Assembly: GCA_021773815.1 (NCBI GenBank)
Contig: JAJFJS010000143.1
Location: forward strand, 1-64,000
Length of the DNA: 64,000 nt
Reading direction: 5' to 3'
From: Gammaproteobacteria bacterium
GTDB taxonomy: Bacteria; Pseudomonadota; Gammaproteobacteria; Steroidobacterales; GCA-2729495
A program made the position numbers and the translations under genes. Below the pieces are notes generated by a model. It saw only the letters and a list, made by a program, of their open reading frames with translations, made no database searches and was not told the DNA's origin. The first letter of the stretch is position 1. Each line of letters begins with the position of its first letter. Positions 1 through 64,000 of this stretch are shown piece by piece.

Positions 1-39
1 TCCATTACGCACTGGACACAAATCTGATAGGGCGCAGAA

Positions 40-807
40 TTATTCTGTTTCAAGATATTCTTCAAGTTCCGAGTATTCCGGATAAGTGATCAGCACGGCT
101 CGGTGCTTCCCATAAAAAACAAAGAGGCTCCCCGCAGCAACCGCGGAAGCCCCCCCTTCAACGACAGCAGCCCTGAAGTCACCGATACTTCCGGCCCCGC
201 CAACCGCCACCACGGGTATGCTAACTGCACTGGTGACGCTCTTAAGTAATTTAATGTCATAACCTGCCATGACACCATCGCAATCCACCGAATTCAGAAT
301 AATCTCACCCGCACCGGCTTCCTCCGCACGTCTTGCCCATTCAACCGGGTTGATTCCGGATCTTTTTTTAGCATTCCTGCTGACCACTTCGTAACGACCA
401 AATACGCTTTTTTTGACGTCCATCGCCAGAAGAACGCTTTGTCGTCCGACCAGTTTCGAAGCAACCGATATCAGATCGGGATTTTCAACGGCTGCGCTAT
501 TGAGAACAACTTTCTCCACCCCGAGCCTGATCAGTTTTTCGACGTCATCGGCTGTACTGACTCCCCCTCCGTAGCCGAAGGGCATAAACGCCTCGCTGGC
601 TATTTCTTCGATCAGGCCGAAATCCGGAGGTCGCCCCTCTGCAGTAGCTCCAATATCGAGAAAGAGGAGCTCATCAACCTCCTTTTCATTAAAAATCTTT
701 ACTGCATTTATCGGATCCCCGACATACTTGGCGTTGTCGAATTTCACGGTCTTTACCAAGCCGCCATTGCTCAACAACAAGCAAGGAATCACTCGAACCC
801 TAAGCAT
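40..807 (-). CDS. HisF-like cyclase subunit of a surface-polysaccharide locus (WbuZ type)
   Basis: A 255-residue (beta/alpha)8 protein of the HisF family. HisF normally makes imidazole glycerol phosphate from PRFAR and ammonia. Asp130 (AMDVKK) is kept, but the position of catalytic Asp11 is Leu (RVIPCLLLSNG), as I recall for O-antigen-linked paralogues such as WbuZ/HisF2. With the adjacent HisH-like glutaminase it probably supplies ammonia to an amidotransferase that forms an acetamidino group on a sugar; the amidotransferase would lie beyond the left edge. It abuts the HisH-like gene (stop at 808, start at 807) and sits beside a flippase, not in a his operon. The family is clear; the sugar-modifying role is inferred from context. 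Confidence 0.85.
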   Translation of the reverse strand: MLRVRVIPCLLLSNGGLVKTVKFDNAKYVGDPINAVKIFNEKEVDELLFLDIGATAEGRPPDFGLIEEIASEAFMPFGYGGGVSTADDVEKLIRLGVEKVVLNSAAVENPDLISVASKLVGRQSVLLAMDVKKSVFGRYEVVSRNAKKRSGINPVEWARRAEEAGAGEIILNSVDCDGVMAGYDIKLLKSVTSAVSIPVVAVGGAGSIGDFRAAVVEGGASAVAAGSLFVFYGKHRAVLITYPEYSELEEYLETE

Positions 808-1422
808 CTACAACTCCGCGAACGCGGAAAGCAATTTCATACCGAAGCGATGACTCTTCTCGGGATGAAACTGAACCCCGACAATGTTTTCCCTATGAAT
901 CGACGCCGCAAATTCGCCGCCGTAATCCGCGACCGCGAGAACGTCCTCAGCACTGTCACAGACCGCATGATATGAATGCACAAAATAGAATCTCTGTTCG
1001 CCATAGTCAGCGGAAAAATAGGGGCTGGGCCGGACAGCTCGCACCTTATTCCATCCCATATGCGGAACCTTTAACGGGTTTTCACACTCCGGAAATTGAA
1101 ACCGCCTGTTCCAGCCGCTTATCCATCCGAAGCCCTGCTTCTCGCCCTCTTCACTGCCCTGAAGCAACAGCTGCATTCCCAGGCATATCCCGAGAATCGG
1201 TATTCGTCTGTTCAAAGCGGCTTCATTGAGTGCATCTCTCAATCCCAGGCGTTCCAATTTGTTTACCGCGCCGTCAAAGGCGCCAACGCCCGGCAGAATC
1301 AATTTTTCCGATCTGGCGATCTCGTCCGGATTCACGCTGACGATGGATTCCTGACCAATCCTTTTCAGCATATTGACGACCGAACCGATATTCGCCATTC
1401 CATAGTCGATTACGGTGATCAT
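808..1422 (-). CDS. HisH-like glutamine amidotransferase subunit (WbuY type)
   Basis: A 204-residue class I glutaminase. The nucleophile elbow GICLGMQLL puts Cys80 in place, and VQFHPEKS gives His186 and Glu188, so the triad is complete. It would release ammonia from glutamine for the HisF-like partner encoded directly after it. Its start codon overlaps the stop of the flippase gene by 4 bp (ATGA), so the flippase, HisH-like and HisF-like genes are translationally coupled. Because the pair lies in a polysaccharide locus and the partner has lost Asp11, it is more likely a WbuY/HisH2-type accessory than the histidine pathway enzyme, although true HisH cannot be excluded from this sequence alone. 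Confidence 0.87.
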   Translation of the reverse strand: MITVIDYGMANIGSVVNMLKRIGQESIVSVNPDEIARSEKLILPGVGAFDGAVNKLERLGLRDALNEAALNRRIPILGICLGMQLLLQGSEEGEKQGFGWISGWNRRFQFPECENPLKVPHMGWNKVRAVRPSPYFSADYGEQRFYFVHSYHAVCDSAEDVLAVADYGGEFAASIHRENIVGVQFHPEKSHRFGMKLLSAFAEL

Positions 1423-2849
1423 TTTCCGCCCCTGAACGCCGTCAATATTTTACGTCCAAAGGAAAGTCCAAACCACAGGTAATAAACCGCAAGGAGAAAC
1501 ACGAGCAACAGAATCATTACGCCTTCATTTTCGATCAATATTTTCGCACCGAATGCGATTCCGATCCATGTAGCCATTAGAGCGCCCACACGAACGACAA
1601 CCGGCGCAAAAACACTCCAGCGAAAGTTGGCTACCCGGAAAGCTGCGTAAATATAGGACATGTGATAGAGGCAGCTGATCATAATGAGATACGGAATCAC
1701 TGAAAGCGGCTCTGCTCCCAGTGATAACAGGAAAATTATCGTACCGATAGTTGCGCAATCGAAGATCGCCTGAATCGTGAATGATACTCGCTGGCGTTCG
1801 GCGACCTCAAATATGCGTTCCGGCCAGCTCGAAAAAAGAAACAGATATGCGGGTGCGGACAACCATGCTGCATAAAGGCCTGCCGGTCGCCACTCCTCAC
1901 CAAAAACGAAGGCAAAAAGAGCGGGTGAAATGACCGGCAATACGGCAAAAACCGGCGAGAAAACCACTCCGATAATTTTACAGACCTCCGCCGTCAATTT
2001 ACCGAAGGATTCATCGCGAAACGAAATCGTTGATTCTTTGTAGAATACATTGCTTAGAGATGAGGAAAGAAACCCGCAGGGAATGAACACGACGCCACGA
2101 GCCAGCCCATAGAACCCCGCCGCCGCCAGATGTTCCATCGCCGTAAGAGCGATGACGAAAAACTCCCGTCCGACAGTCCCGATCAGGCTGTACGGGAAAT
2201 TGAAGATCGGAAACTGCCTGTATCGTTTGGCGACGAAACCTAATTGATGCCTTGTGCCGGACCGATACCACAGTATCGCCGCAGGCAGTAACACAGCTAA
2301 CGCCATCAACTGGCCGGAAAGTCGAGATACGATTAGGCCGTTCTTAATATCCGTAAAATACCCTAATGCAATTGCTGCGCCGGCAAATATCAGCTGCTGC
2401 AATACGCCGGCCGTCGCAATCGACCGAAATCCGGACTGACGCGTACTGATATATGAAGCAACCTGAAATCCGCCCAAAAGAAATACCATCGGCACGAGTG
2501 CATAGATCCACTCAGTGATGTCTGGCTGATTAAGAAACTCCGCGAGTGGGCGGCCGGCGCTCTCAATCAGCAATGAATAGACGATACAACTACCGATCAG
2601 CAGCATCCCGGCGAGGCCGGCAATTGCACGCGCCACCGCCTCGGAATCCGGCAGAACGATCGCGAGCTCATATCGAAAAGTTGCCAATACCACCATGATG
2701 ATGGCCGTCCCCGTAAAGGCGGCGAAAATCCCATACTCCTGGGGAGAATAGAGGCGTGTCAGAACCGGGGATACGAGGATAGGCACCATCTGGGCAAGGC
2801 CGGTGCCCACCATCATAACGGCAGCATTGCGAAAGAACTTTTTATTCAC
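1419..2849 (-). CDS. Oligosaccharide flippase (Wzx/RfbX-like)
   Basis: A 476-residue polytopic inner-membrane protein with about 12 to 14 predicted hydrophobic helices across its full length, matching the MOP-superfamily polysaccharide transporter family in size and texture. The N-terminus (RNAAVMMVGTGLAQMVPILVSPVLTRLY) and the following YSPQEYGIFAAFTG segment are typical of Wzx-like lipid-linked oligosaccharide translocases. It should move undecaprenyl-linked repeat units to the periplasm. It is coupled to the HisH-like gene by a 4-bp overlap and lies 77 bp downstream of the chain-length gene. Base composition is AT-richer than the later part of the window, as is common for laterally acquired O-antigen genes. 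Confidence 0.85.
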   Translation of the reverse strand: MNKKFFRNAAVMMVGTGLAQMVPILVSPVLTRLYSPQEYGIFAAFTGTAIIMVVLATFRYELAIVLPDSEAVARAIAGLAGMLLIGSCIVYSLLIESAGRPLAEFLNQPDITEWIYALVPMVFLLGGFQVASYISTRQSGFRSIATAGVLQQLIFAGAAIALGYFTDIKNGLIVSRLSGQLMALAVLLPAAILWYRSGTRHQLGFVAKRYRQFPIFNFPYSLIGTVGREFFVIALTAMEHLAAAGFYGLARGVVFIPCGFLSSSLSNVFYKESTISFRDESFGKLTAEVCKIIGVVFSPVFAVLPVISPALFAFVFGEEWRPAGLYAAWLSAPAYLFLFSSWPERIFEVAERQRVSFTIQAIFDCATIGTIIFLLSLGAEPLSVIPYLIMISCLYHMSYIYAAFRVANFRWSVFAPVVVRVGALMATWIGIAFGAKILIENEGVMILLLVFLLAVYYLWFGLSFGRKILTAFRGGK

Positions 2850-2926
2850 CGAGGCACCACAAGATCTGTACGCATCCGGATGCTTATCGGTATCGGGACC
2901 GCATAATCAAATGACTATTCAAAGAA

Positions 2927-3790
2927 TCATTGCAACGGCTCATGCCTGAACCACAGAATCACCGACACGATGATGCCGAATAGAGCGCCCAATACAATTG
3001 CAATAAGAGCTCGCTTTGGGCTTGTGGGATAGTCCGTGTCCGGAACAACCGCAGGATCAATAACCCTGAACGAAAACTCCTTACGCACATTGGCCAATGT
3101 CACCGCCTTGACCTGCTCTTCGATCATTCGATATATGGCCTGACGAATCTCGACGGTCGAATTTTTCTCCAACTCCTGATCGAGATACCGGAGACTTTGC
3201 TCCGCCTCATTAATTGCTCTATTCCGAACCTCCTGATTCGCCCTTGCAATCAATTCATTTGCCCAGGTCGCCGCATCGTCGCCGTCGATCCAGTCGATAG
3301 ACAACGTTATGATCCCGGTATTTCTGTCCAGAGACGTTGAACGAATATCATTATCGAATTTTCGATAGCCATCCTGAATAGTGGGTATCGCTTCTTTGTT
3401 TTTCACCTTCCAGGATTTGGCGTCAGGGTCCCAGTCTTCAGAAAACAAGACCGGCAGCAATTGCTTTTCTTTGATGTAGTCACTAATCAATTTTCGCGAC
3501 TTCAATACCTCAATAGCTTCCTCTTGCGTTGCCCCGCTGCCGACATTTATCCCGGCGATCGCAGCCAGCCCCCCGAGTTGCCCGAGCAAACCGCTCCCTC
3601 CCCCGGCCGCTCCGTCCTGCGATAGCGGCATAGCAACGACGAATGCCCGATAAGTCGGAGTGATCAGGTAGGAGCCGCCATACCCGATTCCAACGCCTAA
3701 GACGCCGGCACAAAGCACGATCCACTTTCCCCGCCAGATAACCTTAAGAAAATCGAGCAACGAAATCACTTCTGTTACTTGCCGATTCAT
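2927..3790 (-). CDS. Wzz/GumC-type polysaccharide chain-length determinant
   Basis: A 287-residue inner-membrane protein with the Wzz layout: a short cytoplasmic N-terminus, a first membrane helix around residues 18-40, a long periplasmic part including a predicted coiled coil around residues 190-240, and a second helix near residues 260-280 preceded by the Pro-rich PDTDYPTSPKRALI segment that marks the family. It would set the modal length of the polymer made with the flippase. There is no tyrosine-kinase domain, so it is a PCP-1/2 type rather than a fused Wzc. The ATG at 3790 has an AAGGA ribosome site 5 nt upstream. A 292-bp gap separates it from the export protein gene. Confidence 0.87.
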   Translation of the reverse strand: MNRQVTEVISLLDFLKVIWRGKWIVLCAGVLGVGIGYGGSYLITPTYRAFVVAMPLSQDGAAGGGSGLLGQLGGLAAIAGINVGSGATQEEAIEVLKSRKLISDYIKEKQLLPVLFSEDWDPDAKSWKVKNKEAIPTIQDGYRKFDNDIRSTSLDRNTGIITLSIDWIDGDDAATWANELIARANQEVRNRAINEAEQSLRYLDQELEKNSTVEIRQAIYRMIEEQVKAVTLANVRKEFSFRVIDPAVVPDTDYPTSPKRALIAIVLGALFGIIVSVILWFRHEPLQ

Positions 3791-4082
3791 AAAAATCCTT
3801 CAGAGAAAGCGCCGGATGGCGACTGCAACGACTTCGCGTTTGATGCTGAAGAAAAACTTGAAGTCGTATTTTCCATCATCCCCACGATTGAATTCTTATC
3901 AAATAGGACGACATTGAACTTTTTAGCCAAGATGAAAGATTTCTTATTGCACACCGTCGCCAGTAGTCATTCGTCGCTTACCGGGCCAATGGATAAATCC
4001 ATGCATGGCGTTTCAAGTGCCTTCCTGAACCGGTGTCGGAAAAACCAAATTCAAAAAAGAACTTGATTCCCGCCACCATTGC
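3791..4082. other. AT-rich intergenic region between the chain-length gene and the SLBB export gene
   Basis: This 292-bp stretch holds no convincing gene; a 95-codon plus-strand frame crossing it has no family resemblance and lacks a ribosome site. It marks a visible drop in GC compared with the export gene beside it. For example, 22 of 60 bases are G or C at 3841-3900, against 45 of 60 at 4981-5040. No clear promoter or terminator was recognised. Confidence 0.5.
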
Positions 4083-6878
4083 CTAGAACGAGTTTACTGC
4101 CGCAACCGAGATCGCCAGGTTATAAAGGATCTGCGTAATACTCGCCCACTGCACGATACTCGGCACGCGATCGGTATCCATCGGTACGACGATCGTATCA
4201 CCGGGGTACATCCGGCCCATGCCGCCCCTGAACCAGCGCGAGGACCTGGACGCGTGAACGGCGCCGTTTGCCCGCACGACATAGATTCGCTTGCCGTCGG
4301 CATTCGACGTCAGGCCACCGCTCAGATCGATATAGGCGTCACGGCCGAGTCCCGGTGCGAAGAGATGCGATGTCGCGTACTGGACCTCGCCGAGCACCAT
4401 GATCTCCTGGGATTTTTGCGGAATATGGAGCTTATCGCCATTGCGCAGCGCCACATCGTAGTCCGCCGTGTCGGTCGCAATGAGCTTGTCGAGTTGTATG
4501 ACCAGACGACCGGTCGGCTGTGTATTACGCAACTGTTCCAATAACGCCTGCCCGACAGACATGGCCTGCTGGGCATTGCCGCTCGGATCCGCGGCCGCAC
4601 GCAACCCCAGGCCCGCCAGATCCGCTTCGAGGCGTCGCTCAAGCACCTTCAACTGATCTGCCTCACGATCACGCAGCGTCTCGCGGGTGAAAACGCTGCC
4701 TGCCGGAAACGCGTGATCCGTCAGGCCGCCTGCTCGTTCAAGTACCGAGCGCAGCGTTTCGCCGCGCCGAACCGGGTAGACGCCCGGAAACCGGACCTCA
4801 CCGACCAATTCGATCTCATTCTGTTTCTCCCAGGCCGGGATCTCCTTGATGCTGAGATAGTCGTAGGGGCTCAGCAACAGATCCGCCGAGGTGTCGCCGA
4901 CGAGGATGGCTTCGAGGTCGATTGGGATTAACCGCGTTTCACGCTCGCCGCTCGCGTCGACAATATAGCGCGTCAGTTCCGCGCCGGCGGCAAACGCGCT
5001 GGAACCGAGCCCGCCACCGGCCCTGAGCAGGTCACTGACCCGCATGTCCGCCTCCAGGGGATAACTGCCCGGCGAACGAACCTCGCCGGAGATTCCAACC
5101 ATCTGAAACGGCTGGCCGCGCGTCGCCTGCGCCTGGAATTCCTCGAGGATCGCTGACACGGTCGCCGCACGCACGACGCCGAGCTCGAAGACGATGACCC
5201 GATCACGAACATGCAGCTGCACATTGGCCGGAGATGCCGGATCGGCGAGTGCTGCGCCAAGGTCTGTCGACAAGACCGTGGCCTGCCGGTCAGCGCCCTG
5301 CTCGCGGCGAATCAAGACGTAACCGAGATCCGCCTTGGGTTTGAGCATGCGCTCATTCGATATGAGGTCCGTGATCCGCATACCGGGAGTCCACTCGTAT
5401 TGCCCCGCCCGCGTCGTGTGGCCGGTCAGAGACACCGCATCATCGACTTCTTCGAGCACCGTCAGCACCGAAAGCAGATCGCCCGAACGCAGCACCTTCG
5501 CCAGATCGGCCTCGCGCTCGACGTCCAGGGTTTCGATGCTGCGCGACCCGCGCCGACTGACGCGCCCGAGTTGCACGGTCGTGGCGTCGGCCGTGGGCAG
5601 CAACCCGCCGGCAAGGGCAATCAGTTCACCTACCGTGGACTCCGTCCGGAGCTCATAGATGGCCGGCCGCCGAATATCGCCGTCGATGCCTACCATCGTC
5701 TGCGCCGGCGGCACAAATACGACATCGTTGGCACGCAACTGCATATCGTGTCGCGTATCGCCCTGCAACAGCAACGCGTACAGATCGAGCGTGCTCACCG
5801 TTTTACCGTCACGGCGCAGTTGTACCTGACGGAGAGAGCCGATCTGCGATATGCCGCCGGCCATAAACAGCGCATTGGTCATACGAGCAAGGCCACTGAC
5901 GGTATAGCCACCCGGTGTCTTGACGTCGCCGACGACAAACACCCGGATCGAGCGCAGGCGCCCCATGCTGACCGAGGCCTCGGTGCCGATCAGTTCCTTG
6001 CCGACCCAGCGTCCGATCTCATCGCTGAGCTCGCCGAACGTCAGCCCGGCAGCGGGCCGCGGGCCCAGGCGAGGAAAGCCGATCGTACCGTCGCGCTGCA
6101 CGACGAGCGTCAGTGTCTCGTTCTCATTACCGTACAGTTGAACGCGGATCGAATCACCGGGGCCGATTACGTAATCGCTCGGCACCGGCAGGTTTGCCGA
6201 CGATCGGGCGTCGAATGCGCTGCGTCCCGCCCCGACGCTTTTGCCGCGTACGCTTTTGGCCGGCGCCTCGCCGAACAGCGTATATCCGAATGGCTCCAGC
6301 GCTGCGGTCCCGAACGGCGTCAACGGCAGGATCGTGACATCGATATCGAGCGCGGCCAACAGCGCTTCGGAGCCGAGACGAATCGCCACTTCGTCCGCCT
6401 TCAGGCCGGCCAGAGGAATCGATGCAATACCAGGTAACTCGAGGACGCCCCGTTGGTCGAGCTTATAGACCCGGCTGCCGATCATCCGCGACCGATTGAC
6501 GTCCGCCATGAACGACCGCGCATCCGCTGGTTCCGCATCGAGTTTCAGCGTGGCCGTGACGACGATCGTGTCATCGCCTTCGATTCGCAGAATGTCGATG
6601 CCGTCCGCCGCTGCGTCCGCCATGGCGCCGAGGTCGAAGGCCGGCAAATTGAAGGGCGCGCCTTCGTCGCTCTCCGAATCATCTTCGATCCCGGCCTCCA
6701 TGTCTCCGCCACCGCTGCCCTGGAGCACGCGCAGCGCCTGTGCACGCTGCTCGGGCGTCAGGTTCTGGTACGCGCGCATCATCTCGGGAGTCACAGCGAC
6801 CTGGGCGGATACCGCGGCACACTGGAAAAATGCCGCCAGCAACAGGATCAGTGAAAGAAAATGATTTGTTCGCCGCAT
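4083..6878 (-). CDS. Large SLBB-domain polysaccharide export protein (Wza-like)
   Basis: A 931-residue secreted protein. Residues 1-25 form a signal peptide (hydrophobic LSLILLLAAFFQCAAVSA). No lipobox follows directly, so the lipoprotein status of Wza is not obvious. After an acidic linker comes the Poly_export domain with the diagnostic SDYVIGPGDSIRVQLYGNE near residue 235. Several SLBB repeats follow, each starting with a G-[ED]-[VI]-x-x-PG-x-Y pattern (VVGDVKTPGGYTVSG, ISGEVRSPGSYPLE, LVGEVRFPGVYPVR and others). It should form the outer-membrane exit channel for the polysaccharide. It is more than twice the size of E. coli Wza (379 residues), through extra SLBB units. The C-terminal helix (ASITQILYNLAISVAAV) could cross the outer membrane. 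Confidence 0.9.
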   Translation of the reverse strand: MRRTNHFLSLILLLAAFFQCAAVSAQVAVTPEMMRAYQNLTPEQRAQALRVLQGSGGGDMEAGIEDDSESDEGAPFNLPAFDLGAMADAAADGIDILRIEGDDTIVVTATLKLDAEPADARSFMADVNRSRMIGSRVYKLDQRGVLELPGIASIPLAGLKADEVAIRLGSEALLAALDIDVTILPLTPFGTAALEPFGYTLFGEAPAKSVRGKSVGAGRSAFDARSSANLPVPSDYVIGPGDSIRVQLYGNENETLTLVVQRDGTIGFPRLGPRPAAGLTFGELSDEIGRWVGKELIGTEASVSMGRLRSIRVFVVGDVKTPGGYTVSGLARMTNALFMAGGISQIGSLRQVQLRRDGKTVSTLDLYALLLQGDTRHDMQLRANDVVFVPPAQTMVGIDGDIRRPAIYELRTESTVGELIALAGGLLPTADATTVQLGRVSRRGSRSIETLDVEREADLAKVLRSGDLLSVLTVLEEVDDAVSLTGHTTRAGQYEWTPGMRITDLISNERMLKPKADLGYVLIRREQGADRQATVLSTDLGAALADPASPANVQLHVRDRVIVFELGVVRAATVSAILEEFQAQATRGQPFQMVGISGEVRSPGSYPLEADMRVSDLLRAGGGLGSSAFAAGAELTRYIVDASGERETRLIPIDLEAILVGDTSADLLLSPYDYLSIKEIPAWEKQNEIELVGEVRFPGVYPVRRGETLRSVLERAGGLTDHAFPAGSVFTRETLRDREADQLKVLERRLEADLAGLGLRAAADPSGNAQQAMSVGQALLEQLRNTQPTGRLVIQLDKLIATDTADYDVALRNGDKLHIPQKSQEIMVLGEVQYATSHLFAPGLGRDAYIDLSGGLTSNADGKRIYVVRANGAVHASRSSRWFRGGMGRMYPGDTIVVPMDTDRVPSIVQWASITQILYNLAISVAAVNSF

Positions 6879-7041
6879 GAATGGGGTGATTTGCTGTTTC
6901 TAGCCGCCAATATCGATCGAGCCGGGCACCGGACAGCAGGCCCGCGATCCGGCGATCGCCTGCCCTCCGTCAACCAGCCGGAATGGTACGGTCCGCCCCG
7001 CCGGACCGCAACCTTTTGACACCGCCCCGAAAATTAACGGC

Positions 7042-8712
7042 TCAGGCGCGACCGGCCGATGCACGGCGTATCGCACCGGCGATTGGGGGTAACGCCGGAT
7101 TATCATCCGATGTCGTCAATCCGGCGTGCATGACACCGGCCATCGTCTTGCCCAGCTCGACGCCCCATTGATCGAACGGATTGATGCCCCAGATGACGCT
7201 CTGAACGAAGACCTTGTGCTCATACAGAGCAATCAGGGCGCCCAGGCTATCGGGCGTGAGCCCCTCCAGCAATAAAATGCTGCTCGGCCGGTTGCCCGGG
7301 TGCGTCTTGTGCGCCGCGAGGCGCTCGACCTCCGCGGGTGAATGACCGGCCGAACTCAGCGCGGCCCGCGCCTGTTCGATCGAGTAACCGCGCGCAAAAG
7401 CCTCGGCCTGGGCCAGCATATTGGCCAGTCCGGCCAGGTGCTGGTCGCATGCCGGACCCGACGCGCTGATCGGCGCCACGAAATCCATGCTCACCCGCGC
7501 GGTTCCCTGGTGCAGTAACTGGAAAAACGAATGCTGCGCATTCGAGCCCGGCTCACCCCAGATCACGGTCCCGGTCGGGTAACCGACCGACGTGCCGTCG
7601 CGCGTCACCGACTTGCCGTTGCTCTCCATCTCGAGTTGCTGCAAAAAACCCGGCAGGCGATGCAGCCGCTCGTCGTAGGGCAGGACGGCATGACTCGTGC
7701 AACCGAGAAAGTTCTGATTCCAGACGCCGAGCAGCCCGAGCAGCGCCGGAAGATTATCCGCGCAAGGCGCCGACCGGAAGTGCTCATCCATCGTCGCGGC
7801 GCCGGCCAGCAGCGCCGTGAATTGTTCGCGCCCGATTGCGATCGCGACGGCGAGGCCAACCGCAGACCACAGCGAGTAACGGCCGCCGACCCAATCCCAG
7901 ATCCGGAACCGCAGCTGCGGGTCGATACCGAAGCGATCCATCGCCTCGGCATTGACCGAAACGGCGGCAAAATGCCGACCGATGGCCGCACTTGAACAAC
8001 GCTCGACAAACCAGCGCCGGGCCGCGTCCGCATTGAGTTGCGTCTCCAGCGTGGAGAAGCTCTTCGAACAGATGATGAACAGTGTCGTCTCGGGATCGAG
8101 CCGTTCGAGCAGATCCGACAGCCGGCTGCCGTCGATGTTCGACACGTAATGCGTGCATGGCCCGTCGCCGCGGAAGCGGGCCAGCGCCGCATCGACCATG
8201 ACCAGACCGAGGTCCGAGCCGCCGATGCCGATGTTGACGACATCGGTGATGCGCTGGCCGCCGTGGCCACGATGATCACCGCCGCGCACCGCCTCGGCGA
8301 AGGCCAGCACGCGCGACAATTCCGCGCGCACGGCGGGCATCAGGTCCTGACCGTCGACCATCAGCGGCTCGTCGGACTGGCGCCGCAGCGCCATGTGCAG
8401 CGCCGGCCGCTGCTCGGTATTGTTGACGGGAGCACCGGCGAACAGGTGCCCGATCCAGTCATCGAGATGACGTTCGGCGGCCAGTTCGACCAGCGCGGCC
8501 AGCGTTTCCCCGGTCATGCGCTGACGCGAGAAATCGAGCGTCAGCCCGGCGCAGCGCCTGCTGACGGCGGCGAAACGACCCGGGGCATCGAGCAGGTCGC
8601 CCAGCCGCATCGCGTCGGCCTCCCCGGCCTGACGGGACAGGACCTGCCATGCGCCGCATTCCGGCAGCCCTGCGGATGCATCGATCAACTGATTCAGTGA
8701 CTTGGGAGACAT
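7042..8712 (-). CDS. pgi: Glucose-6-phosphate isomerase
   Basis: A 556-residue cytosolic enzyme interconverting glucose-6-phosphate and fructose-6-phosphate. The phosphosugar-binding signatures are present: NIGIGGSDLG near residue 160, the VGGRYSLWSAVGL loop near 280 and the C-terminal GINPFDQWGVELGK motif with its catalytic Lys. Length matches the usual 545-560 residues. It lies between the export protein gene and the nucleotide-sugar genes on the same strand, so it can supply fructose-6-phosphate for UDP-HexNAc or glucose-6-phosphate for UDP-glucose synthesis, as pgi does in several O-antigen and capsule loci. It is followed by a 163-bp spacer without an obvious gene. Confidence 0.97.
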   Translation of the reverse strand: MSPKSLNQLIDASAGLPECGAWQVLSRQAGEADAMRLGDLLDAPGRFAAVSRRCAGLTLDFSRQRMTGETLAALVELAAERHLDDWIGHLFAGAPVNNTEQRPALHMALRRQSDEPLMVDGQDLMPAVRAELSRVLAFAEAVRGGDHRGHGGQRITDVVNIGIGGSDLGLVMVDAALARFRGDGPCTHYVSNIDGSRLSDLLERLDPETTLFIICSKSFSTLETQLNADAARRWFVERCSSAAIGRHFAAVSVNAEAMDRFGIDPQLRFRIWDWVGGRYSLWSAVGLAVAIAIGREQFTALLAGAATMDEHFRSAPCADNLPALLGLLGVWNQNFLGCTSHAVLPYDERLHRLPGFLQQLEMESNGKSVTRDGTSVGYPTGTVIWGEPGSNAQHSFFQLLHQGTARVSMDFVAPISASGPACDQHLAGLANMLAQAEAFARGYSIEQARAALSSAGHSPAEVERLAAHKTHPGNRPSSILLLEGLTPDSLGALIALYEHKVFVQSVIWGINPFDQWGVELGKTMAGVMHAGLTTSDDNPALPPIAGAIRRASAGRA

Positions 8713-8757
8713 TCCGTGGCGGTGCGTACCCGGGCGTGCAACAGGCGTTCGAACACT

Positions 8758-9771
8758 CTACAGCGTGACCCGGTAATAATCGACATACCAGTCGACGAAC
8801 CGCGCCACGCCCTCTTCGACGGGCGTGGTGGGGCGATAGCCGACCGTGTCCACGAGCGACTGGCAGTCGGCATAGGTATCTGGCACGTCACCGGGCTGCA
8901 TCGGCAACAGGTTCTTGTCCGCCTCGCGCCCGAGACAGGCCTCGAGTACCTCGATGTAGTGCATCAGTTCCACGGGCCGGTTGTTGCCGATATTGTAGAT
9001 CCGGTACGGCGCACGGCTCGATGCCGGGTCCGGGACATCGGAGTCCCAGTCCGGATTCGGCGTCGCGACCGTATCCATCGACGCGACGACGCCGCGCGCG
9101 ATGTCATCGACATACGTGAAGTCGCGACGGTGATGGCCGTGGTTGAACACATCGATCGGTTTGCCGGCCAGGATATTCTTCGTGAACAGGAACAACGCCA
9201 TATCCGGCCGGCCCCACGGGCCATAGACCGTGAAGAACCGCAGGCCGGTCGTCGGCATCCCATAGAGCGACGAATACGAATGCGCCATCAGCTCGGTCGC
9301 TTTTTTCGTCGCCGCGTACAGCGCCAGCGGATGATCGACGTTCTGGTGCACCGAGAACGGCATCGCAGTATTGGCGCCGTAGACTGAACTCGTCGACGCG
9401 TAGACGAGATGGCCCACATCGTGGTGTCGGCACCCCTCGAGCACGTGCAGCGTGCCGACGACGTTGCTGTCGACGTAGGAATGGGGGTTCTCGATCGAAT
9501 ACCGGACCCCGGCCTGTGCGGCCAGGTGAATCACACGGTCGAACCCGGCACGCGCGAACAGGCCTTCGACGGCCGCGCGGTCGGCCAGTTCGATCCGTTC
9601 AAATGCGAATGCCGGTGATTGCTCGAGGAGCCGCAGGCGGGCTTCCTTCAGGCTGACATCATAGTAGTCATTCAGGTTATCGAGCCCGACCACCTGCTCC
9701 CCGCGTTCCAGCAACAACCGGCTCACGTGGAAGCCGATGAACCCGGCCGCGCCCGTAACCAGAATCTTCAT
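8758..9771 (-). CDS. NAD-dependent nucleotide-sugar 4-epimerase (UDP-glucuronate epimerase type)
   Basis: A 337-residue extended short-chain dehydrogenase. [10 protein letters not shown] near residues 7-16 is the NAD-binding glycine motif. The Ser-Tyr-Lys catalytic set appears as ASTSSVYG near residue 125 and YAATKKA near 152. The early [16 protein letters not shown] segment and overall likeness fit UDP-glucuronate 4-epimerases (CapI/LspL), which make UDP-galacturonate. A UDP-GlcNAcA/GalNAcA epimerase is the alternative. It lies 69 bp downstream of the UDP-HexNAc dehydrogenase gene, so the two probably make an acidic sugar precursor for the polysaccharide. The exact substrate cannot be read from the sequence. 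Confidence 0.88.
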
Positions 9772-9840
9772 ATTGAATCAGCCCGTGATCTCGATGTTCC
9801 GCATGCGTCACGCGGGACGAATGAACCGCGATCGATACAA

Positions 9841-11127
9841 TTATAAGCGCGCGTCGACCCGATCGGCAGGCAACACGGACTTGATATCGTAAACGACGTG
9901 GTCGGGCTTGCCCAGCGCATGTATCGCGTCGATGGACATCTCGATGAACTGCCGATGCGACACAGCCAGCACGATGCCGTCGTATTGCCCGTCCGCGGGC
10001 CGCTCGCGAGTCGTATCGACGCCGTACTCGGCACGGACGGCTGCGGTGTCGGCCCACGGGTCGTAGACTTCGACGGTCGCGCCGAAATCGCACAGTTCCC
10101 GAATGACATCGATGACCCGCGTATTGCGTATATCGGGGCAATTCTCCTTGAAGGTGATGCCCATGATCAGGATGCGTGCCGCCGGCAGGCCGATGCCCTT
10201 CCTCGCCATCAGGCGCACAACCTGGGACGCGACATACAGGCCCATATTGTCGTTGATGCGTCGGCCCGCGAGAATCATCGCCGGGTGATAGCCGATCTCC
10301 TGAGACTTGTGCGTCAGGTAATACGGATCGACACCGATACAGTGGCCGCCGACCAGGCCGGGCCGGAACGGCAGGAAATTCCACTTGGTGCCCGCAGCCT
10401 CGAGGACTTCCAGCGTGTCGAGTCCGAGCCGGTTGAATATCAGCGCGAGTTCGTTGATGAGCGCGATATTCACGTCACGCTGGGTGTTCTCGATGACCTT
10501 GGCCGCTTCGGCAACACGAATACTTGACGCGCGATAGGTCCCGGCGCGGATGACTTTACGGTACAGCGCATCGACAAACTCCGCGGCCTCGGGCGTCGAT
10601 CCGGAGGTGACTTTCAGGATATCAGTTACCCGATGCTCCTTGTCGCCCGGATTGATTCGCTCCGGGCTGTAACCGAGAAAGAAGTCCTCGTTGACCGTCA
10701 GGCCCGATACCTCGGCGAGGATCGGCGCGCAGTCCTCCTCGGTCGCGCCCGGGTAGACCGTGGATTCGTAAATAACGATATCGCCGGCCCCGAGTACCTG
10801 GCCGACGCTGCGGCTCGCCGCGAGCAATGCGCCGAGATCCGGCCGCTTGGCCTCGTCGATCGGCGTCGGTACGGTAACAATAAATACATTACAGCCGCGC
10901 AGGTCATCAATCGTCTCGGTGAACGACAACCGGCCGGAGGCCGCCAGTTCCTCGCCGGTGACTTCGAGCGTGGCATCGTGGCCGGACCGTAGCTCGGCGA
11001 CCCGGACCCGGCTGATATCGAAGCCAATGGTCTCGAAATGCCGGCCGAACTCGACCGCCAGCGGCAAGCCGACGTAGCCGAGACCGATGATGGCGACCTT
11101 CGATGCGTCCGGGCTGTTCAGATTCAT
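9841..11127 (-). CDS. tviB: UDP-N-acetylhexosamine 6-dehydrogenase (TviB/WbpO-like)
   Basis: A nucleotide-sugar dehydrogenase of about 428 residues that oxidises C6 of UDP-GlcNAc or UDP-GalNAc to the uronic acid. It has the Rossmann motif [16 protein letters not shown], the family segment [13 protein letters not shown] and the catalytic-Cys motif [13 protein letters not shown]. The reading frame is open to 11184, but the ATG at 11127 is preferred: it has a GGA seven bases upstream and gives the usual TviB length of about 425. Similarity is greatest to TviB/WbpO rather than UDP-glucose dehydrogenase. It stands first in the minus-strand run of sugar genes, so its upstream region may hold their promoter. 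Confidence 0.88.
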
Positions 11128-11242
11128 GCTCATATCCAATGACTTCGCAAAATGACCCCACCGGCCGCGCGAAACCGCGACCAACGCGGCGGGGCTGCCA
11201 TTCTCACCGGATTCGACCGGTTCGGCTATTTAACAGGTCACA

Positions 11243-12748
11243 TTACAGCAGGTAGATGACCGCCAGCAGCCCGGTGATGCTCATCGTCACCGTATACGGC
11301 AGCGCCATCAGCACCATGCGGCCGTACGACAGGCGTATCAGCGGCGCCAGCGCCGAGGTCAGCAGGAACAAAAATGCCGCCTGCCCGTTCGGAGTCGCGA
11401 CGCTCGGGATATTCGTGCCGGTGTTGATCGCCACGGCCAGCAGGTTGAACTGTTCGATCGTGATCTCGCCGGCCAGCAGCGCATTCTTGACCTCGGAGAT
11501 ATACACCGTCGCGACGAAAACGTTATCGCTGATCATCGACAGCACACCATTGGCCAGGTAGAACGCCGAGGTGCGCAGGTCGTCGCCCTCCAGCGCCAGC
11601 ACAAAGTCAGTGACCGGCGTGAACAGGTGTTGATCGTGTATCACTGCAACGATCGCGAAAAACACGACGAGCAGCGACGTGAACGGCAGCGCCTCTTCAA
11701 ACGCATGGCCGATGCGATGCTCCTCAGTCACGCCGTTGAAGGCAGTGGCCACGACGATGACCATCAGGCCGATGATACCGACCTCGGCCAGGTGCAGGCC
11801 GAGTGCGATAACCAGCAGGATCGAACAGCCGGCCTGGATGATCAGTACCGCGGTCTGGCGCTCTGTGCGTCGTCCGGATTCGAAGCGGTCATATTCGCCC
11901 AGGATCTCACGGACCGCCGGGCGCAGCGTCGCGCCATAGCCGAACCAACCGAGCAGTTCGAGGGACATGCAGGTGAGCAGCCCGACGGCCAGAACCGGCA
12001 TCGTCACCGGCGCCATGCGCAGAAAGAACTCGATGAATTCCCAGCCCGCTTCCTTGGCAATCAACAGGTTCTGGGGCTCGCCGACCAGCGTCGTGACGCC
12101 GCCCAGCGCGGTACCGATGGCCGCGTGCATCATCAGGTTGCGCAGGAATGCGCGGAATTGATCGAGATCCTCGCGGTGCAGTTCCTTGACCTCGTCATCG
12201 GCCGAGTGGTCGTGATCGTGGTCGTAACCGTACCCCGATGCGACCTTGTGATAGACCCCGTAGAAGCCTTCCGCGACCGTGATAACGACGGCCGTCACAG
12301 TCAATGCATCAAGGAAGGCCGACAGCACGGCCGAAACCGCACAGAACAATACAGACAACAGCGTTTTTGACTGAACGCCGAGCAGAATCTTGGTAAACGC
12401 AAAAAGCAGCATCTCCTTCAGGAAGTAGATGCCGGCCACCATGAACATCAGCAGCAGGATGACCGGAAAATTCTGCACCGTTTCCGCATAGATGGCGTCC
12501 GGTGACGTCAGCCCGATAATGACCGCTTCGATCGCCAGCAGACCACCCGGCTGCAACGGATAGCACTTCAGCGCCATCGCCAGGCAGAAGATGAACTCGG
12601 CGATCAGCAGCCAGCCGGCGATGAAATTGCCCATCGTGGCGGCGACAATCGGGTTCAGTACCAGGAAACCAATGATGGTGAACTTGAACCAATCGGGAGA
12701 GCGGCCGAGAAAATTCTCGGTAAATGCCTTGCCCATCGTTTGCGTCAT
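11243..12748 (-). CDS. nhaB: Sodium/proton antiporter NhaB
   Basis: A 501-residue integral membrane protein exporting Na+ in exchange for H+. The N-terminus ([22 protein letters not shown]), the early [17 protein letters not shown] helix, the [14 protein letters not shown] helix and the [21 protein letters not shown] segment are strongly NhaB-like, and about 12 hydrophobic helices span the protein. A His/Asp-rich cytoplasmic loop ([12 protein letters not shown]) near residue 175 is more charged than usual and could bind metal. The ATG at 12748 has GGA five bases upstream. It suggests an organism exposed to Na+, such as a marine or alkaline habitat. Confidence 0.95.
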
Positions 12749-12833
12749 CTAATCCAGCCTCTTGATCTGCGGACGCGGGATTCTAGTATGCATTCCCCCG
12801 GCGGACCAAGATCGGCCGCCCGGCGGGCGAGCA

Positions 12834-13559
12834 TCATCCCGAATTTTCCAGCTTGCGCCAAACGGCCCCGTCCGGGGCGGCACCGTCAATCAACTCCAGG
12901 TACCGGGCATGTGCTTCGAGTTCCGCGTCCGTCGCGCGGACAACCGCCAGTTCCAGCCCGTCCCGATCGACGACCGCCGCGGCGCTTCCGGGTTGCGCCA
13001 CCTGACCGGGGGCAGCCACCTGCTCGAAAGACAATGCACCCTGCCCGCCCGTCATCGCAAGATAGACGTCGGCCAGCAGCTGCGCGTCGAGCAGGGCACC
13101 GTGATAGTTCCGCCCCGAATTGTCGACGTCGTAACGCTTGCACAATGCGTCCAGACTGTTGCGCTGACCGGGATGAATCTCGCGCGCCATGCGCAGGGTA
13201 TCGATCACCTCGCAGATCACGCCGATCGACGTCGAATTGAGTCCGGCAGACCGAAACTCGTTGTCGATAAAGCCGACATCGAAGGCCGCGTTATGGATAA
13301 TCAGCTCGGCGCCGGAAATGAACTCGATGAATTGTTCGGCGATGTCGGCGAATCGGGGCTTGTCCCGCAACATTTTGCTGGAGATGCCGTGCACCTCTTC
13401 GGCCGCCTCGTCGATATCACGATCAGGCTGCACGTAGCGGTGAAATGTCTGGTCGGTACGGCGCCGATTCATCAATTCGACGCAACCGATCTCGATGATA
13501 CGGTGTCCTTTCGACACCTCGAGCCCCGTCGTTTCGGTGTCGAGTACGATCTGCCTCAT
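12834..13559 (-). CDS. dnaQ: DNA polymerase III epsilon subunit (proofreading exonuclease)
   Basis: A DEDDh 3'-5' exonuclease of 241 residues that proofreads for the replicative polymerase. Exo I is RQIVLDTETTG at the N-terminus (Asp7, Glu9). Exo II is HNAAFDVGFID. Exo III is the NYHGALLDAQLLADVYLAM region with the catalytic His and Asp. The frame is open upstream to 13685, but the ATG at 13559 places the protein start at MRQIVLDTETTG as in the family. It is 13 bp downstream of rnhA on the same strand. In E. coli dnaQ and rnhA are divergent neighbours; here they are co-directional. Confidence 0.96.
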   Translation of the reverse strand: MRQIVLDTETTGLEVSKGHRIIEIGCVELMNRRRTDQTFHRYVQPDRDIDEAAEEVHGISSKMLRDKPRFADIAEQFIEFISGAELIIHNAAFDVGFIDNEFRSAGLNSTSIGVICEVIDTLRMAREIHPGQRNSLDALCKRYDVDNSGRNYHGALLDAQLLADVYLAMTGGQGALSFEQVAAPGQVAQPGSAAAVVDRDGLELAVVRATDAELEAHARYLELIDGAAPDGAVWRKLENSG

Positions 13560-13572
13560 CGGTCGACTCCGG

Positions 13573-14052
13573 TCACGATCTTGCCCGCTCGCCAAGGCCG
13601 CCCGCGGCGCGAAGATCCTGCAGCATCTCGTCGAGCCCCCGATTGGCCAGTTCGTCAGCCTTTTCGTTACCGGGCACGCCTGCATGTCCCTTGACCCAAC
13701 GCCACTCGACCCGGTGATCGCTGACCGCCTGCTCGAGCGCCTGCCACAGATCCTGATTCTTGACGGGTTTCTTGCCGGCAGTCTTCCATCCGCGTCGTTT
13801 CCAGTTTTCCAGCCACTCCTCGATACCGCGCCGCACGTACTCCGAATCCGTGTAGACCGTCACCCGGCACTCCTTCTTCAACGCCCCGAGCCCGCGAATC
13901 GCCGCCGTCAGTTCCATGCGGTTGTTGGTCGTCGACAATTCGCCGCCGCAGAGTTCTTTTTCATGTCCGTCGGCCAACAGCAATACGCCCCAGCCGCCGG
14001 GACCGGGGTTCCCGCGACACGCGCCGTCCGTGTAGATTTCGACCCTGCTCAT
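13573..14052 (-). CDS. rnhA: Ribonuclease HI
   Basis: A 159-residue RNase H that cuts the RNA strand of RNA-DNA hybrids. All catalytic carboxylates are visible: Asp in [19 protein letters not shown], Glu in [12 protein letters not shown], Asp in VYTDSEYV, and the C-terminal Asp in [10 protein letters not shown], with the basic protrusion [18 protein letters not shown] between. The start at 14052 gives the family's usual [10 protein letters not shown] beginning and overlaps the methyltransferase stop by 4 bp (ATGA). This indicates a methyltransferase-rnhA-dnaQ transcription unit. Confidence 0.97.
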
Positions 14053-14861
14053 GCAACGTTTCGCGTTGACGGATTGACCAGCCCGCCGACAAGCTGGCGT
14101 CGCGGCCTCCACGTGGCCTTGATCGGCGTTACCGTATACATCGCCTTCCTGGCAACCAGCATATAGCAACTGGCAAAAGGCGCGTGCTGACGCCAGACCT
14201 GAAAAGCGGCGGAAATACTCAGGCGGACCGCGCGGAAAAACCGGTTCGTGCGACGGACCAGGTCATGTTTTCGATAGGCGTCGGTGACGCGATTGCCGGG
14301 CGCGCGCCGCTTACGCAGCCTGCGTGATCGACGCAGCACCGGAGCCGGGAAATAGTGAAACGACGAGTGATCGACCGAAAAATTCAGCAGGTGCAGCCAG
14401 TCGCGTAGCCGATACTCCGAGATCAGACGTTGGAGTCCCGGCGGGAATCGCCGCCGCGACAGCAGATGTCGCAGGCCCCAGAAACTGACCGGGTTGAACC
14501 CCAAAATTACGATATGCCCATCCGATCGCAATACGCGATTCAGTTCACGCAAAACGCCGTGCGGATCCTCGTGAGCCTCGAGAACATGCGGCAACAGGAC
14601 GATGTCGATCGAGTCGTTCGCGATGCCGAGGCAGTTCGACGCCATGACGATGTCGACACCGTCGCCGCCCCCCGCGCCGACCACGGCCGCTCGCTTGGTG
14701 CGCGCATACTGCGGAAACTCATCACTGCCCCAGGCGCCGATCTGCAGGTATTGGTCACCAAAAATACTTTCCAGCGCCGGACGAACCCGAGCGCCTTCCT
14801 CGCGCAACAGGGCACGTCCGGTTGGGGTATTCAGCCAATCGATATAGCTCATCGGTGCCAA
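14049..14861 (-). CDS. SAM-dependent methyltransferase (YafS-like)
   Basis: A class I methyltransferase of about 270 residues. A degenerate SAM-binding region ([17 protein letters not shown]), a following [19 protein letters not shown] motif and the [19 protein letters not shown] strand are typical of the Methyltransf_11 family. E. coli has yafS in the same place beside rnhA-dnaQ, which supports the assignment. The substrate is unknown. The TTG at 14861 has AAGAGAG six bases upstream; an in-frame ATG at 14852 is an alternative with a worse spacing. The C-terminal basic stretch ([15 protein letters not shown]) could contact RNA or membranes. Transcription diverges from fabI. Confidence 0.8.
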
Positions 14862-15029
14862 TCAATACTCTCTTGCAGGTAGAATCGCTGCGTTATAATA
14901 CCCAAGAGCGATACCAAAGTCCGAGTTCGATCAGTCCGGCATACCGATTCAGCCGGCATGGGGCAAACACAGCAACCGTCGTGATTCGTCGTACAATGTG
15001 TGACGAAGTTCACGCTACCCGGGTGAAAT

Positions 15030-15809
15030 ATGGGATTCCTGACAGGCAAAAAGGCATTGATTACGGGCATCGCGAGCGACCGCTCCATCGCATGGGGCGC
15101 CGCGCAAGCCATGGCCCGCGAGGGTTGCGAACTCGCCTTTACCTATCAGGGCGAAAAGATCAAGGACCGGGTAATCGAATTTGCCAGCCAGGTGGACAGC
15201 TCCATATGTCTGCCAATGGATGTGGCAAGCGACGAGCAGATCGATGCCGTTTTCCGGTCATTGAACAAAGACTGGGACAAACTCGACATCATCCTGCACT
15301 CGATCGGCTTTGCGCCCCGCGACCAGATGGCCGGCGACTACCTCGAGACCGTCAACCGCGAAGGCTCCCGGGTCGCGCACGACATCTCCAGTTACAGCTT
15401 CCCGGCCCTGGCCAAGGCCGGCCGCTCAATGCTGTCCGCAAACAGCGCACTGTTGACCCTGAGCTATCTCGGCGCCGTTCGGGCAATTCCCAACTACAAC
15501 ATCATGGGGCCGGCCAAGGCCAGCCTCGAAGCCAACGTGCGCTTCATGGCCGCAGATCTGGGCAGGCACGGGATACGGGTAAACGGCATCTCCGCCGGGC
15601 CGATCAAGACGCTGGCCGCAATGGGCATCGGCGGGTTTCGCGGCATGCTGGCCCAGTTCGAGAAGGTTGCCCCGCTGCGCCGCGCCGTAACCGTCGAAGA
15701 GGTCGGTAACGTCGTGGCGTTTCTGTGTTCGGACCTGGCCTCGGGCATCACCGGCGAAATCGTCTATGTCGATGCCGGCTACAACATTCTCGGCTTCGGT
15801 ATCGGCTGA
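15030..15809 (+). CDS. fabI: Enoyl-[acyl-carrier-protein] reductase (NADH) FabI
   Basis: A 259-residue short-chain dehydrogenase that performs the last reduction in each fatty-acid elongation cycle. The FabI-specific features are [18 protein letters not shown] at the N-terminus in place of the classical TGxxxGIG, the [12 protein letters not shown] segment, and the catalytic Tyr/Lys in [17 protein letters not shown]. The C-terminal [12 protein letters not shown] is also standard. It is the target family of triclosan. A lone gene, it is divergent from the methyltransferase and convergent with the symporter, with only 27 bp to the symporter's stop codon. Confidence 0.97.
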
Positions 15810-15811
15810 CG

Positions 15812-15832
15812 GGAATCAGGGGGGGGGATTCC
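15812..15832. terminator. Possible bidirectional hairpin between fabI and the symporter gene
   Basis: The arms GGAATC and GATTCC enclose a run of nine G residues (15819-15827) in the 27-bp gap between two convergent genes. The position suits a shared terminator, but no U-run follows on either strand and the stem is short. The call is therefore weak. Confidence 0.3.
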
Positions 15833-15836
15833 TGCC

Positions 15837-17132
15837 TTACGTTTCCGCCCGCTGCGCCAGGACTTTCGTCTCCTCCCCCTCCAGTCGCGCGATGATCACC
15901 GCGCAACTCGCATCGCCGAATACATTTACGCTCGTCCTGACCATATCGAGCACCCGGTCAAACACGAACAAGACGGCGATCGCCTCGACGGGCAGTCCGA
16001 CGGCCGCCAGAATGATGGCAATCGCAACCAGCGACGCCGATGGGATGCCTGCAACGCCTATCGACGTCACGAGCGCGATGACGACGATCGTGAACTGCAC
16101 CGTGATGCCGAGTTCCAGCCCATAGGCCTGCGCCAGGAACATCGCGGCCATGCACTCATACAACGCAGTCCCGTTCATATTCACTGTCGCACCCAGCGGC
16201 AGCACGAAACTGCTGATGCGATTCGAGACCCCGGCCTCCTTTTCCAGGCAATCCATCGTCACCGGGAGAGTTGCCGACGACGAGGCCGTGGAAAACGCGG
16301 TCAGCATCGCGGGCGTCATCGCGCGCAATACAGCCAACGGAGACACCCGACCGACCCAGCGCAGCAGCAGCGGCAGCGTCACGAGGAGATGCGTTAGCAG
16401 GGCTAGCAGCACGACAAGCGAAAACACCAGCAGTGGTTGCGCCGCATCCAGACCGGTCTTAGCGACGACTCGCGCTACCAGCCCGAATACACCGATCGGT
16501 GCAAACGCCATGACCCATTCGGTCATTTTCATCATGACCTGAAACACGGCGCTCCAGAACGTGAACAACGGACCGGCCAGTTGCTCTTCGATCGTCGTCA
16601 TGAAGAATCCGAACAGCAGGCAGAAAAATATAATACCGAGCATCGAACCCTCGGCAGCCGCGGCGACGATATTCGTCGGCACCATGCGCAGAAATATCTG
16701 TACGACATCACCGACGCCTTTGTCGCCGACACGCGCGAGCACCTCGGCCGCATTACCGTGCAGCGCCAGCAATTCACCGACGGGCTGACCATCGATCAGA
16801 CCGGGGCGAACGACGTTGATGAACAACAGGCCAACCAGGATGGCAAACAGGGTCGTCACGGCATAAAACAGCAGAGTCTTGCCGCCGAGCTTGCCAAGAT
16901 GCCCCGATGCACCGATTCCCGCTACACCGACGATAATCGATGAAGATATCAGGGGGACGATCAACATCTTCAGGGCATTGATAAACAATGTCCCGATAAA
17001 ATCGAAAACCGCATACCAGGTGACGGGCCCGATGGTCGCGGTATCACCGGCAAGCTCACCGGCAACCGCCGCCAACCCGATGGCTATCAGGATTTGCCAG
17101 TGAAGCTTCAGTCGGCGGAGCTTGCTGATCAC
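15837..17132 (-). CDS. Dicarboxylate/amino acid:cation symporter (DAACS family)
   Basis: A 431-residue membrane transporter of the GltP/DctA/SstT family. The serine-rich motif (AFSTASSSATLPVTMDC) near residue 280 and the PLGATVNMNGTALYE substrate/Na+-binding segment near residue 310 are both intact, and the DRVLDMVRTSVNVFGDA motif of transmembrane helix 8 is present. It probably takes up glutamate, aspartate or C4-dicarboxylates with Na+ or H+; the exact substrate is not readable. It lies 13 bp downstream of ppiD on the same strand, so it may share that transcript. Confidence 0.92.
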   Translation of the reverse strand: MISKLRRLKLHWQILIAIGLAAVAGELAGDTATIGPVTWYAVFDFIGTLFINALKMLIVPLISSSIIVGVAGIGASGHLGKLGGKTLLFYAVTTLFAILVGLLFINVVRPGLIDGQPVGELLALHGNAAEVLARVGDKGVGDVVQIFLRMVPTNIVAAAAEGSMLGIIFFCLLFGFFMTTIEEQLAGPLFTFWSAVFQVMMKMTEWVMAFAPIGVFGLVARVVAKTGLDAAQPLLVFSLVVLLALLTHLLVTLPLLLRWVGRVSPLAVLRAMTPAMLTAFSTASSSATLPVTMDCLEKEAGVSNRISSFVLPLGATVNMNGTALYECMAAMFLAQAYGLELGITVQFTIVVIALVTSIGVAGIPSASLVAIAIILAAVGLPVEAIAVLFVFDRVLDMVRTSVNVFGDASCAVIIARLEGEETKVLAQRAET

Positions 17133-17145
17133 GGGTTAATCGTCG

Positions 17146-19059
17146 TCAGTTGATCTCGGGCTGATCGAAAAGACCGGGCGCGACGATAACCTTCGCGTCC
17201 GCGCGCAATTCTGCAACCAGTGCAGCAATCTCGTTGTTACCGCCCTGCCTGGCGAGCATTCGCTTGCGCTGATCGCGCGCATCCTGCGGCACCAAATCGG
17301 CGCGTCCCGGCTCGACCCGGTCCAGACGAAAAACCGCATATCCGCCGTCGGCCAGCAATGCCTCCCGATAGACCGGCGCAGTGCCGACCGGCCGCGGCGC
17401 CCGAAAGATTCCGGCCAGCAATTCCGGGCTGACGTCACTCGAATTGCGGTTCAGCATACCCGGCGCCTGCATCTCGACATCGAACGCCTGAGCGACGGCA
17501 TCAAGCGAATCACCCGCCTCGAGGCGCTGCAGAATTTGCGCACCGCGATCCCGCGCCAGTTGACCGGCCTTCTGTAACCGCACGCTTGCCTCCACACGAT
17601 CCCGGACTGCGTCGAACGGTTGCACGACAGACGGCCGATGCTCCGCTACACGCAGCACGATCGCAGAGTCGTCCCCGATCTCGATCAGTGGACTATTCTC
17701 GCCATCCTCGAGCACTGCAATATTGAAAGCGGCATCAACCAGCGCCGCGTTGTAGCCGAACGGGGGACCGCCGTTGCGGGAAAAGTCCTCGATCGTCCGG
17801 ACCTCGAGACCTGTTTCACTGGCGACTGCCTCAAGTCCCGTCGGGTTCTCCAGCGCCAGATCATCCACCTGCTCGGCAAGCGCATAAAAGCGGTCGGCAA
17901 TTTTCTGCTTGGTCAGTTCCTCCACCAGTTCATCACGAACATCGTCGAAGGTCTGCAAAGAACCGACGTTCACGGCGTCCAGCCGGATGATGTGATAGCC
18001 GAACTCGGTACGAACCGGCGCGGAAGTCTCGCCCTCCGCGAGCGCGAACAAGGCCTCCTCAAAGGCCGCCGCAAAATCGCCGCGTCCGGCCCAACCGAGG
18101 TCACCGCCCAGTTCGGCCGATACCGGGTCATCGGAGAATTCACGTGCCAGAGCATCGAATGTCTCGCCGTTGTCCAACCGCTGGCGCAGCTCCTCGGCCT
18201 TTTTTTCAGCCGCCGTCACATCGGTATCTTCATCCGTTGCGATCAGAATATGTCGGCTCTGGCGCTGCTCTGCCGCGACGAAACTTTCCGCGCGTGCCTC
18301 GTAATAGTCCCGGATTTCCTGCTCATCGACACTGACCTGCGGGACGATTTCATCCATACGTAACTCGACATACTCGAGCCGCACGGTTTCCTGCGTTCTG
18401 AACTCATCCGGATTAATGTCGTAATACGCCGTGAGTTCCTCATCCGCAATGACCAGATCGTCGGCGAGCTTCGCGGGCTCCAGCAGAATAAACGCTGCCT
18501 GCCGCTGCTCGGCGAGCAACTCGATATAGCGGCGAAATTGGGTCGGCGTGTAAAAGGCGCTCGATACAATCGCATCCTCAAGCTGAGCCACTTCCATCTG
18601 TGCACGCTGGTCCGACTCGAAACGTTCCGGCGATACTCCCTGACTCGCCAGCACGGCAACATAGGCTTCCCGGGAAAACTCGCCGGCTACCTGGAAAACC
18701 GGCTGACTGCCAATCAGCATCGACAGGCGGGTGTCGTCGATCCGGAAGCCGACATCGCGGACGTACTGGGTCACGATCTTGTTGCGAACGAGCCCTTCGA
18801 GCACGTTGCGCTGGATCTGTTGCTGGATCAACTCCGGCAGATCGCCCTGAAAAGCTTCCTGCTGTTCGATCAACTGATTTTGCACGACACGCCGGAAGAG
18901 GCGCATGTCGACTTCTTCACCGTTGACCTCGGCTGCATACGTGCCGGCCACGCCACCCTGGTCCATGTTGCCAAAAGAAATGACGAGCGTAACGCCGATA
19001 GCACCGATCACCAGGAAAGCGACGACGCCGGTGAATCGATCTCGGATTAATTGCAGCAT
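17146..19059 (-). CDS. ppiD: Membrane-anchored periplasmic folding chaperone PpiD
   Basis: A 637-residue protein with an N-terminal inner-membrane anchor ([22 protein letters not shown], about residues 9-30), a SurA_N-like chaperone region and one parvulin (PPIC) domain near residues 265-365 ([20 protein letters not shown], the [10 protein letters not shown] segment, [22 protein letters not shown]). A long C-terminal chaperone domain follows. PpiD works at the SecYEG exit on newly translocated outer-membrane proteins. Its position just after hupB, with the tRNA pair between, matches the gammaproteobacterial lon-hupB-ppiD order. A terminator for the tRNA unit lies between it and tRNA-Asp, so it is probably transcribed from its own promoter. 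Confidence 0.94.
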
Positions 19060-19110
19060 GTTTCAGTCAGCCCCGAATTGAATGATGTGCCCGGTATTGT
19101 ACGGCCAGAC

Positions 19111-19140
19111 AAAAAAAAGCGTCACATTGTGACGCTTTTT
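19111..19140 (-). terminator. Intrinsic terminator after tRNA-Asp
   Basis: The arms GCGTCAC (19119-19125) and GTGACGC (19129-19135) surround a 3-nt loop. On the minus strand the hairpin is followed by eight T residues. It ends the tRNA-Val/tRNA-Asp transcript. A T5 run on the other side would let it work on both strands. Confidence 0.88.
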
Positions 19141-19149
19141 CGTACCGTA

Positions 19150-19226
19150 TGGCGGAGCGGACGGGACTCGAACCCGCGACCCCCGGCGTGACAGGCCGGT
19201 ATTCTAACCAGCTGAACTACCGCTCC
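19150..19226 (-). tRNA. tRNA-Asp (GTC)
   Basis: A 77-nt cloverleaf including the encoded CCA. The acceptor arms GGAGCGG and CCGCTCC pair perfectly, the anticodon loop reads CTGTCAC (anticodon GTC), and the T-loop GGTTCGAGTCC is standard. It lies 12 bp downstream of tRNA-Val on the same strand, so the two are probably processed from one transcript. Confidence 0.97.
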
Positions 19227-19238
19227 CCAGGGTAAAAA

Positions 19239-19314
19239 TGGTGGGTGCTGAGGGGATCGAACCCCCGACCTACGCCTTGTAAGGGCGTCGCTCTCCCAGC
19301 TGAGCTAAGCACCC
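19239..19314 (-). tRNA. tRNA-Val (TAC)
   Basis: A 76-nt cloverleaf with encoded CCA and discriminator A. The acceptor 5' arm is GGGTGCT, the anticodon loop CTTACAA gives anticodon TAC, and the T-arm GGGGGTTCGATCCCC is intact. It is the first gene of the Val-Asp pair and lies between hupB and ppiD. Confidence 0.97.
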
Positions 19315-19347
19315 GACAGGGATGATAGCTACCCAGCACAACCACAT

Positions 19348-19365
19348 CGCCGGCATGCGCCGGCG
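19348..19365. other. GC-rich hairpin between hupB and tRNA-Val
   Basis: The perfect arms CGCCGGC and GCCGGCG surround a 4-base ATGC loop in the 116-bp gap. No T-run follows on the minus strand. It may protect the hupB mRNA end or act as a weak terminator; its function is not determined. Confidence 0.4.
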
Positions 19366-19430
19366 ACACGGTATAGCACTTTGCCACCGAAACAGCGCTG
19401 GTTTAAGGCTGTCCCGATGCGAAGGGCGCG

Positions 19431-19703
19431 CTAGTTTACGGCATCCTTCAGGGCTTTGCCAGCCTTGAATCCAGGCACCTTGCTGGCCTTGATTTGAATT
19501 GCCTCACCCGTACGCGGGTTGCGTCCGGTGCGGGCAGCGCGCGCCTTAACGGCGAACGTTCCGAAACCAACCAACGATACCTGACCGCCCTTCTTTAACT
19601 CACCCGTAATTGCGCCGATGAATGCATCAACCGCTCGACCTGCGTCGGCTTTTGACAGTCCAGCTTCGCTCGCGACACTCTCAATCAAATCACCCTTGTT
19701 CAT
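19431..19703 (-). CDS. hupB: DNA-binding protein HU (beta type)
   Basis: A 90-residue histone-like protein that bends DNA and compacts the nucleoid. It shows the full HU pattern: [27 protein letters not shown] dimerisation helices, the [22 protein letters not shown] arm with the conserved Arg-Asn-Pro tip, and a Lys-rich C-terminal helix. Its place directly after lon is conserved in gammaproteobacteria. A near-consensus sigma-70 promoter lies about 95 bp upstream of the start (19797-19826), so it has its own transcription in addition to any read-through from lon. Confidence 0.97.
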
Positions 19704-19737
19704 TAAACTGCCTTTTAAAAAAAGATTTAGCCCCTCG

Positions 19738-19757
19738 TCACCAATATGCCGGTGACG
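19738..19757 (-). promoter_or_regulatory. Small stem-loop in the hupB leader
   Basis: The arms GTCACC and GGTGAC (plus-strand notation) with an 8-base loop lie 34-54 bases upstream of the hupB start, within the predicted leader. It could influence mRNA stability. There is no direct sign that it is regulatory. Confidence 0.3.
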
Positions 19758-19796
19758 TCCCCATGTATAGACCGCACAAACTCAAACCACGCGAAC

Positions 19797-19826
19797 CTTA
19801 TACCAATTGACAAAAAGCGCTGTCAA
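19797..19826 (-). promoter_or_regulatory. Sigma-70 promoter of hupB
   Basis: On the minus strand a perfect -35 TTGACA (19821-19826) is followed after 18 bp by TATAAG (19797-19802). The -35 hexamer is one arm of the inverted repeat TTGACA-N8-TGTCAA (19807-19826), so a dimeric regulator could cover it. The predicted leader is about 85-90 nt. The rest of the 337-bp lon-hupB gap (19704-20040) shows no gene; a bulged C-rich/G-rich hairpin near 19963-19985 could follow lon. Confidence 0.75.
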
Positions 19827-20040
19827 CAAAATGTTTCCGGCGCTCGCTGCCAAGAGATTGATGATACGCGTGTTACGAACATCCGATGCAACAACTTTGC
19901 GCCATCGGTGGACTGCGCGGAAAGCCGGCAACCGATCTGCAAAGATCGGCAGCACTCATTGACCACCCCCACAAAACTGTAGGGGGATCATTGCATTACA
20001 AACAGGTCCGTGCAGACTGGACTAACATCCGAATTCGCAA

Positions 20041-22455
20041 TCAATGCGCCCGCACGACTTTCGATCCGCCGCCCTTCGGGTCGGGGGATGCCTCTTCGGC
20101 GATGTTTTCATCGTCGTTCTTGATCGCAGGCATGTGTTGCAGGGCCAACTCAAGCACCTCGTCTATCCACCTTACGGGAATAATCGTCAGCTTGTCCTTG
20201 ATATTTTTTGGTATTTCCGCAAGATCCTTCTCATTCTCCTGAGGAATGATCGCTGTCGTGATACCCCCGCGATGGGCCGCGAGAAGCTTTTCCTTGAGGC
20301 CGCCAATCGGCAACACCTCACCTCGCAACGTAATTTCACCGGTCATCGCAACATCGGAACGCACCGGGATATTGGTCAGCGATGAGACCAGAGCGGTGCA
20401 CATACCCACGCCTGCACTCGGCCCGTCTTTCGGCGTCGCGCCTTCGGGCAGGTGAAAGTGCAAATCGTAGTTCTGATAAAAATCCTCTTGTATGCCAAGG
20501 ACCTTGGCGCGACTCCTGATGACCGTTGTCGCTGCCTGTATTGACTCCAGCATGACATCACCGAGCCGACCGGTATGGATATGCTTGCCCTTGCCGGGCA
20601 CCACCGTCGCCTCGATCGTCAGCAACTCGCCGCCGACCTCGGTCCACGCCAGGCCGGTGACCTGCCCGACCTGATCCTTTTCTTCCGCACGACCATACCG
20701 ATATCGTCGCACGCCCAGATGCTTCTGCAGGCTCTTCGGCACGATGTGAATCTGCCGGTCGCGCGGCGTCAGCAGCAGACTCTTGACGACCTTGCGGCAG
20801 ATCTTGGCAATCTCGCGCTCCAGGTTGCGGACGCCGGATTCGCGCGTGTAATAGCGGATGATGTCGCGAATAGCAGAATCCGAAATCATCAGCTCGCTGA
20901 CCTTTAACCCGTTCGCCTCGAGTTGCTTCTTCATCAGGTAATTGCGCGCAATATTAAGCTTCTCATCCTCGGTATAACCCGGGATACGAATCACTTCCAT
21001 CCGATCGAGTAACGGCGCGGGAATATTCAACGTATTGGCCGTGCAGACAAACATCACATCGGATACGTCGAAATCGACCTCGAGGTAATGGTCGGCAAAC
21101 GTCGTGTTCTGTTCCGGATCGAGCACCTCGAGCAACGCCGCGGACGGATCACCTCGAAAATCCATCGACATCTTGTCGACTTCATCGAAAAGAAACAGCG
21201 GATTACGGACGCCGACCTTCGCGAGGTTCTGCACTACCTTGCCGGGCATCGAACCGATATAGGTCCGACGGTGACCGCGAATCTCGGCTTCGTCGCGAAC
21301 GCCGCCTAGCGACATGCGCACGAACTTGCGGTTGGTCGCGCGCGCAATGCTCTGGCCAAGTGACGTCTTGCCGACGCCCGGTGGCCCGACGAGACATAGA
21401 ATCGGCCCCTTGAGCTTCTTGACGCGCTGCTGAACCGCCAGGTACTCGAGGATGCGTTCCTTGACCTTATCCAGCCCGTAGTGATCTTCCTCGAGGATCG
21501 TCTCGGCTTTTTCCAGATCACGGTAGATCTTGGTGCGTTTTTTCCACGGCACCTTGACGAGCCAGTCAATATAGTTTCGCACGACGGCGGCTTCGGCCGA
21601 CATCGGCGACATCAGCTTCAATTTGTTGACCTCAGACGTAGCCTTATCCTGGGCCTCGGTACTCATGCCCGAATCGGCGATCTTCTGCTCGAGGTCCGCG
21701 ATCTCGTTCGGCGCGTCTTCCATTTCGCCAAGCTCTTTCTGGATCGCCTTCATCTGCTCATTCAGGTAGTACTCGCGCTGGCTCTTCTCCATCTGTTGCT
21801 TTACGCGACCGCGGATCCGCTTTTCGATCTGCAGCATGTCGATCTCGGAATCGATGAGCCCCATGACGTGCTCGAGTCGCTCACGAACGCCTTCAATCGC
21901 GAGAACCTTCTGTTTTTCATCGAGTTTCAGCGACATATGCGCCGCGACGGTATCGGCCAGGCGACCCGGCTGATCGATGCCCGACAGCGACGTCAGAATC
22001 TCGGGCGGCACTTTCTTGTTGAGCTTGACGTAACTCTCAAACTGGGAAATGACCGAACGCTTGAGCACATCCACCTCACGCGAGCCGGACTCCTGATCTT
22101 CCTCGATCAGGCGAATGTCGGCGGAGAAAAACTCGCCGACATAAGGCTGTGTGATCGCGGCGCGGGCGCCTCCCTCGACGAGTACCTTGACGGTCCCGTC
22201 CGGGAGTTTCAGCAACTGCAGGATCGTCGCAAGCGTGCCTAATTCGTAGATATCGTCAAGCGTCGGTTCGTCGACATCCGCCTGTTTCTGGGCCACGAGC
22301 AGGATCTGCTTGTCCGAATTCATCGCCTCATCCAGGGCGACAATCGATTTCTCCCGTCCGACGAACAGCGGAATAACCATGTGCGGATACACGACGACAT
22401 CCCGCAGGGGCAGGATCGGCACCCGGCTATACAGCTGTTGACCTTGCTCGGACAT
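20041..22455 (-). CDS. lon: ATP-dependent protease Lon
   Basis: A homo-oligomeric AAA+ serine protease of about 804 residues that degrades misfolded and regulatory proteins. The LON N-domain begins at [20 protein letters not shown]. The Walker A motif is [11 protein letters not shown], Walker B is [10 protein letters not shown], and the protease part carries the catalytic Ser in DGPSAGVGM and the Lys in [12 protein letters not shown]. The frame is open to 22557, but the ATG at 22455 has a GGAGAG ribosome site at good spacing and gives the family's usual start. The C-terminus carries an acidic/basic tail ([13 protein letters not shown]). It is 156 bp downstream of clpX, as in E. coli. Confidence 0.97.
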
Positions 22456-22611
22456 ATATCTCTCCAAATTCTGTGAATGCGCAACCGGGCTGAAGGAGGC
22501 AAGCGATCCGGCAGCTTCTTCGCAACAACAACAAAGGAGCCCGGTATTTCCTTCCACCGCGTGCCTCTCTATATGGGGGCGGTGGTTGGGTTACTCAAGT
22601 TGCGGCCGACG

Positions 22612-23931
<1,320 letters not shown>

Positions 23932-24124
23932 GTGTTGCCTCAACCCGTAATAAAGTCAGTGTCTGTTCGACAACCGCCCGAACAGACGGTTCGTATATAG
24001 CATGCAACGAACGGCACGTGCAAAGCGATACGGCCCAATTTGCCGACCTGCGTCGCGTTTTCCCACATTGGTCGCGACCCGACCCAACCGTCAATATTTT
24101 GTCAAATCGCGTCGGTTCGACGCG

Positions 24125-24745
24125 TCATTCGCCGCTAGCCGTCGTTTCGCCGCGTCGCGTCAAAACCGTGTCGATCAACCCGTACTCGACGGCCACCTCG
24201 CCGCTCATGAAGTTATCCCGATCGGTGTCCCGGGCGATTTGCTCCAGCGGCTTGCCGGTGTGCTCAGCCAGAATCTGGTTCAGCCGATCCCTGGTCTGCA
24301 GAACTTCTTTCGCATGAATGTCGATATCGGATGCCTGCCCCTGGAATCCGGCAATCGGCTGGTGAATCATGATCCGCGAATGCGGCAGACAGAACCGCTT
24401 CGTGTGTGCGCCGCCGGCCAGCAGCACGGCGCCCATGCTGGCCGCCTGACCGACGCAGATCGTGCTGACGTCCGGCTTGATGAACTGCATCGTATCGTAG
24501 ACGGCGAGTCCGGCACTGACCGACCCCCCCGGCGAGTTAATATATAAGTGAATGTCCTTGTCGGCATTCTCCGACTCGAGGAACAACAACTGGGCGACGA
24601 TCAGATTCGCCATATTGTCCTCGACGGGGCCGACCGCAAATACGACGCGCTCCTTGAGCAGGCGCGAAAAGATATCGTAGGAGCGCTCACCGCGCGCCGT
24701 CTGCTCGACGACCATCGGCACGAGGTTCAAGGCTTGGGTGTCCAT
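24125..24745 (-). CDS. clpP: ATP-dependent Clp protease proteolytic subunit ClpP
   Basis: A 206-residue serine peptidase that forms the tetradecameric chamber used by ClpX. The nucleophile is in [14 protein letters not shown], the catalytic His in [11 protein letters not shown], and the Asp in the following [18 protein letters not shown] region. The N-terminus ([27 protein letters not shown]) is the processed family start. It lies 47 bp downstream of tig and 193 bp upstream of clpX, the standard order. Confidence 0.97.
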
Positions 24746-24792
24746 ACTAAGTTCTCACTGGTTTGCCGGATTTGATTCATCACATTCATCCT

Positions 24793-26103
24793 TCAGCTGT
24801 TGCGCAATTCACGAAAGGCCTTGGGCGATACGGTCAGCTTGGCTTTGGCCACGAGCCAGTCGACGACCTGCTCCTCCAGAACCACCGACTCGACCTGCTC
24901 GAGCAGCTGCGGATTCTGAAAATAGAGTTTCTTGAACTCTTCCGGCTTGTCGTAGGGAGCGCAGATCTCATCGACCTTGTCCTTGACCCGCTCGCGGTCG
25001 ACCGTGAGCCCGTTTTCCTCGATCAGGGCGCCGACCAGCAGACTCAGCCGCACGCGCCGTTCGGCCGCATCCCGATACGCATCGATCGGCGGAACCCTCG
25101 GGTCGTCAGCGTTTTCGTCGGTCACGCCGAGCTTGCGCAACGCCTCAGACCGCAGGCTGGCAGCCTCTCGGTCGGTCAGCGCCGCGGGAACACCGATCGG
25201 ATTGGCCTCGAGTAGTTGCTCCATGACCTGACGCTTAACGTCCGCCAGGATCATCGCGACGGCCTCCCGTTCCATATTCTTGCAGACATCATTGCGAAAC
25301 GCCTCGACGTCACCGCTCTCCACGCCGAATGCCTTGACGAAGTCGGCATCGAGCGCGGGCAGTTGCTGTTCGGCAACCGCCTTGACCGAAACGGTGAAGT
25401 TCGCCGTCTTTCCGCCCAGTTCCTCGGCGTGGTAATCCTTGGCAAACATCACCTCGAAAGATTTTTCCTCTGTCGCAGACATTCCCGGGATATTCTTCTC
25501 GAATTCATCGAGCATTCTTCCCTGGCCGAGAATAATCTCGACATCCGTGCCGGCGCCGTCGGCGACCGGCTCTCCATCGATCCGGCCCTCAAAATCGACA
25601 GTGACCTTGTCGCCATCGGCCGCGGGCCGGTCGACCGGAATCCAGTCGGCACGTTGTTCGCGCAGCGTATCGATCATCTCGTCGACATCGGCGTCACCGA
25701 TCTCGGTTTCTGCCCGCTCCACCTCCATCCCGTCGAAGCCGGCCAGTTCGATCTCCGGATAGATCTCGAAGGTTGCCGAATAGGCGAAGTCGGCGCCAAT
25801 CTCCGTCTGCCCCTGCTCCAGAGTTGGCAGGGCCGCCGGGCGGAGATTCTCCTGATTGATCGCGGCCGAATAACTCGACTGGATCAGATCACTGAGCACC
25901 TCCTCTCGCACCTGAACACCGTAATGCTGGCGGATCACCTTTTCGGGCGCCTTGCCCGGCCGAAAGCCTTTCAATTTTGCGTTGCGCCCGACCTTTTGCA
26001 GCCGCGCATCGACTTCCCGCTCGATATTCGAGGCCGGAATCGTCACCGTCATTCGTCGCTGCAGCCCCTCCAGAGGCTCCACCGATATCTGTAGATCCGT
26101 CAT
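24793..26103 (-). CDS. tig: Trigger factor (ribosome-associated chaperone and peptidyl-prolyl isomerase)
   Basis: A 436-residue ribosome-bound chaperone. The ribosome-docking signature is present as NAKLKGFRPGKAPEKVI near residues 38-54. The FKBP-type domain is around residues 150-245 (GDKVTVDFEGRIDGEPVADG-GAG, FEKNIPGMSA). The helical C-terminal chaperone arms follow. Length is typical (432 in E. coli). It heads the tig-clpP-clpX-lon run and lies just downstream of tRNA-Leu, so read-through from the tRNA transcript is possible. Confidence 0.97.
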   Translation of the reverse strand: MTDLQISVEPLEGLQRRMTVTIPASNIEREVDARLQKVGRNAKLKGFRPGKAPEKVIRQHYGVQVREEVLSDLIQSSYSAAINQENLRPAALPTLEQGQTEIGADFAYSATFEIYPEIELAGFDGMEVERAETEIGDADVDEMIDTLREQRADWIPVDRPAADGDKVTVDFEGRIDGEPVADGAGTDVEIILGQGRMLDEFEKNIPGMSATEEKSFEVMFAKDYHAEELGGKTANFTVSVKAVAEQQLPALDADFVKAFGVESGDVEAFRNDVCKNMEREAVAMILADVKRQVMEQLLEANPIGVPAALTDREAASLRSEALRKLGVTDENADDPRVPPIDAYRDAAERRVRLSLLVGALIEENGLTVDRERVKDKVDEICAPYDKPEEFKKLYFQNPQLLEQVESVVLEEQVVDWLVAKAKLTVSPKAFRELRNS

Positions 26104-26164
26104 TTTCTGATCTGTTCCATCATATTTTTAGTATTGCCGGGCCTGGCCCGAACGCCGTGAAAAA

Positions 26165-26249
<85 letters not shown>

Positions 26250-26294
26250 CCCTGCGCAGTCACGAGGCCGCGAAAGGACTCGCGCACCGGCCGC

Positions 26295-26300
26295 ATTATA
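26295..26300 (-). promoter_or_regulatory. Candidate -10 element for tRNA-Leu
   Basis: A perfect TATAAT on the minus strand lies 45 bases before the tRNA-Leu 5' end. It is followed by a GC-rich discriminator (GCGGCCGG), as in stringently controlled tRNA promoters. No good -35 was found at 16-18 bp, so the call is tentative. Confidence 0.45.
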
Positions 26301-26415
26301 GAAGACCCGCCCCGCTACGGATATGCGAATCTGCGACGTTGCCCGGCCGCGACCGGCCGCGTGCCGCGCAACCGCATCCTGATTCCGTTAAATTCTTGCG
26401 CTGACAATAACTTAC

Positions 26416-26481
26416 AGATGAAAGGGTTCAGGGTAAATATAGCCTGAACTCGGCTATTTTTACCCTGACCCCTTTTCATCT
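26416..26481. repeat. Palindromic repeat element A
   Basis: A 66-bp near-perfect inverted repeat with long arms around a TGAACTC loop, bounded by AGATGAAA and TTTTCATCT. It shares its core with element B at 27091-27165. The two copies flank the tRNA-Lys/His/Arg block. The GGGTCAGGGTAAA-type core resembles dispersed REP/RAYT-associated palindromes of proteobacteria. No transposase is nearby. Confidence 0.8.
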
Positions 26482-26497
26482 ATTTTAAAAAAAGCCT

Positions 26498-26593
26498 GGG
26501 ACTGCGTCGAACGAGAGCCTCTTCCAGCAACGACATACCATTCTCAAGAATCCCGCGATGCGGGATCCTTGAGAATGGTGGGCCGTGTAGGAT
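26498..26593. repeat. Tandem duplication copy 1, ending in the last 18 nt of tRNA-Lys
   Basis: Identical over 96 bp to 26624-26719, with a 126-bp period. On the minus strand it begins with the 3'-terminal 18 nt of tRNA-Lys including CCA (26576-26593). It then runs into a 17-bp hairpin (arms 26540-26556 and 26560-26576, one mismatch) and ends near a T7 tract. It is a non-functional tRNA fragment. Confidence 0.9.
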
Positions 26594-26623
26594 CCCCGGC
26601 GAGTGTCCTCTAAAAAAAGGCCC

Positions 26624-26719
26624 GGGACTGCGTCGAACGAGAGCCTCTTCCAGCAACGACATACCATTCTCAAGAATCCCGCGATGCGGGATCCTTGAGA
26701 ATGGTGGGCCGTGTAGGAT
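26624..26719. repeat. Tandem duplication copy 2, overlapping the intact tRNA-Lys gene
   Basis: The second identical 96-bp copy. Its end coincides with the 3' 18 nt of the real tRNA-Lys at 26702-26719. The hairpin arms 26666-26682 and 26686-26702 abut the CCA end. A T7 tract just beyond the copy (26612-26618, read on the minus strand) may help terminate tRNA transcription. Confidence 0.9.
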
Positions 26720-26777
26720 TCGAACCTACGACCAAGTGATTAAGAGTCACCTGCTCTACCAACTGAGCTAACGGCCC
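26702..26777 (-). tRNA. tRNA-Lys (CTT)
   Basis: A 76-nt cloverleaf with encoded CCA. The acceptor arms GGGCCGT and ACGGCCC pair fully, the anticodon loop ACTCTTAAT gives anticodon CTT, and the T-loop GGTTCGAATCC is intact. Its last 18 nt are repeated 126 bp further downstream (26576-26593). It is the last tRNA of a Pro-Arg-His-Lys series on this strand. Confidence 0.96.
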
Positions 26778-26840
26778 ATATACCGTCATCATCACCGACA
26801 CCATCGTCGGCATTGCTCTCGTACATTCCCCGGAGGGGAA

Positions 26841-26916
26841 TGGGGTGGATGATGGGACTCGAACCCACGACGACCGGAATCACAATCCGGGGCTCTACCA
26901 ACTGAGCTACACCCAC
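26841..26916 (-). tRNA. tRNA-His (GTG)
   Basis: A 76-nt cloverleaf. The anticodon loop TTGTGAT gives anticodon GTG, the acceptor 5' arm is GTGGGTG, and the discriminator is C before CCA. The base just upstream (26917) supplies the G-1 expected for histidine tRNA opposite that C. Confidence 0.96.
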
Positions 26917-26955
26917 CATCGTCGGACTCTTATTTTACATCGCAATCCGGCGATG

Positions 26956-27032
26956 TGGCGCGCCCGGCAGGACTCGAACCTGCAACATCCTGCTTAGAAG
27001 GCAGGTGCTCTGTCCGGTTGAGCTACGGGCGC
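26956..27032 (-). tRNA. tRNA-Arg (TCT)
   Basis: A 77-nt cloverleaf with encoded CCA. The acceptor arms GCGCCCG and CGGGCGC pair, the anticodon loop CTTCTAA gives anticodon TCT for AGA/AGG codons, and the T-arm CAGGTTCGAGTCCTG is regular. Confidence 0.97.
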
Positions 27033-27090
27033 ATAGCCCTGTCGTTGCAAACTCACTGCGAGCTGCTGGCGTGCGACCGGTCAGTTGGAA

Positions 27091-27165
27091 GGGGTCAGGG
27101 TAAAAATAGCCTGAACTCGGCTATTTTTACCCTGACCCCTTTTCATCTCTGACCCCTTTTCATCT
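27091..27165. repeat. Palindromic repeat element B with a tandem 17-bp tail
   Basis: A perfect 21-bp inverted repeat (27091-27111 and 27119-27139) surrounds the 7-base loop TGAACTC. The sequence CTGACCCCTTTTCATCT then occurs twice head-to-tail (27132-27148 and 27149-27165). The core matches element A. It lies between tRNA-Pro and tRNA-Arg, so it would form a strong hairpin in a common tRNA precursor. Confidence 0.85.
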
Positions 27166-27200
27166 CCCTTTAATGATCTGCAAGTTCAAAAACTCGCTAG

Positions 27201-27277
27201 TGGTCGGGGCAGAGGGATTCGAACCCCCGACCCTCTGCTCCCAAAGCAGATGCGCTACCAGACTGCGCCATGCCCCG
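27201..27277 (-). tRNA. tRNA-Pro (TGG)
   Basis: A 77-nt cloverleaf with encoded CCA and discriminator A. The acceptor arms CGGGGCA and TGCCCCG pair, the anticodon loop TTTGGGA gives anticodon TGG, and the T-arm is GGGGGTTCGAATCCC. It is the most upstream tRNA of the minus-strand group. Confidence 0.97.
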
Positions 27278-27305
27278 AATCATTGCAGCAACCCGCAACC
27301 GCGAC

Positions 27306-27364
27306 ATTATACCCGCCGCCCGGCAGGGCCGCAGGATGATACGGGCGGCTCGCGAACCCGTCAA
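27306..27364 (-). promoter_or_regulatory. Promoter region of the tRNA-Pro/Arg/His/Lys group
   Basis: On the minus strand TTGACG (27359-27364) and TATCAT (27336-27341) are separated by 17 bp. A perfect TATAAT (27306-27311) lies closer to the tRNA, with a GC-rich discriminator and about 28 bases to the mature 5' end. Either or both could drive the tRNA group; the TATAAT lacks a good -35. Confidence 0.6.
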
Positions 27365-27466
27365 TGATCGGCGGGCGCTGACTGCGCCAGCAACCCGCAA
27401 GGCTGTCGCCGTTGCCGTGCCTCTGGTATGTTTCCGCCTGTTCATAGACCACGTATCGTGACCACA

Positions 27467-28357
27467 ATGTCCGCGCAGATCATCGACGGAAAAGCCATCG
27501 CCAAGGAGATACGGCTCGAGATCCGGCAGCGGATCGACGCCCGATCGTCCACGGGCCTGCCGCAGCCCGGTCTCGCGGTCATCCTCGTCGGCGAGGACCC
27601 TGCGTCACAGATATATGTTCGCAACAAGCGCCTGGCCTGTGAGGAGGCCGGCATCATCAGTCGCGACTACGACCTGCCGGCCGACACCCCCGAGGCACAA
27701 ATCATCGATCTGATCGATGATCTGAACGACGACCCGACCATTCACGGCATTCTCGTACAGTTTCCGTTGCCGCGCGCCATCAACGAGGTCGCGATCATTG
27801 AACGGATCGCACCCTACAAGGATGTCGACGGCTTTCACCCCTACACGGTCGGGCGACTGGCACAGCGCATTCCCGGGCTGCGGCCGTGCACGCCATTCGG
27901 CGTCATGACGCTGCTCGACCGGATTGGCGTCGATCCGAAGGGTCAGCATGCCGTCGTCGTCGGTGCATCCAACCACGTGGGCCGACCGCTGGCGCTGGAG
28001 TTCCTGCTGGCCGGCACGACCACCACCGTATGCCACCGGTTCACACGCGACCTTCAGGCGCACATCGAACGCGCGGATATCCTGGCGGTTGCTGTCGGCA
28101 AGGCCGAACTGATACCCGGCGAATGGGTCAAGCCCGGCGCGACGGTCATCGACATCGGCATCACGCGCCTGACCAATGGCAAGTTATGCGGCGATATCGG
28201 CTTTGCGGCGGCCGCCGAACGGGCCGCCTGGATCACTCCCGTCCCGGGCGGCGTCGGCCCGATGACGATCGCGATGCTGCTGACGAATACGCTGGCGGCG
28301 GCCATCGACGGACCCGCGCTGATGGCGGCACGAATACCGACCGACAAAAACTATTAG
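27467..28357 (+). CDS. folD: Bifunctional methylenetetrahydrofolate dehydrogenase/cyclohydrolase
   Basis: A 296-residue cytosolic enzyme converting 5,10-methylene-THF to 10-formyl-THF through methenyl-THF. It contains the YVRNK catalytic region (Tyr and Lys), VQFPLP, the DVDGFHP motif, the NADP-binding [16 protein letters not shown] segment where other FolD proteins read GRSxIVGxP, and the closing [18 protein letters not shown]. The Asn-His in place of the usual Ile-Val of that motif is a small oddity. The ATG at 27467 gives the usual protein start; a GTG three codons earlier and an ATG at 27428 are alternatives. It is divergent from the tRNA cluster. Confidence 0.96.
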
Positions 28358-28402
28358 AAATCTTAGGAATATAGTACAAGCTATTGTTTTATGGAGATTA
28401 AA

Positions 28403-28966
28403 ATGAACATCTTCCGAGTTGGCGGCTGGTGCGCCGTCCTGCTTCTGACGGCCGGCGCCACGCTGGCCGCGGAATTTCCGCGCGTCCGGGTCGAAACGAC
28501 GGCCGGGACTTTCGTCATGCAGTTGGACGACGAGCGGGCGCCGCTGACGGTCGAGAATTTCCTGCAATACGTCAGGAGTGGATACTACACGGACACGATA
28601 TTTCACCGCGTCGTCAACGGCTTCGTGATTCAGGGCGGCGGCTTTACCGCAGACCTGACACCCAGGGACACGCAGCCGCCGGTCGTTAACGAATCCGGAA
28701 ACGGGTTGAACAATCGCCGGATGACGGTGGCGATGGCGCGAACCAACGATCCGCATTCGGCCGACGCACAGTTTTACGTAAACCTCGCGGACAACGTCGC
28801 ACTGGATCCGAAGCCGACGCGCTGGGGTTATGCCGTATTCGGCGAGGTCATCTCGGGCCAGGATGTCGTCGATGATATCGGCCACCGGGCAACTAGCCCG
28901 AAGGGCGCCTTTCAGAATCTCCCGGCAGCGCCGGTCATCATCGAGCGAATCGCAATCGACGAATAG
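28403..28966 (+). CDS. ppiA: Periplasmic cyclophilin-type peptidyl-prolyl isomerase
   Basis: A 187-residue cyclophilin with a cleavable signal peptide (RVGGWCAVLLLTAGATLAAE, cut near AAA-EFP). The catalytic core shows FHRVVNGFVIQGGG (Arg of the active site), the AMARTNDPHSADAQFYVNL segment with Gln/Phe of the substrate pocket, and YAVFGEVISGQDVVD. It should isomerise Xaa-Pro bonds in exported proteins. The ATG at 28403 has GGAG at ideal spacing; an ATG four codons earlier lies inside that ribosome site. It lies 45 bp after folD and 12 bp before lpxH, probably one transcript. Confidence 0.92.
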   Translation: MNIFRVGGWCAVLLLTAGATLAAEFPRVRVETTAGTFVMQLDDERAPLTVENFLQYVRSGYYTDTIFHRVVNGFVIQGGGFTADLTPRDTQPPVVNESGNGLNNRRMTVAMARTNDPHSADAQFYVNLADNVALDPKPTRWGYAVFGEVISGQDVVDDIGHRATSPKGAFQNLPAAPVIIERIAIDE

Positions 28967-28977
28967 AGCGCCGAACG

Positions 28978-29721
28978 ATGGCGACGCTATTCATCTCCGA
29001 CCTGCACTTGCACGAGTCGCGGCCGGCCGTGACGGACTGCTTTACCCGATTCCTCGCGTCGGCCGCGTCAACGACAGAGGCCCTATATATCCTCGGCGAC
29101 CTGTTCGAGGTCTGGATCGGCGATGACGATCCGGATCCGCATCATCGCCGCGTCATCGAGGCACTGCGGGCATTCACCGCAGCGGGCCCGGACTGCTATA
29201 TCGCTCGCGGCAACCGAGACGTTATTGTCGGCCGCCGATTCTGCACCGAAACGGGGTCGCGGTTGCTCGATGAGACGACGGTCATCGACGTGTACGGTAC
29301 GCCGGTGCTGATCTCCCACGGCGACGAGCTGTGCACCGACGACATCGCCTATCAGCGCTTTCGGCGCCGGGCGCGCAGCCCGACCTGGCGCGCAATATTT
29401 CTGGCCCTGCCGCTGTCAGTCCGTCGTTATTTCGCACGGCAACTGCGCCGTCGCAGCCGGGCCGATACCGCACTAAAACCCGCCGATATCACGGATGTCA
29501 GCCCCGAGGCCGTCGAGCAGGCGTTTATCGAATACCGGGTCGCGACGATGATCCACGGCCATACCCATCGACCGGGCATCCATCAACTGGAGATTTTTCG
29601 CCAGACCCGGACACGGATCGTGCTCGGCGACTGGTATACGAGCGGCAGCGTGTTGCGTTGGGATCAGACGGGCTATCGGCTCGAGCCGCTGCCCCTGGCG
29701 GGCGCGGCGCCCGCATCATAG
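28978..29721 (+). CDS. lpxH: UDP-2,3-diacylglucosamine diphosphatase LpxH
   Basis: A 247-residue metallophosphoesterase of lipid A synthesis, cleaving UDP-2,3-diacylglucosamine to lipid X and UMP at the inner-membrane face. The metal-binding motifs are FISDLHLHES (DxH), LGDLFEVWIGDD (GDxxE), YIARGNRDVIVG (GNRD), LISHGDELCTDD (GDxxC) and MIHGHTHRPG (GHTH). It follows the cyclophilin gene by 12 bp, as lpxH follows ppiB in E. coli. Its 3' end overlaps the convergent kinase gene by 6 bp. Confidence 0.97.
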   Translation: MATLFISDLHLHESRPAVTDCFTRFLASAASTTEALYILGDLFEVWIGDDDPDPHHRRVIEALRAFTAAGPDCYIARGNRDVIVGRRFCTETGSRLLDETTVIDVYGTPVLISHGDELCTDDIAYQRFRRRARSPTWRAIFLALPLSVRRYFARQLRRRSRADTALKPADITDVSPEAVEQAFIEYRVATMIHGHTHRPGIHQLEIFRQTRTRIVLGDWYTSGSVLRWDQTGYRLEPLPLAGAAPAS

Positions 29722-30963
29722 CGCGGCGATCTCATGGCCGTCCCCGGCCGGCGACCAGGCCAGTACTTCCTTCGCCGAACCGAACCGCTCGTCAGGATTC
29801 TTCGCCAGCATCCGGTCGATAGCCGGCTGGTATGCGGCCAATTCAACCGGTAGCTGGGGAATTGGCGCGTGGCGATGCTGAATAATGACGGACATCGCGG
29901 TGTCGCCTTCGAACGGTTTCCTGCCGGTCAGCATCTCGAAAAATATGATGCCGAGGCTGTACACATCACCCCGCTGATCGACGACACTCGCATGCCCCTG
30001 CTCGGGACTCATGTAATAAGGCGTGCCGAAAATCTCTCCGGTGCCGGTGATCTCGGCCCGCAGATGCGCCTGCTTGGCCAGGCCGAAGTCGATCAGCACG
30101 AGTGACTCGTCTTCACGAAACATGACATTCGTCGGTTTCAGATCACGATGCATGATGCCGACCTCGTGTAACTCGGCCAGGGCCGAGGCGATCTGGCGCA
30201 TCAGCGCGTAGGCGTGCGCCGGCTTGAGTCCATTTTTGATGCGCAGCTTCAGGCTGCCCCTGCTGCAATACTCCATCGCGATGAACGCATGGTCATCCGC
30301 TACGCCGAGATCGAAAATCCGTACGATGTTCGGATGATCCAGCTTGGCGATCAGTTCGTATTCCTGCAAGAACCGGTCAAACGCGGTTTCACCGCCGAAA
30401 TCCGGAACCTGACGCAGTATCTTCAACACGATCGTGCTGCCCGTCGCGTGCTCTCGCGCCAGGTAAACGGCTGATATTTCGTTCATCGCGATACGGCGCA
30501 GGATTTCATAGCCCTTGAGCGCCGGCAGTCCTTGGTCGGACACTCCCTCGCCCGCGACAAAAAATCTGCCCGAACTCGACGACGGCTGGTCACGGCCAAC
30601 CAAAGGCTCGACGATCTCGATCAGCGCGCGATGCGATAGGCGCGCCTTGGATATGTACTCGGCGGCGCCGGCCTTCATGGCCTCGACGATCTGGCGCTCG
30701 TCACCGCTGCCGACCACAATGACCGGCGGAAAACGCGGAATGCGCCGGAACTGCCGCAGCCAGTCAAGCGCGTCACCGCCACCGACCGGATCACCGAGCA
30801 GAATCGCATCGTTACCGGCGCCGGCAAAATCAGCGGGTAAGCGCCCCGACTCGCCTGGATCATAGGGCCTGATGATTGCGCCCGGCCACCGGGTCGTCAG
30901 ATGATGACTGAGTAGCGCGCGATAATCGGCTTGATCGTTGATGATCAGAAATCGTGGATTCAT
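29716..30963 (-). CDS. Ser/Thr protein kinase with an N-terminal degenerate receiver domain
   Basis: About 415 residues. Residues 1-125 look like a CheY-type receiver (FLIINDQADYRALL, then EAMKAGAAEYISKA with the conserved Lys106). The phospho-acceptor position appears to be Gly57, with Asp58 shifted by one (AILLGDPV), so normal phosphorylation is doubtful. Residues 150-405 form a eukaryotic-type kinase: ATP-binding Lys181 (VLKIL), HRDLKPTN at 272-279, DFGLA at 292-296 and the activation segment GTPYYMSPEQ. The glycine-rich loop lacks glycines (RRIAMNEISAVYLA). There is no membrane helix, so it is cytosolic. The ATG at 30963 is chosen because the frame upstream would overlap purF. Substrates are unknown. 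Confidence 0.88.
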   Translation of the reverse strand: MNPRFLIINDQADYRALLSHHLTTRWPGAIIRPYDPGESGRLPADFAGAGNDAILLGDPVGGGDALDWLRQFRRIPRFPPVIVVGSGDERQIVEAMKAGAAEYISKARLSHRALIEIVEPLVGRDQPSSSSGRFFVAGEGVSDQGLPALKGYEILRRIAMNEISAVYLAREHATGSTIVLKILRQVPDFGGETAFDRFLQEYELIAKLDHPNIVRIFDLGVADDHAFIAMEYCSRGSLKLRIKNGLKPAHAYALMRQIASALAELHEVGIMHRDLKPTNVMFREDESLVLIDFGLAKQAHLRAEITGTGEIFGTPYYMSPEQGHASVVDQRGDVYSLGIIFFEMLTGRKPFEGDTAMSVIIQHRHAPIPQLPVELAAYQPAIDRMLAKNPDERFGSAKEVLAWSPAGDGHEIAAL

Positions 30964-30991
30964 GTGGCCGATTATCGTTCGGTCGGCCTGG

Positions 30992-32551
30992 TCAGGCGAC
31001 CCCCGCCTGTGACCCGGAAGCCATGTCATCACCGCCGTCGTCGTACCCGTCGGCCTCTTCCTCGAGCCGGCGGCGGCGCGCTTCGCGGTTCGATTTCGCC
31101 CCGTCGGATCGCTGCCTCTCGAGCTGTTGCAGATACTCGGGCGTGACGTCGCCCGTTACGTATTGGCCGGAGAAACATGACGCATCGAATGCATCGATAG
31201 CGCTGTTGTCGTAACGCACCGATCCGATCAGGTCGTCCAGGTCCTGGTAGATCAGCCAGTCCGCGCCGATATAACTGCACACCTCTTCTTCGGTGCGATT
31301 TGCCGCGATGAGTTCAGACGCCGCGGGCATATCGATGCCGTAGACATTGGGGTAGCGTACCGGCGGCGATGCCGATGCAAAGTAAACCTGCTTCGCGCCC
31401 GCTTCACGTGCCATATCGACGATCTGTTTCGACGTCGTGCCGCGTACGATCGAATCGTCGACGAGCAGGACATTCTTGCCGCGAAATTCGAGGTCGATCG
31501 CATTGAGTTTCTGACGCACCGACTTCTGACGCATTTCCTGACCCGGCATGATAAACGTTCGACCGATATAGCGATTCTTGATAAATCCTTCCCGGTACTT
31601 CACGCCGAGCCGATGCGCGACCTGCAATGCGCTCGAACGACTCGAATCGGGTATGGGAATCACGACGTCGATATCGTGCTCGGGTCGCGCCGCCAGAATC
31701 TTGTCGGCAAGCACCTCACCCATACGCAATCGCGACTTGTAGACCGAGATCCCGTCGATAATCGAATCCGGCCGGGCGAAATACACGTACTCGAACAGGC
31801 ACGGCGTATAGCCAGCCTGCGGCGCACACTGCCGCCGGTGCATCGTGCCGTCCGACTGAATAAAGACCGCCGCACCCGGCTCGATATCGCAATCGAACTC
31901 AAACCCGAGCGCATCCATCGCCACGCTCTCCGACGCCACCATATATTCGTCACGGCCCGACGCATTCCGACGACCGACACAGATCGGCCGAATGCCGTGC
32001 GTGTCGCGAAACGCGACGATTCCGTGGCCGATAATCATGACGACGACAGCGTACCCGCCACGGCAACGTCGGTGCACGCCGGCCACCGCTTCGAATACGG
32101 CGTCCGGCGTCAGGCCCTTGCCGTTTTGCCGCTGCAACTCATCGGCAAACACATTGAGCAATACCTCGGTATCCGAACCGGTATTCAGGTGACGCCGATC
32201 CTGCCTGACCAACCGGTCCTTGAGTTCCTCGGCGTTGGTCAGGTTGCCGTTGTGTGCCAGGCAAAGACCGTAAGGCGAATTGACGTAGAACGGCTGCGCC
32301 TCGGCCAAACTCGACCAGCCGGCCGTCGGATAGCGTACGTGCCCGATGCCAACATTGCCGCGCAGACGGAGCATATGCCGGGTATGAAACACGTCGCGAA
32401 CGAGCCCCTTACCCTTGCGGGTTCGCAGCGAACCCCGCTCGTCGACCGCGATTCCGGCCGCATCCTGCCCGCGGTGCTGCAACACGGTCAATGCATCATA
32501 GATCGCCTGGTTGACCGGCGAGTTACTGACGATTCCGACTAATCCGCACAC
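30992..32551 (-). CDS. purF: Amidophosphoribosyltransferase
   Basis: A 519-residue enzyme of the first committed purine step (PRPP plus glutamine to phosphoribosylamine). After Met1, Cys2 is the N-terminal glutaminase nucleophile ([33 protein letters not shown]). The phosphoribosyltransferase domain carries the PRPP motif [18 protein letters not shown] and the flexible loop region [10 protein letters not shown]. It has a charged C-terminal tail ([21 protein letters not shown]). It is 14 bp downstream of cvpA on the same strand, the usual cvpA-purF pair. Confidence 0.97.
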
Positions 32552-32565
32552 GTAATTAAATCCCT

Positions 32566-33084
32566 TTATTCATCGGGAGTTCCGACGCCACCCACCTGAT
32601 CCTGCAGCATATCGATGCCATCGCCGGCGACACCGGCAAAGCGTTCGGCGATCGGCGCGGCATACGGTATCAGCTTCGACTCTTGCCACCAAGGATCGGC
32701 ATCAAACCCGGCCGCATCCAGCATCAGCACCACCACCGCGATCAGGACAACGCCGCGCGCCATGCCAAAAACCATTCCGACGGTCCGGTCGGTCCCCGAC
32801 AGCCCCGACTGGTGCACGAGATACGCGATCAGTTTGGCGAGCAGGCCGCCGAGAATCAGCACACCGACAAGTACGATGATGCGGGCCACCCAGATTTCGA
32901 TGACGCTGTCATCGGCCATGCTTGGAATCATGTCGGCGACGGCCGCGCCGAACCGCCATGCAGACCAGACCGCCGCAACCCAGGCAAGCAGCGACAGGGC
33001 CTCCTTGACGACCCCCCTGAACAGCCCCATCAACGCCGACAGGGCGAAAACGGCTATCAGCAAATAATCCACCGTGATCATCAC
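32566..33084 (-). CDS. cvpA: CvpA family inner-membrane protein
   Basis: A 172-residue protein with four predicted membrane helices ([78 protein letters not shown]). It has the family [14 protein letters not shown] segment and the RxxGMxFGxxRG motif ([16 protein letters not shown]). CvpA is known for colicin V production and envelope robustness; its molecular role is not settled. It is the partner of purF in most gammaproteobacteria. The stop is 14 bp before the purF start. Confidence 0.92.
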
Positions 33085-33123
33085 ACCACCACTAGTCGTT
33101 GCCGCCGAATTCGTCGCATCCGG

Positions 33124-33759
33124 TTACGCATCCGGCACCTGCCGCATGACCTGACCCTTGTAACCCGCTTTGGCCAGCGCGCCGGCCAGCTGCTCAGCCT
33201 GGGCTCGTGTTGCCTGCGGCCCGACCCGGACGCGATACAGCGTCTTGCCCGACCGGTCCAGCGGCATGACGTAGGTGGAAAAACCGCGCCCTTCGACCTC
33301 CGCGGCCAGGCGACGCGCATTGTCCCGGCTCGAAAAACTGCCAAGCTGCACGGCCCAGCCCGACGCCGGTATCGGTCCGGACGACTCCGCGGGCGTCGGT
33401 TTCGGTGCGGGTTTCGGTGCGGTTTTGGGCTCTGGCTTGGGCTCGGGCTTCGGTTCGGGCTTCGGTTCGGGCTTCGGAGCCGGTTTTGGCGGCGCCGCTT
33501 CCGCGGCGACAGGCTTCGCTGGCTGGGTCGTTTCGGTGGCCGCATCGGCGGCCCGGCGCGCCACCGGCGGCTGCTCCGCGGCTTTGTCGAGTCGAATGGT
33601 ATGCGTCCGCCGGGGCTGATCGTCCGGCGCGGCCACCACGACCGCGGCATCGTCGTCGGCATCGTCCCGGCCACCGTCCAGGATCAGGGGCGCAACGATA
33701 ACGAGGATCACGACCAGCACACCTGCGCCGATCAGTCTTTCCAGTAATTGTCGGTCCAT
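33124..33759 (-). CDS. dedD: DedD-like SPOR-domain division protein
   Basis: A bitopic protein of about 211 residues. A short cytoplasmic N-terminus (MDRQLLERLIGA) is followed by one membrane helix (GVLVVILVIVAPLIL), a long Pro/Lys/Glu/Ala-rich periplasmic linker with KPEP-type repeats, and a C-terminal SPOR domain (WAVQLGSFSSRDNARRLAAEV through VGPQATRAQAEQLAGAL). SPOR domains bind denuded septal peptidoglycan. The frame runs open to 33951, but the ATG at 33759 matches the family's start. The folC-dedD-cvpA-purF order is conserved. Confidence 0.9.
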   Translation of the reverse strand: MDRQLLERLIGAGVLVVILVIVAPLILDGGRDDADDDAAVVVAAPDDQPRRTHTIRLDKAAEQPPVARRAADAATETTQPAKPVAAEAAPPKPAPKPEPKPEPKPEPKPEPKTAPKPAPKPTPAESSGPIPASGWAVQLGSFSSRDNARRLAAEVEGRGFSTYVMPLDRSGKTLYRVRVGPQATRAQAEQLAGALAKAGYKGQVMRQVPDA

Positions 33760-33937
33760 TTGCACCGATCTCCCCGGCAGGATGCTGGACAATACGGCGA
33801 GCCAACGCCGGAAAAAGCGGGCCGCGACGAAGTCACGCAGTGTATACGACGCTCCCCCGGCGGTCGCCATCCGATTCGAGTCGTTTCGTTCACGCGGTTT
33901 CGATTTGCCCGGGCATGTTAGCTGTGGTGCCGGCCGC

Positions 33938-35197
33938 TCAGTATAGACCAAGCCAACTGAGTGCGGGACCGACGACCTGAAAGGAACCGGTCACGAGCAC
34001 GGTTCCGCCCGGCTCACTGGCCGCTCGCGCAGCGTCGAGCGCCTGCTCGACGCTGCCGGCTGCCGTGGCGCGGTTGCCGACAATACACTCAATGGCATGG
34101 ACCAGATCGCTATCGACCCGTCCCCGCGCGCCGTCCACGCTGCACACGAACCAGCGTGCGACGAGATCGGCCAGCGGGGCCACGAATCCTTCGGCTTGCT
34201 TGTCACCGAGCAGGCCGATGACGACCGTCAACGGCCCCGGACTATTGAGTTCGAGCAGTCGCCCGCGCAGAACCTCCGCCGCCTGCGGGTTGTGCGCGAC
34301 ATCGAAAATCCACCGGCGATCGCGGTCCACGACCTGAAAGCGCCCCGGCGGCGGCACCGCTGTCGTCGCCGCTTCGACCGCGCGCCGATTCAGCCATGCC
34401 GGCTCCAGCGCCTCGACCGCCGCCAGACCGAGACTGTAATTGCGCAACAGCGGCGCATCGGCGCGGGCCGGCAGCGGAAGGTTTTCGATCCCCCGCGCCC
34501 GTCCCCGCCACGACCAGCCATCACCGGAAACCGCGTAGCCGAAATCGGCGCCGGCGCGCGACAGGTGCGCGCCGATCCGACGCACGGCCGATTCGAATCC
34601 GGCCGGCACCGGCGCGTCGCCAAAAAATGCCGGTCGACCCGATCGCAGGATTCCGGCCTTCTCGGCGGCAATCGCATCGATCGTATCGCCGAGCCATTGC
34701 TGGTGTTCGAGTGCAATGGTCGTCACGAGGCTGACATCCGGATCGATGACGTTGACCGCGTCGAGGCGACCGCCGAGACCGACCTCAAGTATCCAAACGT
34801 CGGCCCCCGCGCGCGCAAACCCGTTCAGCGCCGCCAGCGTGCCGAACTCGAACCAGGTCAGCGGCGTCGCGCCGCGCGCCGCAGCAACGCATTCGAATTG
34901 CTCGATCAGCCACGCATCGTCGACCGCGGCGCCGTCCAGCCGCATGCGCTCGTTGTACCGTACCAGGTGCGGCGAGGTATAAGCCGCTGTGCGCAATCCA
35001 TTCGCCGTGCACAGCCGTTCGATGAACGCGACCGTCGTCCCCTTGCCGTTTGTGCCGCCGACAGTAAAGACACCGCGCGACGGCCGTTCCAGCGCCAGCC
35101 GATCGGCCACGGCACGCACACGATCAAGTCCCAGTTCGATTTCGGCCGGGTGCAGCGTGGCCTGCCAAGAGAGCCAATCGGAAAGGGTCTTGGCCAT
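33938..35197 (-). CDS. folC: Bifunctional dihydrofolate/folylpolyglutamate synthase
   Basis: A 419-residue ATP-dependent ligase that forms dihydrofolate and adds glutamates to folates. The P-loop is FTVGGTNGKGTTVAFIE near residue 45, the second signature is YTSPHLVRYNERM, and the ATP/metal region LEVGLGGRLDAVNVI follows. It starts 21 bp after accD, and its 3' end overlaps the open frame ahead of dedD but not the preferred dedD start. The accD-folC-dedD order matches E. coli and Pseudomonas. Confidence 0.96.
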   Translation of the reverse strand: MAKTLSDWLSWQATLHPAEIELGLDRVRAVADRLALERPSRGVFTVGGTNGKGTTVAFIERLCTANGLRTAAYTSPHLVRYNERMRLDGAAVDDAWLIEQFECVAAARGATPLTWFEFGTLAALNGFARAGADVWILEVGLGGRLDAVNVIDPDVSLVTTIALEHQQWLGDTIDAIAAEKAGILRSGRPAFFGDAPVPAGFESAVRRIGAHLSRAGADFGYAVSGDGWSWRGRARGIENLPLPARADAPLLRNYSLGLAAVEALEPAWLNRRAVEAATTAVPPPGRFQVVDRDRRWIFDVAHNPQAAEVLRGRLLELNSPGPLTVVIGLLGDKQAEGFVAPLADLVARWFVCSVDGARGRVDSDLVHAIECIVGNRATAAGSVEQALDAARAASEPGGTVLVTGSFQVVGPALSWLGLY

Positions 35198-35218
35198 TGT
35201 CGGGCGAACCGCCCCGGA

Positions 35219-36082
35219 TCAATCCGCGGGACGGGGCTGTTTCATGAGCTTAGCCAGCAACGCGGCGATTTCATCCCGCAGGTTGCGGCGATCGATAATC
35301 AGATCCAGCGCACCGTGCTCGAGCAGGAATTCACTGCGCTGAAATCCTTCCGGCAGCGTTTCACCGACGGTCTGTTCGATGACGCGCGGGCCGGCAAAAC
35401 CGATCAGCGCATTCGGCTCACCAATATTGATGTCACCGAGCATCGCCAGACTCGCCGAAACCCCGCCAGTGGTTGGATCTGTCAGGACCGACACGTACGG
35501 TATACCGGCTTCGGCAAGCTCGGCTAGCGCAGCGCTGGTCTTGGCCATCTGCATCAACGAGAACAGGGCCTCCTGCATGCGCGCGCCCCCGCTCGCCGAA
35601 AAACAGATCAACGGCATTCGATTCTCGCGCGCATAGCGGGCGGCGCGCGAGAATTTCTCGCCGACGACCGAGCCCATGGACCCACCCATGAAGCCGAATT
35701 CGAAAGCACAGGCGACGATCGGCTGGCCCTTGAGCTTGCCGGTCATCGACACCAGCGCATCGAGTTCACCGGTGTCCTTCTGCGCCTGCGTCACGCGATC
35801 ACGATACCGCTTGCTGTCCTTGAACTTCAGCGGATCGGTCGGCGCCAGCCGCTCACCGATTTCCCTCTCGCTGTCCGGGTCCAGGAACATCGCGAGCCGT
35901 TCACGGGCGCCGACGCGCATATGGTGCGCGCACTTGGGGCACACGAACAGGCTGCGCTCGACCTCGGCGCGATAGAGCTGGGCGCCGCACTGGTTACATT
36001 TCAGCCAGATACCCTCAGGCACGGAACGCGTACGGCGTTCCGTCTTGATTCGTGAAGGCATCAGTTTTTCGAACCAGCTCAT
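35219..36082 (-). CDS. accD: Acetyl-CoA carboxylase carboxyltransferase beta subunit
   Basis: A 287-residue subunit that with AccA moves carboxyl from carboxybiotin to acetyl-CoA. The four-Cys zinc finger near the N-terminus ([13 protein letters not shown] then [13 protein letters not shown]) and the crotonase-like core ([45 protein letters not shown]) are complete. Length is standard. It sits directly between truA and folC with a 34-bp gap to truA. Confidence 0.97.
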
Positions 36083-36116
36083 TGCGCCTGCATGATAAAC
36101 AAGACCCGGGCCCGGG

Positions 36117-36893
36117 TCATCCGTTAACCGGTTCTATTCCGAACCGGTCCGGAAACCAGATTCGCGTCAGCACCAGCCCGGCAGGCGGCGCAGTGATGCC
36201 GGCCAATTTTCGGTCGCGCGCCTCAAGCAGCGCCGCCAGCCAATCGACAGGCCGGTCACCCCAACCGACTTCGGCCAGCGAGCCGACGATATTGCGAACC
36301 ATATGGTGCAGGAACGCATTAGCCTCGCAGTCGATGCGAATCCGGTCAGTCCGGCGCGCCACGTCAACCCGTTGTATGTGACGGACCGGCGAACGCGACT
36401 GGCAACCCGCTGCCCGAAACGAGGAAAAGTCGTGCCGGCCGATCAAAGACCTGGCCGCCGCGGCCATCGCCTCGGCATCGAGCGGTCGACGCACCCACCA
36501 CGCCCGGTGCCTCATCAGCGCCGAACGCACCGGACGATTCAGGATCGTAAAGCGGTAGGCACGCCTGGTCGCAGAATAACGCGCGTGAAAGTCCTCATCG
36601 ACCTCTTTCACCCACAGGGCATTGATATCGTCGGGAAGATTACTGTTGATGCCCAGCAGCCACGATCTCGGCGTCCGGCGAGCCTGCGTATCAAAATGCG
36701 CAACCTGGCCGCGAGCATGCACGCCGGTGTCGGTGCGCCCCGATCCGACGCAATGAACCGCCTCGTTCGCGACAGCGGACGCGGCCACATTGACACACTC
36801 CTGGATACTCGGCGCATGCGGCTGACACTGCCAGCCGTTGTAGCGAGTGCCGTCGTACTCGAGGCCGACGGCCAGCCGACATGAATTATCCAT
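36117..36893 (-). CDS. truA: tRNA pseudouridine(38-40) synthase TruA
   Basis: A 258-residue pseudouridine synthase modifying the anticodon stem-loop of several tRNAs. The catalytic Asp lies in [19 protein letters not shown] near residue 52. [13 protein letters not shown] at the start and [17 protein letters not shown] are the other family signatures. The truA position between fimV and accD is the order seen in Pseudomonas and relatives. The gap to accD is only 34 bp, leaving no room for the trpF often found there. Confidence 0.97.
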
Positions 36894-37060
36894 GGGTGAT
36901 GGTTACCGATGGCAGCGGACGGAGACGGACGCCGGCGCGGCGGTCCCTTGCGCCCCCCGTTACGCGAGACCGGCGCGCGGTGGGATGTCGGCGTTTATCG
37001 ACAACCGGCATGCTGCACGAGGATTCACCGTCGTATGCTCCGGATGCCGACCGCCTGATT

Positions 37061-37104
37061 GGCGAGCGAACCGACAGCCAACGGGTTCGGTTCGCGATGT
37101 CGCC
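37061..37104 (-). other. Stem-loop between fimV and truA
   Basis: The arms GCGAACCGA and TCGGTTCGC (37066-37074 and 37087-37095), extended by GGCGA and TCGCC with a bulge, form a stable hairpin in the 241-bp gap. No T-run follows on the minus strand. It may be a processing site, an attenuator or a weak terminator of fimV. The rest of the gap has no visible gene. Confidence 0.45.
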
Positions 37105-37134
37105 AATGCCTTGACCAGTTGACTCGACAGCCTG

Positions 37135-40095
37135 TCAGTTGTCCAGATCATCGAGAAGCTGTTGCGCCTCTTGACGCTGCTCCGTACCGGCCTCTTCGAG
37201 CACTTCATTGAGGATGCTGCGCGCACCGTCCGGATCACCCATGTCGATATAGGCCCGGGCGAGATCCAGCTTGGTCCCGACCTCGGTCATCGTCGCGCCT
37301 TCGACGCCGCCGCCGGCATCCTCGATCCCTGTCGTCAGGTCGTCGTCGGCAACGAGTTCGCCGATATCGATCGGCGCATCGTCGTCGACGGTCTTGAGGC
37401 GCGGCTGTTCCGCCGTGTCACCGCCGCTGCCGGCAGCGGGCTGTTCGCGAGTGTCATCCCCGGCGGGTTCATCCACGTCGAGATTACGCATCTCGGCCGT
37501 CGAATCGACGTCGTCGGACAACGCGTCCAGATCCTCCATCGTCGGTGCGCGCCGCTGCTGCGTTTCGTCGACCGACACTTCGAGGTCGAATTCGTCCGCC
37601 GCGAAGCTCGGCCCTTCTTCTTCGTCGATATCACCGAGGTCGACATCGAGCGCGCCATCGTCCAGGCCTGACAGATCGAGGCCGAGATCATCGAGATCGA
37701 TTTCTGCGGTACCGCCCCCATCCTCTTCACTGTCCCATTGCCCGACGGGCGACTCGATGGTCGGCGTCTCCATCGTGCTTTCACTCGCCGGCGACTCGAT
37801 GGTCGGCGACTCGATCGTCGGAGTTTCCATGGTGCTGCCGCTGTCCACCTGCCGCGACTCGATGGTCGGCGTCTCCATGGTGCTCTCGCCGTCCATCTGC
37901 GGCGATTCGATCGTGGGCGTCTCCATCGTCGGCGCATCGCCGGAAAAGTCGAGATCATCCGCACTGGCGACCTGCGTCACCTCGTCTTCCTCGCCGCCGA
38001 TATCGAAATCGAGGATGCCCGTGTCGGCTGTGCGGCCATCATCGTCATCGGTCAGATCCAGATCCAGCCCGGCGGTGGCATCATCGAACTGCAGGTCAAT
38101 GCTGCTTTCGCCCCCATCATCGAACGAGATGTCGATCTGGTCGGCGCCGCCGTCTTCGCCGAATTCGAGGTCGATGCCGTCATTCGCGCCCATAGGCGCC
38201 GTCTCACCGGCAAACAGGCCCTCATCGGGACAAATCTGCTTGCCCATAATCAGGACCTTGTTCCAGTCCGGATCCGATCCTGCTTCGATCCGCTCCCGCA
38301 GCGCCTGCGCGCCTTTCAGGAATCCGTCGCGATTCTCCCAGATGAAAAACACCTCAAGGAGCTTCATGCGCAGATCCTTGCGCTCGGGATCGATCTCGAC
38401 GGCCCGGGTCAACAGGTCAGCCGCCTGATCGTAGAGTCCGTAAGCCATATGGAAATCGGCCTCGGCGATCGGGTCGGCCTGGTCCAGGTTCACGGCTGAA
38501 TCGGTGCTGATCGTCCGCTCGAGCGGCGTCTCAGCCTCGTCCATCAGGCCGCCCCAGTCCTCCGAAGACATATCGGTAAACGGCGCCGCAACCGAGCCGT
38601 CATCCGTCGCCTCGCTCCGCGGACCTTCTTCGACGACGAAGGTCTCATCCTGCGCGGGCTGCGCCCGCAGACGGGTCGTCGCCTCGTAGGCGTCCTCGTC
38701 CAGGTCATCCTCACCGGCGTCCAGCGCCTCCCAACGACCGGTCTCCGACTCGGCGCCCTTCGACCGGTTGCGTACCAGCAGCCATGCAATCAACAGCACG
38801 ATGACCAGCGAGATATAGACCAGCGGATTGCTGAACAATGCACCGATGGCCGAGCCGGTCTCACGCTCGGCGGGCGCCGGCGTCACATCAACGGGCGCCG
38901 CGACGTCGGCCGGCGGCTCGGCGGCGACCGGTTCTTCGGCCGCAAGATCCGTAACTCCGGGATCTTCGGCAATGGGTGCAGCGTCATCCGCCGCGAATTC
39001 AGGCACCAGTTCCGGGGCCGGCGCGGCGACGGGCGCATCGGCCTGCCCCTGGATTTCGGCCAGCTGCTGCTGCAATGCCGCGAGTTCCTGGTCACGCAAC
39101 TGCAGTTGGCGCTGGCTCGCGGCCAGTTCACGCTCAAGCCCTCGCACGCGCTCGGCAGCGCCGCGCGCAGAATCCGCATCGGCAGCCGTTGCCAGCCCGC
39201 CGTCGCCCGTGTCCGGGGCGGCAGCGGCAGTCTCGCGGTCGGGTGGCGGCACGAGCCGCAGCCGGCCGCCTTCCGCTTCTTCGGTGCGCCGCGCCGAGGC
39301 GCCGCGCCATTCGTTGTTCTGACGCCGCACTTCGGCCGTCGCCTCGCGGCTGCCGAGAGCGATTTCCGCGGCGCTGGGCACACGCAGGATCATGCCGGCC
39401 TTGAGTCGATTGATATTCCCGGCGAAGGCTTCCGGATTGGCCTGGTAGATCGCCAGCATCATCTGGTTGCGGCTGACCGAGACGTCGTCCGCATAACGCC
39501 CCGCAATCGCCCACAAGGTGTCGTTGCGCTCGACGGGGCCGTGCACGCCGCCGTCGCCCTGCGGCGCGGCGTCACGCATCGCGGCGCGGCGCGGCGGTTC
39601 GACGCGGCTGTTCGGCACGCGATCCTCGGACGGCGTCACGGCCGGGGCCGACGGGCCGGCCGTCGGCGCGGCGACCGCAGGCTCGACCGGCGTATCCGCA
39701 AACACCGGGGGATCAAGCAGGACCGTGTATTCGCGCAACAGACGCCCCTGCGCCCAGCTGACCTCGAGCAACAGCGTCACGAACGGTTCGACAACCGCCG
39801 CTTGCGAGGCGATCTGCACGACCGCCGCACCATTACCGGTGCCAATGATCTCGAACGTGAAATCCGCCAGGAATGCGGCCCGATCCAGGCCGAATTGCCG
39901 GAAGGTCTCGGCCGGCGCGATCTCGACCCGCAGTGCTTCGAGCTCCCCGGGGGCTTCAGAGCTGACCGGGATCGCCGCGCGGAACGGCTGGTTCAGAGCC
40001 GACTTCAGGTCGATTTCGCCAAGGCCAAGCGCGCCGGCCGACAAAGGCATCGCCGCTGCAATCGCTAAAAATATGGCCGCCAGAATTCGCGCCAT
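37135..40095 (-). CDS. fimV: FimV family polar-hub/type IV pilus assembly protein
   Basis: A protein of about 986 residues. It has a signal peptide (AAIFLAIAAAMPLSAGALG), then the periplasmic FimV N-domain (LGEIDLKSALNQPFRAAIPV to LLREYTVLLDPPV) and LysM (DTLWAIAGRYADDVSVSRNQM). A predicted coiled coil (RVRGLERELAASQRQLQLRD) leads to one membrane helix near residue 430 (LVYISLVIVLLIAWLLV) and a very acidic cytoplasmic part. The C-terminal TPR-like FimV domain is KLDLARAYIDMGDPDGARSILNEVLEE. FimV organises the pole, activates adenylate cyclase CyaB and supports pilus assembly in Pseudomonas. The acidic region includes four METPTIES repeats (about 37741-37945). Placement between asd and truA matches other gammaproteobacteria. 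Confidence 0.93.
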   Translation of the reverse strand: MARILAAIFLAIAAAMPLSAGALGLGEIDLKSALNQPFRAAIPVSSEAPGELEALRVEIAPAETFRQFGLDRAAFLADFTFEIIGTGNGAAVVQIASQAAVVEPFVTLLLEVSWAQGRLLREYTVLLDPPVFADTPVEPAVAAPTAGPSAPAVTPSEDRVPNSRVEPPRRAAMRDAAPQGDGGVHGPVERNDTLWAIAGRYADDVSVSRNQMMLAIYQANPEAFAGNINRLKAGMILRVPSAAEIALGSREATAEVRRQNNEWRGASARRTEEAEGGRLRLVPPPDRETAAAAPDTGDGGLATAADADSARGAAERVRGLERELAASQRQLQLRDQELAALQQQLAEIQGQADAPVAAPAPELVPEFAADDAAPIAEDPGVTDLAAEEPVAAEPPADVAAPVDVTPAPAERETGSAIGALFSNPLVYISLVIVLLIAWLLVRNRSKGAESETGRWEALDAGEDDLDEDAYEATTRLRAQPAQDETFVVEEGPRSEATDDGSVAAPFTDMSSEDWGGLMDEAETPLERTISTDSAVNLDQADPIAEADFHMAYGLYDQAADLLTRAVEIDPERKDLRMKLLEVFFIWENRDGFLKGAQALRERIEAGSDPDWNKVLIMGKQICPDEGLFAGETAPMGANDGIDLEFGEDGGADQIDISFDDGGESSIDLQFDDATAGLDLDLTDDDDGRTADTGILDFDIGGEEDEVTQVASADDLDFSGDAPTMETPTIESPQMDGESTMETPTIESRQVDSGSTMETPTIESPTIESPASESTMETPTIESPVGQWDSEEDGGGTAEIDLDDLGLDLSGLDDGALDVDLGDIDEEEGPSFAADEFDLEVSVDETQQRRAPTMEDLDALSDDVDSTAEMRNLDVDEPAGDDTREQPAAGSGGDTAEQPRLKTVDDDAPIDIGELVADDDLTTGIEDAGGGVEGATMTEVGTKLDLARAYIDMGDPDGARSILNEVLEEAGTEQRQEAQQLLDDLDN
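37741..37945 (-). repeat. Coding tandem repeats (METPTIES) inside fimV
   Basis: Four copies of the octapeptide METPTIES and one shorter PTIES, separated by spacers such as PQMDGEST, lie in the acidic cytoplasmic part of FimV. At DNA level the repeats differ at third positions, so they are old or maintained by selection rather than a fresh slip. Their role is unknown. Confidence 0.85.
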
Positions 40096-40207
40096 AACAC
40101 GCTCCCGTAATAACCGTAATGGATCCCCTGCCATCCGTGGCCCAGATCACGAAACACGCACAACCAATACTTCGTAAGCCACCTTAAGAGATGGGCGTAA
40201 CTATAGC

Positions 40208-41230
40208 CTATATGTAATCGCGTACCAAGATTTCAGCGATCTGCACGCTGTTGAGCGCCGCGCCTTTGCGGACGTTATCGGCCACGATCCACATGCTGAT
40301 ACCGCGATCGTGGGAAATGTCGTCCCGGATCCGCCCGACGAAGACCTCATCGCGGTGTGCCGCCTCGGTGACAGCCGTCGGATAGCCGCCGAGTCGAGCT
40401 TCATCGATGACCTTGACGCCGTCGGCCGCAGCCAGCAGCGCGCGGACCTCGACCGCGCTGATCGGGTCGCGCGTCTCGATATGTACCGCTTCGGAATGGC
40501 CGAAAAATACCGGAATACGCACCGCCGTGGGATTCACGAGAATCGAGTCGTCTGCGAGGATCTTGCGTGTTTCCCAGACCATCTTCATTTCTTCGCGCGT
40601 GTAGCCATTCTCCTGGAATACATCGATATGCGGGATCGCATTGAACGCGATCGGTTTCTCATCGCCTGCCGGTTCCTGCGGACGTCCGCCAAGCATTGCC
40701 GCGGCCTGCACGGCAAGTTTCTCGACGAGCCCGCGACCGGCGCCCGATACCGCCTGATAGGTCGCGACATTGATACGCTCGATGCCCACGGCGTCATGAA
40801 TCGGCTTCAGAACCACGACCATCTGAATCGTCGAGCAGTTCGGATTGGCGATGATATTACGCGGGCCGTAGCCGGCAATGGCGTCCGGGTTGACTTCGGG
40901 CACCACCAGCGGGATATCCGGTTCGTTGCGAAAATGCGAGGTATTGTCGACGACAATACAGCCCGCCTCGCCCGCGCGCGGCGCATGCACGGCGGAAACG
41001 CTGCCGCCGGCGGAAAACAACGCGATATCGATGCCGGAAAAATCGAAGTCGGCCAAATTCCGGATCTTGACGTGCTTGCCGCGAAACTCGACGGTTTTGC
41101 CCACCGATCGCTCACTGGCCAATGCATGGAGGGTGCCGACCGGGAACTTGCGCTGTTCGAGGATCTCAATCATCGTTTCGCCGACCAGCCCGGTCGCACC
41201 GACGACTGCAATATCGTATTTCTCTTTCAC
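40208..41230 (-). CDS. asd: Aspartate-semialdehyde dehydrogenase
   Basis: A 340-residue enzyme reducing aspartyl phosphate to aspartate semialdehyde, the branch point to lysine, diaminopimelate, threonine and methionine. The NADP-binding motif is VVGATGLVGETMIEIL at the N-terminus. The catalytic Cys is in NPNCSTIQM, and the substrate-binding ATYQAVSGAGRG and VRIPVFFGHSEAVHIE segments are present. It is of the Pseudomonas/Gram-positive-like subtype rather than the E. coli subtype. It lies 10 bp after aroC and 112 bp before fimV. Confidence 0.96.
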   Translation of the reverse strand: MKEKYDIAVVGATGLVGETMIEILEQRKFPVGTLHALASERSVGKTVEFRGKHVKIRNLADFDFSGIDIALFSAGGSVSAVHAPRAGEAGCIVVDNTSHFRNEPDIPLVVPEVNPDAIAGYGPRNIIANPNCSTIQMVVVLKPIHDAVGIERINVATYQAVSGAGRGLVEKLAVQAAAMLGGRPQEPAGDEKPIAFNAIPHIDVFQENGYTREEMKMVWETRKILADDSILVNPTAVRIPVFFGHSEAVHIETRDPISAVEVRALLAAADGVKVIDEARLGGYPTAVTEAAHRDEVFVGRIRDDISHDRGISMWIVADNVRKGAALNSVQIAEILVRDYI

Positions 41231-41239
41231 TTCTTTCTT

Positions 41240-42325
41240 CTAGACCACAGGTGTGTTGCGCGTGACCGCGGCATTCTGGCCGCGGTTACGCAGAAAATGA
41301 TCCATCAGCACGATCGCGAGCATTGCCTCGGCGATCGGCGCGGCCCGCAGGCCGACGCACGGATCGTGACGTCCCGTGGTCACGACCTCAACCGCATTGC
41401 CCTCAACGTCGATCGTCGACCCCGGCAACCGGATGCTCGATGTCGGCTTCATCGCAATACTGACCAGCACATCCTGTCCGGACGTGATACCGCCGAGCGT
41501 GCCGCCCGCCGAATTCGATTTGAAGCCGGCCGGGGTTATCTCGTCGCGGTGTTCGGACCCCTTCTCCTCGACGGCGGCGAATCCGGCCCCGATCTCGACG
41601 CCCTTGACCGCGCCGATACCCATCATCGCATGCGCAATATCGGCATCGATCTTGTCGAAGACCGGCTCACCGAGACCGACCGGAACGCCCGACGCCACGA
41701 TATTGAGCCGCGCCCCGATCGAGTCGCCCTCTTTACGCAGCGCGGTCATGTAGGCCTCGAGTTCAGCGACCCGGTTCGGATCCGGGCAGAAGAACGGATT
41801 ATCGCCGGTCGCATCCAGATCTATGGGTTCGATGACGATCGGTCCGAGCTGGCGCAGATAGCCGCGAATCTCGATGCCGAGCTGGTCGCGCAGGAATTTT
41901 TTTGCGATACCGCCGGCCGCAACGCGCATCACGGTTTCACGCGCGGAAGCGCGGCCGCCGCCACGATAGTCACGGAAACCATACTTCTGCTGGTAAGTGT
42001 AATCGGCGTGTCCCGGCCGAAACCGGTCCTTGATCTTGTCATAGTCACGCGTGCGCTGATCGACGTTCTCGACGAACAGGCCGATCGGCGTGCCGGTCGT
42101 GACGCCGTCCATGACGCCGGACAATATGCGCACCCGATCCGGCTCCCTGCGCTGGGTCGTGTGCCGGGACGTGCCCGGTTTGCGACGGTCCAGGTCGACC
42201 TGCAGGTCCGCTTCGGACACGGCCAGACCCGGCGGGCAGCCGTCGACGACGCCGCCCAGTCCCGGTCCATGGCTTTCGCCGAACGTCGTGACCGTGAATA
42301 ACCTGCCTATTGAGTTACCGGACAT
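41240..42325 (-). CDS. aroC: Chorismate synthase
   Basis: A 361-residue flavin-dependent lyase making chorismate from EPSP. All three family signatures are visible: [19 protein letters not shown] at the N-terminus, [30 protein letters not shown] near residue 105, and the C-terminal [17 protein letters not shown]. It follows prmB by 44 bp of AT-rich DNA, the prmB-aroC pair known from E. coli, and precedes asd by 10 bp. Confidence 0.97.
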
Positions 42326-42369
42326 TTGGTAAATTTAACCAATGAATTCAGTTAATTAAAAGATCTTTA

Positions 42370-43290
42370 TCAGATCAGTTTTAAGTCATCGCAGCCCATC
42401 AGCCCGGCGGCCGGAAGCAGCGCGATACCCTCGCCGCCGAACTCGAACTCGGGCCAGACAAACGGTACCGACGGGAATGCGGCTTCCAGCGCCGCAGCAC
42501 CGGCCCCGACCTCGAGCGCCAGCCAGCCGTCGGCCGTCAGATACCGGGCTGCATCTTGCAGGATACGTCGCGACGAATCCAGACCATCGGCGCCGCTGAT
42601 CAGTGCCACGACGGGTTCATGCCCGTACTCGTGCGGCAGTTCTGCAACCTCGCCGGCCGGTACATAGGGCGGATTGCTGACGATCAGATCGAAGCTTCCG
42701 GCAATGCCGGCAAACAGGTCCGACTGCACCAGTTCGATACGGTCGCCGACGCCGTGCCGCTCGACATTGATCCGGGCGACATCGAGCGCCTCGGGCATCA
42801 GGTCGGCAGCGACGACCCGGCTGTCCGGAAAGGCCAATGCCAGCGCCACCGCGATGCAACCGCTGCCGGTGCCGATCTCGAGAATACGCCGCGGCGCGGC
42901 CGGAGTCAGCCACGGCGCGAACCGTACCGCAATCAGTTCGGCAAACGGGGAACGCGGGATCAGCACCCGCTCGTCGACATAAAACGGCCGCCCGGCAAAC
43001 CAGGCCTCTTTTAATAGGTAGGGCAGCGGCACGCGCTCATCGATTCGTTGCCGCAGCACCGCCGCGATGCGCGGGGCGCAGTCCGGCGCCAGTTCGCGCT
43101 GATAGACGGCCGCGGGCGAGTGCAGGGCTTCGTCATGACTCAGGCCGGCGACCCCGAAGACGAGGCTGGCCGCCTCGTCCCGGCAATTGTCCGTGCCATG
43201 GCCGAAATAGACCCCGCCGCGTTCCAGTTCGGCGGCACACCATTCGACCATGTCGCCGACCGTGGCCGGATATTGCTGTTGTGTAACCAT
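42370..43290 (-). CDS. prmB: 50S ribosomal protein L3 glutamine methyltransferase PrmB
   Basis: A 306-residue SAM-dependent methyltransferase that N5-methylates a glutamine of ribosomal protein L3. The SAM site is ILEIGTGSGCIAVALA, and the catalytic NPPY motif appears as LIVSNPPYVPAGE. The ATG at 43290 (MVTQQQYPATVGDMVEW) gives the family length, whereas the frame is open to 43488 over the divergent psd gene. PrmC is the paralogue, but the L3 type is supported by pairing with aroC. Confidence 0.92.
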   Translation of the reverse strand: MVTQQQYPATVGDMVEWCAAELERGGVYFGHGTDNCRDEAASLVFGVAGLSHDEALHSPAAVYQRELAPDCAPRIAAVLRQRIDERVPLPYLLKEAWFAGRPFYVDERVLIPRSPFAELIAVRFAPWLTPAAPRRILEIGTGSGCIAVALALAFPDSRVVAADLMPEALDVARINVERHGVGDRIELVQSDLFAGIAGSFDLIVSNPPYVPAGEVAELPHEYGHEPVVALISGADGLDSSRRILQDAARYLTADGWLALEVGAGAAALEAAFPSVPFVWPEFEFGGEGIALLPAAGLMGCDDLKLI

Positions 43291-43378
43291 TGTGCCGCCT
43301 GCCGCAGAGACGGCATTATTGCTGGCCCGACCTGATTTGGAAACCGGCCCCGGATCTCCGGGCGCCAACCCTGCCGAA

Positions 43379-44233
43379 TTGAGCGCCATCACCGACAGAT
43401 TGTTCGTCACCCTGCAGACCGCGGTTCCCGCGCGAATGCTCGGCAAACTGGTCCATCGCCTGGCGCGCAGTCGTCGGCCGTGGCTCAAGAACGCGTTGAT
43501 CCGCTCATACGCCGCACTTTTCGATATCGACGAATCCGAGATGACGGCAGCGCACTGCGTAGATTATCCGAGTTGGAACGCGTTTTTCACGCGTGAACTC
43601 CGGCCGGATGCCCGGCCGATCGATCCGGACCCGGACGCCGTCTGCAGTCCCACGGATGGCGCTGTGCAGCGGGCCGGCGCGATCATCGACGGCCGGATGC
43701 TGCAGGCCAAGGACATGTTCTTCACGACGGCGAAGCTGCTGGGCATCGAGCCGGCCGAAGCGGCGGGCTTTGACGGCGGTTCGTTCGCGACGATTTACCT
43801 CGCCCCGCACAACTACCATCGCGTGCATGCCCCGCTCGCCGGCACGCTGCGGCAAATGAATTTCATTCCCGGCCGGCGCTATTCGGTCAATCGCGCGACG
43901 GCCGATGCCATTCCCGGCCTGTTCGCGCGCAACGAGCGCATTGCCTGCCGTTTCGACGGGCCGGGCGGCCCCTACTGGGTCGTCTTCGTCGGGGCCATGA
44001 ACGTTGCGAGCATCTCCACCGCCTGGTGCGGCGAGGTCTGCAGCGGCGGCAAACCGACGATCACGCACTATCGCCACGACCATACGCCGAGCTTCGACAA
44101 GGGCGACTATATCGGCCATTTTAATCTCGGCTCCACGGTGATCCTGGTGTTTCCGCGCGGCGCGGTCAGCTGGGCCGGCGACCTCGAAGCGGGCAGCCCG
44201 GTCCGCGTCGGGCGCCGCATCGGATCATCATGA
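43379..44233 (+). CDS. psd: Phosphatidylserine decarboxylase proenzyme
   Basis: About 284 residues. It makes phosphatidylethanolamine from phosphatidylserine at the inner membrane. The self-cleavage motif FNLGSTVILVF near the C-terminus yields the pyruvoyl prosthetic group on Ser. FFTRELRPDARPID and TIYLAPHNYHRVHAP (catalytic His) are the other signatures. The start is uncertain: the frame is open to an ATG at 43250 inside the divergent prmB gene, while TTG at 43379 or 43400 best matches the E. coli N-terminus. No strong ribosome site was found for any. The stop overlaps the epmA start by 4 bp. Confidence 0.93.
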   Translation: MSAITDRLFVTLQTAVPARMLGKLVHRLARSRRPWLKNALIRSYAALFDIDESEMTAAHCVDYPSWNAFFTRELRPDARPIDPDPDAVCSPTDGAVQRAGAIIDGRMLQAKDMFFTTAKLLGIEPAEAAGFDGGSFATIYLAPHNYHRVHAPLAGTLRQMNFIPGRRYSVNRATADAIPGLFARNERIACRFDGPGGPYWVVFVGAMNVASISTAWCGEVCSGGKPTITHYRHDHTPSFDKGDYIGHFNLGSTVILVFPRGAVSWAGDLEAGSPVRVGRRIGSS

Positions 44234-45231
44234 GCACCGACGACGCCGGCTGGCGACCGACCGCGGCGCCGGCAACGCTGGAACAACGCGCACGAATGCT
44301 GCAGCTGGCCCGGGCATATTTCGCGTCGCGTTCGGTTCTCGAGGTCGACACGCCGGCCCTGACGCGCCACGGCGTCACGGATCCGCACATTGCCGGCCTG
44401 CAGACACACGTCGCGGCGTGCGGCGATACGCCGCTTTACCTGCACACGTCACCCGAATATGCGATGAAACGGCTGCTGGCCGCCGGCGCACCCGATATTT
44501 ATCAGATCTGCAAGGTGTTTCGCGATCATGAGGTCGGTCGCCTGCATCAGCCGGAATTCACGATGATCGAATGGTATCGGCGCGGCGCAACGCTGGACGC
44601 CATCATCGACGACACCGTCGGACTGATACGCGCCATCGGCGGGGCCGCAGAACTCCCGTCACGCCGCTACCGGTATCGCGATCGCTTTATTGACGCCTGC
44701 GGTATCGATCCGTTGATCGCCGGGGCGGCAGAACTGGCCAATGCTGCCGAGGCGCTGATCGACACGGGCGACCTGCGCCGGCATATCGGCTCCGACCGGA
44801 CAGCCTGGCTCGACCTGTTGCTGAGTCACATCGTCGTACCCGGCCTGCCCGCCGACGAGTTATCCGTGATCCATCACTTTCCCGCGCCACAGGCGGCGCT
44901 CGCACGGCTCGATCCGGCGGATCCGGCGACGGCCGAACGTTTCGAGGCGTTCTGGACCGGCGTGGAACTGGCGAATGGCTACCGCGAATTAACCGACGCC
45001 GACGAACAGAGACAGCGGTTTGCGGCCGATGGTCAGCGTCGCGGCGCGCTGGGCCTGCCCGCCATCGCGCCGGATCACGCGCTACTGGCGGCGCTGGATA
45101 ACGGCCTGCCGGAATGCAGTGGCGTCGCGCTCGGCTTTGACCGGCTCGTCATGATCGCCTGCGGACTGCATCACATCGACCAGGCCGTCAGCTTTGCCTT
45201 TGCTCCGGAGACGTCCGGCCGCGTTATTTGA
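44230..45231 (+). CDS. epmA: Elongation factor P--(R)-beta-lysine ligase EpmA
   Basis: A 333-residue class II lysyl-tRNA-synthetase paralogue lacking the anticodon domain. It activates (R)-beta-lysine and attaches it to Lys34 of EF-P. Class II motif 2 is [21 protein letters not shown], and motif 3 is the [15 protein letters not shown] end. It overlaps psd by 4 bp at its start and overlaps the convergent efp gene by 8 bp at its end. The presence of epmB 630 bp away completes the pathway. Its length matches E. coli EpmA (325). Confidence 0.96.
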
Positions 45232-45790
45232 CCCGCGAGACGTATTCCCCGGAACGCGTATCGCAGCGAATCTTCTCACCTTCCTCGATAAACAGCGGCA
45301 CCCGGACGACCGCACCGGTCTCGAGCTTGGCCGGCTTGACGCCGCCCTGAGCCGTGTCGCCGCGAACGCCCGGATCCGTTTCGACGATCACGAGTTCAAC
45401 GAAGTTCGGCGCGTCGACGAGCAGCGGGGCATTGTTCCACAACGTCAGCTTGCAGACGTCTTCCTCCTTGAGCCAGGGCCTGGCATCTGCAACCGCCGCT
45501 TCCCCGGCGGCATATTGCTCGTAGGAGGCCGGATCCATGAAATGCCACATATCCCCGTCGGCATACAGGAATTGCATGTCCAGCTCGACGACATCGGCCG
45601 CCTCGACTGACTCGTTGGACTTGAAGGTCCGCTCGACCACCCGGCCGGTCTTGAGATTGCGGATTCTGACCCGATTGAAGGCCTGACCCTTGCCGGGTTT
45701 TACGAATTCGTTTTCGATAATCGCACAGGGATCATTGTCGAGAATGATCTTCAACCCGGAGCGAAACTCACTGGTACTATACGTCGCCAT
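45224..45790 (-). CDS. efp: Translation elongation factor P
   Basis: A 188-residue protein that rescues ribosomes stalled on polyproline. It has the three beta-barrel domains of EF-P. The modified loop has Lys34 in [11 protein letters not shown], the beta-lysylation type (not the Arg32 rhamnosylated type). The start at 45790 ([15 protein letters not shown]) is the family start, although the frame is open to 46024. It is divergent from epmB with a 69-bp spacer and convergent with epmA, so all three parts of the modification pathway are neighbours. Confidence 0.97.
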
Positions 45791-45859
45791 AAATCTCTGA
45801 CCGCAGCACTGCCATAATCGGCGTATTGTAGCCTCACACGCAGTTGTTATGGGATACCG

Positions 45860-46894
45860 ATGACCAGACTTACTCCGGATCGTCTCGATCCCGAGGCCGC
45901 AACGCCCGCGGCAAACCCGCCCACGCATCGGCTCTTTATTCGCCACCGGGACCTGCTCGACCGGCTGGGCCTGGACGCCGACGCCGGCGTCATCACACCG
46001 GATTTCCCGTTGCGCGCACCGCATGCGTTCGTCGATCGTATCCGGCCCGCAGCACCCGACGATCCGTTGCTGCGACAGATCCTGCCGACGCCTGCGGAAT
46101 TCATGGCTGTCGCCGGCTATACCACCGATCCGGTCGGCGATCTGGCCAGCACCATAGCGCCCGGCGTGCTCAAGAAGTATGCCGGGCGCGCACTATTGAT
46201 AGTGACCGGCGCCTGCGCCATTCACTGCCGCTATTGTTTTCGCCGGGCCTACCCGTATGCGAGCGGATCGATTCGGCAACGGGACTTTTCTGCGGCGCTG
46301 GCCGCACTCACCGCGGACTCGACCATCGAGGAAATTATCCTGAGCGGCGGCGATCCGTTGATGCTGTCGAACGACAGGCTGGCCCCGCTCATCACGGCGC
46401 TGTCAGGCATTGACCACATCCGGCGCATTCGCATTCATACGCGCATTCCGGTCGTCATGCCCGATCGCATCGACACGGGACTTCTCGAATTGATCGAAGC
46501 CTGCCCGCTGCCGGTTACCGTGGTCATTCACTGCAACCATGAAAACGAAATCGACGCTGTCGTTGCAGCTAAAATCCGGGCGCTGCGCTCGCGGACCGCG
46601 TTTGTCCTGAATCAGTCCGTATTATTGCGCGGCATCAATGACTCGGTCGAATCCCTGACGGCGCTGAGCCTGCGCCTGTTCGACATCGGCGTCCTGCCCT
46701 ACTACCTCCACCAACTCGACCCGGTGGCGGGCGCCGCGCACTTTCAGGTCGATGATCGCCTGGCCACGGAACTGATCACGGCCGTTGCCGCGCGGCTTCC
46801 GGGATATCTCGTGCCACGACTGGTCCGGGAGATACCCGGTGCCGACGCCAAGACGCCGTTGCATCACGTACGCGACGAAACGCTCCGAGGCTAG
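45860..46894 (+). CDS. epmB: EF-P (R)-beta-lysine synthase EpmB (lysine 2,3-aminomutase family)
   Basis: A 344-residue radical-SAM and PLP enzyme turning (S)-lysine into (R)-beta-lysine for EF-P. The radical-SAM cluster is [15 protein letters not shown] near residue 120, and [15 protein letters not shown] is the glycine-rich SAM motif. The C-terminal [17 protein letters not shown] and [18 protein letters not shown] segments fit the family. It is divergent from efp. No hydroxylase (EpmC) was seen, which is dispensable. Confidence 0.95.
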
Positions 46895-47004
46895 CGACGC
46901 GCACGCGGGTTGCGGCCGTAATTCGCGATACTTTCGAACGACGTCAAGGTTCGGCAAAGTGCTGCCGATTCGTGTCCGCACAACCCTTTACCCGCCGCCG
47001 TCAA

Positions 47005-47071
47005 ACATAATCTACTCATCACTTCTACATAATAATTGTCGCCCCACATAATCAGAAACGGGTCACATAAT
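47005..47071. promoter_or_regulatory. Four ACATAAT direct repeats upstream of the fimX-like gene
   Basis: ACATAAT occurs at 47005, 47027, 47046 and 47065 (start-to-start 22, 19 and 19 bp), three of the copies followed by C. This is roughly two helical turns, so bound proteins would sit on one DNA face. The array lies 83-149 bp before the TTG start. It is an iteron-like operator candidate; the binding protein is unknown. Confidence 0.65.
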
Positions 47072-47103
47072 CCCCTCGCGCCGCCGCTAGAATTCCCTAG
47101 CGC

Positions 47104-47119
47104 GGGAGATCGATCTCCC
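47104..47119. promoter_or_regulatory. Perfect 16-bp palindrome in the fimX-like leader
   Basis: GGGAGATCGATCTCCC is a fully self-complementary 16-mer, 34 bases before the start codon and downstream of the ACATAAT array. It may be an operator or an mRNA stem near the ribosome site. The remainder of the 259-bp gap after epmB has no visible gene. Confidence 0.5.
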
Positions 47120-47153
47120 AACGTCCGAATGATTCTCTAAAAGGAAATCTGCC

Positions 47154-49238
47154 TTGCGCGATTCAGTTGGTGTGCCCCTCGTTGTCTTTACCGGTCACGA
47201 TGACAATCTGTCGGTAATCAACAATATCCTGAGGCAGGCCGGGCACCCGGTACACTGTTCGCGCGTCGAGCGACTCAATGAACTCGACGAGATGTTGCGA
47301 ACGCAGCGCCCCGAGTTGCTGCTCTATTTCGCCGACGAGAGACTCGATGACCTGCCAACCGTCGTCGAGCGGCTGTCCCGGCAGAATCCGACGCCACCGC
47401 TGCTGCTGGTACGCGGCCGAATCGACGAGCAAACCATCGCCGAAGCAATGGAATCAGGCGCGCGCGACGTCGTCTCACTGACTCACAAGAATCGCTTTCA
47501 GGCTGTAATCAAACGCGAACTTGCGGCGTTCCGACTCAAGGTGGCGCTCGGCGGCGTGATCTCGTCCGCACGGCAATACCGTAATGAACTCAAGACCCTG
47601 ATGCAGGGATCAGCCGAGGCTATTGCCGACGTACAGGAAGGTATCATCGTCGCCAACAACCCGACCTGGGCAGAGTTATTCGGCTACAGCGATGCGCAGG
47701 CGTTGATCAATACCCCGTTCATGGACCACTGTAGCGAATCCGACCAACCGATGATCAAGGGCGCACTTGTCGCATGCCTGAAGCAGCGATGGGATGGTAC
47801 GCCGTTGAAGATCTCCGGCGTACACGCCGACGGATCCCGGGTTCCGGTGGAAGTCAGTCTCGAACGCGTGACGATCGAGGGCGATCCTGCCGTACGCGTC
47901 GTCGTCGCGGGCGAAGCCGTGACCGAGCAAACTCCCGAGGAAATGCTCGAACAGGCGCTGTACAAGGATCCGGCAACCGGCTTTTATCACCGCCATTTCT
48001 TTATCGAGAAAGCCGAGGAACGATTGGCGCAGGCCCTTGCGGGTGGGGTACGGGCCGCCGTCTATATTCGGCCGGACAACTTTGCGCGTGTCCATGATGA
48101 CATCGGCATGCTCGCCACCGAACACCTGTTGACGCGGATTGCCGCCCTGCTGAAAGACTTCATGCAGCCTCCGGATTTGTACGGACGCTTCGGCGGCACG
48201 ATGTTTATCGCCTTGCTCGAACGCGGCACGATGCAGGACGTGGAGACATGGGCGGAGCAACTGCGCAAGACGATCTCAAGCCATGTCTTCGAAGTCGACA
48301 ACCAGTCGACATCATTGACGTGCACGATCGGTGTCGTGGAAGTGTCACCGGACTCACCATCGACGGCGACGTTGCTGAACGAGGTCGAGAAGGCGTGCCG
48401 AATCGGCCGGGATGCCGGGGGCAACCGAGTACAACTCAGCGATGACACCAGCGCGACGCAGGCGATTCGCGCCTCCGATGCGCTATGGGTGCCGCGTCTG
48501 CGCAACGCGCTGATGCAGAATCGGCTGCGGCTCGTCCACCAGCCTATTACCGGACTGACCGAAGAGGTCGAAGGACTCTTCGACACACGCGTGCAGATGG
48601 TCGACGAGATGGGCGACATCGTGCTCGCCGGCGAGTTTATTCCGGCCGCGCAGCGTGCGGGCATGATCAAGAGCGTGGATCGATGGGTCATCGGTGCCTC
48701 GCTGTCCTTCTGCAAGGCGCGCAACCCCGACCTGGTCTTCGTCAGGCTGTCCGCAGATTCCATCAACGACGACACCCTGCTTGACTGGCTCGAAGCGCGC
48801 TTGCAGCGTTCCGGCGTCAACCCGGCGAAGCTCTGTTTCCAGGTCACCGAAGAAACCGCGGCACAGTACCTGAAGCAAACCAAGACCATTGCCGAAGCGC
48901 TGCGGGCCAAGGGACTGCGTTTCGCGGTCGACCACCTCGGCGCCGGCCGGGATCCCGAACAGGTCCTGAACCATGTGCCGATGGACTTCATGAAAATCGA
49001 CGGCAGCCTGATGCAGGGCCTGCACCGCGAACCGGCCGCGCAGAAAACGGTCGGTGACCTGACCCGCGCGGCCACCGGGCTCGGCATCCGGACGATTGCC
49101 GAGCGCGTCGAGGACGCCAATACCATGGCCGTCCTCTGGCAAATAGGCATTAGCCTGATTCAGGGCAACTATATCCAGATGCAGGGCGTGGTTCTCGAGG
49201 ACACCCAGAGCGTGCAGACGCTCGCATCCGGTCAGTAG
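47154..49238 (+). CDS. fimX: FimX-like REC-PAS-GGDEF-EAL protein with degenerate catalytic motifs
   Basis: A 694-residue cytosolic protein with the domain order and almost exact length of Pseudomonas FimX (691). It has a receiver (about 1-125; Phe in the phospho-Asp position of LLLYFAD), PAS (about 140-250), GGDEF (about 265-425; signature is RFGGTMF, no GGDEF) and EAL (about 440-690). The EAL motif reads DTR, aligned through DTRVQM against EVLLRM, so neither diguanylate cyclase nor phosphodiesterase activity is expected. The C-terminal IAERVED and QGNYIQ remain. FimX is a c-di-GMP effector for type IV pilus assembly; the usual Arg after EAL is Gln here, so ligand binding needs testing. The TTG start has AAGGAAA seven bases upstream. 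Confidence 0.85.
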   Translation: MRDSVGVPLVVFTGHDDNLSVINNILRQAGHPVHCSRVERLNELDEMLRTQRPELLLYFADERLDDLPTVVERLSRQNPTPPLLLVRGRIDEQTIAEAMESGARDVVSLTHKNRFQAVIKRELAAFRLKVALGGVISSARQYRNELKTLMQGSAEAIADVQEGIIVANNPTWAELFGYSDAQALINTPFMDHCSESDQPMIKGALVACLKQRWDGTPLKISGVHADGSRVPVEVSLERVTIEGDPAVRVVVAGEAVTEQTPEEMLEQALYKDPATGFYHRHFFIEKAEERLAQALAGGVRAAVYIRPDNFARVHDDIGMLATEHLLTRIAALLKDFMQPPDLYGRFGGTMFIALLERGTMQDVETWAEQLRKTISSHVFEVDNQSTSLTCTIGVVEVSPDSPSTATLLNEVEKACRIGRDAGGNRVQLSDDTSATQAIRASDALWVPRLRNALMQNRLRLVHQPITGLTEEVEGLFDTRVQMVDEMGDIVLAGEFIPAAQRAGMIKSVDRWVIGASLSFCKARNPDLVFVRLSADSINDDTLLDWLEARLQRSGVNPAKLCFQVTEETAAQYLKQTKTIAEALRAKGLRFAVDHLGAGRDPEQVLNHVPMDFMKIDGSLMQGLHREPAAQKTVGDLTRAATGLGIRTIAERVEDANTMAVLWQIGISLIQGNYIQMQGVVLEDTQSVQTLASGQ

Positions 49239-49388
49239 AAAGGTGAATCGGATCACAGTCTTGACATAAGTCGATGGTAGATCATCGCGGTACCGGGAAA
49301 ACGAGACACGTTTGGTTTACGGCGCGCACCGGGCATGATTTCTTGGGCTTTGCGAAGAAATGATGAGCGCCATCCGGGGACTGACAAT

Positions 49389-51707
49389 ATGGGACGGGCA
49401 AACAGCAGATCGATTCTGAGCCAGAGCATCGCAGAGGTGCTGGGCACGGCAGTGCCGTCCGGCACCCCCGAATCACGTCCCGGACCGCTGCGCAAATCGC
49501 TGATCTACGCCAGCATGGCGCTACTCATCATCAATCCGGCCCAGGTCAACGCCATCGGACTCGGGGAGATGCAGGTCAATTCGCGGATCGGTCAGCCACT
49601 CGACGCCACCGTACCGGTTACCCTGGGATCGGGCGAATCCCTGCCGAAAGACTGTGTCGCACCGACACGCGGTAACGGCGGTCTGGGCACGCCGGCCAAT
49701 GTAAACGTCAGCACCCCGGCGGCGACCCAACCGGGTACCTACAGTCTGCGCGTCACATCGGCCAATGCCCTGCACGAGCCGATGTACGAAATTTCACTGG
49801 TTATCGATTGCCCCGGAACACCCGTACTGCTGCGCCAATACGTCCTGATGCTCGACCTGCCCGGTATGCCGGCGGCAACGACGACCCGCGGCGACACCCT
49901 GTCCGTGCCGGTCACCGGCGCGATTAGAACTGCGACACCGCTCCCGAGCCGCGCCGTCGCTGCAGCGACGCGCGGCAACTCCGTCCGTCGCTCCGCTCGC
50001 ACCCTGCAACGGACGCGCACTCCGATCCCGGCCGGTCAGCCCTACCGGGTCAGCGAAGGCGACACCCTGTCGACGATCGCCGCACGAATCGACGGCCGGC
50101 TCGCCAATACCACCTGGCAGGTTGCGAACCGGATTTTCGAGGCAAATCCAAACGCATTCATCCGCGGCAATCCGGACATGATCAAGCTCGGTTCGCTGAT
50201 CGAGATACCCTCGGTCCCCGAACTTGCCGAACTCGGCGGGAGCCGCACACCCGCCATGCCGCCGGCTGCCGCGACGCGAGCGACCATGCGCGCCACGACA
50301 TCCGAACCATCGTTGCCGGCGCCGCAACCCGCGCCGATGCCCGCACCGGTCGTCGCGCCGGCCACGACCGGTCGAGCCGAAAGTTTTGCCACGCAACCGG
50401 AGCCGGTCGTGCCGACGCTGCCGACCGACATGCCTGTTGCCGATACCGCGTTTGTCGAGACGCCCGCACCATTCATCGACGCGCAACCGCAACCGACGCC
50501 GTTCGAGGCTGACGCCGTCGCCAGCGACGCGGTCGCCATCAGCCCATTCATAGACGAGCAACCCGTCGCGCCGACCGCGACTGCCGGTTCGCCCGAGACC
50601 GCGATGCCGGCGCCAGTTGCCGCAGCGCCCGCCGCCCCGACGATCACTGCAACGGCGGCGCCGGTCGTCGAAACCGAGTCGGTCAATCCGCTGCTCGCGA
50701 TCCTCGTCGGCATATTGCTCGGTGCACTGGCCAGTTTTGTGACGCTGAGACGACGCCTGGTCGATACCCTGACCGCACTGCTCCGACGCCGCTCACCCGA
50801 CGCCGATGCCGAACCGTCGGCTCGCGGCAGCAACCGGGTCGGCTCGTTCGATACCTCGGTAGCCGATTCCGCATTCGCGACACGGCAGCAGACATCCGAA
50901 GCGCTGCCGATCAGCGCCCCGGCCGAGAGCACCTATATCGTCGAGACGTCCGCAGCCGAACAGACCGGCAGTCTCGACGCATTCGACGACAGCGCTGCGG
51001 ATATCGAGGCGGACCTCGAGGCAGACTTGTTCGGGATCGAAGCCGACGAGAATGTCGACAACGACATGCTCGCGATGCTGTTCGACGACGATCCGGCCGC
51101 CGCCGGTCCCGATTGCTTCGACCCGACCGGCGGCGTCGATGCGGATGCGACCGGCACGTTTGCCGGGCCAACCGCCGAGATGCCGATTCAGCCGCGTCCG
51201 GATGAGGGCTTTGATCCGACCGCCGAACTGGCCGCCGAATTTAACGATGAGATGTTCGATCCGACCACTGAAATGCCGTCTGGCCAGCCCGACTTCGTGA
51301 TCGATGAGGACGCCGAGGCCTCAGCGCGGCATCAGGACGATATCGAAACCTCGCTGCGTGACGCGCTCGACAACACGATCGAAGATATCGATCCCGACAA
51401 AATGTTTGCGACATCGAGCAATCTCTCCGATGACTTCGACGACGCATCACCGACCGCCGAGGCTCCGGAAGCCACGATCGGCGATCTGAATGCGCTGCAG
51501 TCCTATGATGACGAGGACGGCCTGTCGGAGACGCTGCACGAAGCGCTGTCTCTGCTCGAGCGCGATTTCGAGGAAGAATTCACGGCGAGCCAGATTCTCG
51601 AGCGCAGCGAGATCAACCGGTCACTGGAAAAGACCCGCAGCGACGATGAACCCCGAGCCGCCGATGACGAGCATTCCGCGACGCCCACCCGCAAGGTCAG
51701 CAGCTAA
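49389..51707 (+). CDS. Second FimV-like LysM membrane protein
   Basis: A protein of about 772 residues (frame open to 49335; the ATG at 49389 has GGGGA eight bases upstream). It contains a hydrophobic signal/anchor (LIYASMALLIINPAQVNA), a FimV-type N-domain (IGLGEMQVNSRIGQPLDATVPV to LLRQYVLMLDLPG) with two Cys, and LysM (YRVSEGDTLSTIAARIDGR). A Pro/Ala-rich linker leads to one membrane helix near residue 450 (NPLLAILVGILLGALASFVTL) and an acidic cytoplasmic tail rich in Asp-Pro-Thr motifs. The C-terminal TPR domain of true FimV is missing. It is 150 bp after the fimX-like gene on the same strand. A role at the pole with pili is inferred only. Confidence 0.8.
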   Translation: MGRANSRSILSQSIAEVLGTAVPSGTPESRPGPLRKSLIYASMALLIINPAQVNAIGLGEMQVNSRIGQPLDATVPVTLGSGESLPKDCVAPTRGNGGLGTPANVNVSTPAATQPGTYSLRVTSANALHEPMYEISLVIDCPGTPVLLRQYVLMLDLPGMPAATTTRGDTLSVPVTGAIRTATPLPSRAVAAATRGNSVRRSARTLQRTRTPIPAGQPYRVSEGDTLSTIAARIDGRLANTTWQVANRIFEANPNAFIRGNPDMIKLGSLIEIPSVPELAELGGSRTPAMPPAAATRATMRATTSEPSLPAPQPAPMPAPVVAPATTGRAESFATQPEPVVPTLPTDMPVADTAFVETPAPFIDAQPQPTPFEADAVASDAVAISPFIDEQPVAPTATAGSPETAMPAPVAAAPAAPTITATAAPVVETESVNPLLAILVGILLGALASFVTLRRRLVDTLTALLRRRSPDADAEPSARGSNRVGSFDTSVADSAFATRQQTSEALPISAPAESTYIVETSAAEQTGSLDAFDDSAADIEADLEADLFGIEADENVDNDMLAMLFDDDPAAAGPDCFDPTGGVDADATGTFAGPTAEMPIQPRPDEGFDPTAELAAEFNDEMFDPTTEMPSGQPDFVIDEDAEASARHQDDIETSLRDALDNTIEDIDPDKMFATSSNLSDDFDDASPTAEAPEATIGDLNALQSYDDEDGLSETLHEALSLLERDFEEEFTASQILERSEINRSLEKTRSDDEPRAADDEHSATPTRKVSS

Positions 51708-51736
51708 CCCGGCCCGCCCGCAACGAACCCGACCTG

Positions 51737-54019
51737 TCATTCCTCGGCGGGAGCTTCGACCGCCAGCCGCATCAATCGATCGACCTTGCGCCAGCCCCTG
51801 GGCAGCAAGCTGCCGCGGCGGCCGCGCTCACCGTCGTAATGACCCAGATCTCCCCATTTCAGCGTCATCACACGCTGCGCACTGACGATCTGCAGGCCTT
51901 CATCGGGACCGATGACCTGCATCGCAATCATGCGCTCCTCCCCCGACTTGAATTTCGCCGACGGGATTCCGATGATCTTGTTCCCCTTGCCGCGCGCCAG
52001 CTCCGGCAACTCGCCGGCCGGAAAAATCAGTAGTCGACCGATTGAACTCACGGCCGCGACCCATGCCTCCGCGGGGAATGCGTCGTGCGGATACCGCGCC
52101 GGGATGACGACGCTGCCGCCTGCCGGCACACGCAGGCAGGCCTTGCCGGCCCTGTTGCGCGAATATAGCTGCGCGAGTTCGACAAAGAATCCGTAGCCGG
52201 CATCGGATGCGACCAGCCAGCGCGCGCCGGGCTCGCCGATCATGATGCCGCGGAACGTCGCACCGTCGGCCGGGTTCAGACGGCCGGACAGGGGCTCACC
52301 CTGACCGCGCGCCGACGGCAGCAAATGGGCAGCGATACTGTACGCACGCCCCGTCGAATCCATGAACACCGCCTGCTGATTGCTTTTGCCGTGGGCGGCG
52401 CTCAGAAATCCATCGCCGGACTTATAGCTGACGGATAGCGGATCGATCTCATGGCCTTTTGCCGCGCGCGCCCAGCCGCGTTCCGACAGAATCACGGTCA
52501 GCGGTTCGCTGCCGACCAGATCTTCCTCGCTGAGTGCCTGCGCGGCGGCCCGCTCGACGATCAATGTACGGCGCGCGTCACCGTGCTCGTCGGCCGCGGC
52601 GATTAATTCGTCGCGCAGCAGGTTTCTGAGCCTGATCCGACTCTTGAGAATTTTCGTCAGCTCATCACGTTCTGCGGTCAGGGCCGCCTGCTCGTCCCGG
52701 ATTTTGATTTCCTCGAGCCGCGCGAGCTGGCGCAGACGAATATTCAAAATATCTTCGGCCTGGATCTCGGACAGTTTGAAGCGCTTGATCAATACAGCCT
52801 TTGGCCGGTCTTCGGTACGAATAATCTTGATGACCTTGTCGATGTTCAGATAGGCAATCAGGCGACCATCGAGAAGATGCAACCGCTCCTCAACGCGCTC
52901 GAGACGCCAGGTCAACCGGCGGCGGATCGTCGTCGTGCGAAATTCGAGCCACTCGACCAGCAGATCACGCAGGTTTCGTACGGCCGGCCGGCCGTCCAGC
53001 CCGATGACGTTCAGGTTGACGCGTATCGTTTTCTCGAGATCAGTCGTGGCAAACAGGTGAGCCATGAGCTTTTCGGTATCGATACGGCCGGAACGGGGCG
53101 TAATGATCAGGCGGGTCGGATTCTCGTGGTCGGACTCGTCACGTAGATCGGCGACCATCGGCAGCTTTTTGGCCTGCATCTGGGCCGCGATCTGCTCGAG
53201 TACCCGGCTGCCAGATGCCTGGTACGGCAGGCTCGTGATGACAATATCATTGTCCTCGACGACATAGGTCGCCCGGGTGCGCAACGTGCCGTGACCGGTC
53301 TTGTAGATTTCCGCAATATCCCGCGGCGGCGTGATGAGTTCGCCGCCCGTCGGGTAGTCCGGACCCTTGATGTGCTTGCACAATGCCTGCACGGTCGTCT
53401 TCGGCTCCTCCAGCAACCGGATGAGCGCGCTGGCAATCTCCCTGACGTTATGCGGCGGCACATCGGTCGACATGCCAACGGCGATGCCGGTCGCGCCGTT
53501 CAGCAACAGGTTCGGCAAACGGGCCGGCAGGAGCAGCGGCTCCTCGAGCGAACCATCGAAGTTCGGCCCCCAGTCGACCGTTCCCTCGCCAAGCTCTGAC
53601 AACAGGAGATCGGCATACGGGGTCAACCGCGATTCGGTGTAGCGCATGGCCGCAAAGGATTTCGGATCGTCCGTCGAGCCCCAGTTCCCCTGCCCGTCAA
53701 CGATCGGGTAGCGATACGAGAACGGTTGCGCCATGTGCACCATCGCCTCATAGCAAGCGGAGTCGCCGTGCGGATGAAACTTGCCGATGACGTCGCCGAC
53801 CGTACGCGCCGATTTCTTCGGTTTTGCCCCGGCCGAGAGGCCGAGTTCGCTCATCGCGTAGATGATTCGGCGCTGCACGGGCTTCAGCCCGTCGCCGATA
53901 TGCGGCAAGGCCCGGTCCAGGATGACGTACATCGAGTAGTCGAGATACGCCTTCTCGGCGAAGTCCATCAGGGGCAGTTGCTCGATGCCCTCGAAGTCCA
54001 GTTGATTTTGTACGCTCAT
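51737..54019 (-). CDS. parC: DNA topoisomerase IV subunit A
   Basis: A 760-residue type IIA topoisomerase subunit that breaks and rejoins DNA to decatenate chromosomes. The quinolone-resistance region is standard ([35 protein letters not shown]) with Ser at the position often mutated in resistant strains, and the active Tyr is in the [10 protein letters not shown] segment. The C-terminal beta-pinwheel repeats are shorter than in GyrA, favouring ParC. It lies 168 bp downstream of parE on the same strand. Confidence 0.97.
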
Positions 54020-54187
54020 GACACTCCTGCGCCGCGTGCCCGCAGCCTCGCGCCGTTCGAAAACGGCTCGGTTGAATTCAGGGACGGCAGCGGTCTGCTG
54101 GCAACCGGACTCTTATCGGCCCGGTCCGCCGCGGGCGCGTTCCGGTCGACCGTTCGCGTATGCATCATTGTCTCCCTGTCGGCACCG

Positions 54188-56074
54188 TCAGACCTCGGCG
54201 AGATTTCCCTTCGACTGCAGCCAATCCTTGCGATCCTTGGCGCGCTTCTTCGCCAGCAGCATGTCGAGAATCTGCTCGGTCTTGTCCTGGCCGGTAATCG
54301 TCAACTGCACGAGTCGCCGCGTTTCGCTGGCCATCGTGGTCTCGCGCAATTGTGACGGATTCATCTCGCCGAGGCCCTTGAAACGCGTGACATTGATCTT
54401 GCCCTTGATCTTTTCCGCCCGAATACGATCGAGAACCCCCTCACGCTCACCCTCGTCCAGAGCATAGTGGACATCCTTGCCGACATCGATGCGATACAGC
54501 GGCGGCATGGCGACGTAGATGTGGCCGGCCCGAACCAGTGCGGGGAAATGCCGCACAAACAACGCGCAGATCAGCGTCGCAATATGCAGCCCATCCGAAT
54601 CGGCGTCGGCCAGGATACAGATCTTGTAATAGCGCAGTCGCGACAGGTCATCTTCACCGGGATCGATGCCAATGGCCGTGCTGATGTTGTTGACCTCGGC
54701 CGAACCGAGCAATTCACCCTGATCGACTTCCCAGGTATTGAGAATCTTGCCGCGCAAAGGCAACACCGCCTGCGTCTCACGGTCGCGCGCCTGCTTCGCC
54801 GAGCCGCCGGCCGAATCACCTTCAACAAGAAACAATTCACTGCGCTCGGGTTCCGCACAACTACAGTCGGCGAGTTTTCCCGGCAGCGCGGGACCGCTGA
54901 CGATCTTTTTGCGCACGACCTTCTTGTTGGCCTTCAGGCGCCGTTGCGCCGCCGCGATCGCGCGCTGCGCGATCTGGTCGCCGGACTCCGGATGCTGATT
55001 CAGCCACAAACCGAATTCGTCCTTGATGACGCCCGACACGAAGGCGGCGCATTCCCGTGACGACAGACGCTCTTTCGTCTGACCGGAAAACTGCGGGTCC
55101 TCGATCTTGACCGACAAGATGAAACTGACGCCGTCCCAGACGTCTTCCGGCGCGATACGCAACCCCCGGGGCACGAGATTGCGGAACTCGCAGAATTCCC
55201 GGACGGCCTCGGTCAACCCGGAGCGAAATCCGTTGACATGCGTGCCGCCCTGCGCCGTGGGCACGAGATTGACGTACGACTCAGTAACCGGCGTCACCCC
55301 CTCGCCAACCCAGACGACGGACCAGTCAACCTCCTCGCGGCTGCCGCGCAGGCTGCCACCGAACGGGACTTCCGGCAGGGTCTCGACATCGCCCAGCGAT
55401 TCGGCCAGGTATTGCTCGAGTCCACCCTCATAGCACCACTCGAACTTCTGCTTGGGCTTTTCAACGTCGAACCGGATTGTCAGGCCGGGGCACAACACCG
55501 CCTTTGCGCGCAGGACATGCTGCAACTGGGGCAGCGAGAACTTGTTTGAATCAAAGTATTGCGGATCCGGCCAGAAACGAATCGTCGTCCCCGTATTCTG
55601 CTTGCCGACCGTGCCGACAACCTCGAGCTTGCCGACCTTCTTGCCGCCACGAAAGCTCAGGTTATATTCCTTCGCATTGCGACGAATCCAGACTTCGAGA
55701 TTCTTCGACAATGCGTTGACGACCGAGACGCCGACGCCGTGCAGACCGCCTGCATATTTGTAATTCTTGCCCGAGAACTTGCCGCCCGCGTGCAGGCGGG
55801 TCAGGATCAGTTCGACGCCGGGAATCTTTTCCTTCGGGTGCTTGTCGACGGGCATGCCACGGCCGTCATCGCTGACTTCGAGCGATCCGTCCTCATGCAG
55901 CGTGACGTCGATGCGCTTGCAGTGGCCGGCAATGGCCTCGTCGACGCTGTTATCGACCACCTCGTGCGCCAGGTGATTCGGGCGACTCGTGTCCGTATAC
56001 ATGCCGGGACGCCGGCGCACCGGATCCAGCCCGCTCAGAACCTCGATATCCGAGGCATCGTAGCTCTTACTCAT
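54188..56074 (-). CDS. parE: DNA topoisomerase IV subunit B
   Basis: A 628-residue ATPase subunit of topoisomerase IV. The GHKL ATP site includes EVVDNSVDEAIAGHC, DDGRGMPVDKHP and GGLHGVGVSVVNALS. The TOPRIM part has LVEGDSAGGSAKQARDR and DADSDGLHI, with PLRGKILN between. The frame is open to 56155, but the ATG at 56074 (MSKSYDASDIEVLSGLDPV) is the family start. The 628-residue length and lack of the GyrB insert support ParE. It is upstream of parC in the same direction. Confidence 0.97.
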   Translation of the reverse strand: MSKSYDASDIEVLSGLDPVRRRPGMYTDTSRPNHLAHEVVDNSVDEAIAGHCKRIDVTLHEDGSLEVSDDGRGMPVDKHPKEKIPGVELILTRLHAGGKFSGKNYKYAGGLHGVGVSVVNALSKNLEVWIRRNAKEYNLSFRGGKKVGKLEVVGTVGKQNTGTTIRFWPDPQYFDSNKFSLPQLQHVLRAKAVLCPGLTIRFDVEKPKQKFEWCYEGGLEQYLAESLGDVETLPEVPFGGSLRGSREEVDWSVVWVGEGVTPVTESYVNLVPTAQGGTHVNGFRSGLTEAVREFCEFRNLVPRGLRIAPEDVWDGVSFILSVKIEDPQFSGQTKERLSSRECAAFVSGVIKDEFGLWLNQHPESGDQIAQRAIAAAQRRLKANKKVVRKKIVSGPALPGKLADCSCAEPERSELFLVEGDSAGGSAKQARDRETQAVLPLRGKILNTWEVDQGELLGSAEVNNISTAIGIDPGEDDLSRLRYYKICILADADSDGLHIATLICALFVRHFPALVRAGHIYVAMPPLYRIDVGKDVHYALDEGEREGVLDRIRAEKIKGKINVTRFKGLGEMNPSQLRETTMASETRRLVQLTITGQDKTEQILDMLLAKKRAKDRKDWLQSKGNLAEV

Positions 56075-56214
56075 TCGCCGCGACTCTGCACAATTACGGC
56101 CGGCCGGCATCGGGACATCCCACACGTCCCGCGAACCGCCCCGCCTCGACAACAAACCGGCGGCGCCCTTGCTGCGGCGCCGACAACCGCTGAATGGTAT
56201 GCGATGCCGCGGGT

Positions 56215-56805
56215 TTAAGCGAGATCCGCGACGAGGGATTCGCGCATGGCTTCGTCAATCTCTGCCTGACATTCGTATTGCGCGTGATCGACGCCGAATG
56301 CCAGCGATGCGCCGGCTTTCAACGCCTGCACCGCCTCGACCGGCAATTCGAACCGCAGAAAATGCACCGATGACGTCTTGACGTCGGTGCTGCGATCAAG
56401 ATCCTCATCGGCGATGGCATACACGCGGTCTATACCGTCTGCCTGCGCCCAGACCCGATCCTCGATGCCGAGCAACTGCGCCAGCGCGGCCCGGCGTTCG
56501 TCGACGTCCGGATACTCGATCATCATCGTCGCCTTCCAGTTCGACCCGTCGGGGATCAATGGATTGTAGACACCCAGTTCCTCGGCGATGCCCGCCTCGG
56601 TGAAGATCTTCTCGATGCGCAGCATTTCCTGCACCTGGTACTGCATCGTCAGGCGATCCTCGAATAACAGGACCATGTTCTCGCCGAGATACAGCCGCCG
56701 ATGCTGTTTGTGCTCGAGCACCCGCTCGCGAAACTCGGCTCGATGTTTCTCATAGGCCTCGAGCGTGTACAGGTCCTCGTGCCGCAGCTTGTCCATGTGT
56801 TCCAT
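56215..56805 (-). CDS. DUF3501 family protein
   Basis: A 196-residue soluble protein of the DUF3501 family (opening DKLRHEDLYTLEAYEKHRAEFRERVLEHKQHRR, then ENMVLLFEDRLTMQYQVQEMLRIEKIF). No catalytic motif is known. The family is typically encoded next to a GlpC-like Fe-S oxidoreductase and rubrerythrin, exactly as here: it begins 3 bp after the Fe-S gene. A function in oxidative-stress electron transfer is inferred only from that context. Confidence 0.88.
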   Translation of the reverse strand: MEHMDKLRHEDLYTLEAYEKHRAEFRERVLEHKQHRRLYLGENMVLLFEDRLTMQYQVQEMLRIEKIFTEAGIAEELGVYNPLIPDGSNWKATMMIEYPDVDERRAALAQLLGIEDRVWAQADGIDRVYAIADEDLDRSTDVKTSSVHFLRFELPVEAVQALKAGASLAFGVDHAQYECQAEIDEAMRESLVADLA

Positions 56806-56808
56806 CCT

Positions 56809-58161
56809 CTACAGGCCGTATGCAAGACGCAACAGCGTCATCGGATGCTCCGCCGTGACGCCGGCGACACCGCCGGCAATCTGGGCGCCCGCCATCGGGC
56901 AATCGCTGACGAAATGATCGGCGTCGGCCTGCTCGACCCGGCGCATGACCGGCCGGGCGATCTTGACCGACGCTGCGCGGAAACGCTTTTTCACCCCGTA
57001 GGTCCCGTCATGACCCGAGCAGCGCTCGATGGCCTCGACGGTCGTGCCCGGCACGAGCTCGAGCATCGCTTTGGTCCGCAACCCGATGTTCTGCACCCGC
57101 AGGTGGCAGGGTACCTGGTAGGCGACGCTGCCCAGCTCGGCAGCGAAATCCACGCTGAGTTGCCCGTCCTTGTGCCGGCGCAGCAGATAGTCGAACGGAT
57201 CGAAAAACGCATCGGCGACGGCCCGCACATCTTCGTCATCGGGAAACATCAGCGGCAATTCCTGCTTGAACATGAGCACGCAGGACGGCACCGGTGCGAC
57301 GATGTCCCAACCGCTGCGGACCCACTCGACGAGCGACGGAATATTCTCCTCCTTTGCTCGCGCGACCGATTCAAGATCGCCCAGCTCGAGCTTCGGCATG
57401 CCGCAACAGGCCTCGGACCGGCCGACCGCGACCGGGATTTCGTTGTGCTCGAATACGGCGACGAGATCCTCACAGATCTCGGGCGCGTTGCGATCACCGT
57501 AACAGGTCGTGTACAGCATGACGCGCCCTTGCGTACCGCCCGCGGCCTGCGCGCTGCGATCGACTTCATCCGGCCGTTCGGCAACGCTCGCGGACAGGCG
57601 CTTGCGCGCGGTCCGGGAATGATAAGCCGGCACCGGCGCCGACCGGTCGATGCCAAGCGTCTTCTCGAGCACGACGCGCCCGACAACCGTTCGGTTCACG
57701 GCATTGACGACACCGGAAACGACCGGAATCCCGGCCAGCGACCCGACGCGCTGCGTGTCGGACAGCAGTCGGTCACGCAACGGCGCGCCCTCGTTCCTGA
57801 AACGCTGCGCTTTGGCGCGCAGCATCAAGTGAGGGAAATCGACATTCCATTCGTGCGGAGGAACGTACGGACATTTCGACATGAAACACATGTCGCACAG
57901 ATAACACTCGTCGACGATATCCCAATAGACTTTCTTTGGTACGGCGTCGACTTCGCCGGTAGCCGATTCGTCGACGGCGTCGAACAGCGTCGGAAACGAG
58001 TTACACAGGTTGAAGCAACGCCTGCAACCATGACAAATATCGAACACGCGCTCGAGTTCGGTAACTAGCGCGGCCTCATCGTAGTACGCTTCTGACTGCC
58101 ATTCGATGGGATGGCGGGTCGGCGCTTCCAGGCTGCCTTCCCGCGCGCGGTCTTCGTTCAT
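56809..58161 (-). CDS. Heterodisulfide-reductase-like Fe-S oxidoreductase
   Basis: About 450 residues. The N-terminal half carries two 4Fe-4S motifs, CHGCRRCFNLCNSFP and CYLCDMCFMSKCPYVPP. The C-terminal half has two CCG-type cysteine-rich regions (ACCGMPKLELG and the CSGHDGTYG/CPMAGAQIAGG segments), as in GlpC and heterodisulfide reductase subunit B/D. It should pass electrons, probably to or from the rubrerythrin encoded 114 bp upstream, but the partner is not proven. The ATG at 58161 is preferred to one eleven codons earlier because it follows a GGGCGA site. The DUF3501 gene follows 3 bp downstream. Confidence 0.85.
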   Translation of the reverse strand: MNEDRAREGSLEAPTRHPIEWQSEAYYDEAALVTELERVFDICHGCRRCFNLCNSFPTLFDAVDESATGEVDAVPKKVYWDIVDECYLCDMCFMSKCPYVPPHEWNVDFPHLMLRAKAQRFRNEGAPLRDRLLSDTQRVGSLAGIPVVSGVVNAVNRTVVGRVVLEKTLGIDRSAPVPAYHSRTARKRLSASVAERPDEVDRSAQAAGGTQGRVMLYTTCYGDRNAPEICEDLVAVFEHNEIPVAVGRSEACCGMPKLELGDLESVARAKEENIPSLVEWVRSGWDIVAPVPSCVLMFKQELPLMFPDDEDVRAVADAFFDPFDYLLRRHKDGQLSVDFAAELGSVAYQVPCHLRVQNIGLRTKAMLELVPGTTVEAIERCSGHDGTYGVKKRFRAASVKIARPVMRRVEQADADHFVSDCPMAGAQIAGGVAGVTAEHPMTLLRLAYGL

Positions 58162-58275
58162 TGAGATATCGCCCTGCTCGCGGCACGGGCGCAAGGCGCG
58201 CGCACCGGGTTAAAAAAGCGGCCTGTGCGTCGCAACGCCGCAGGCCGCCTTCCTGTCAGCCGAATAACCGGTGGA

Positions 58276-58692
58276 TTAATCGAGCTGATCGAGCGCCTTC
58301 TGGAACCGATTCGCATGCGAACGCTCGGCCTTGCCCAGCGTTTCGAACCAGTCGGCAATCTCGTCGAAACCTTCGTCGCGGGCGGTCTTCGCCATACCCG
58401 GATACATGTCCGTGTACTCGTGCGTCTCGCCGGCGATCGCCGCTTTCAGATTAAGGCTGGTGCCGCCGATCGGCAGGCCGGTCGCCGGATCACCGACAAT
58501 TTCCAGGTACTCCAGATGACCGTGCGCATGTCCGGTTTCGCCTTCCGCGGTGGAACGAAAGACGACGGCCACATCGTTATAGCCTTCGATATCGGCCTTC
58601 GCCGCGAAATACAGGTAGCGTCGGTTTGCTTGTGATTCACCGGCAAATGCATCTTTCAGATTCTGCTCGGTCGAACTGCCCTTCAGGTCCAC
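58276..58692 (-). CDS. Rubrerythrin-family diiron protein without rubredoxin domain
   Basis: A 138-residue ferritin-like four-helix protein. The diiron ligands are visible: Glu19 ([11 protein letters not shown]), Glu52 with His55 ([10 protein letters not shown]), Glu89 and Glu92 ([12 protein letters not shown]), and Glu123 with His126 ([10 protein letters not shown]). The C-terminal rubredoxin FeCys4 domain of classic rubrerythrin is absent, so electrons must come from elsewhere, probably the Fe-S oxidoreductase next door. It should reduce hydrogen peroxide. The GTG start at 58692 has AAGGAG eight bases upstream. A strong promoter and an operator-like palindrome lie about 45-90 bp upstream. 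Confidence 0.93.
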
Positions 58693-58736
58693 TAGTGTTT
58701 CTCCTTAGCGTCAATGATGTTGGTTGCCATCTTTAC

Positions 58737-58779
58737 TTAGACTTAGTCTAAATATAGGCATGATCCGGAAGGCTGTCAA
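58737..58779 (-). promoter_or_regulatory. Rubrerythrin promoter with PerR/Fur-box-like operator
   Basis: On the minus strand -35 TTGACA (58774-58779) and -10 TATATT (58751-58756) are 17 bp apart. Sharing base 58751 with the -10 is the perfect 7-1-7 inverted repeat TTAGACTTAGTCTAA (plus strand, 58737-58751), which would cover the transcription start. The layout is that of a repressor site; the 7-1-7 form with TTA/TAA ends fits Fur-family PerR boxes. Confidence 0.78.
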
Positions 58780-58868
58780 CAACATTCCGGCCGGGCATTG
58801 TAACGACATTGACCGTCGCAGGCCCGCTGTGACACGCTACGCGACCAGTTAATGTTGCGGGAAATCAT

Positions 58869-59111
58869 GTGACGACGGCGAAGAAAAAAGCGACGGTGGA
58901 CCTCGAAAAGGCCATGCAGGAACTCGAGCAGGTCGTCGAACAACTCGAGAGCGGCGACCTGAGCCTCGACAAGTCGCTGAAACAATTCGAGAAAGGCGTC
59001 AAGCTGAGTCGTGACTGCCAGGCTGCGCTGACCGCCGTGGAACGCAAGGTTCAGGTGCTGATCGACGGCGAACTCACCGACATCGCCGCCGACGACCTCG
59101 AGGCCGGCTGA
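58869..59111 (+). CDS. xseB: Exodeoxyribonuclease VII small subunit
   Basis: An 80-residue acidic helical protein of the XseB family (TVDLEKAMQELEQVVEQLESGDLSLDKSLKQFEKGVKL then CQAAL), binding XseA to form the single-strand nuclease. It starts at GTG (58869); the overlapping ATG at 58867 is out of frame and followed by a stop. A GGGA lies about eight bases upstream. Unlike most gammaproteobacteria no ispA or dxs follows. A 146-bp gap with no visible gene ends at the convergent kinase gene. Confidence 0.93.
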   Translation: MTTAKKKATVDLEKAMQELEQVVEQLESGDLSLDKSLKQFEKGVKLSRDCQAALTAVERKVQVLIDGELTDIAADDLEAG

Positions 59112-59257
59112 CCCGCCGTCACCGCCAACGGTCCCGTCGGACCTGCGTTCAACCGGGACCAGGGGCTAAGGGCCTCGGCCGATCCCGTCCGGCCGGCGGT
59201 GCCGTGGCGCACCCGGCACAAGTCACCCGCCTCGTCCGAGCCTGACCGTAGCAGATG

Positions 59258-60547
59258 TTACTCGGTCTGCAGGCGCAGGATCAGCGAGCGCAGAAATACC
59301 TTGTTGAACCGGAGCTGGCACTCGGTCGAGACCTGTTCGAGCAACGTCGCGCTGACGCTCAGCACCGTCACGGCACTATCGGCCTTGATCGTCGACGTGC
59401 GTTTCGCATCGGCGATATAACTCGCTTCGCCGAAGCAGTCCCCGGCATCGAACGCACCGACGAGTTGACCGTCGGCCTCGATCATGACGCGACCAGCCAC
59501 GATGACGTAGAAACGGTCATCGATTTCACCTTCCCTGGCGATGGCCTCCCCGGCCGCAAACTCGCGCCACTCACTGGCGCGCAGCAATTCCCAGATTTCA
59601 GCCTGGGAAAAATCGTGGAAGAATCGCAGGCGGCGCAGCAGATCGAAATGCTCCTGATTGTCGATCCTCTCGTACTGCATCTGCAGCCCCTGGTATACCG
59701 TCGTCAGGGCAATGGCCAGTTCGCCGCCACTCGAGTATCGCTTGGCAGGGTCTTTCCGCAGGGCCGTCGCTACGATGTCCTCCAGTTCCTCGGGAACGTC
59801 CGCCCGGAGCGTGTGAATCGGCGCCGCGGTCGCGTAGATAATCTGGTTCAGTAGCCGCGTCAGCGTGCCGGCCCGGAACGGCCGAAACCCGGTCACCAGC
59901 TCGTACATCACGGCGCCCAGCGAGTACAGGTCCGACGACGTGGAGATCTCGGCAGACTTGATCTGCTCCGGCGACATATAGCTCGGCGAACCGGCAATGC
60001 CCTCGATCCGCGAGATGTCCGCATCCTTGAGGATCGCGATACCGAAATCAATAATGCGGACGTCGTTATCGGTCGTCAGCATGATGTTGCTCGGCTTGAT
60101 GTCGCGGTGGATGACGCCGCGCTTATGCGCGTAGTGCAGCGCCTTGGCGCACTTGTAGATAATTTTGACGACATCGTCGACGCGCAGCAGGTTGTCCGGG
60201 CGGCAATACACCTCGAGCGTTCGCGCGCCCTGGATATGTTCCATGACGACGTAATACTGGTCGTTCTCCTCGCCGGCATCGTAGATCGGCAGGATATTCG
60301 GGTGCTGCAGCATGCCCACCATGTGGGCCTCGTTGAAAAACATCTTGCGGGCGATCTTGGCCCGCTTCGGATCCTCATCGGGCTGAATGTCGTAGACCTT
60401 GATCGCAACGTCACGGCGAAAATACGGGTCGTGCGACAGGTAGACCGACCCGGTGCTGCCCTGCCCGATCTCATTGATGATCACGTATTTCCCGATCTTC
60501 TCGGGACACGTTCTGGTGATTATTTTTTCGGGTGCGGGCGAGACCAT
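59258..60547 (-). CDS. Ser/Thr protein kinase with C-terminal cyclic-nucleotide-binding domain
   Basis: About 429 residues and no membrane helix. The kinase domain (about 20-285) is complete: GQGSTGSV at 28-35, Lys50 (VAIKVYD), HRDIKPSN at 147-154, DFGIA at 167-171 and GSPSYMSPEQ. After a linker the Crp-type cNMP-binding domain (about 305-425) shows FAAGEAIAREGEIDDRFYVIVAGRV and the phosphate-binding-cassette region GDCFGEASYIADAKRTSTIKA. A cAMP- or cGMP-gated cytosolic kinase is inferred. The frame is open upstream into pgpA, but the ATG at 60547 avoids the overlap. It follows pgpA by 37 bp on the same strand. Confidence 0.9.
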   Translation of the reverse strand: MVSPAPEKIITRTCPEKIGKYVIINEIGQGSTGSVYLSHDPYFRRDVAIKVYDIQPDEDPKRAKIARKMFFNEAHMVGMLQHPNILPIYDAGEENDQYYVVMEHIQGARTLEVYCRPDNLLRVDDVVKIIYKCAKALHYAHKRGVIHRDIKPSNIMLTTDNDVRIIDFGIAILKDADISRIEGIAGSPSYMSPEQIKSAEISTSSDLYSLGAVMYELVTGFRPFRAGTLTRLLNQIIYATAAPIHTLRADVPEELEDIVATALRKDPAKRYSSGGELAIALTTVYQGLQMQYERIDNQEHFDLLRRLRFFHDFSQAEIWELLRASEWREFAAGEAIAREGEIDDRFYVIVAGRVMIEADGQLVGAFDAGDCFGEASYIADAKRTSTIKADSAVTVLSVSATLLEQVSTECQLRFNKVFLRSLILRLQTE

Positions 60548-60584
60548 CGGATGAGATATGAATAGAGAATGCTGGAGGTACGTT

Positions 60585-61082
60585 CTATAAGCCCGTAAAG
60601 AATCTCTGTAGAAGAAAGGTCGCCAGCGCCGCGTACGCGGCGGCACACACATCATCTAGCATAATGCCCAGCCCGCCGGACAGACTGTGATCCAGGTCGC
60701 GAATCGGCCAGGGCTTCCAGATGTCAAAGATGCGAAAGGCAACGAATGCGACGCCGAACCACAGCGGTTCGGGATACGCGACAGACAGCGTCAGCAACAT
60801 GCCGACAATCTCGTCCCAGACGATGCCGCCATGATCGTGCACGCCGAGCCGCCGGGCGCTTTCACCGCAGATCCAGATGCCCGCGACGAACAAAACCCCC
60901 GCGATGCCGAGCAACACGAGCGTGTCAACCGGCGCCCACCACCAGAACACCAGCACCGTCACAAGCGAACCCCAGGTACCCGGCGCCTTGGGCAACAGGC
61001 CGGCGCCCAGCCCGAATGCCAGCCAGTGCACCGGGTCACGCAGCACGGCCGAGACCAAACCGGTTGATATCTTGTCGTTCAT
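60585..61082 (-). CDS. pgpA: Phosphatidylglycerophosphatase A
   Basis: A 165-residue membrane phosphatase making phosphatidylglycerol. Family marks include GLGAGLLPKAPGTWGSLVTV, DHGGIVWDEIVGM, FRIFDIWKPWPIRDLD and GGLGIMLDDVCAA, with acidic metal-binding residues in the second and fourth. Three to four hydrophobic helices are present. The start at 61082 overlaps the thiL stop by 4 bp; the nusB-thiL-pgpA order is the standard gammaproteobacterial one. Confidence 0.95.
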   Translation of the reverse strand: MNDKISTGLVSAVLRDPVHWLAFGLGAGLLPKAPGTWGSLVTVLVFWWWAPVDTLVLLGIAGVLFVAGIWICGESARRLGVHDHGGIVWDEIVGMLLTLSVAYPEPLWFGVAFVAFRIFDIWKPWPIRDLDHSLSGGLGIMLDDVCAAAYAALATFLLQRFFTGL

Positions 61083-62023
61083 GGTCGCGCGGGGAAGTGT
61101 TCGAATCCGGCGCCGCCCGCGTCGCAGGGCCGCCCCTCCCAAAGCCAGGTGATCTCGCGTTCTGGTCGTGTCGCACCGATGCGGGTCACCTGACACGCCC
61201 ACCCGGCCGACCGCCGCACAAGCTCCGCCTCACACTCCGGCGGTATACAGAAACACAATTCGTAATCATCGCCGCCGGTTAACGCGAGCGCCAGCGCGTC
61301 GTCTGCGCCCACGGCATCGAGCGGCAGTTTGCCCAGCTCCAGCGTTGCGCCGAGTTCGCTGGCCGCCAGCAAGCGCGTCGTATCAACCGCCAGTCCGTCC
61401 GACACGTCGATCATCGCCGTCGCCAGGCCGCGCAGCCCCAGTCCTTCCGCAACCCGCGGCTCCGGGTAGGTAAACTTTTCGACCGCGTCCGCCGCGATGC
61501 CCGCCGTCGGCCCGCGCAGCACCCGCAGACCGGCCGCCGCCTGTCCCGGCACGCCCGTCACGTAGATCAGGTCACCGGCCCGCGCACCGCCACGACGTAT
61601 CGCTGCGCCCGGCGCGACGCAACCATGCACCGTGACAGTTACCGCGAGCGATCCGCGAACCGTATCGCCGCCGATCAGCGCGACACCATAACGTTCGGCG
61701 AGCGCGAAGAAACCATTGGCAAATGCATCGACCCAGTCCGGATCAACATCGGGCATCGTCAGTGACAACGTGCACCAGCGTGGCTCAGCGCCCATCGCGG
61801 CCAGGTCACTGAGATTGACAGCGAGACAGCGATGTCCGATGGCGTGCGCGGAGGTGCCGGGCAGAAAATGCGTGCCCTCGACAATGGTATCGGTGGCGAT
61901 GACGAGTTCGGTGTCAGAATCACAGCGCGTGACGGCGGCATCATCGCCGATGCCGAGCCGGATGTCGGCACGGTCGGCGACGCGACTGGCAAAAAAACGC
62001 TCGATCAGCGCAAATTCATCCAT
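61079..62023 (-). CDS. thiL: Thiamine-monophosphate kinase
   Basis: A 314-residue PurM-like kinase adding the second phosphate to thiamine monophosphate. The N-terminus MDEFALIERFFASRV and the metal-binding DIRLGIGDDAAV, TDTIVEGTHF, NLSDLAAMGAEPRW, IGGDTVRG and MIDVSDGLAVDTTRL motifs are all there, along with ALTGGDDYELCF near the C-terminus. It lies between nusB (10 bp away) and pgpA (4-bp overlap). Confidence 0.97.
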   Translation of the reverse strand: MDEFALIERFFASRVADRADIRLGIGDDAAVTRCDSDTELVIATDTIVEGTHFLPGTSAHAIGHRCLAVNLSDLAAMGAEPRWCTLSLTMPDVDPDWVDAFANGFFALAERYGVALIGGDTVRGSLAVTVTVHGCVAPGAAIRRGGARAGDLIYVTGVPGQAAAGLRVLRGPTAGIAADAVEKFTYPEPRVAEGLGLRGLATAMIDVSDGLAVDTTRLLAASELGATLELGKLPLDAVGADDALALALTGGDDYELCFCIPPECEAELVRRSAGWACQVTRIGATRPEREITWLWEGRPCDAGGAGFEHFPARP

Positions 62024-62033
62024 GCTGGGCGCC

Positions 62034-62474
62034 TCATCGCAGGGATTTCGATGCCCGGTCCAGTACCGCGTTGATGTAGCGGTAACTGTCCTGACCGCCG
62101 AACTCCTTGGCCAGTTCGACGGCCTCGTCGATGATCACGGAGGCCGGGACGTCGGCCTGCGACAGCAGCTCGGACACCCCGACCCACAAGACCGCGTGTT
62201 CGATCGGATCGAGCTGGACAATCGGACGATCCAGCAGTGCATCGATCGTCGTATCGAGAAATTCCGTCCGGGCGAGGACATCGGTGAGCACGGCGCGGAA
62301 ATAGTCCGCATCGATTGCGGCGAATTCCCGGTAGGTCGAAAATTGCTCGCACAACTCATCGATGTCGTGACCACCGATCTGGCGCTGGTACAGCGCCTGC
62401 AGCAGCAAGCGGCGGGCGCCGTGCCGCCCGCGTCTCTTTTTCATTGCAGCGGTCTCCGCGGAGCCGGCCGGCAA
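62034..62474 (-). CDS. nusB: Transcription antitermination protein NusB
   Basis: A 146-residue all-helical RNA-binding protein that with NusE/S10 binds boxA of rRNA leader transcripts. The Arg-rich N-terminus (KRRGRHGARRLLLQALYQRQI) and the C-terminal VIIDEAVELAKEFGGQDSYRYINAVLDRA are diagnostic. A 100-bp spacer separates it from ribH, and thiL follows 10 bp downstream. Confidence 0.96.
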   Translation of the reverse strand: MPAGSAETAAMKKRRGRHGARRLLLQALYQRQIGGHDIDELCEQFSTYREFAAIDADYFRAVLTDVLARTEFLDTTIDALLDRPIVQLDPIEHAVLWVGVSELLSQADVPASVIIDEAVELAKEFGGQDSYRYINAVLDRASKSLR

Positions 62475-62574
62475 TCGATCGATGCCCGCACCGCGGCGAA
62501 GGGGCAGGCGCGCGGTTGGTTATCCGCCGTTCTATTTGTGTCCTGCACGCGCCTTAATCGTGATCGAACGGGCA

Positions 62575-63057
62575 CTAGCCGCCGATCTGCTGCAAAACGC
62601 TGATCATCTCGATCGTCGCCATCGCGGCATCGGCACCCTTGTTGCCCGCCTTGGTGCCGGACCGCTCGATCGCCTGCTCGATCGTGTCACAGGTCAGGAC
62701 GCCGAAGCCGATCGGCAGGTCGAAATCGATCGAGACGCGGTTCAGACCGCTCGCACATTCACTGCAGACGTAGTCGAAATGCGGGGTCGCGCCCCGAATG
62801 ACGACACCCAGCGCCACGATGCCGTCGATTTGTCGCGTCGCGGCCAGTCGCCGCGCGGCCAGCGGCAACTCATAGGCCCCCGGCACCCGCACGACCTGCA
62901 GTTGTGCATCATCGGCGCCATGGCGCCGGAGTGCATCGATCGCGCCGGAGACGAGGTGCTCAACAATACTCTCGTTGAAACGCGCAGCGATAATCGCGAT
63001 GCGTTCATCGCGGATGATGAGTTGGCCTTCAATGGTTCGCATATTCTCGTCCGGCAT
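62575..63057 (-). CDS. ribH: 6,7-dimethyl-8-ribityllumazine synthase
   Basis: A 160-residue enzyme joining the ribityl-aminouracil and DHBP to form lumazine, the penultimate riboflavin step; it assembles into pentamers or capsids. Signatures are IIAARFNESIVEHLVSGAIDAL, RVPGAYELPLAARRLA, ALGVVIRGATPHFDYVC (catalytic His in the last) and GFGVLTCDTIEQAIERSGTKAGNKGADAA. The ATG at 63057 is followed by a second in-frame ATG five codons on, which has GGACGAG upstream and may be used. It lies 36 bp after the ribBA-type gene. Confidence 0.96.
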   Translation of the reverse strand: MPDENMRTIEGQLIIRDERIAIIAARFNESIVEHLVSGAIDALRRHGADDAQLQVVRVPGAYELPLAARRLAATRQIDGIVALGVVIRGATPHFDYVCSECASGLNRVSIDFDLPIGFGVLTCDTIEQAIERSGTKAGNKGADAAMATIEMISVLQQIGG

Positions 63058-63093
63058 GTTTTCTTGTTCCGTTGTCGGCCTCGCGGCGGCGGA

Positions 63094-64000
63094 TCAACCG
63101 AGATCGTCGACGTACTCGACGATCTCGAGACCGAAACCGGAGATGCCGTGCATCTGCTTCGGCGCACTCAACACCCGCATCTGGGTCACGCCCAGGTTAC
63201 GCAATATCTGCGCGCCGGTGCCGTAGGTTCGTAATATCGCGGCACCGGCCGAGCGCTCCGCCGGCACGTCCGGCAGCGACTCTCCGGACAGCGCGCCGAT
63301 TTCGGCGGCCAAATGGCTGGGCGACTCGTCATAGCGCAGGATCACGACGACGCCGTGACCCTCATCGCTGATCCGGCGCAACGCCGAGCGCAGCGGCCAG
63401 CCCAGGCGCGGATGCTGGATACCGACGACGTCACCGAGCGTGTCCTGCAAGTGCACGCGCACCAGCGGGGGCTTGGTGCTGTTCGACAGGTCACCGCGAA
63501 TCAACGCCAGGTGCACATTACGATTCACGTGGTCCTCGTAACAGACTAGGTCAAAGTCGCCGAATTCGGTGGCGACCGTCTGCCGGGATATCGGCTCGAC
63601 CGATTCTTCGTTCTGGATACGATAACGAATCAGATCCGCGATACTGCCCATGCGCAGTCCATGCTCCCGCGCAAATACCTCGAGTTGCGGGCGGCGCGCC
63701 ATCGTACCGTCTTCGTTCAGGATCTCGACGATCATCGCAGCGGGTTCGAACCCGGCCAACCGCGCAAGATCACAGCCGGCCTCGGTGTGTCCGGCGCGCG
63801 TCAGGACACCGCCCGGCTGGGCCATCAGCGGGAACACGTGGCCGGGCTGGCGAAGATCGCGCGGCATCGCGTCCGGCGCCACCGCGACACGCACCGTACA
63901 CGCCCGGTCATGGGCGGAAATGCCGGTCGTAATGCCTTCGGCGGCCTCGATGGACACCGTGAAATTGGTCGTCTGGTTCTCGTAGGTATCCGAAACCATC
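63094..64000 (-). CDS. ribBA: RibB-type DHBP synthase fused to a degenerate GTP cyclohydrolase II domain (partial)
   Basis: The N-terminus is cut by the right edge; about 302 residues are visible. The DHBP synthase part (GITTGISAHDRACTVRVAVA, RQPGHVFPLMAQPGGVLTRAGHTEA) makes dihydroxybutanone phosphate from ribulose-5-phosphate. The C-terminal RibA-like half has lost the zinc site: the positions of the family's three Cys (ECLTGD and RCDCG) read QDTLGD and HPRLG. So GTP cyclohydrolase II activity is unlikely here, and a separate RibA elsewhere is expected. Such RibB-RibA' fusions occur in many proteobacteria. It is followed by ribH. Confidence 0.92.
   Translation of the reverse strand, partial: MVSDTYENQTTNFTVSIEAAEGITTGISAHDRACTVRVAVAPDAMPRDLRQPGHVFPLMAQPGGVLTRAGHTEAGCDLARLAGFEPAAMIVEILNEDGTMARRPQLEVFAREHGLRMGSIADLIRYRIQNEESVEPISRQTVATEFGDFDLVCYEDHVNRNVHLALIRGDLSNSTKPPLVRVHLQDTLGDVVGIQHPRLGWPLRSALRRISDEGHGVVVILRYDESPSHLAAEIGALSGESLPDVPAERSAGAAILRTYGTGAQILRNLGVTQMRVLSAPKQMHGISGFGLEIVEYVDDLG

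Follow-up and report, generated by a model that had tools for sequence, protein, structure and literature searches.

Which protein reads the row of short direct repeats in front of the fimX-like gene in this gammaproteobacterial DNA, and what would it do there? The window, the whole stretch of DNA that was analysed, is 64 kb long. A first-pass annotation of its letters had reported four exact copies of ACATAAT, with starts spaced 22, 19 and 19 bp within 67 bp, and had suggested that they may define a dedicated control of the fimX-like and fimV-like genes. The transcription of fimX has hardly been studied, and our literature search found no described regulator of a fimX promoter in the type IV pilus sense. 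In Pseudomonas aeruginosa, the level and the polar distribution of FimX correlate with the type of motility and with nutrients (PMC5515259).

The repeat array and its neighbourhood

All four copies were confirmed with the reported spacings. They lie head to tail on one strand:

47005..47011, + strand: unit R1, ACATAAT, exact match; other g1, g2 and g5 genomes have a counterpart, with the next unit 22 or 15 bp away
47027..47033, + strand: unit R2, ACATAAT, exact match
47046..47052, + strand: unit R3, ACATAAT (CACATAAT), exact match; most relatives have [TC]CACATAA[TC]
47065..47071, + strand: unit R4, exact match, contained in GTCACATAAT at 47062-47071; located at the -35 position

On both strands of the window, ACATAAT does not occur beyond these four places, and shuffled sequence carries on average 2.6 copies, dispersed window-wide. 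Among all 7-mers of the real window, ACATAAT alone reaches four copies in 67 bp. In a simulation of 60 Markov-1 windows of 64 kb, no 7-mer cluster of such density was obtained. Genome-wide counts, here and below, were made by pattern and profile searches. The 3.87 Mb assembly has no further match to the pattern ACATAAT-N(0-30)-ACATAAT and no match at all to its reversed control. The spacing had also been taken to place one protein on one face of the DNA; this is true roughly but not exactly, since 19 bp corresponds to about 1.8 and 22 bp to about 2.1 helical turns.

The array is located in the 259-bp gap between epmB and fimX, 110 bp after the end of epmB. The adjacent genes are the following:

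45860..46894, + strand: epmB (EF-P beta-lysylation), the upstream neighbour; TIGR03821 above cut-off
47154..49238, + strand: fimX orthologue, the target gene, 694 aa; degenerate REC-PAS-GGDEF-EAL protein with Pfam PAS, GGDEF and EAL matches
49335..51707, + strand: fimV-like gene, the downstream neighbour; FimV_N at E 2.5e-8; in relatives not always beside fimX

The best solved relative of the fimX product is FimX 4j40 (E 1e-53), and its GGDEF motif is degenerate and reads GGTMF. Farther out, efp and epmA are found upstream, and parC follows the FimV-like gene.

Conservation in the family and dedication to fimX

Of 40 relatives, 37 have a FimX orthologue. ACATAA-type units precede fimX in all 35 upstream regions of the family (f1) that were read, our own included; these regions come from nine genera, and the identity of the FimX proteins goes down to 46%. 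The first-pass annotation had asked whether copies and spacing are kept in close relatives, and both are indeed conserved upstream of the fimX orthologues. Counted from the last unit, the usual positions are -38, -19 and 0, and the unit corresponding to R2, about 38 bp upstream of the last, is the positionally most constant in the family. A fourth unit is present in most genomes of the own genus, g2 and g5. Two units remain in two g6 genomes; in g7 and g9, the first unit remains, and the last one or two have decayed. The main register across the family is 19 bp, with 15, 18, 20 or 22 bp in some genomes, and the self-similarity of the profile peaks at lag 19 alone. The unit hexamers carry 1.43 bits per column versus 0.63 elsewhere (0 of 100,000 permutations). 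In the family alignment of the R4 position, GTCACA is conserved at 32/34 per base.

Of 40 family genomes, 27 contain the exact pattern ACATAA-N13-ACATAA, nearly always upstream of fimX; G016 and G048 each have one recognised place away from fimX. The reversed control had three matches in total. When a profile built from the last two units is searched against the family, its top match in most genomes is the site at fimX. Similar clusters do not occur at random in the own or related genomes, a point on which the first-pass annotation had wanted a check. Among 206 genomes from other families of the order, the same profile had no match at E 0.005, under strict filters that can miss weak forms. Hence, the array is a family trait.

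Both neighbours of fimX offer a test of which gene the array serves. In g5, g7, g9 and G019, epmB is missing at this place, and the array lies between the divergent efp and fimX genes. Control of epmB was rejected on these grounds, as the array remains with fimX where epmB is missing. In G003 (L006 3620-5071), parC comes directly after fimX with no fimV-like gene between, and the array is largely intact. The proposed control of fimV is therefore not upheld, whereas that of the fimX-like gene is borne out by a conserved array and by exact pairs that nearly all precede fimX. As the array stays with fimX where epmB or fimV is missing, it belongs to fimX. We regard it as almost certain that this is a real, conserved operator array dedicated to fimX.

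As a separate observation, the loci of g5, g7, g9 and G019 that lack epmB between efp and fimX (L018, L019, L021-L026) have kept efp and epmA. The loss of epmB at these fimX loci suggests a changed modification of EF-P.

A wider regulon was considered and rejected. Single GTCACATAAT sites elsewhere are mostly intragenic and near control counts, and weaker profile matches are scattered, save one recurring site near a bactofilin gene. This site, CCAGAC-N4-GTCACACC (CCGACCAGGGTCACATC in L097), resembles the last fimX unit; it is found some 60 bp upstream of a bactofilin-type gene and is oriented on the other strand. Three genomes from two genera carry it (G012, G004 and G020; L095 2458, L096 1901 and L097 2012). 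ExeA-like ATPase genes are also preceded by GTCACATAAT in two genomes of g6 (G020 and G043; L172 and L168), again on the opposite strand.

The fimX promoter and the predicted activator function

The last unit stands at a fixed distance from a predicted promoter element:

47088..47093, + strand: predicted -10 box TAGAAT, 26 bp downstream of where GTCACATAAT begins

In 35 of 35 family genomes, the -10 box follows the last unit at an offset of 26 or 27 bp. No acceptable -35 hexamer is found 16-18 bp before TAGAAT, and the promoter listing has no promoter ending here; the -35 position of the fimX promoter is taken up by the last repeat. Transcription is predicted to start near 47100, so that the leader would measure about 54 nt and contain AAGGAA as ribosome-binding site ahead of the TTG start codon. 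Head-to-tail asymmetric blocks that end at -35, together with a conserved -10 box and no -35 box, are what an activator site usually looks like. Since the promoter lacks a -35 box and has a conserved -10 box, an activator site is the most likely interpretation, and we predict with good confidence that the fimX array acts in this way.

A repressor bound to the same operator could instead block the -35 region in front of fimX. The -35 position falls within the last unit, and the LytTR protein CoxC, which has three direct repeats over -35, represses (PMC11347149). However, there is no -35 hexamer here to block, and the -10 box is conserved, a combination typical of activator-dependent promoters, which makes repression rather unlikely.

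Four further explanations are a chance cluster, replication iterons, tandem -10 boxes and an RNA element. A chance cluster is contradicted by the simulation and by the conservation in the family. Plasmid iterons do show a spacing of 19-22 bp, and the array had been called iteron-like. In the replication sense this name does not apply: none of the neighbours epmA, efp, epmB, fimX, fimV and parC is a replication gene, and the array is linked to the promoter and its -10 box. CATAAT resembles a -10 box, but the units of relatives often end with C or G (ACATAAC, ACATAAG), whereby the key T is lost. As for an RNA element, there is no Rfam match, and the predicted transcript would begin downstream of the units. 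Taken together, these four explanations are scarcely credible.

Two further features were seen around the predicted start. The -10 box is flanked by CGCTAG/CTAGCG arms, and a perfect 16-bp palindrome, GGGAGATCGATCTCCC, occupies 47104-47119 in the predicted fimX leader. The hairpin of this palindrome is not kept in the two same-genus relatives that were folded.

Candidate binding proteins and known systems

LytTR: LytTR operators consist of 9-bp direct repeats 10-13 bp apart, which corresponds to a period of 19-22 bp, and three repeats are used by CoxC/RcoM (PMC11347149). The array repeats within this range, with 22, 19 and 19 bp here and mainly 19 bp in the family. Almost every genome with an intact array encodes an orthologue of AlgR, whose gene follows that of an AlgZ-like kinase. 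In the complete genomes G006 and G013, whose arrays are intact, the AlgR orthologue is the sole LytTR protein. One or two intact units are left in G009, G016, G018 and G005, where no close AlgR was found, and in G023, where AlgR has diverged; these absence calls rest on draft assemblies, and the correlation of AlgR with the array is confounded by shared ancestry. In G005 (92% complete), no LytTR protein was detected and two units are kept, and in G011, AlgR is present and the array has decayed. AlgR of P. aeruginosa binds CCGTTCGTC (PMC4064291), a site that is not matched by the units, which read ACATAAT. Further ACATAAT-type targets, as expected if AlgR binds, were not found. As the main binder, AlgR is a tentative candidate.

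CRP/Vfr: The last unit overlaps a second putative site:

47052..47067, + strand: CRP/Vfr-like 16-mer TCAGA-AACGGG-TCACA; overlaps R4, centre about -40.5 from the predicted start

The 16-mer has eight of ten matches to TGTGA-N6-TCACA and three mismatches to a Vfr consensus, for which 0.23 matches are expected per window. In relatives, the last unit has 7-9 of 10 matches with a perfect right half, and it is the best or near-best site in the fimX upstream region. Its centre at -40.5 or -41.5 from the predicted start agrees with the class II position (about -41.5). Judged by its letters, GA-N6-TCACA looks like a class II CRP site but for a C at the preferred G. The only other match in the window to this Vfr consensus, at 14530-14550, is weak (three mismatches).

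The whole array could be composed of CRP/Vfr sites, with a class II site at about -41 and weaker half-sites upstream. Almost every f1 promoter retains GA-N6-TCACA at the last unit, including those with a decayed ACATAAT, and in g2, g5 and g7 the preceding unit scores 9/10. The CRP/Vfr orthologue is conserved; its recognition helix has the R-E-x-x-x-R form, with SREMAGR in the six proteins read, and a domain match is also present in G000 and G006. In the genome, TGTGA-N6-TCACA occurs six times versus zero for the reversed pattern. Against this composition, the left half has a conserved C (29 of 34) where CRP/Vfr needs a G. A mutant of the fimU Vfr site with TGAGC changed to TCAGC, plus a change in the second half-site, lost binding (PMC8787478). 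The upstream units read [TG]ACATAA without the TC of TCACA, dimers at a 19-bp spacing would crowd each other, and the TAA after TCACA is conserved beyond the needs of CRP. An array made up of CRP/Vfr sites is thus improbable. An involvement of CRP/Vfr in some form is conceivable, as a candidate that is compatible with AlgR binding.

AlgR with CRP/Vfr: At the fimU pilus promoter of P. aeruginosa, AlgR and Vfr bind simultaneously (PMC8787478). Given this precedent, a fimX promoter that combines AlgR and Vfr is a natural hypothesis, no more. We hold with moderate confidence that the array is a fimX operator whose likeliest binder is the AlgR orthologue, possibly together with the CRP/Vfr orthologue. 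Each ACATAA(T/C) block would be one asymmetric recognition element, and three or four such elements would be arranged head to tail in a 19-bp register (15-22 bp). In a promoter whose -10 box is of the TAGAAT type, the last element would stand in for the -35 box. A protein on the direct repeats, for which the candidate is the AlgR orthologue (a REC-LytTR response regulator with AlgZ/FimS as partner), would sit cooperatively, contact RNA polymerase and switch on fimX, the putative gene for a c-di-GMP-linked pilus assembly factor; both activation and cooperativity are inferred. The CRP/Vfr orthologue may act with AlgR on the site at about -41.

OmpR/PhoB: A response regulator of this family could occupy tandem sites, as OmpR does at ompF, with the last site at -35. 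Asymmetric direct repeats ending at -35 fit the family in general, and at the last unit, TC.GA and TCACA are 11 bp apart. The OmpR/PhoB family reads half-sites 10-11 bp apart, but self-similarity of the profile is absent at lag 10 or 11 and appears at lag 19 alone. We consider such a binder distinctly unlikely.

AraC/XylS: These activators bind half-sites that form direct repeats, spaced about 21 bp and overlapping the -35 region, and an activator of this kind on the fimX repeats would suit the layout. The complete genome G013, with an intact array, encodes two AraC-type proteins, neither of which has an orthologue in G010 or G000, and G018 is without any AraC-type protein. Because no AraC-family orthologue is common to G013, G010 and G000 and none is present in G018, an AraC binder is taken as excluded and is very improbable at best.

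Family-private regulator: A regulator private to the family could read the three or four ACATAA units with fimX as its only strong target. This would be a one-gene pilus regulon with a site sequence undescribed for known regulator families, and we consider it doubtful. A literature search for the 7-mer ACATAAT returned unrelated papers alone. ACATAAT is a site sequence undescribed for tandem direct-repeat operators, which are themselves a known kind.

A conserved operator before fimX alone offers a handle on how the family couples pilus assembly to environmental signals, and the 80-bp array region could serve directly as bait to identify the regulator. Should AlgR and Vfr prove to be the binders, the c-di-GMP effector FimX would join the surface-sensing circuit that is known from fimU.

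Among known systems, the iterons of plasmid replication are alike in being direct repeats of 19-22 bp. The array differs from them in that it is chromosomal and promoter-tied, has no replication gene nearby and conserves the unit core alone. The F1-F2-F3 sites of OmpR at ompF and the PhoB boxes are likewise activator sites of tandem direct repeats, the last of which reaches or takes the place of the -35 box, but their 10-11 bp half-site period is absent from the fimX array. LytTR operators (RcoM-1 and CoxC; the canonical pairs of AgrA and YpdB) share with it a short asymmetric block per unit and the head-to-tail order. They also share the period of 19-22 bp, the three units and a last unit near or over -35 (PMC11347149). 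Here, in contrast, ACATAAT is unlike TTCNNGCA and the other LytTR sites described so far, and up to four units are present. The fimU-pilVWXY1Y2E promoter of P. aeruginosa is, like that of fimX, a type IV pilus promoter in which AlgR and CRP/Vfr sites are combined (PMC8787478), the sites at fimX being candidates only. Both of its regulators, AlgR and Vfr, have orthologues here. At fimX, unlike at fimU, the target is fimX itself, the site sequences are others, and the candidate sites overlap instead of being separate.
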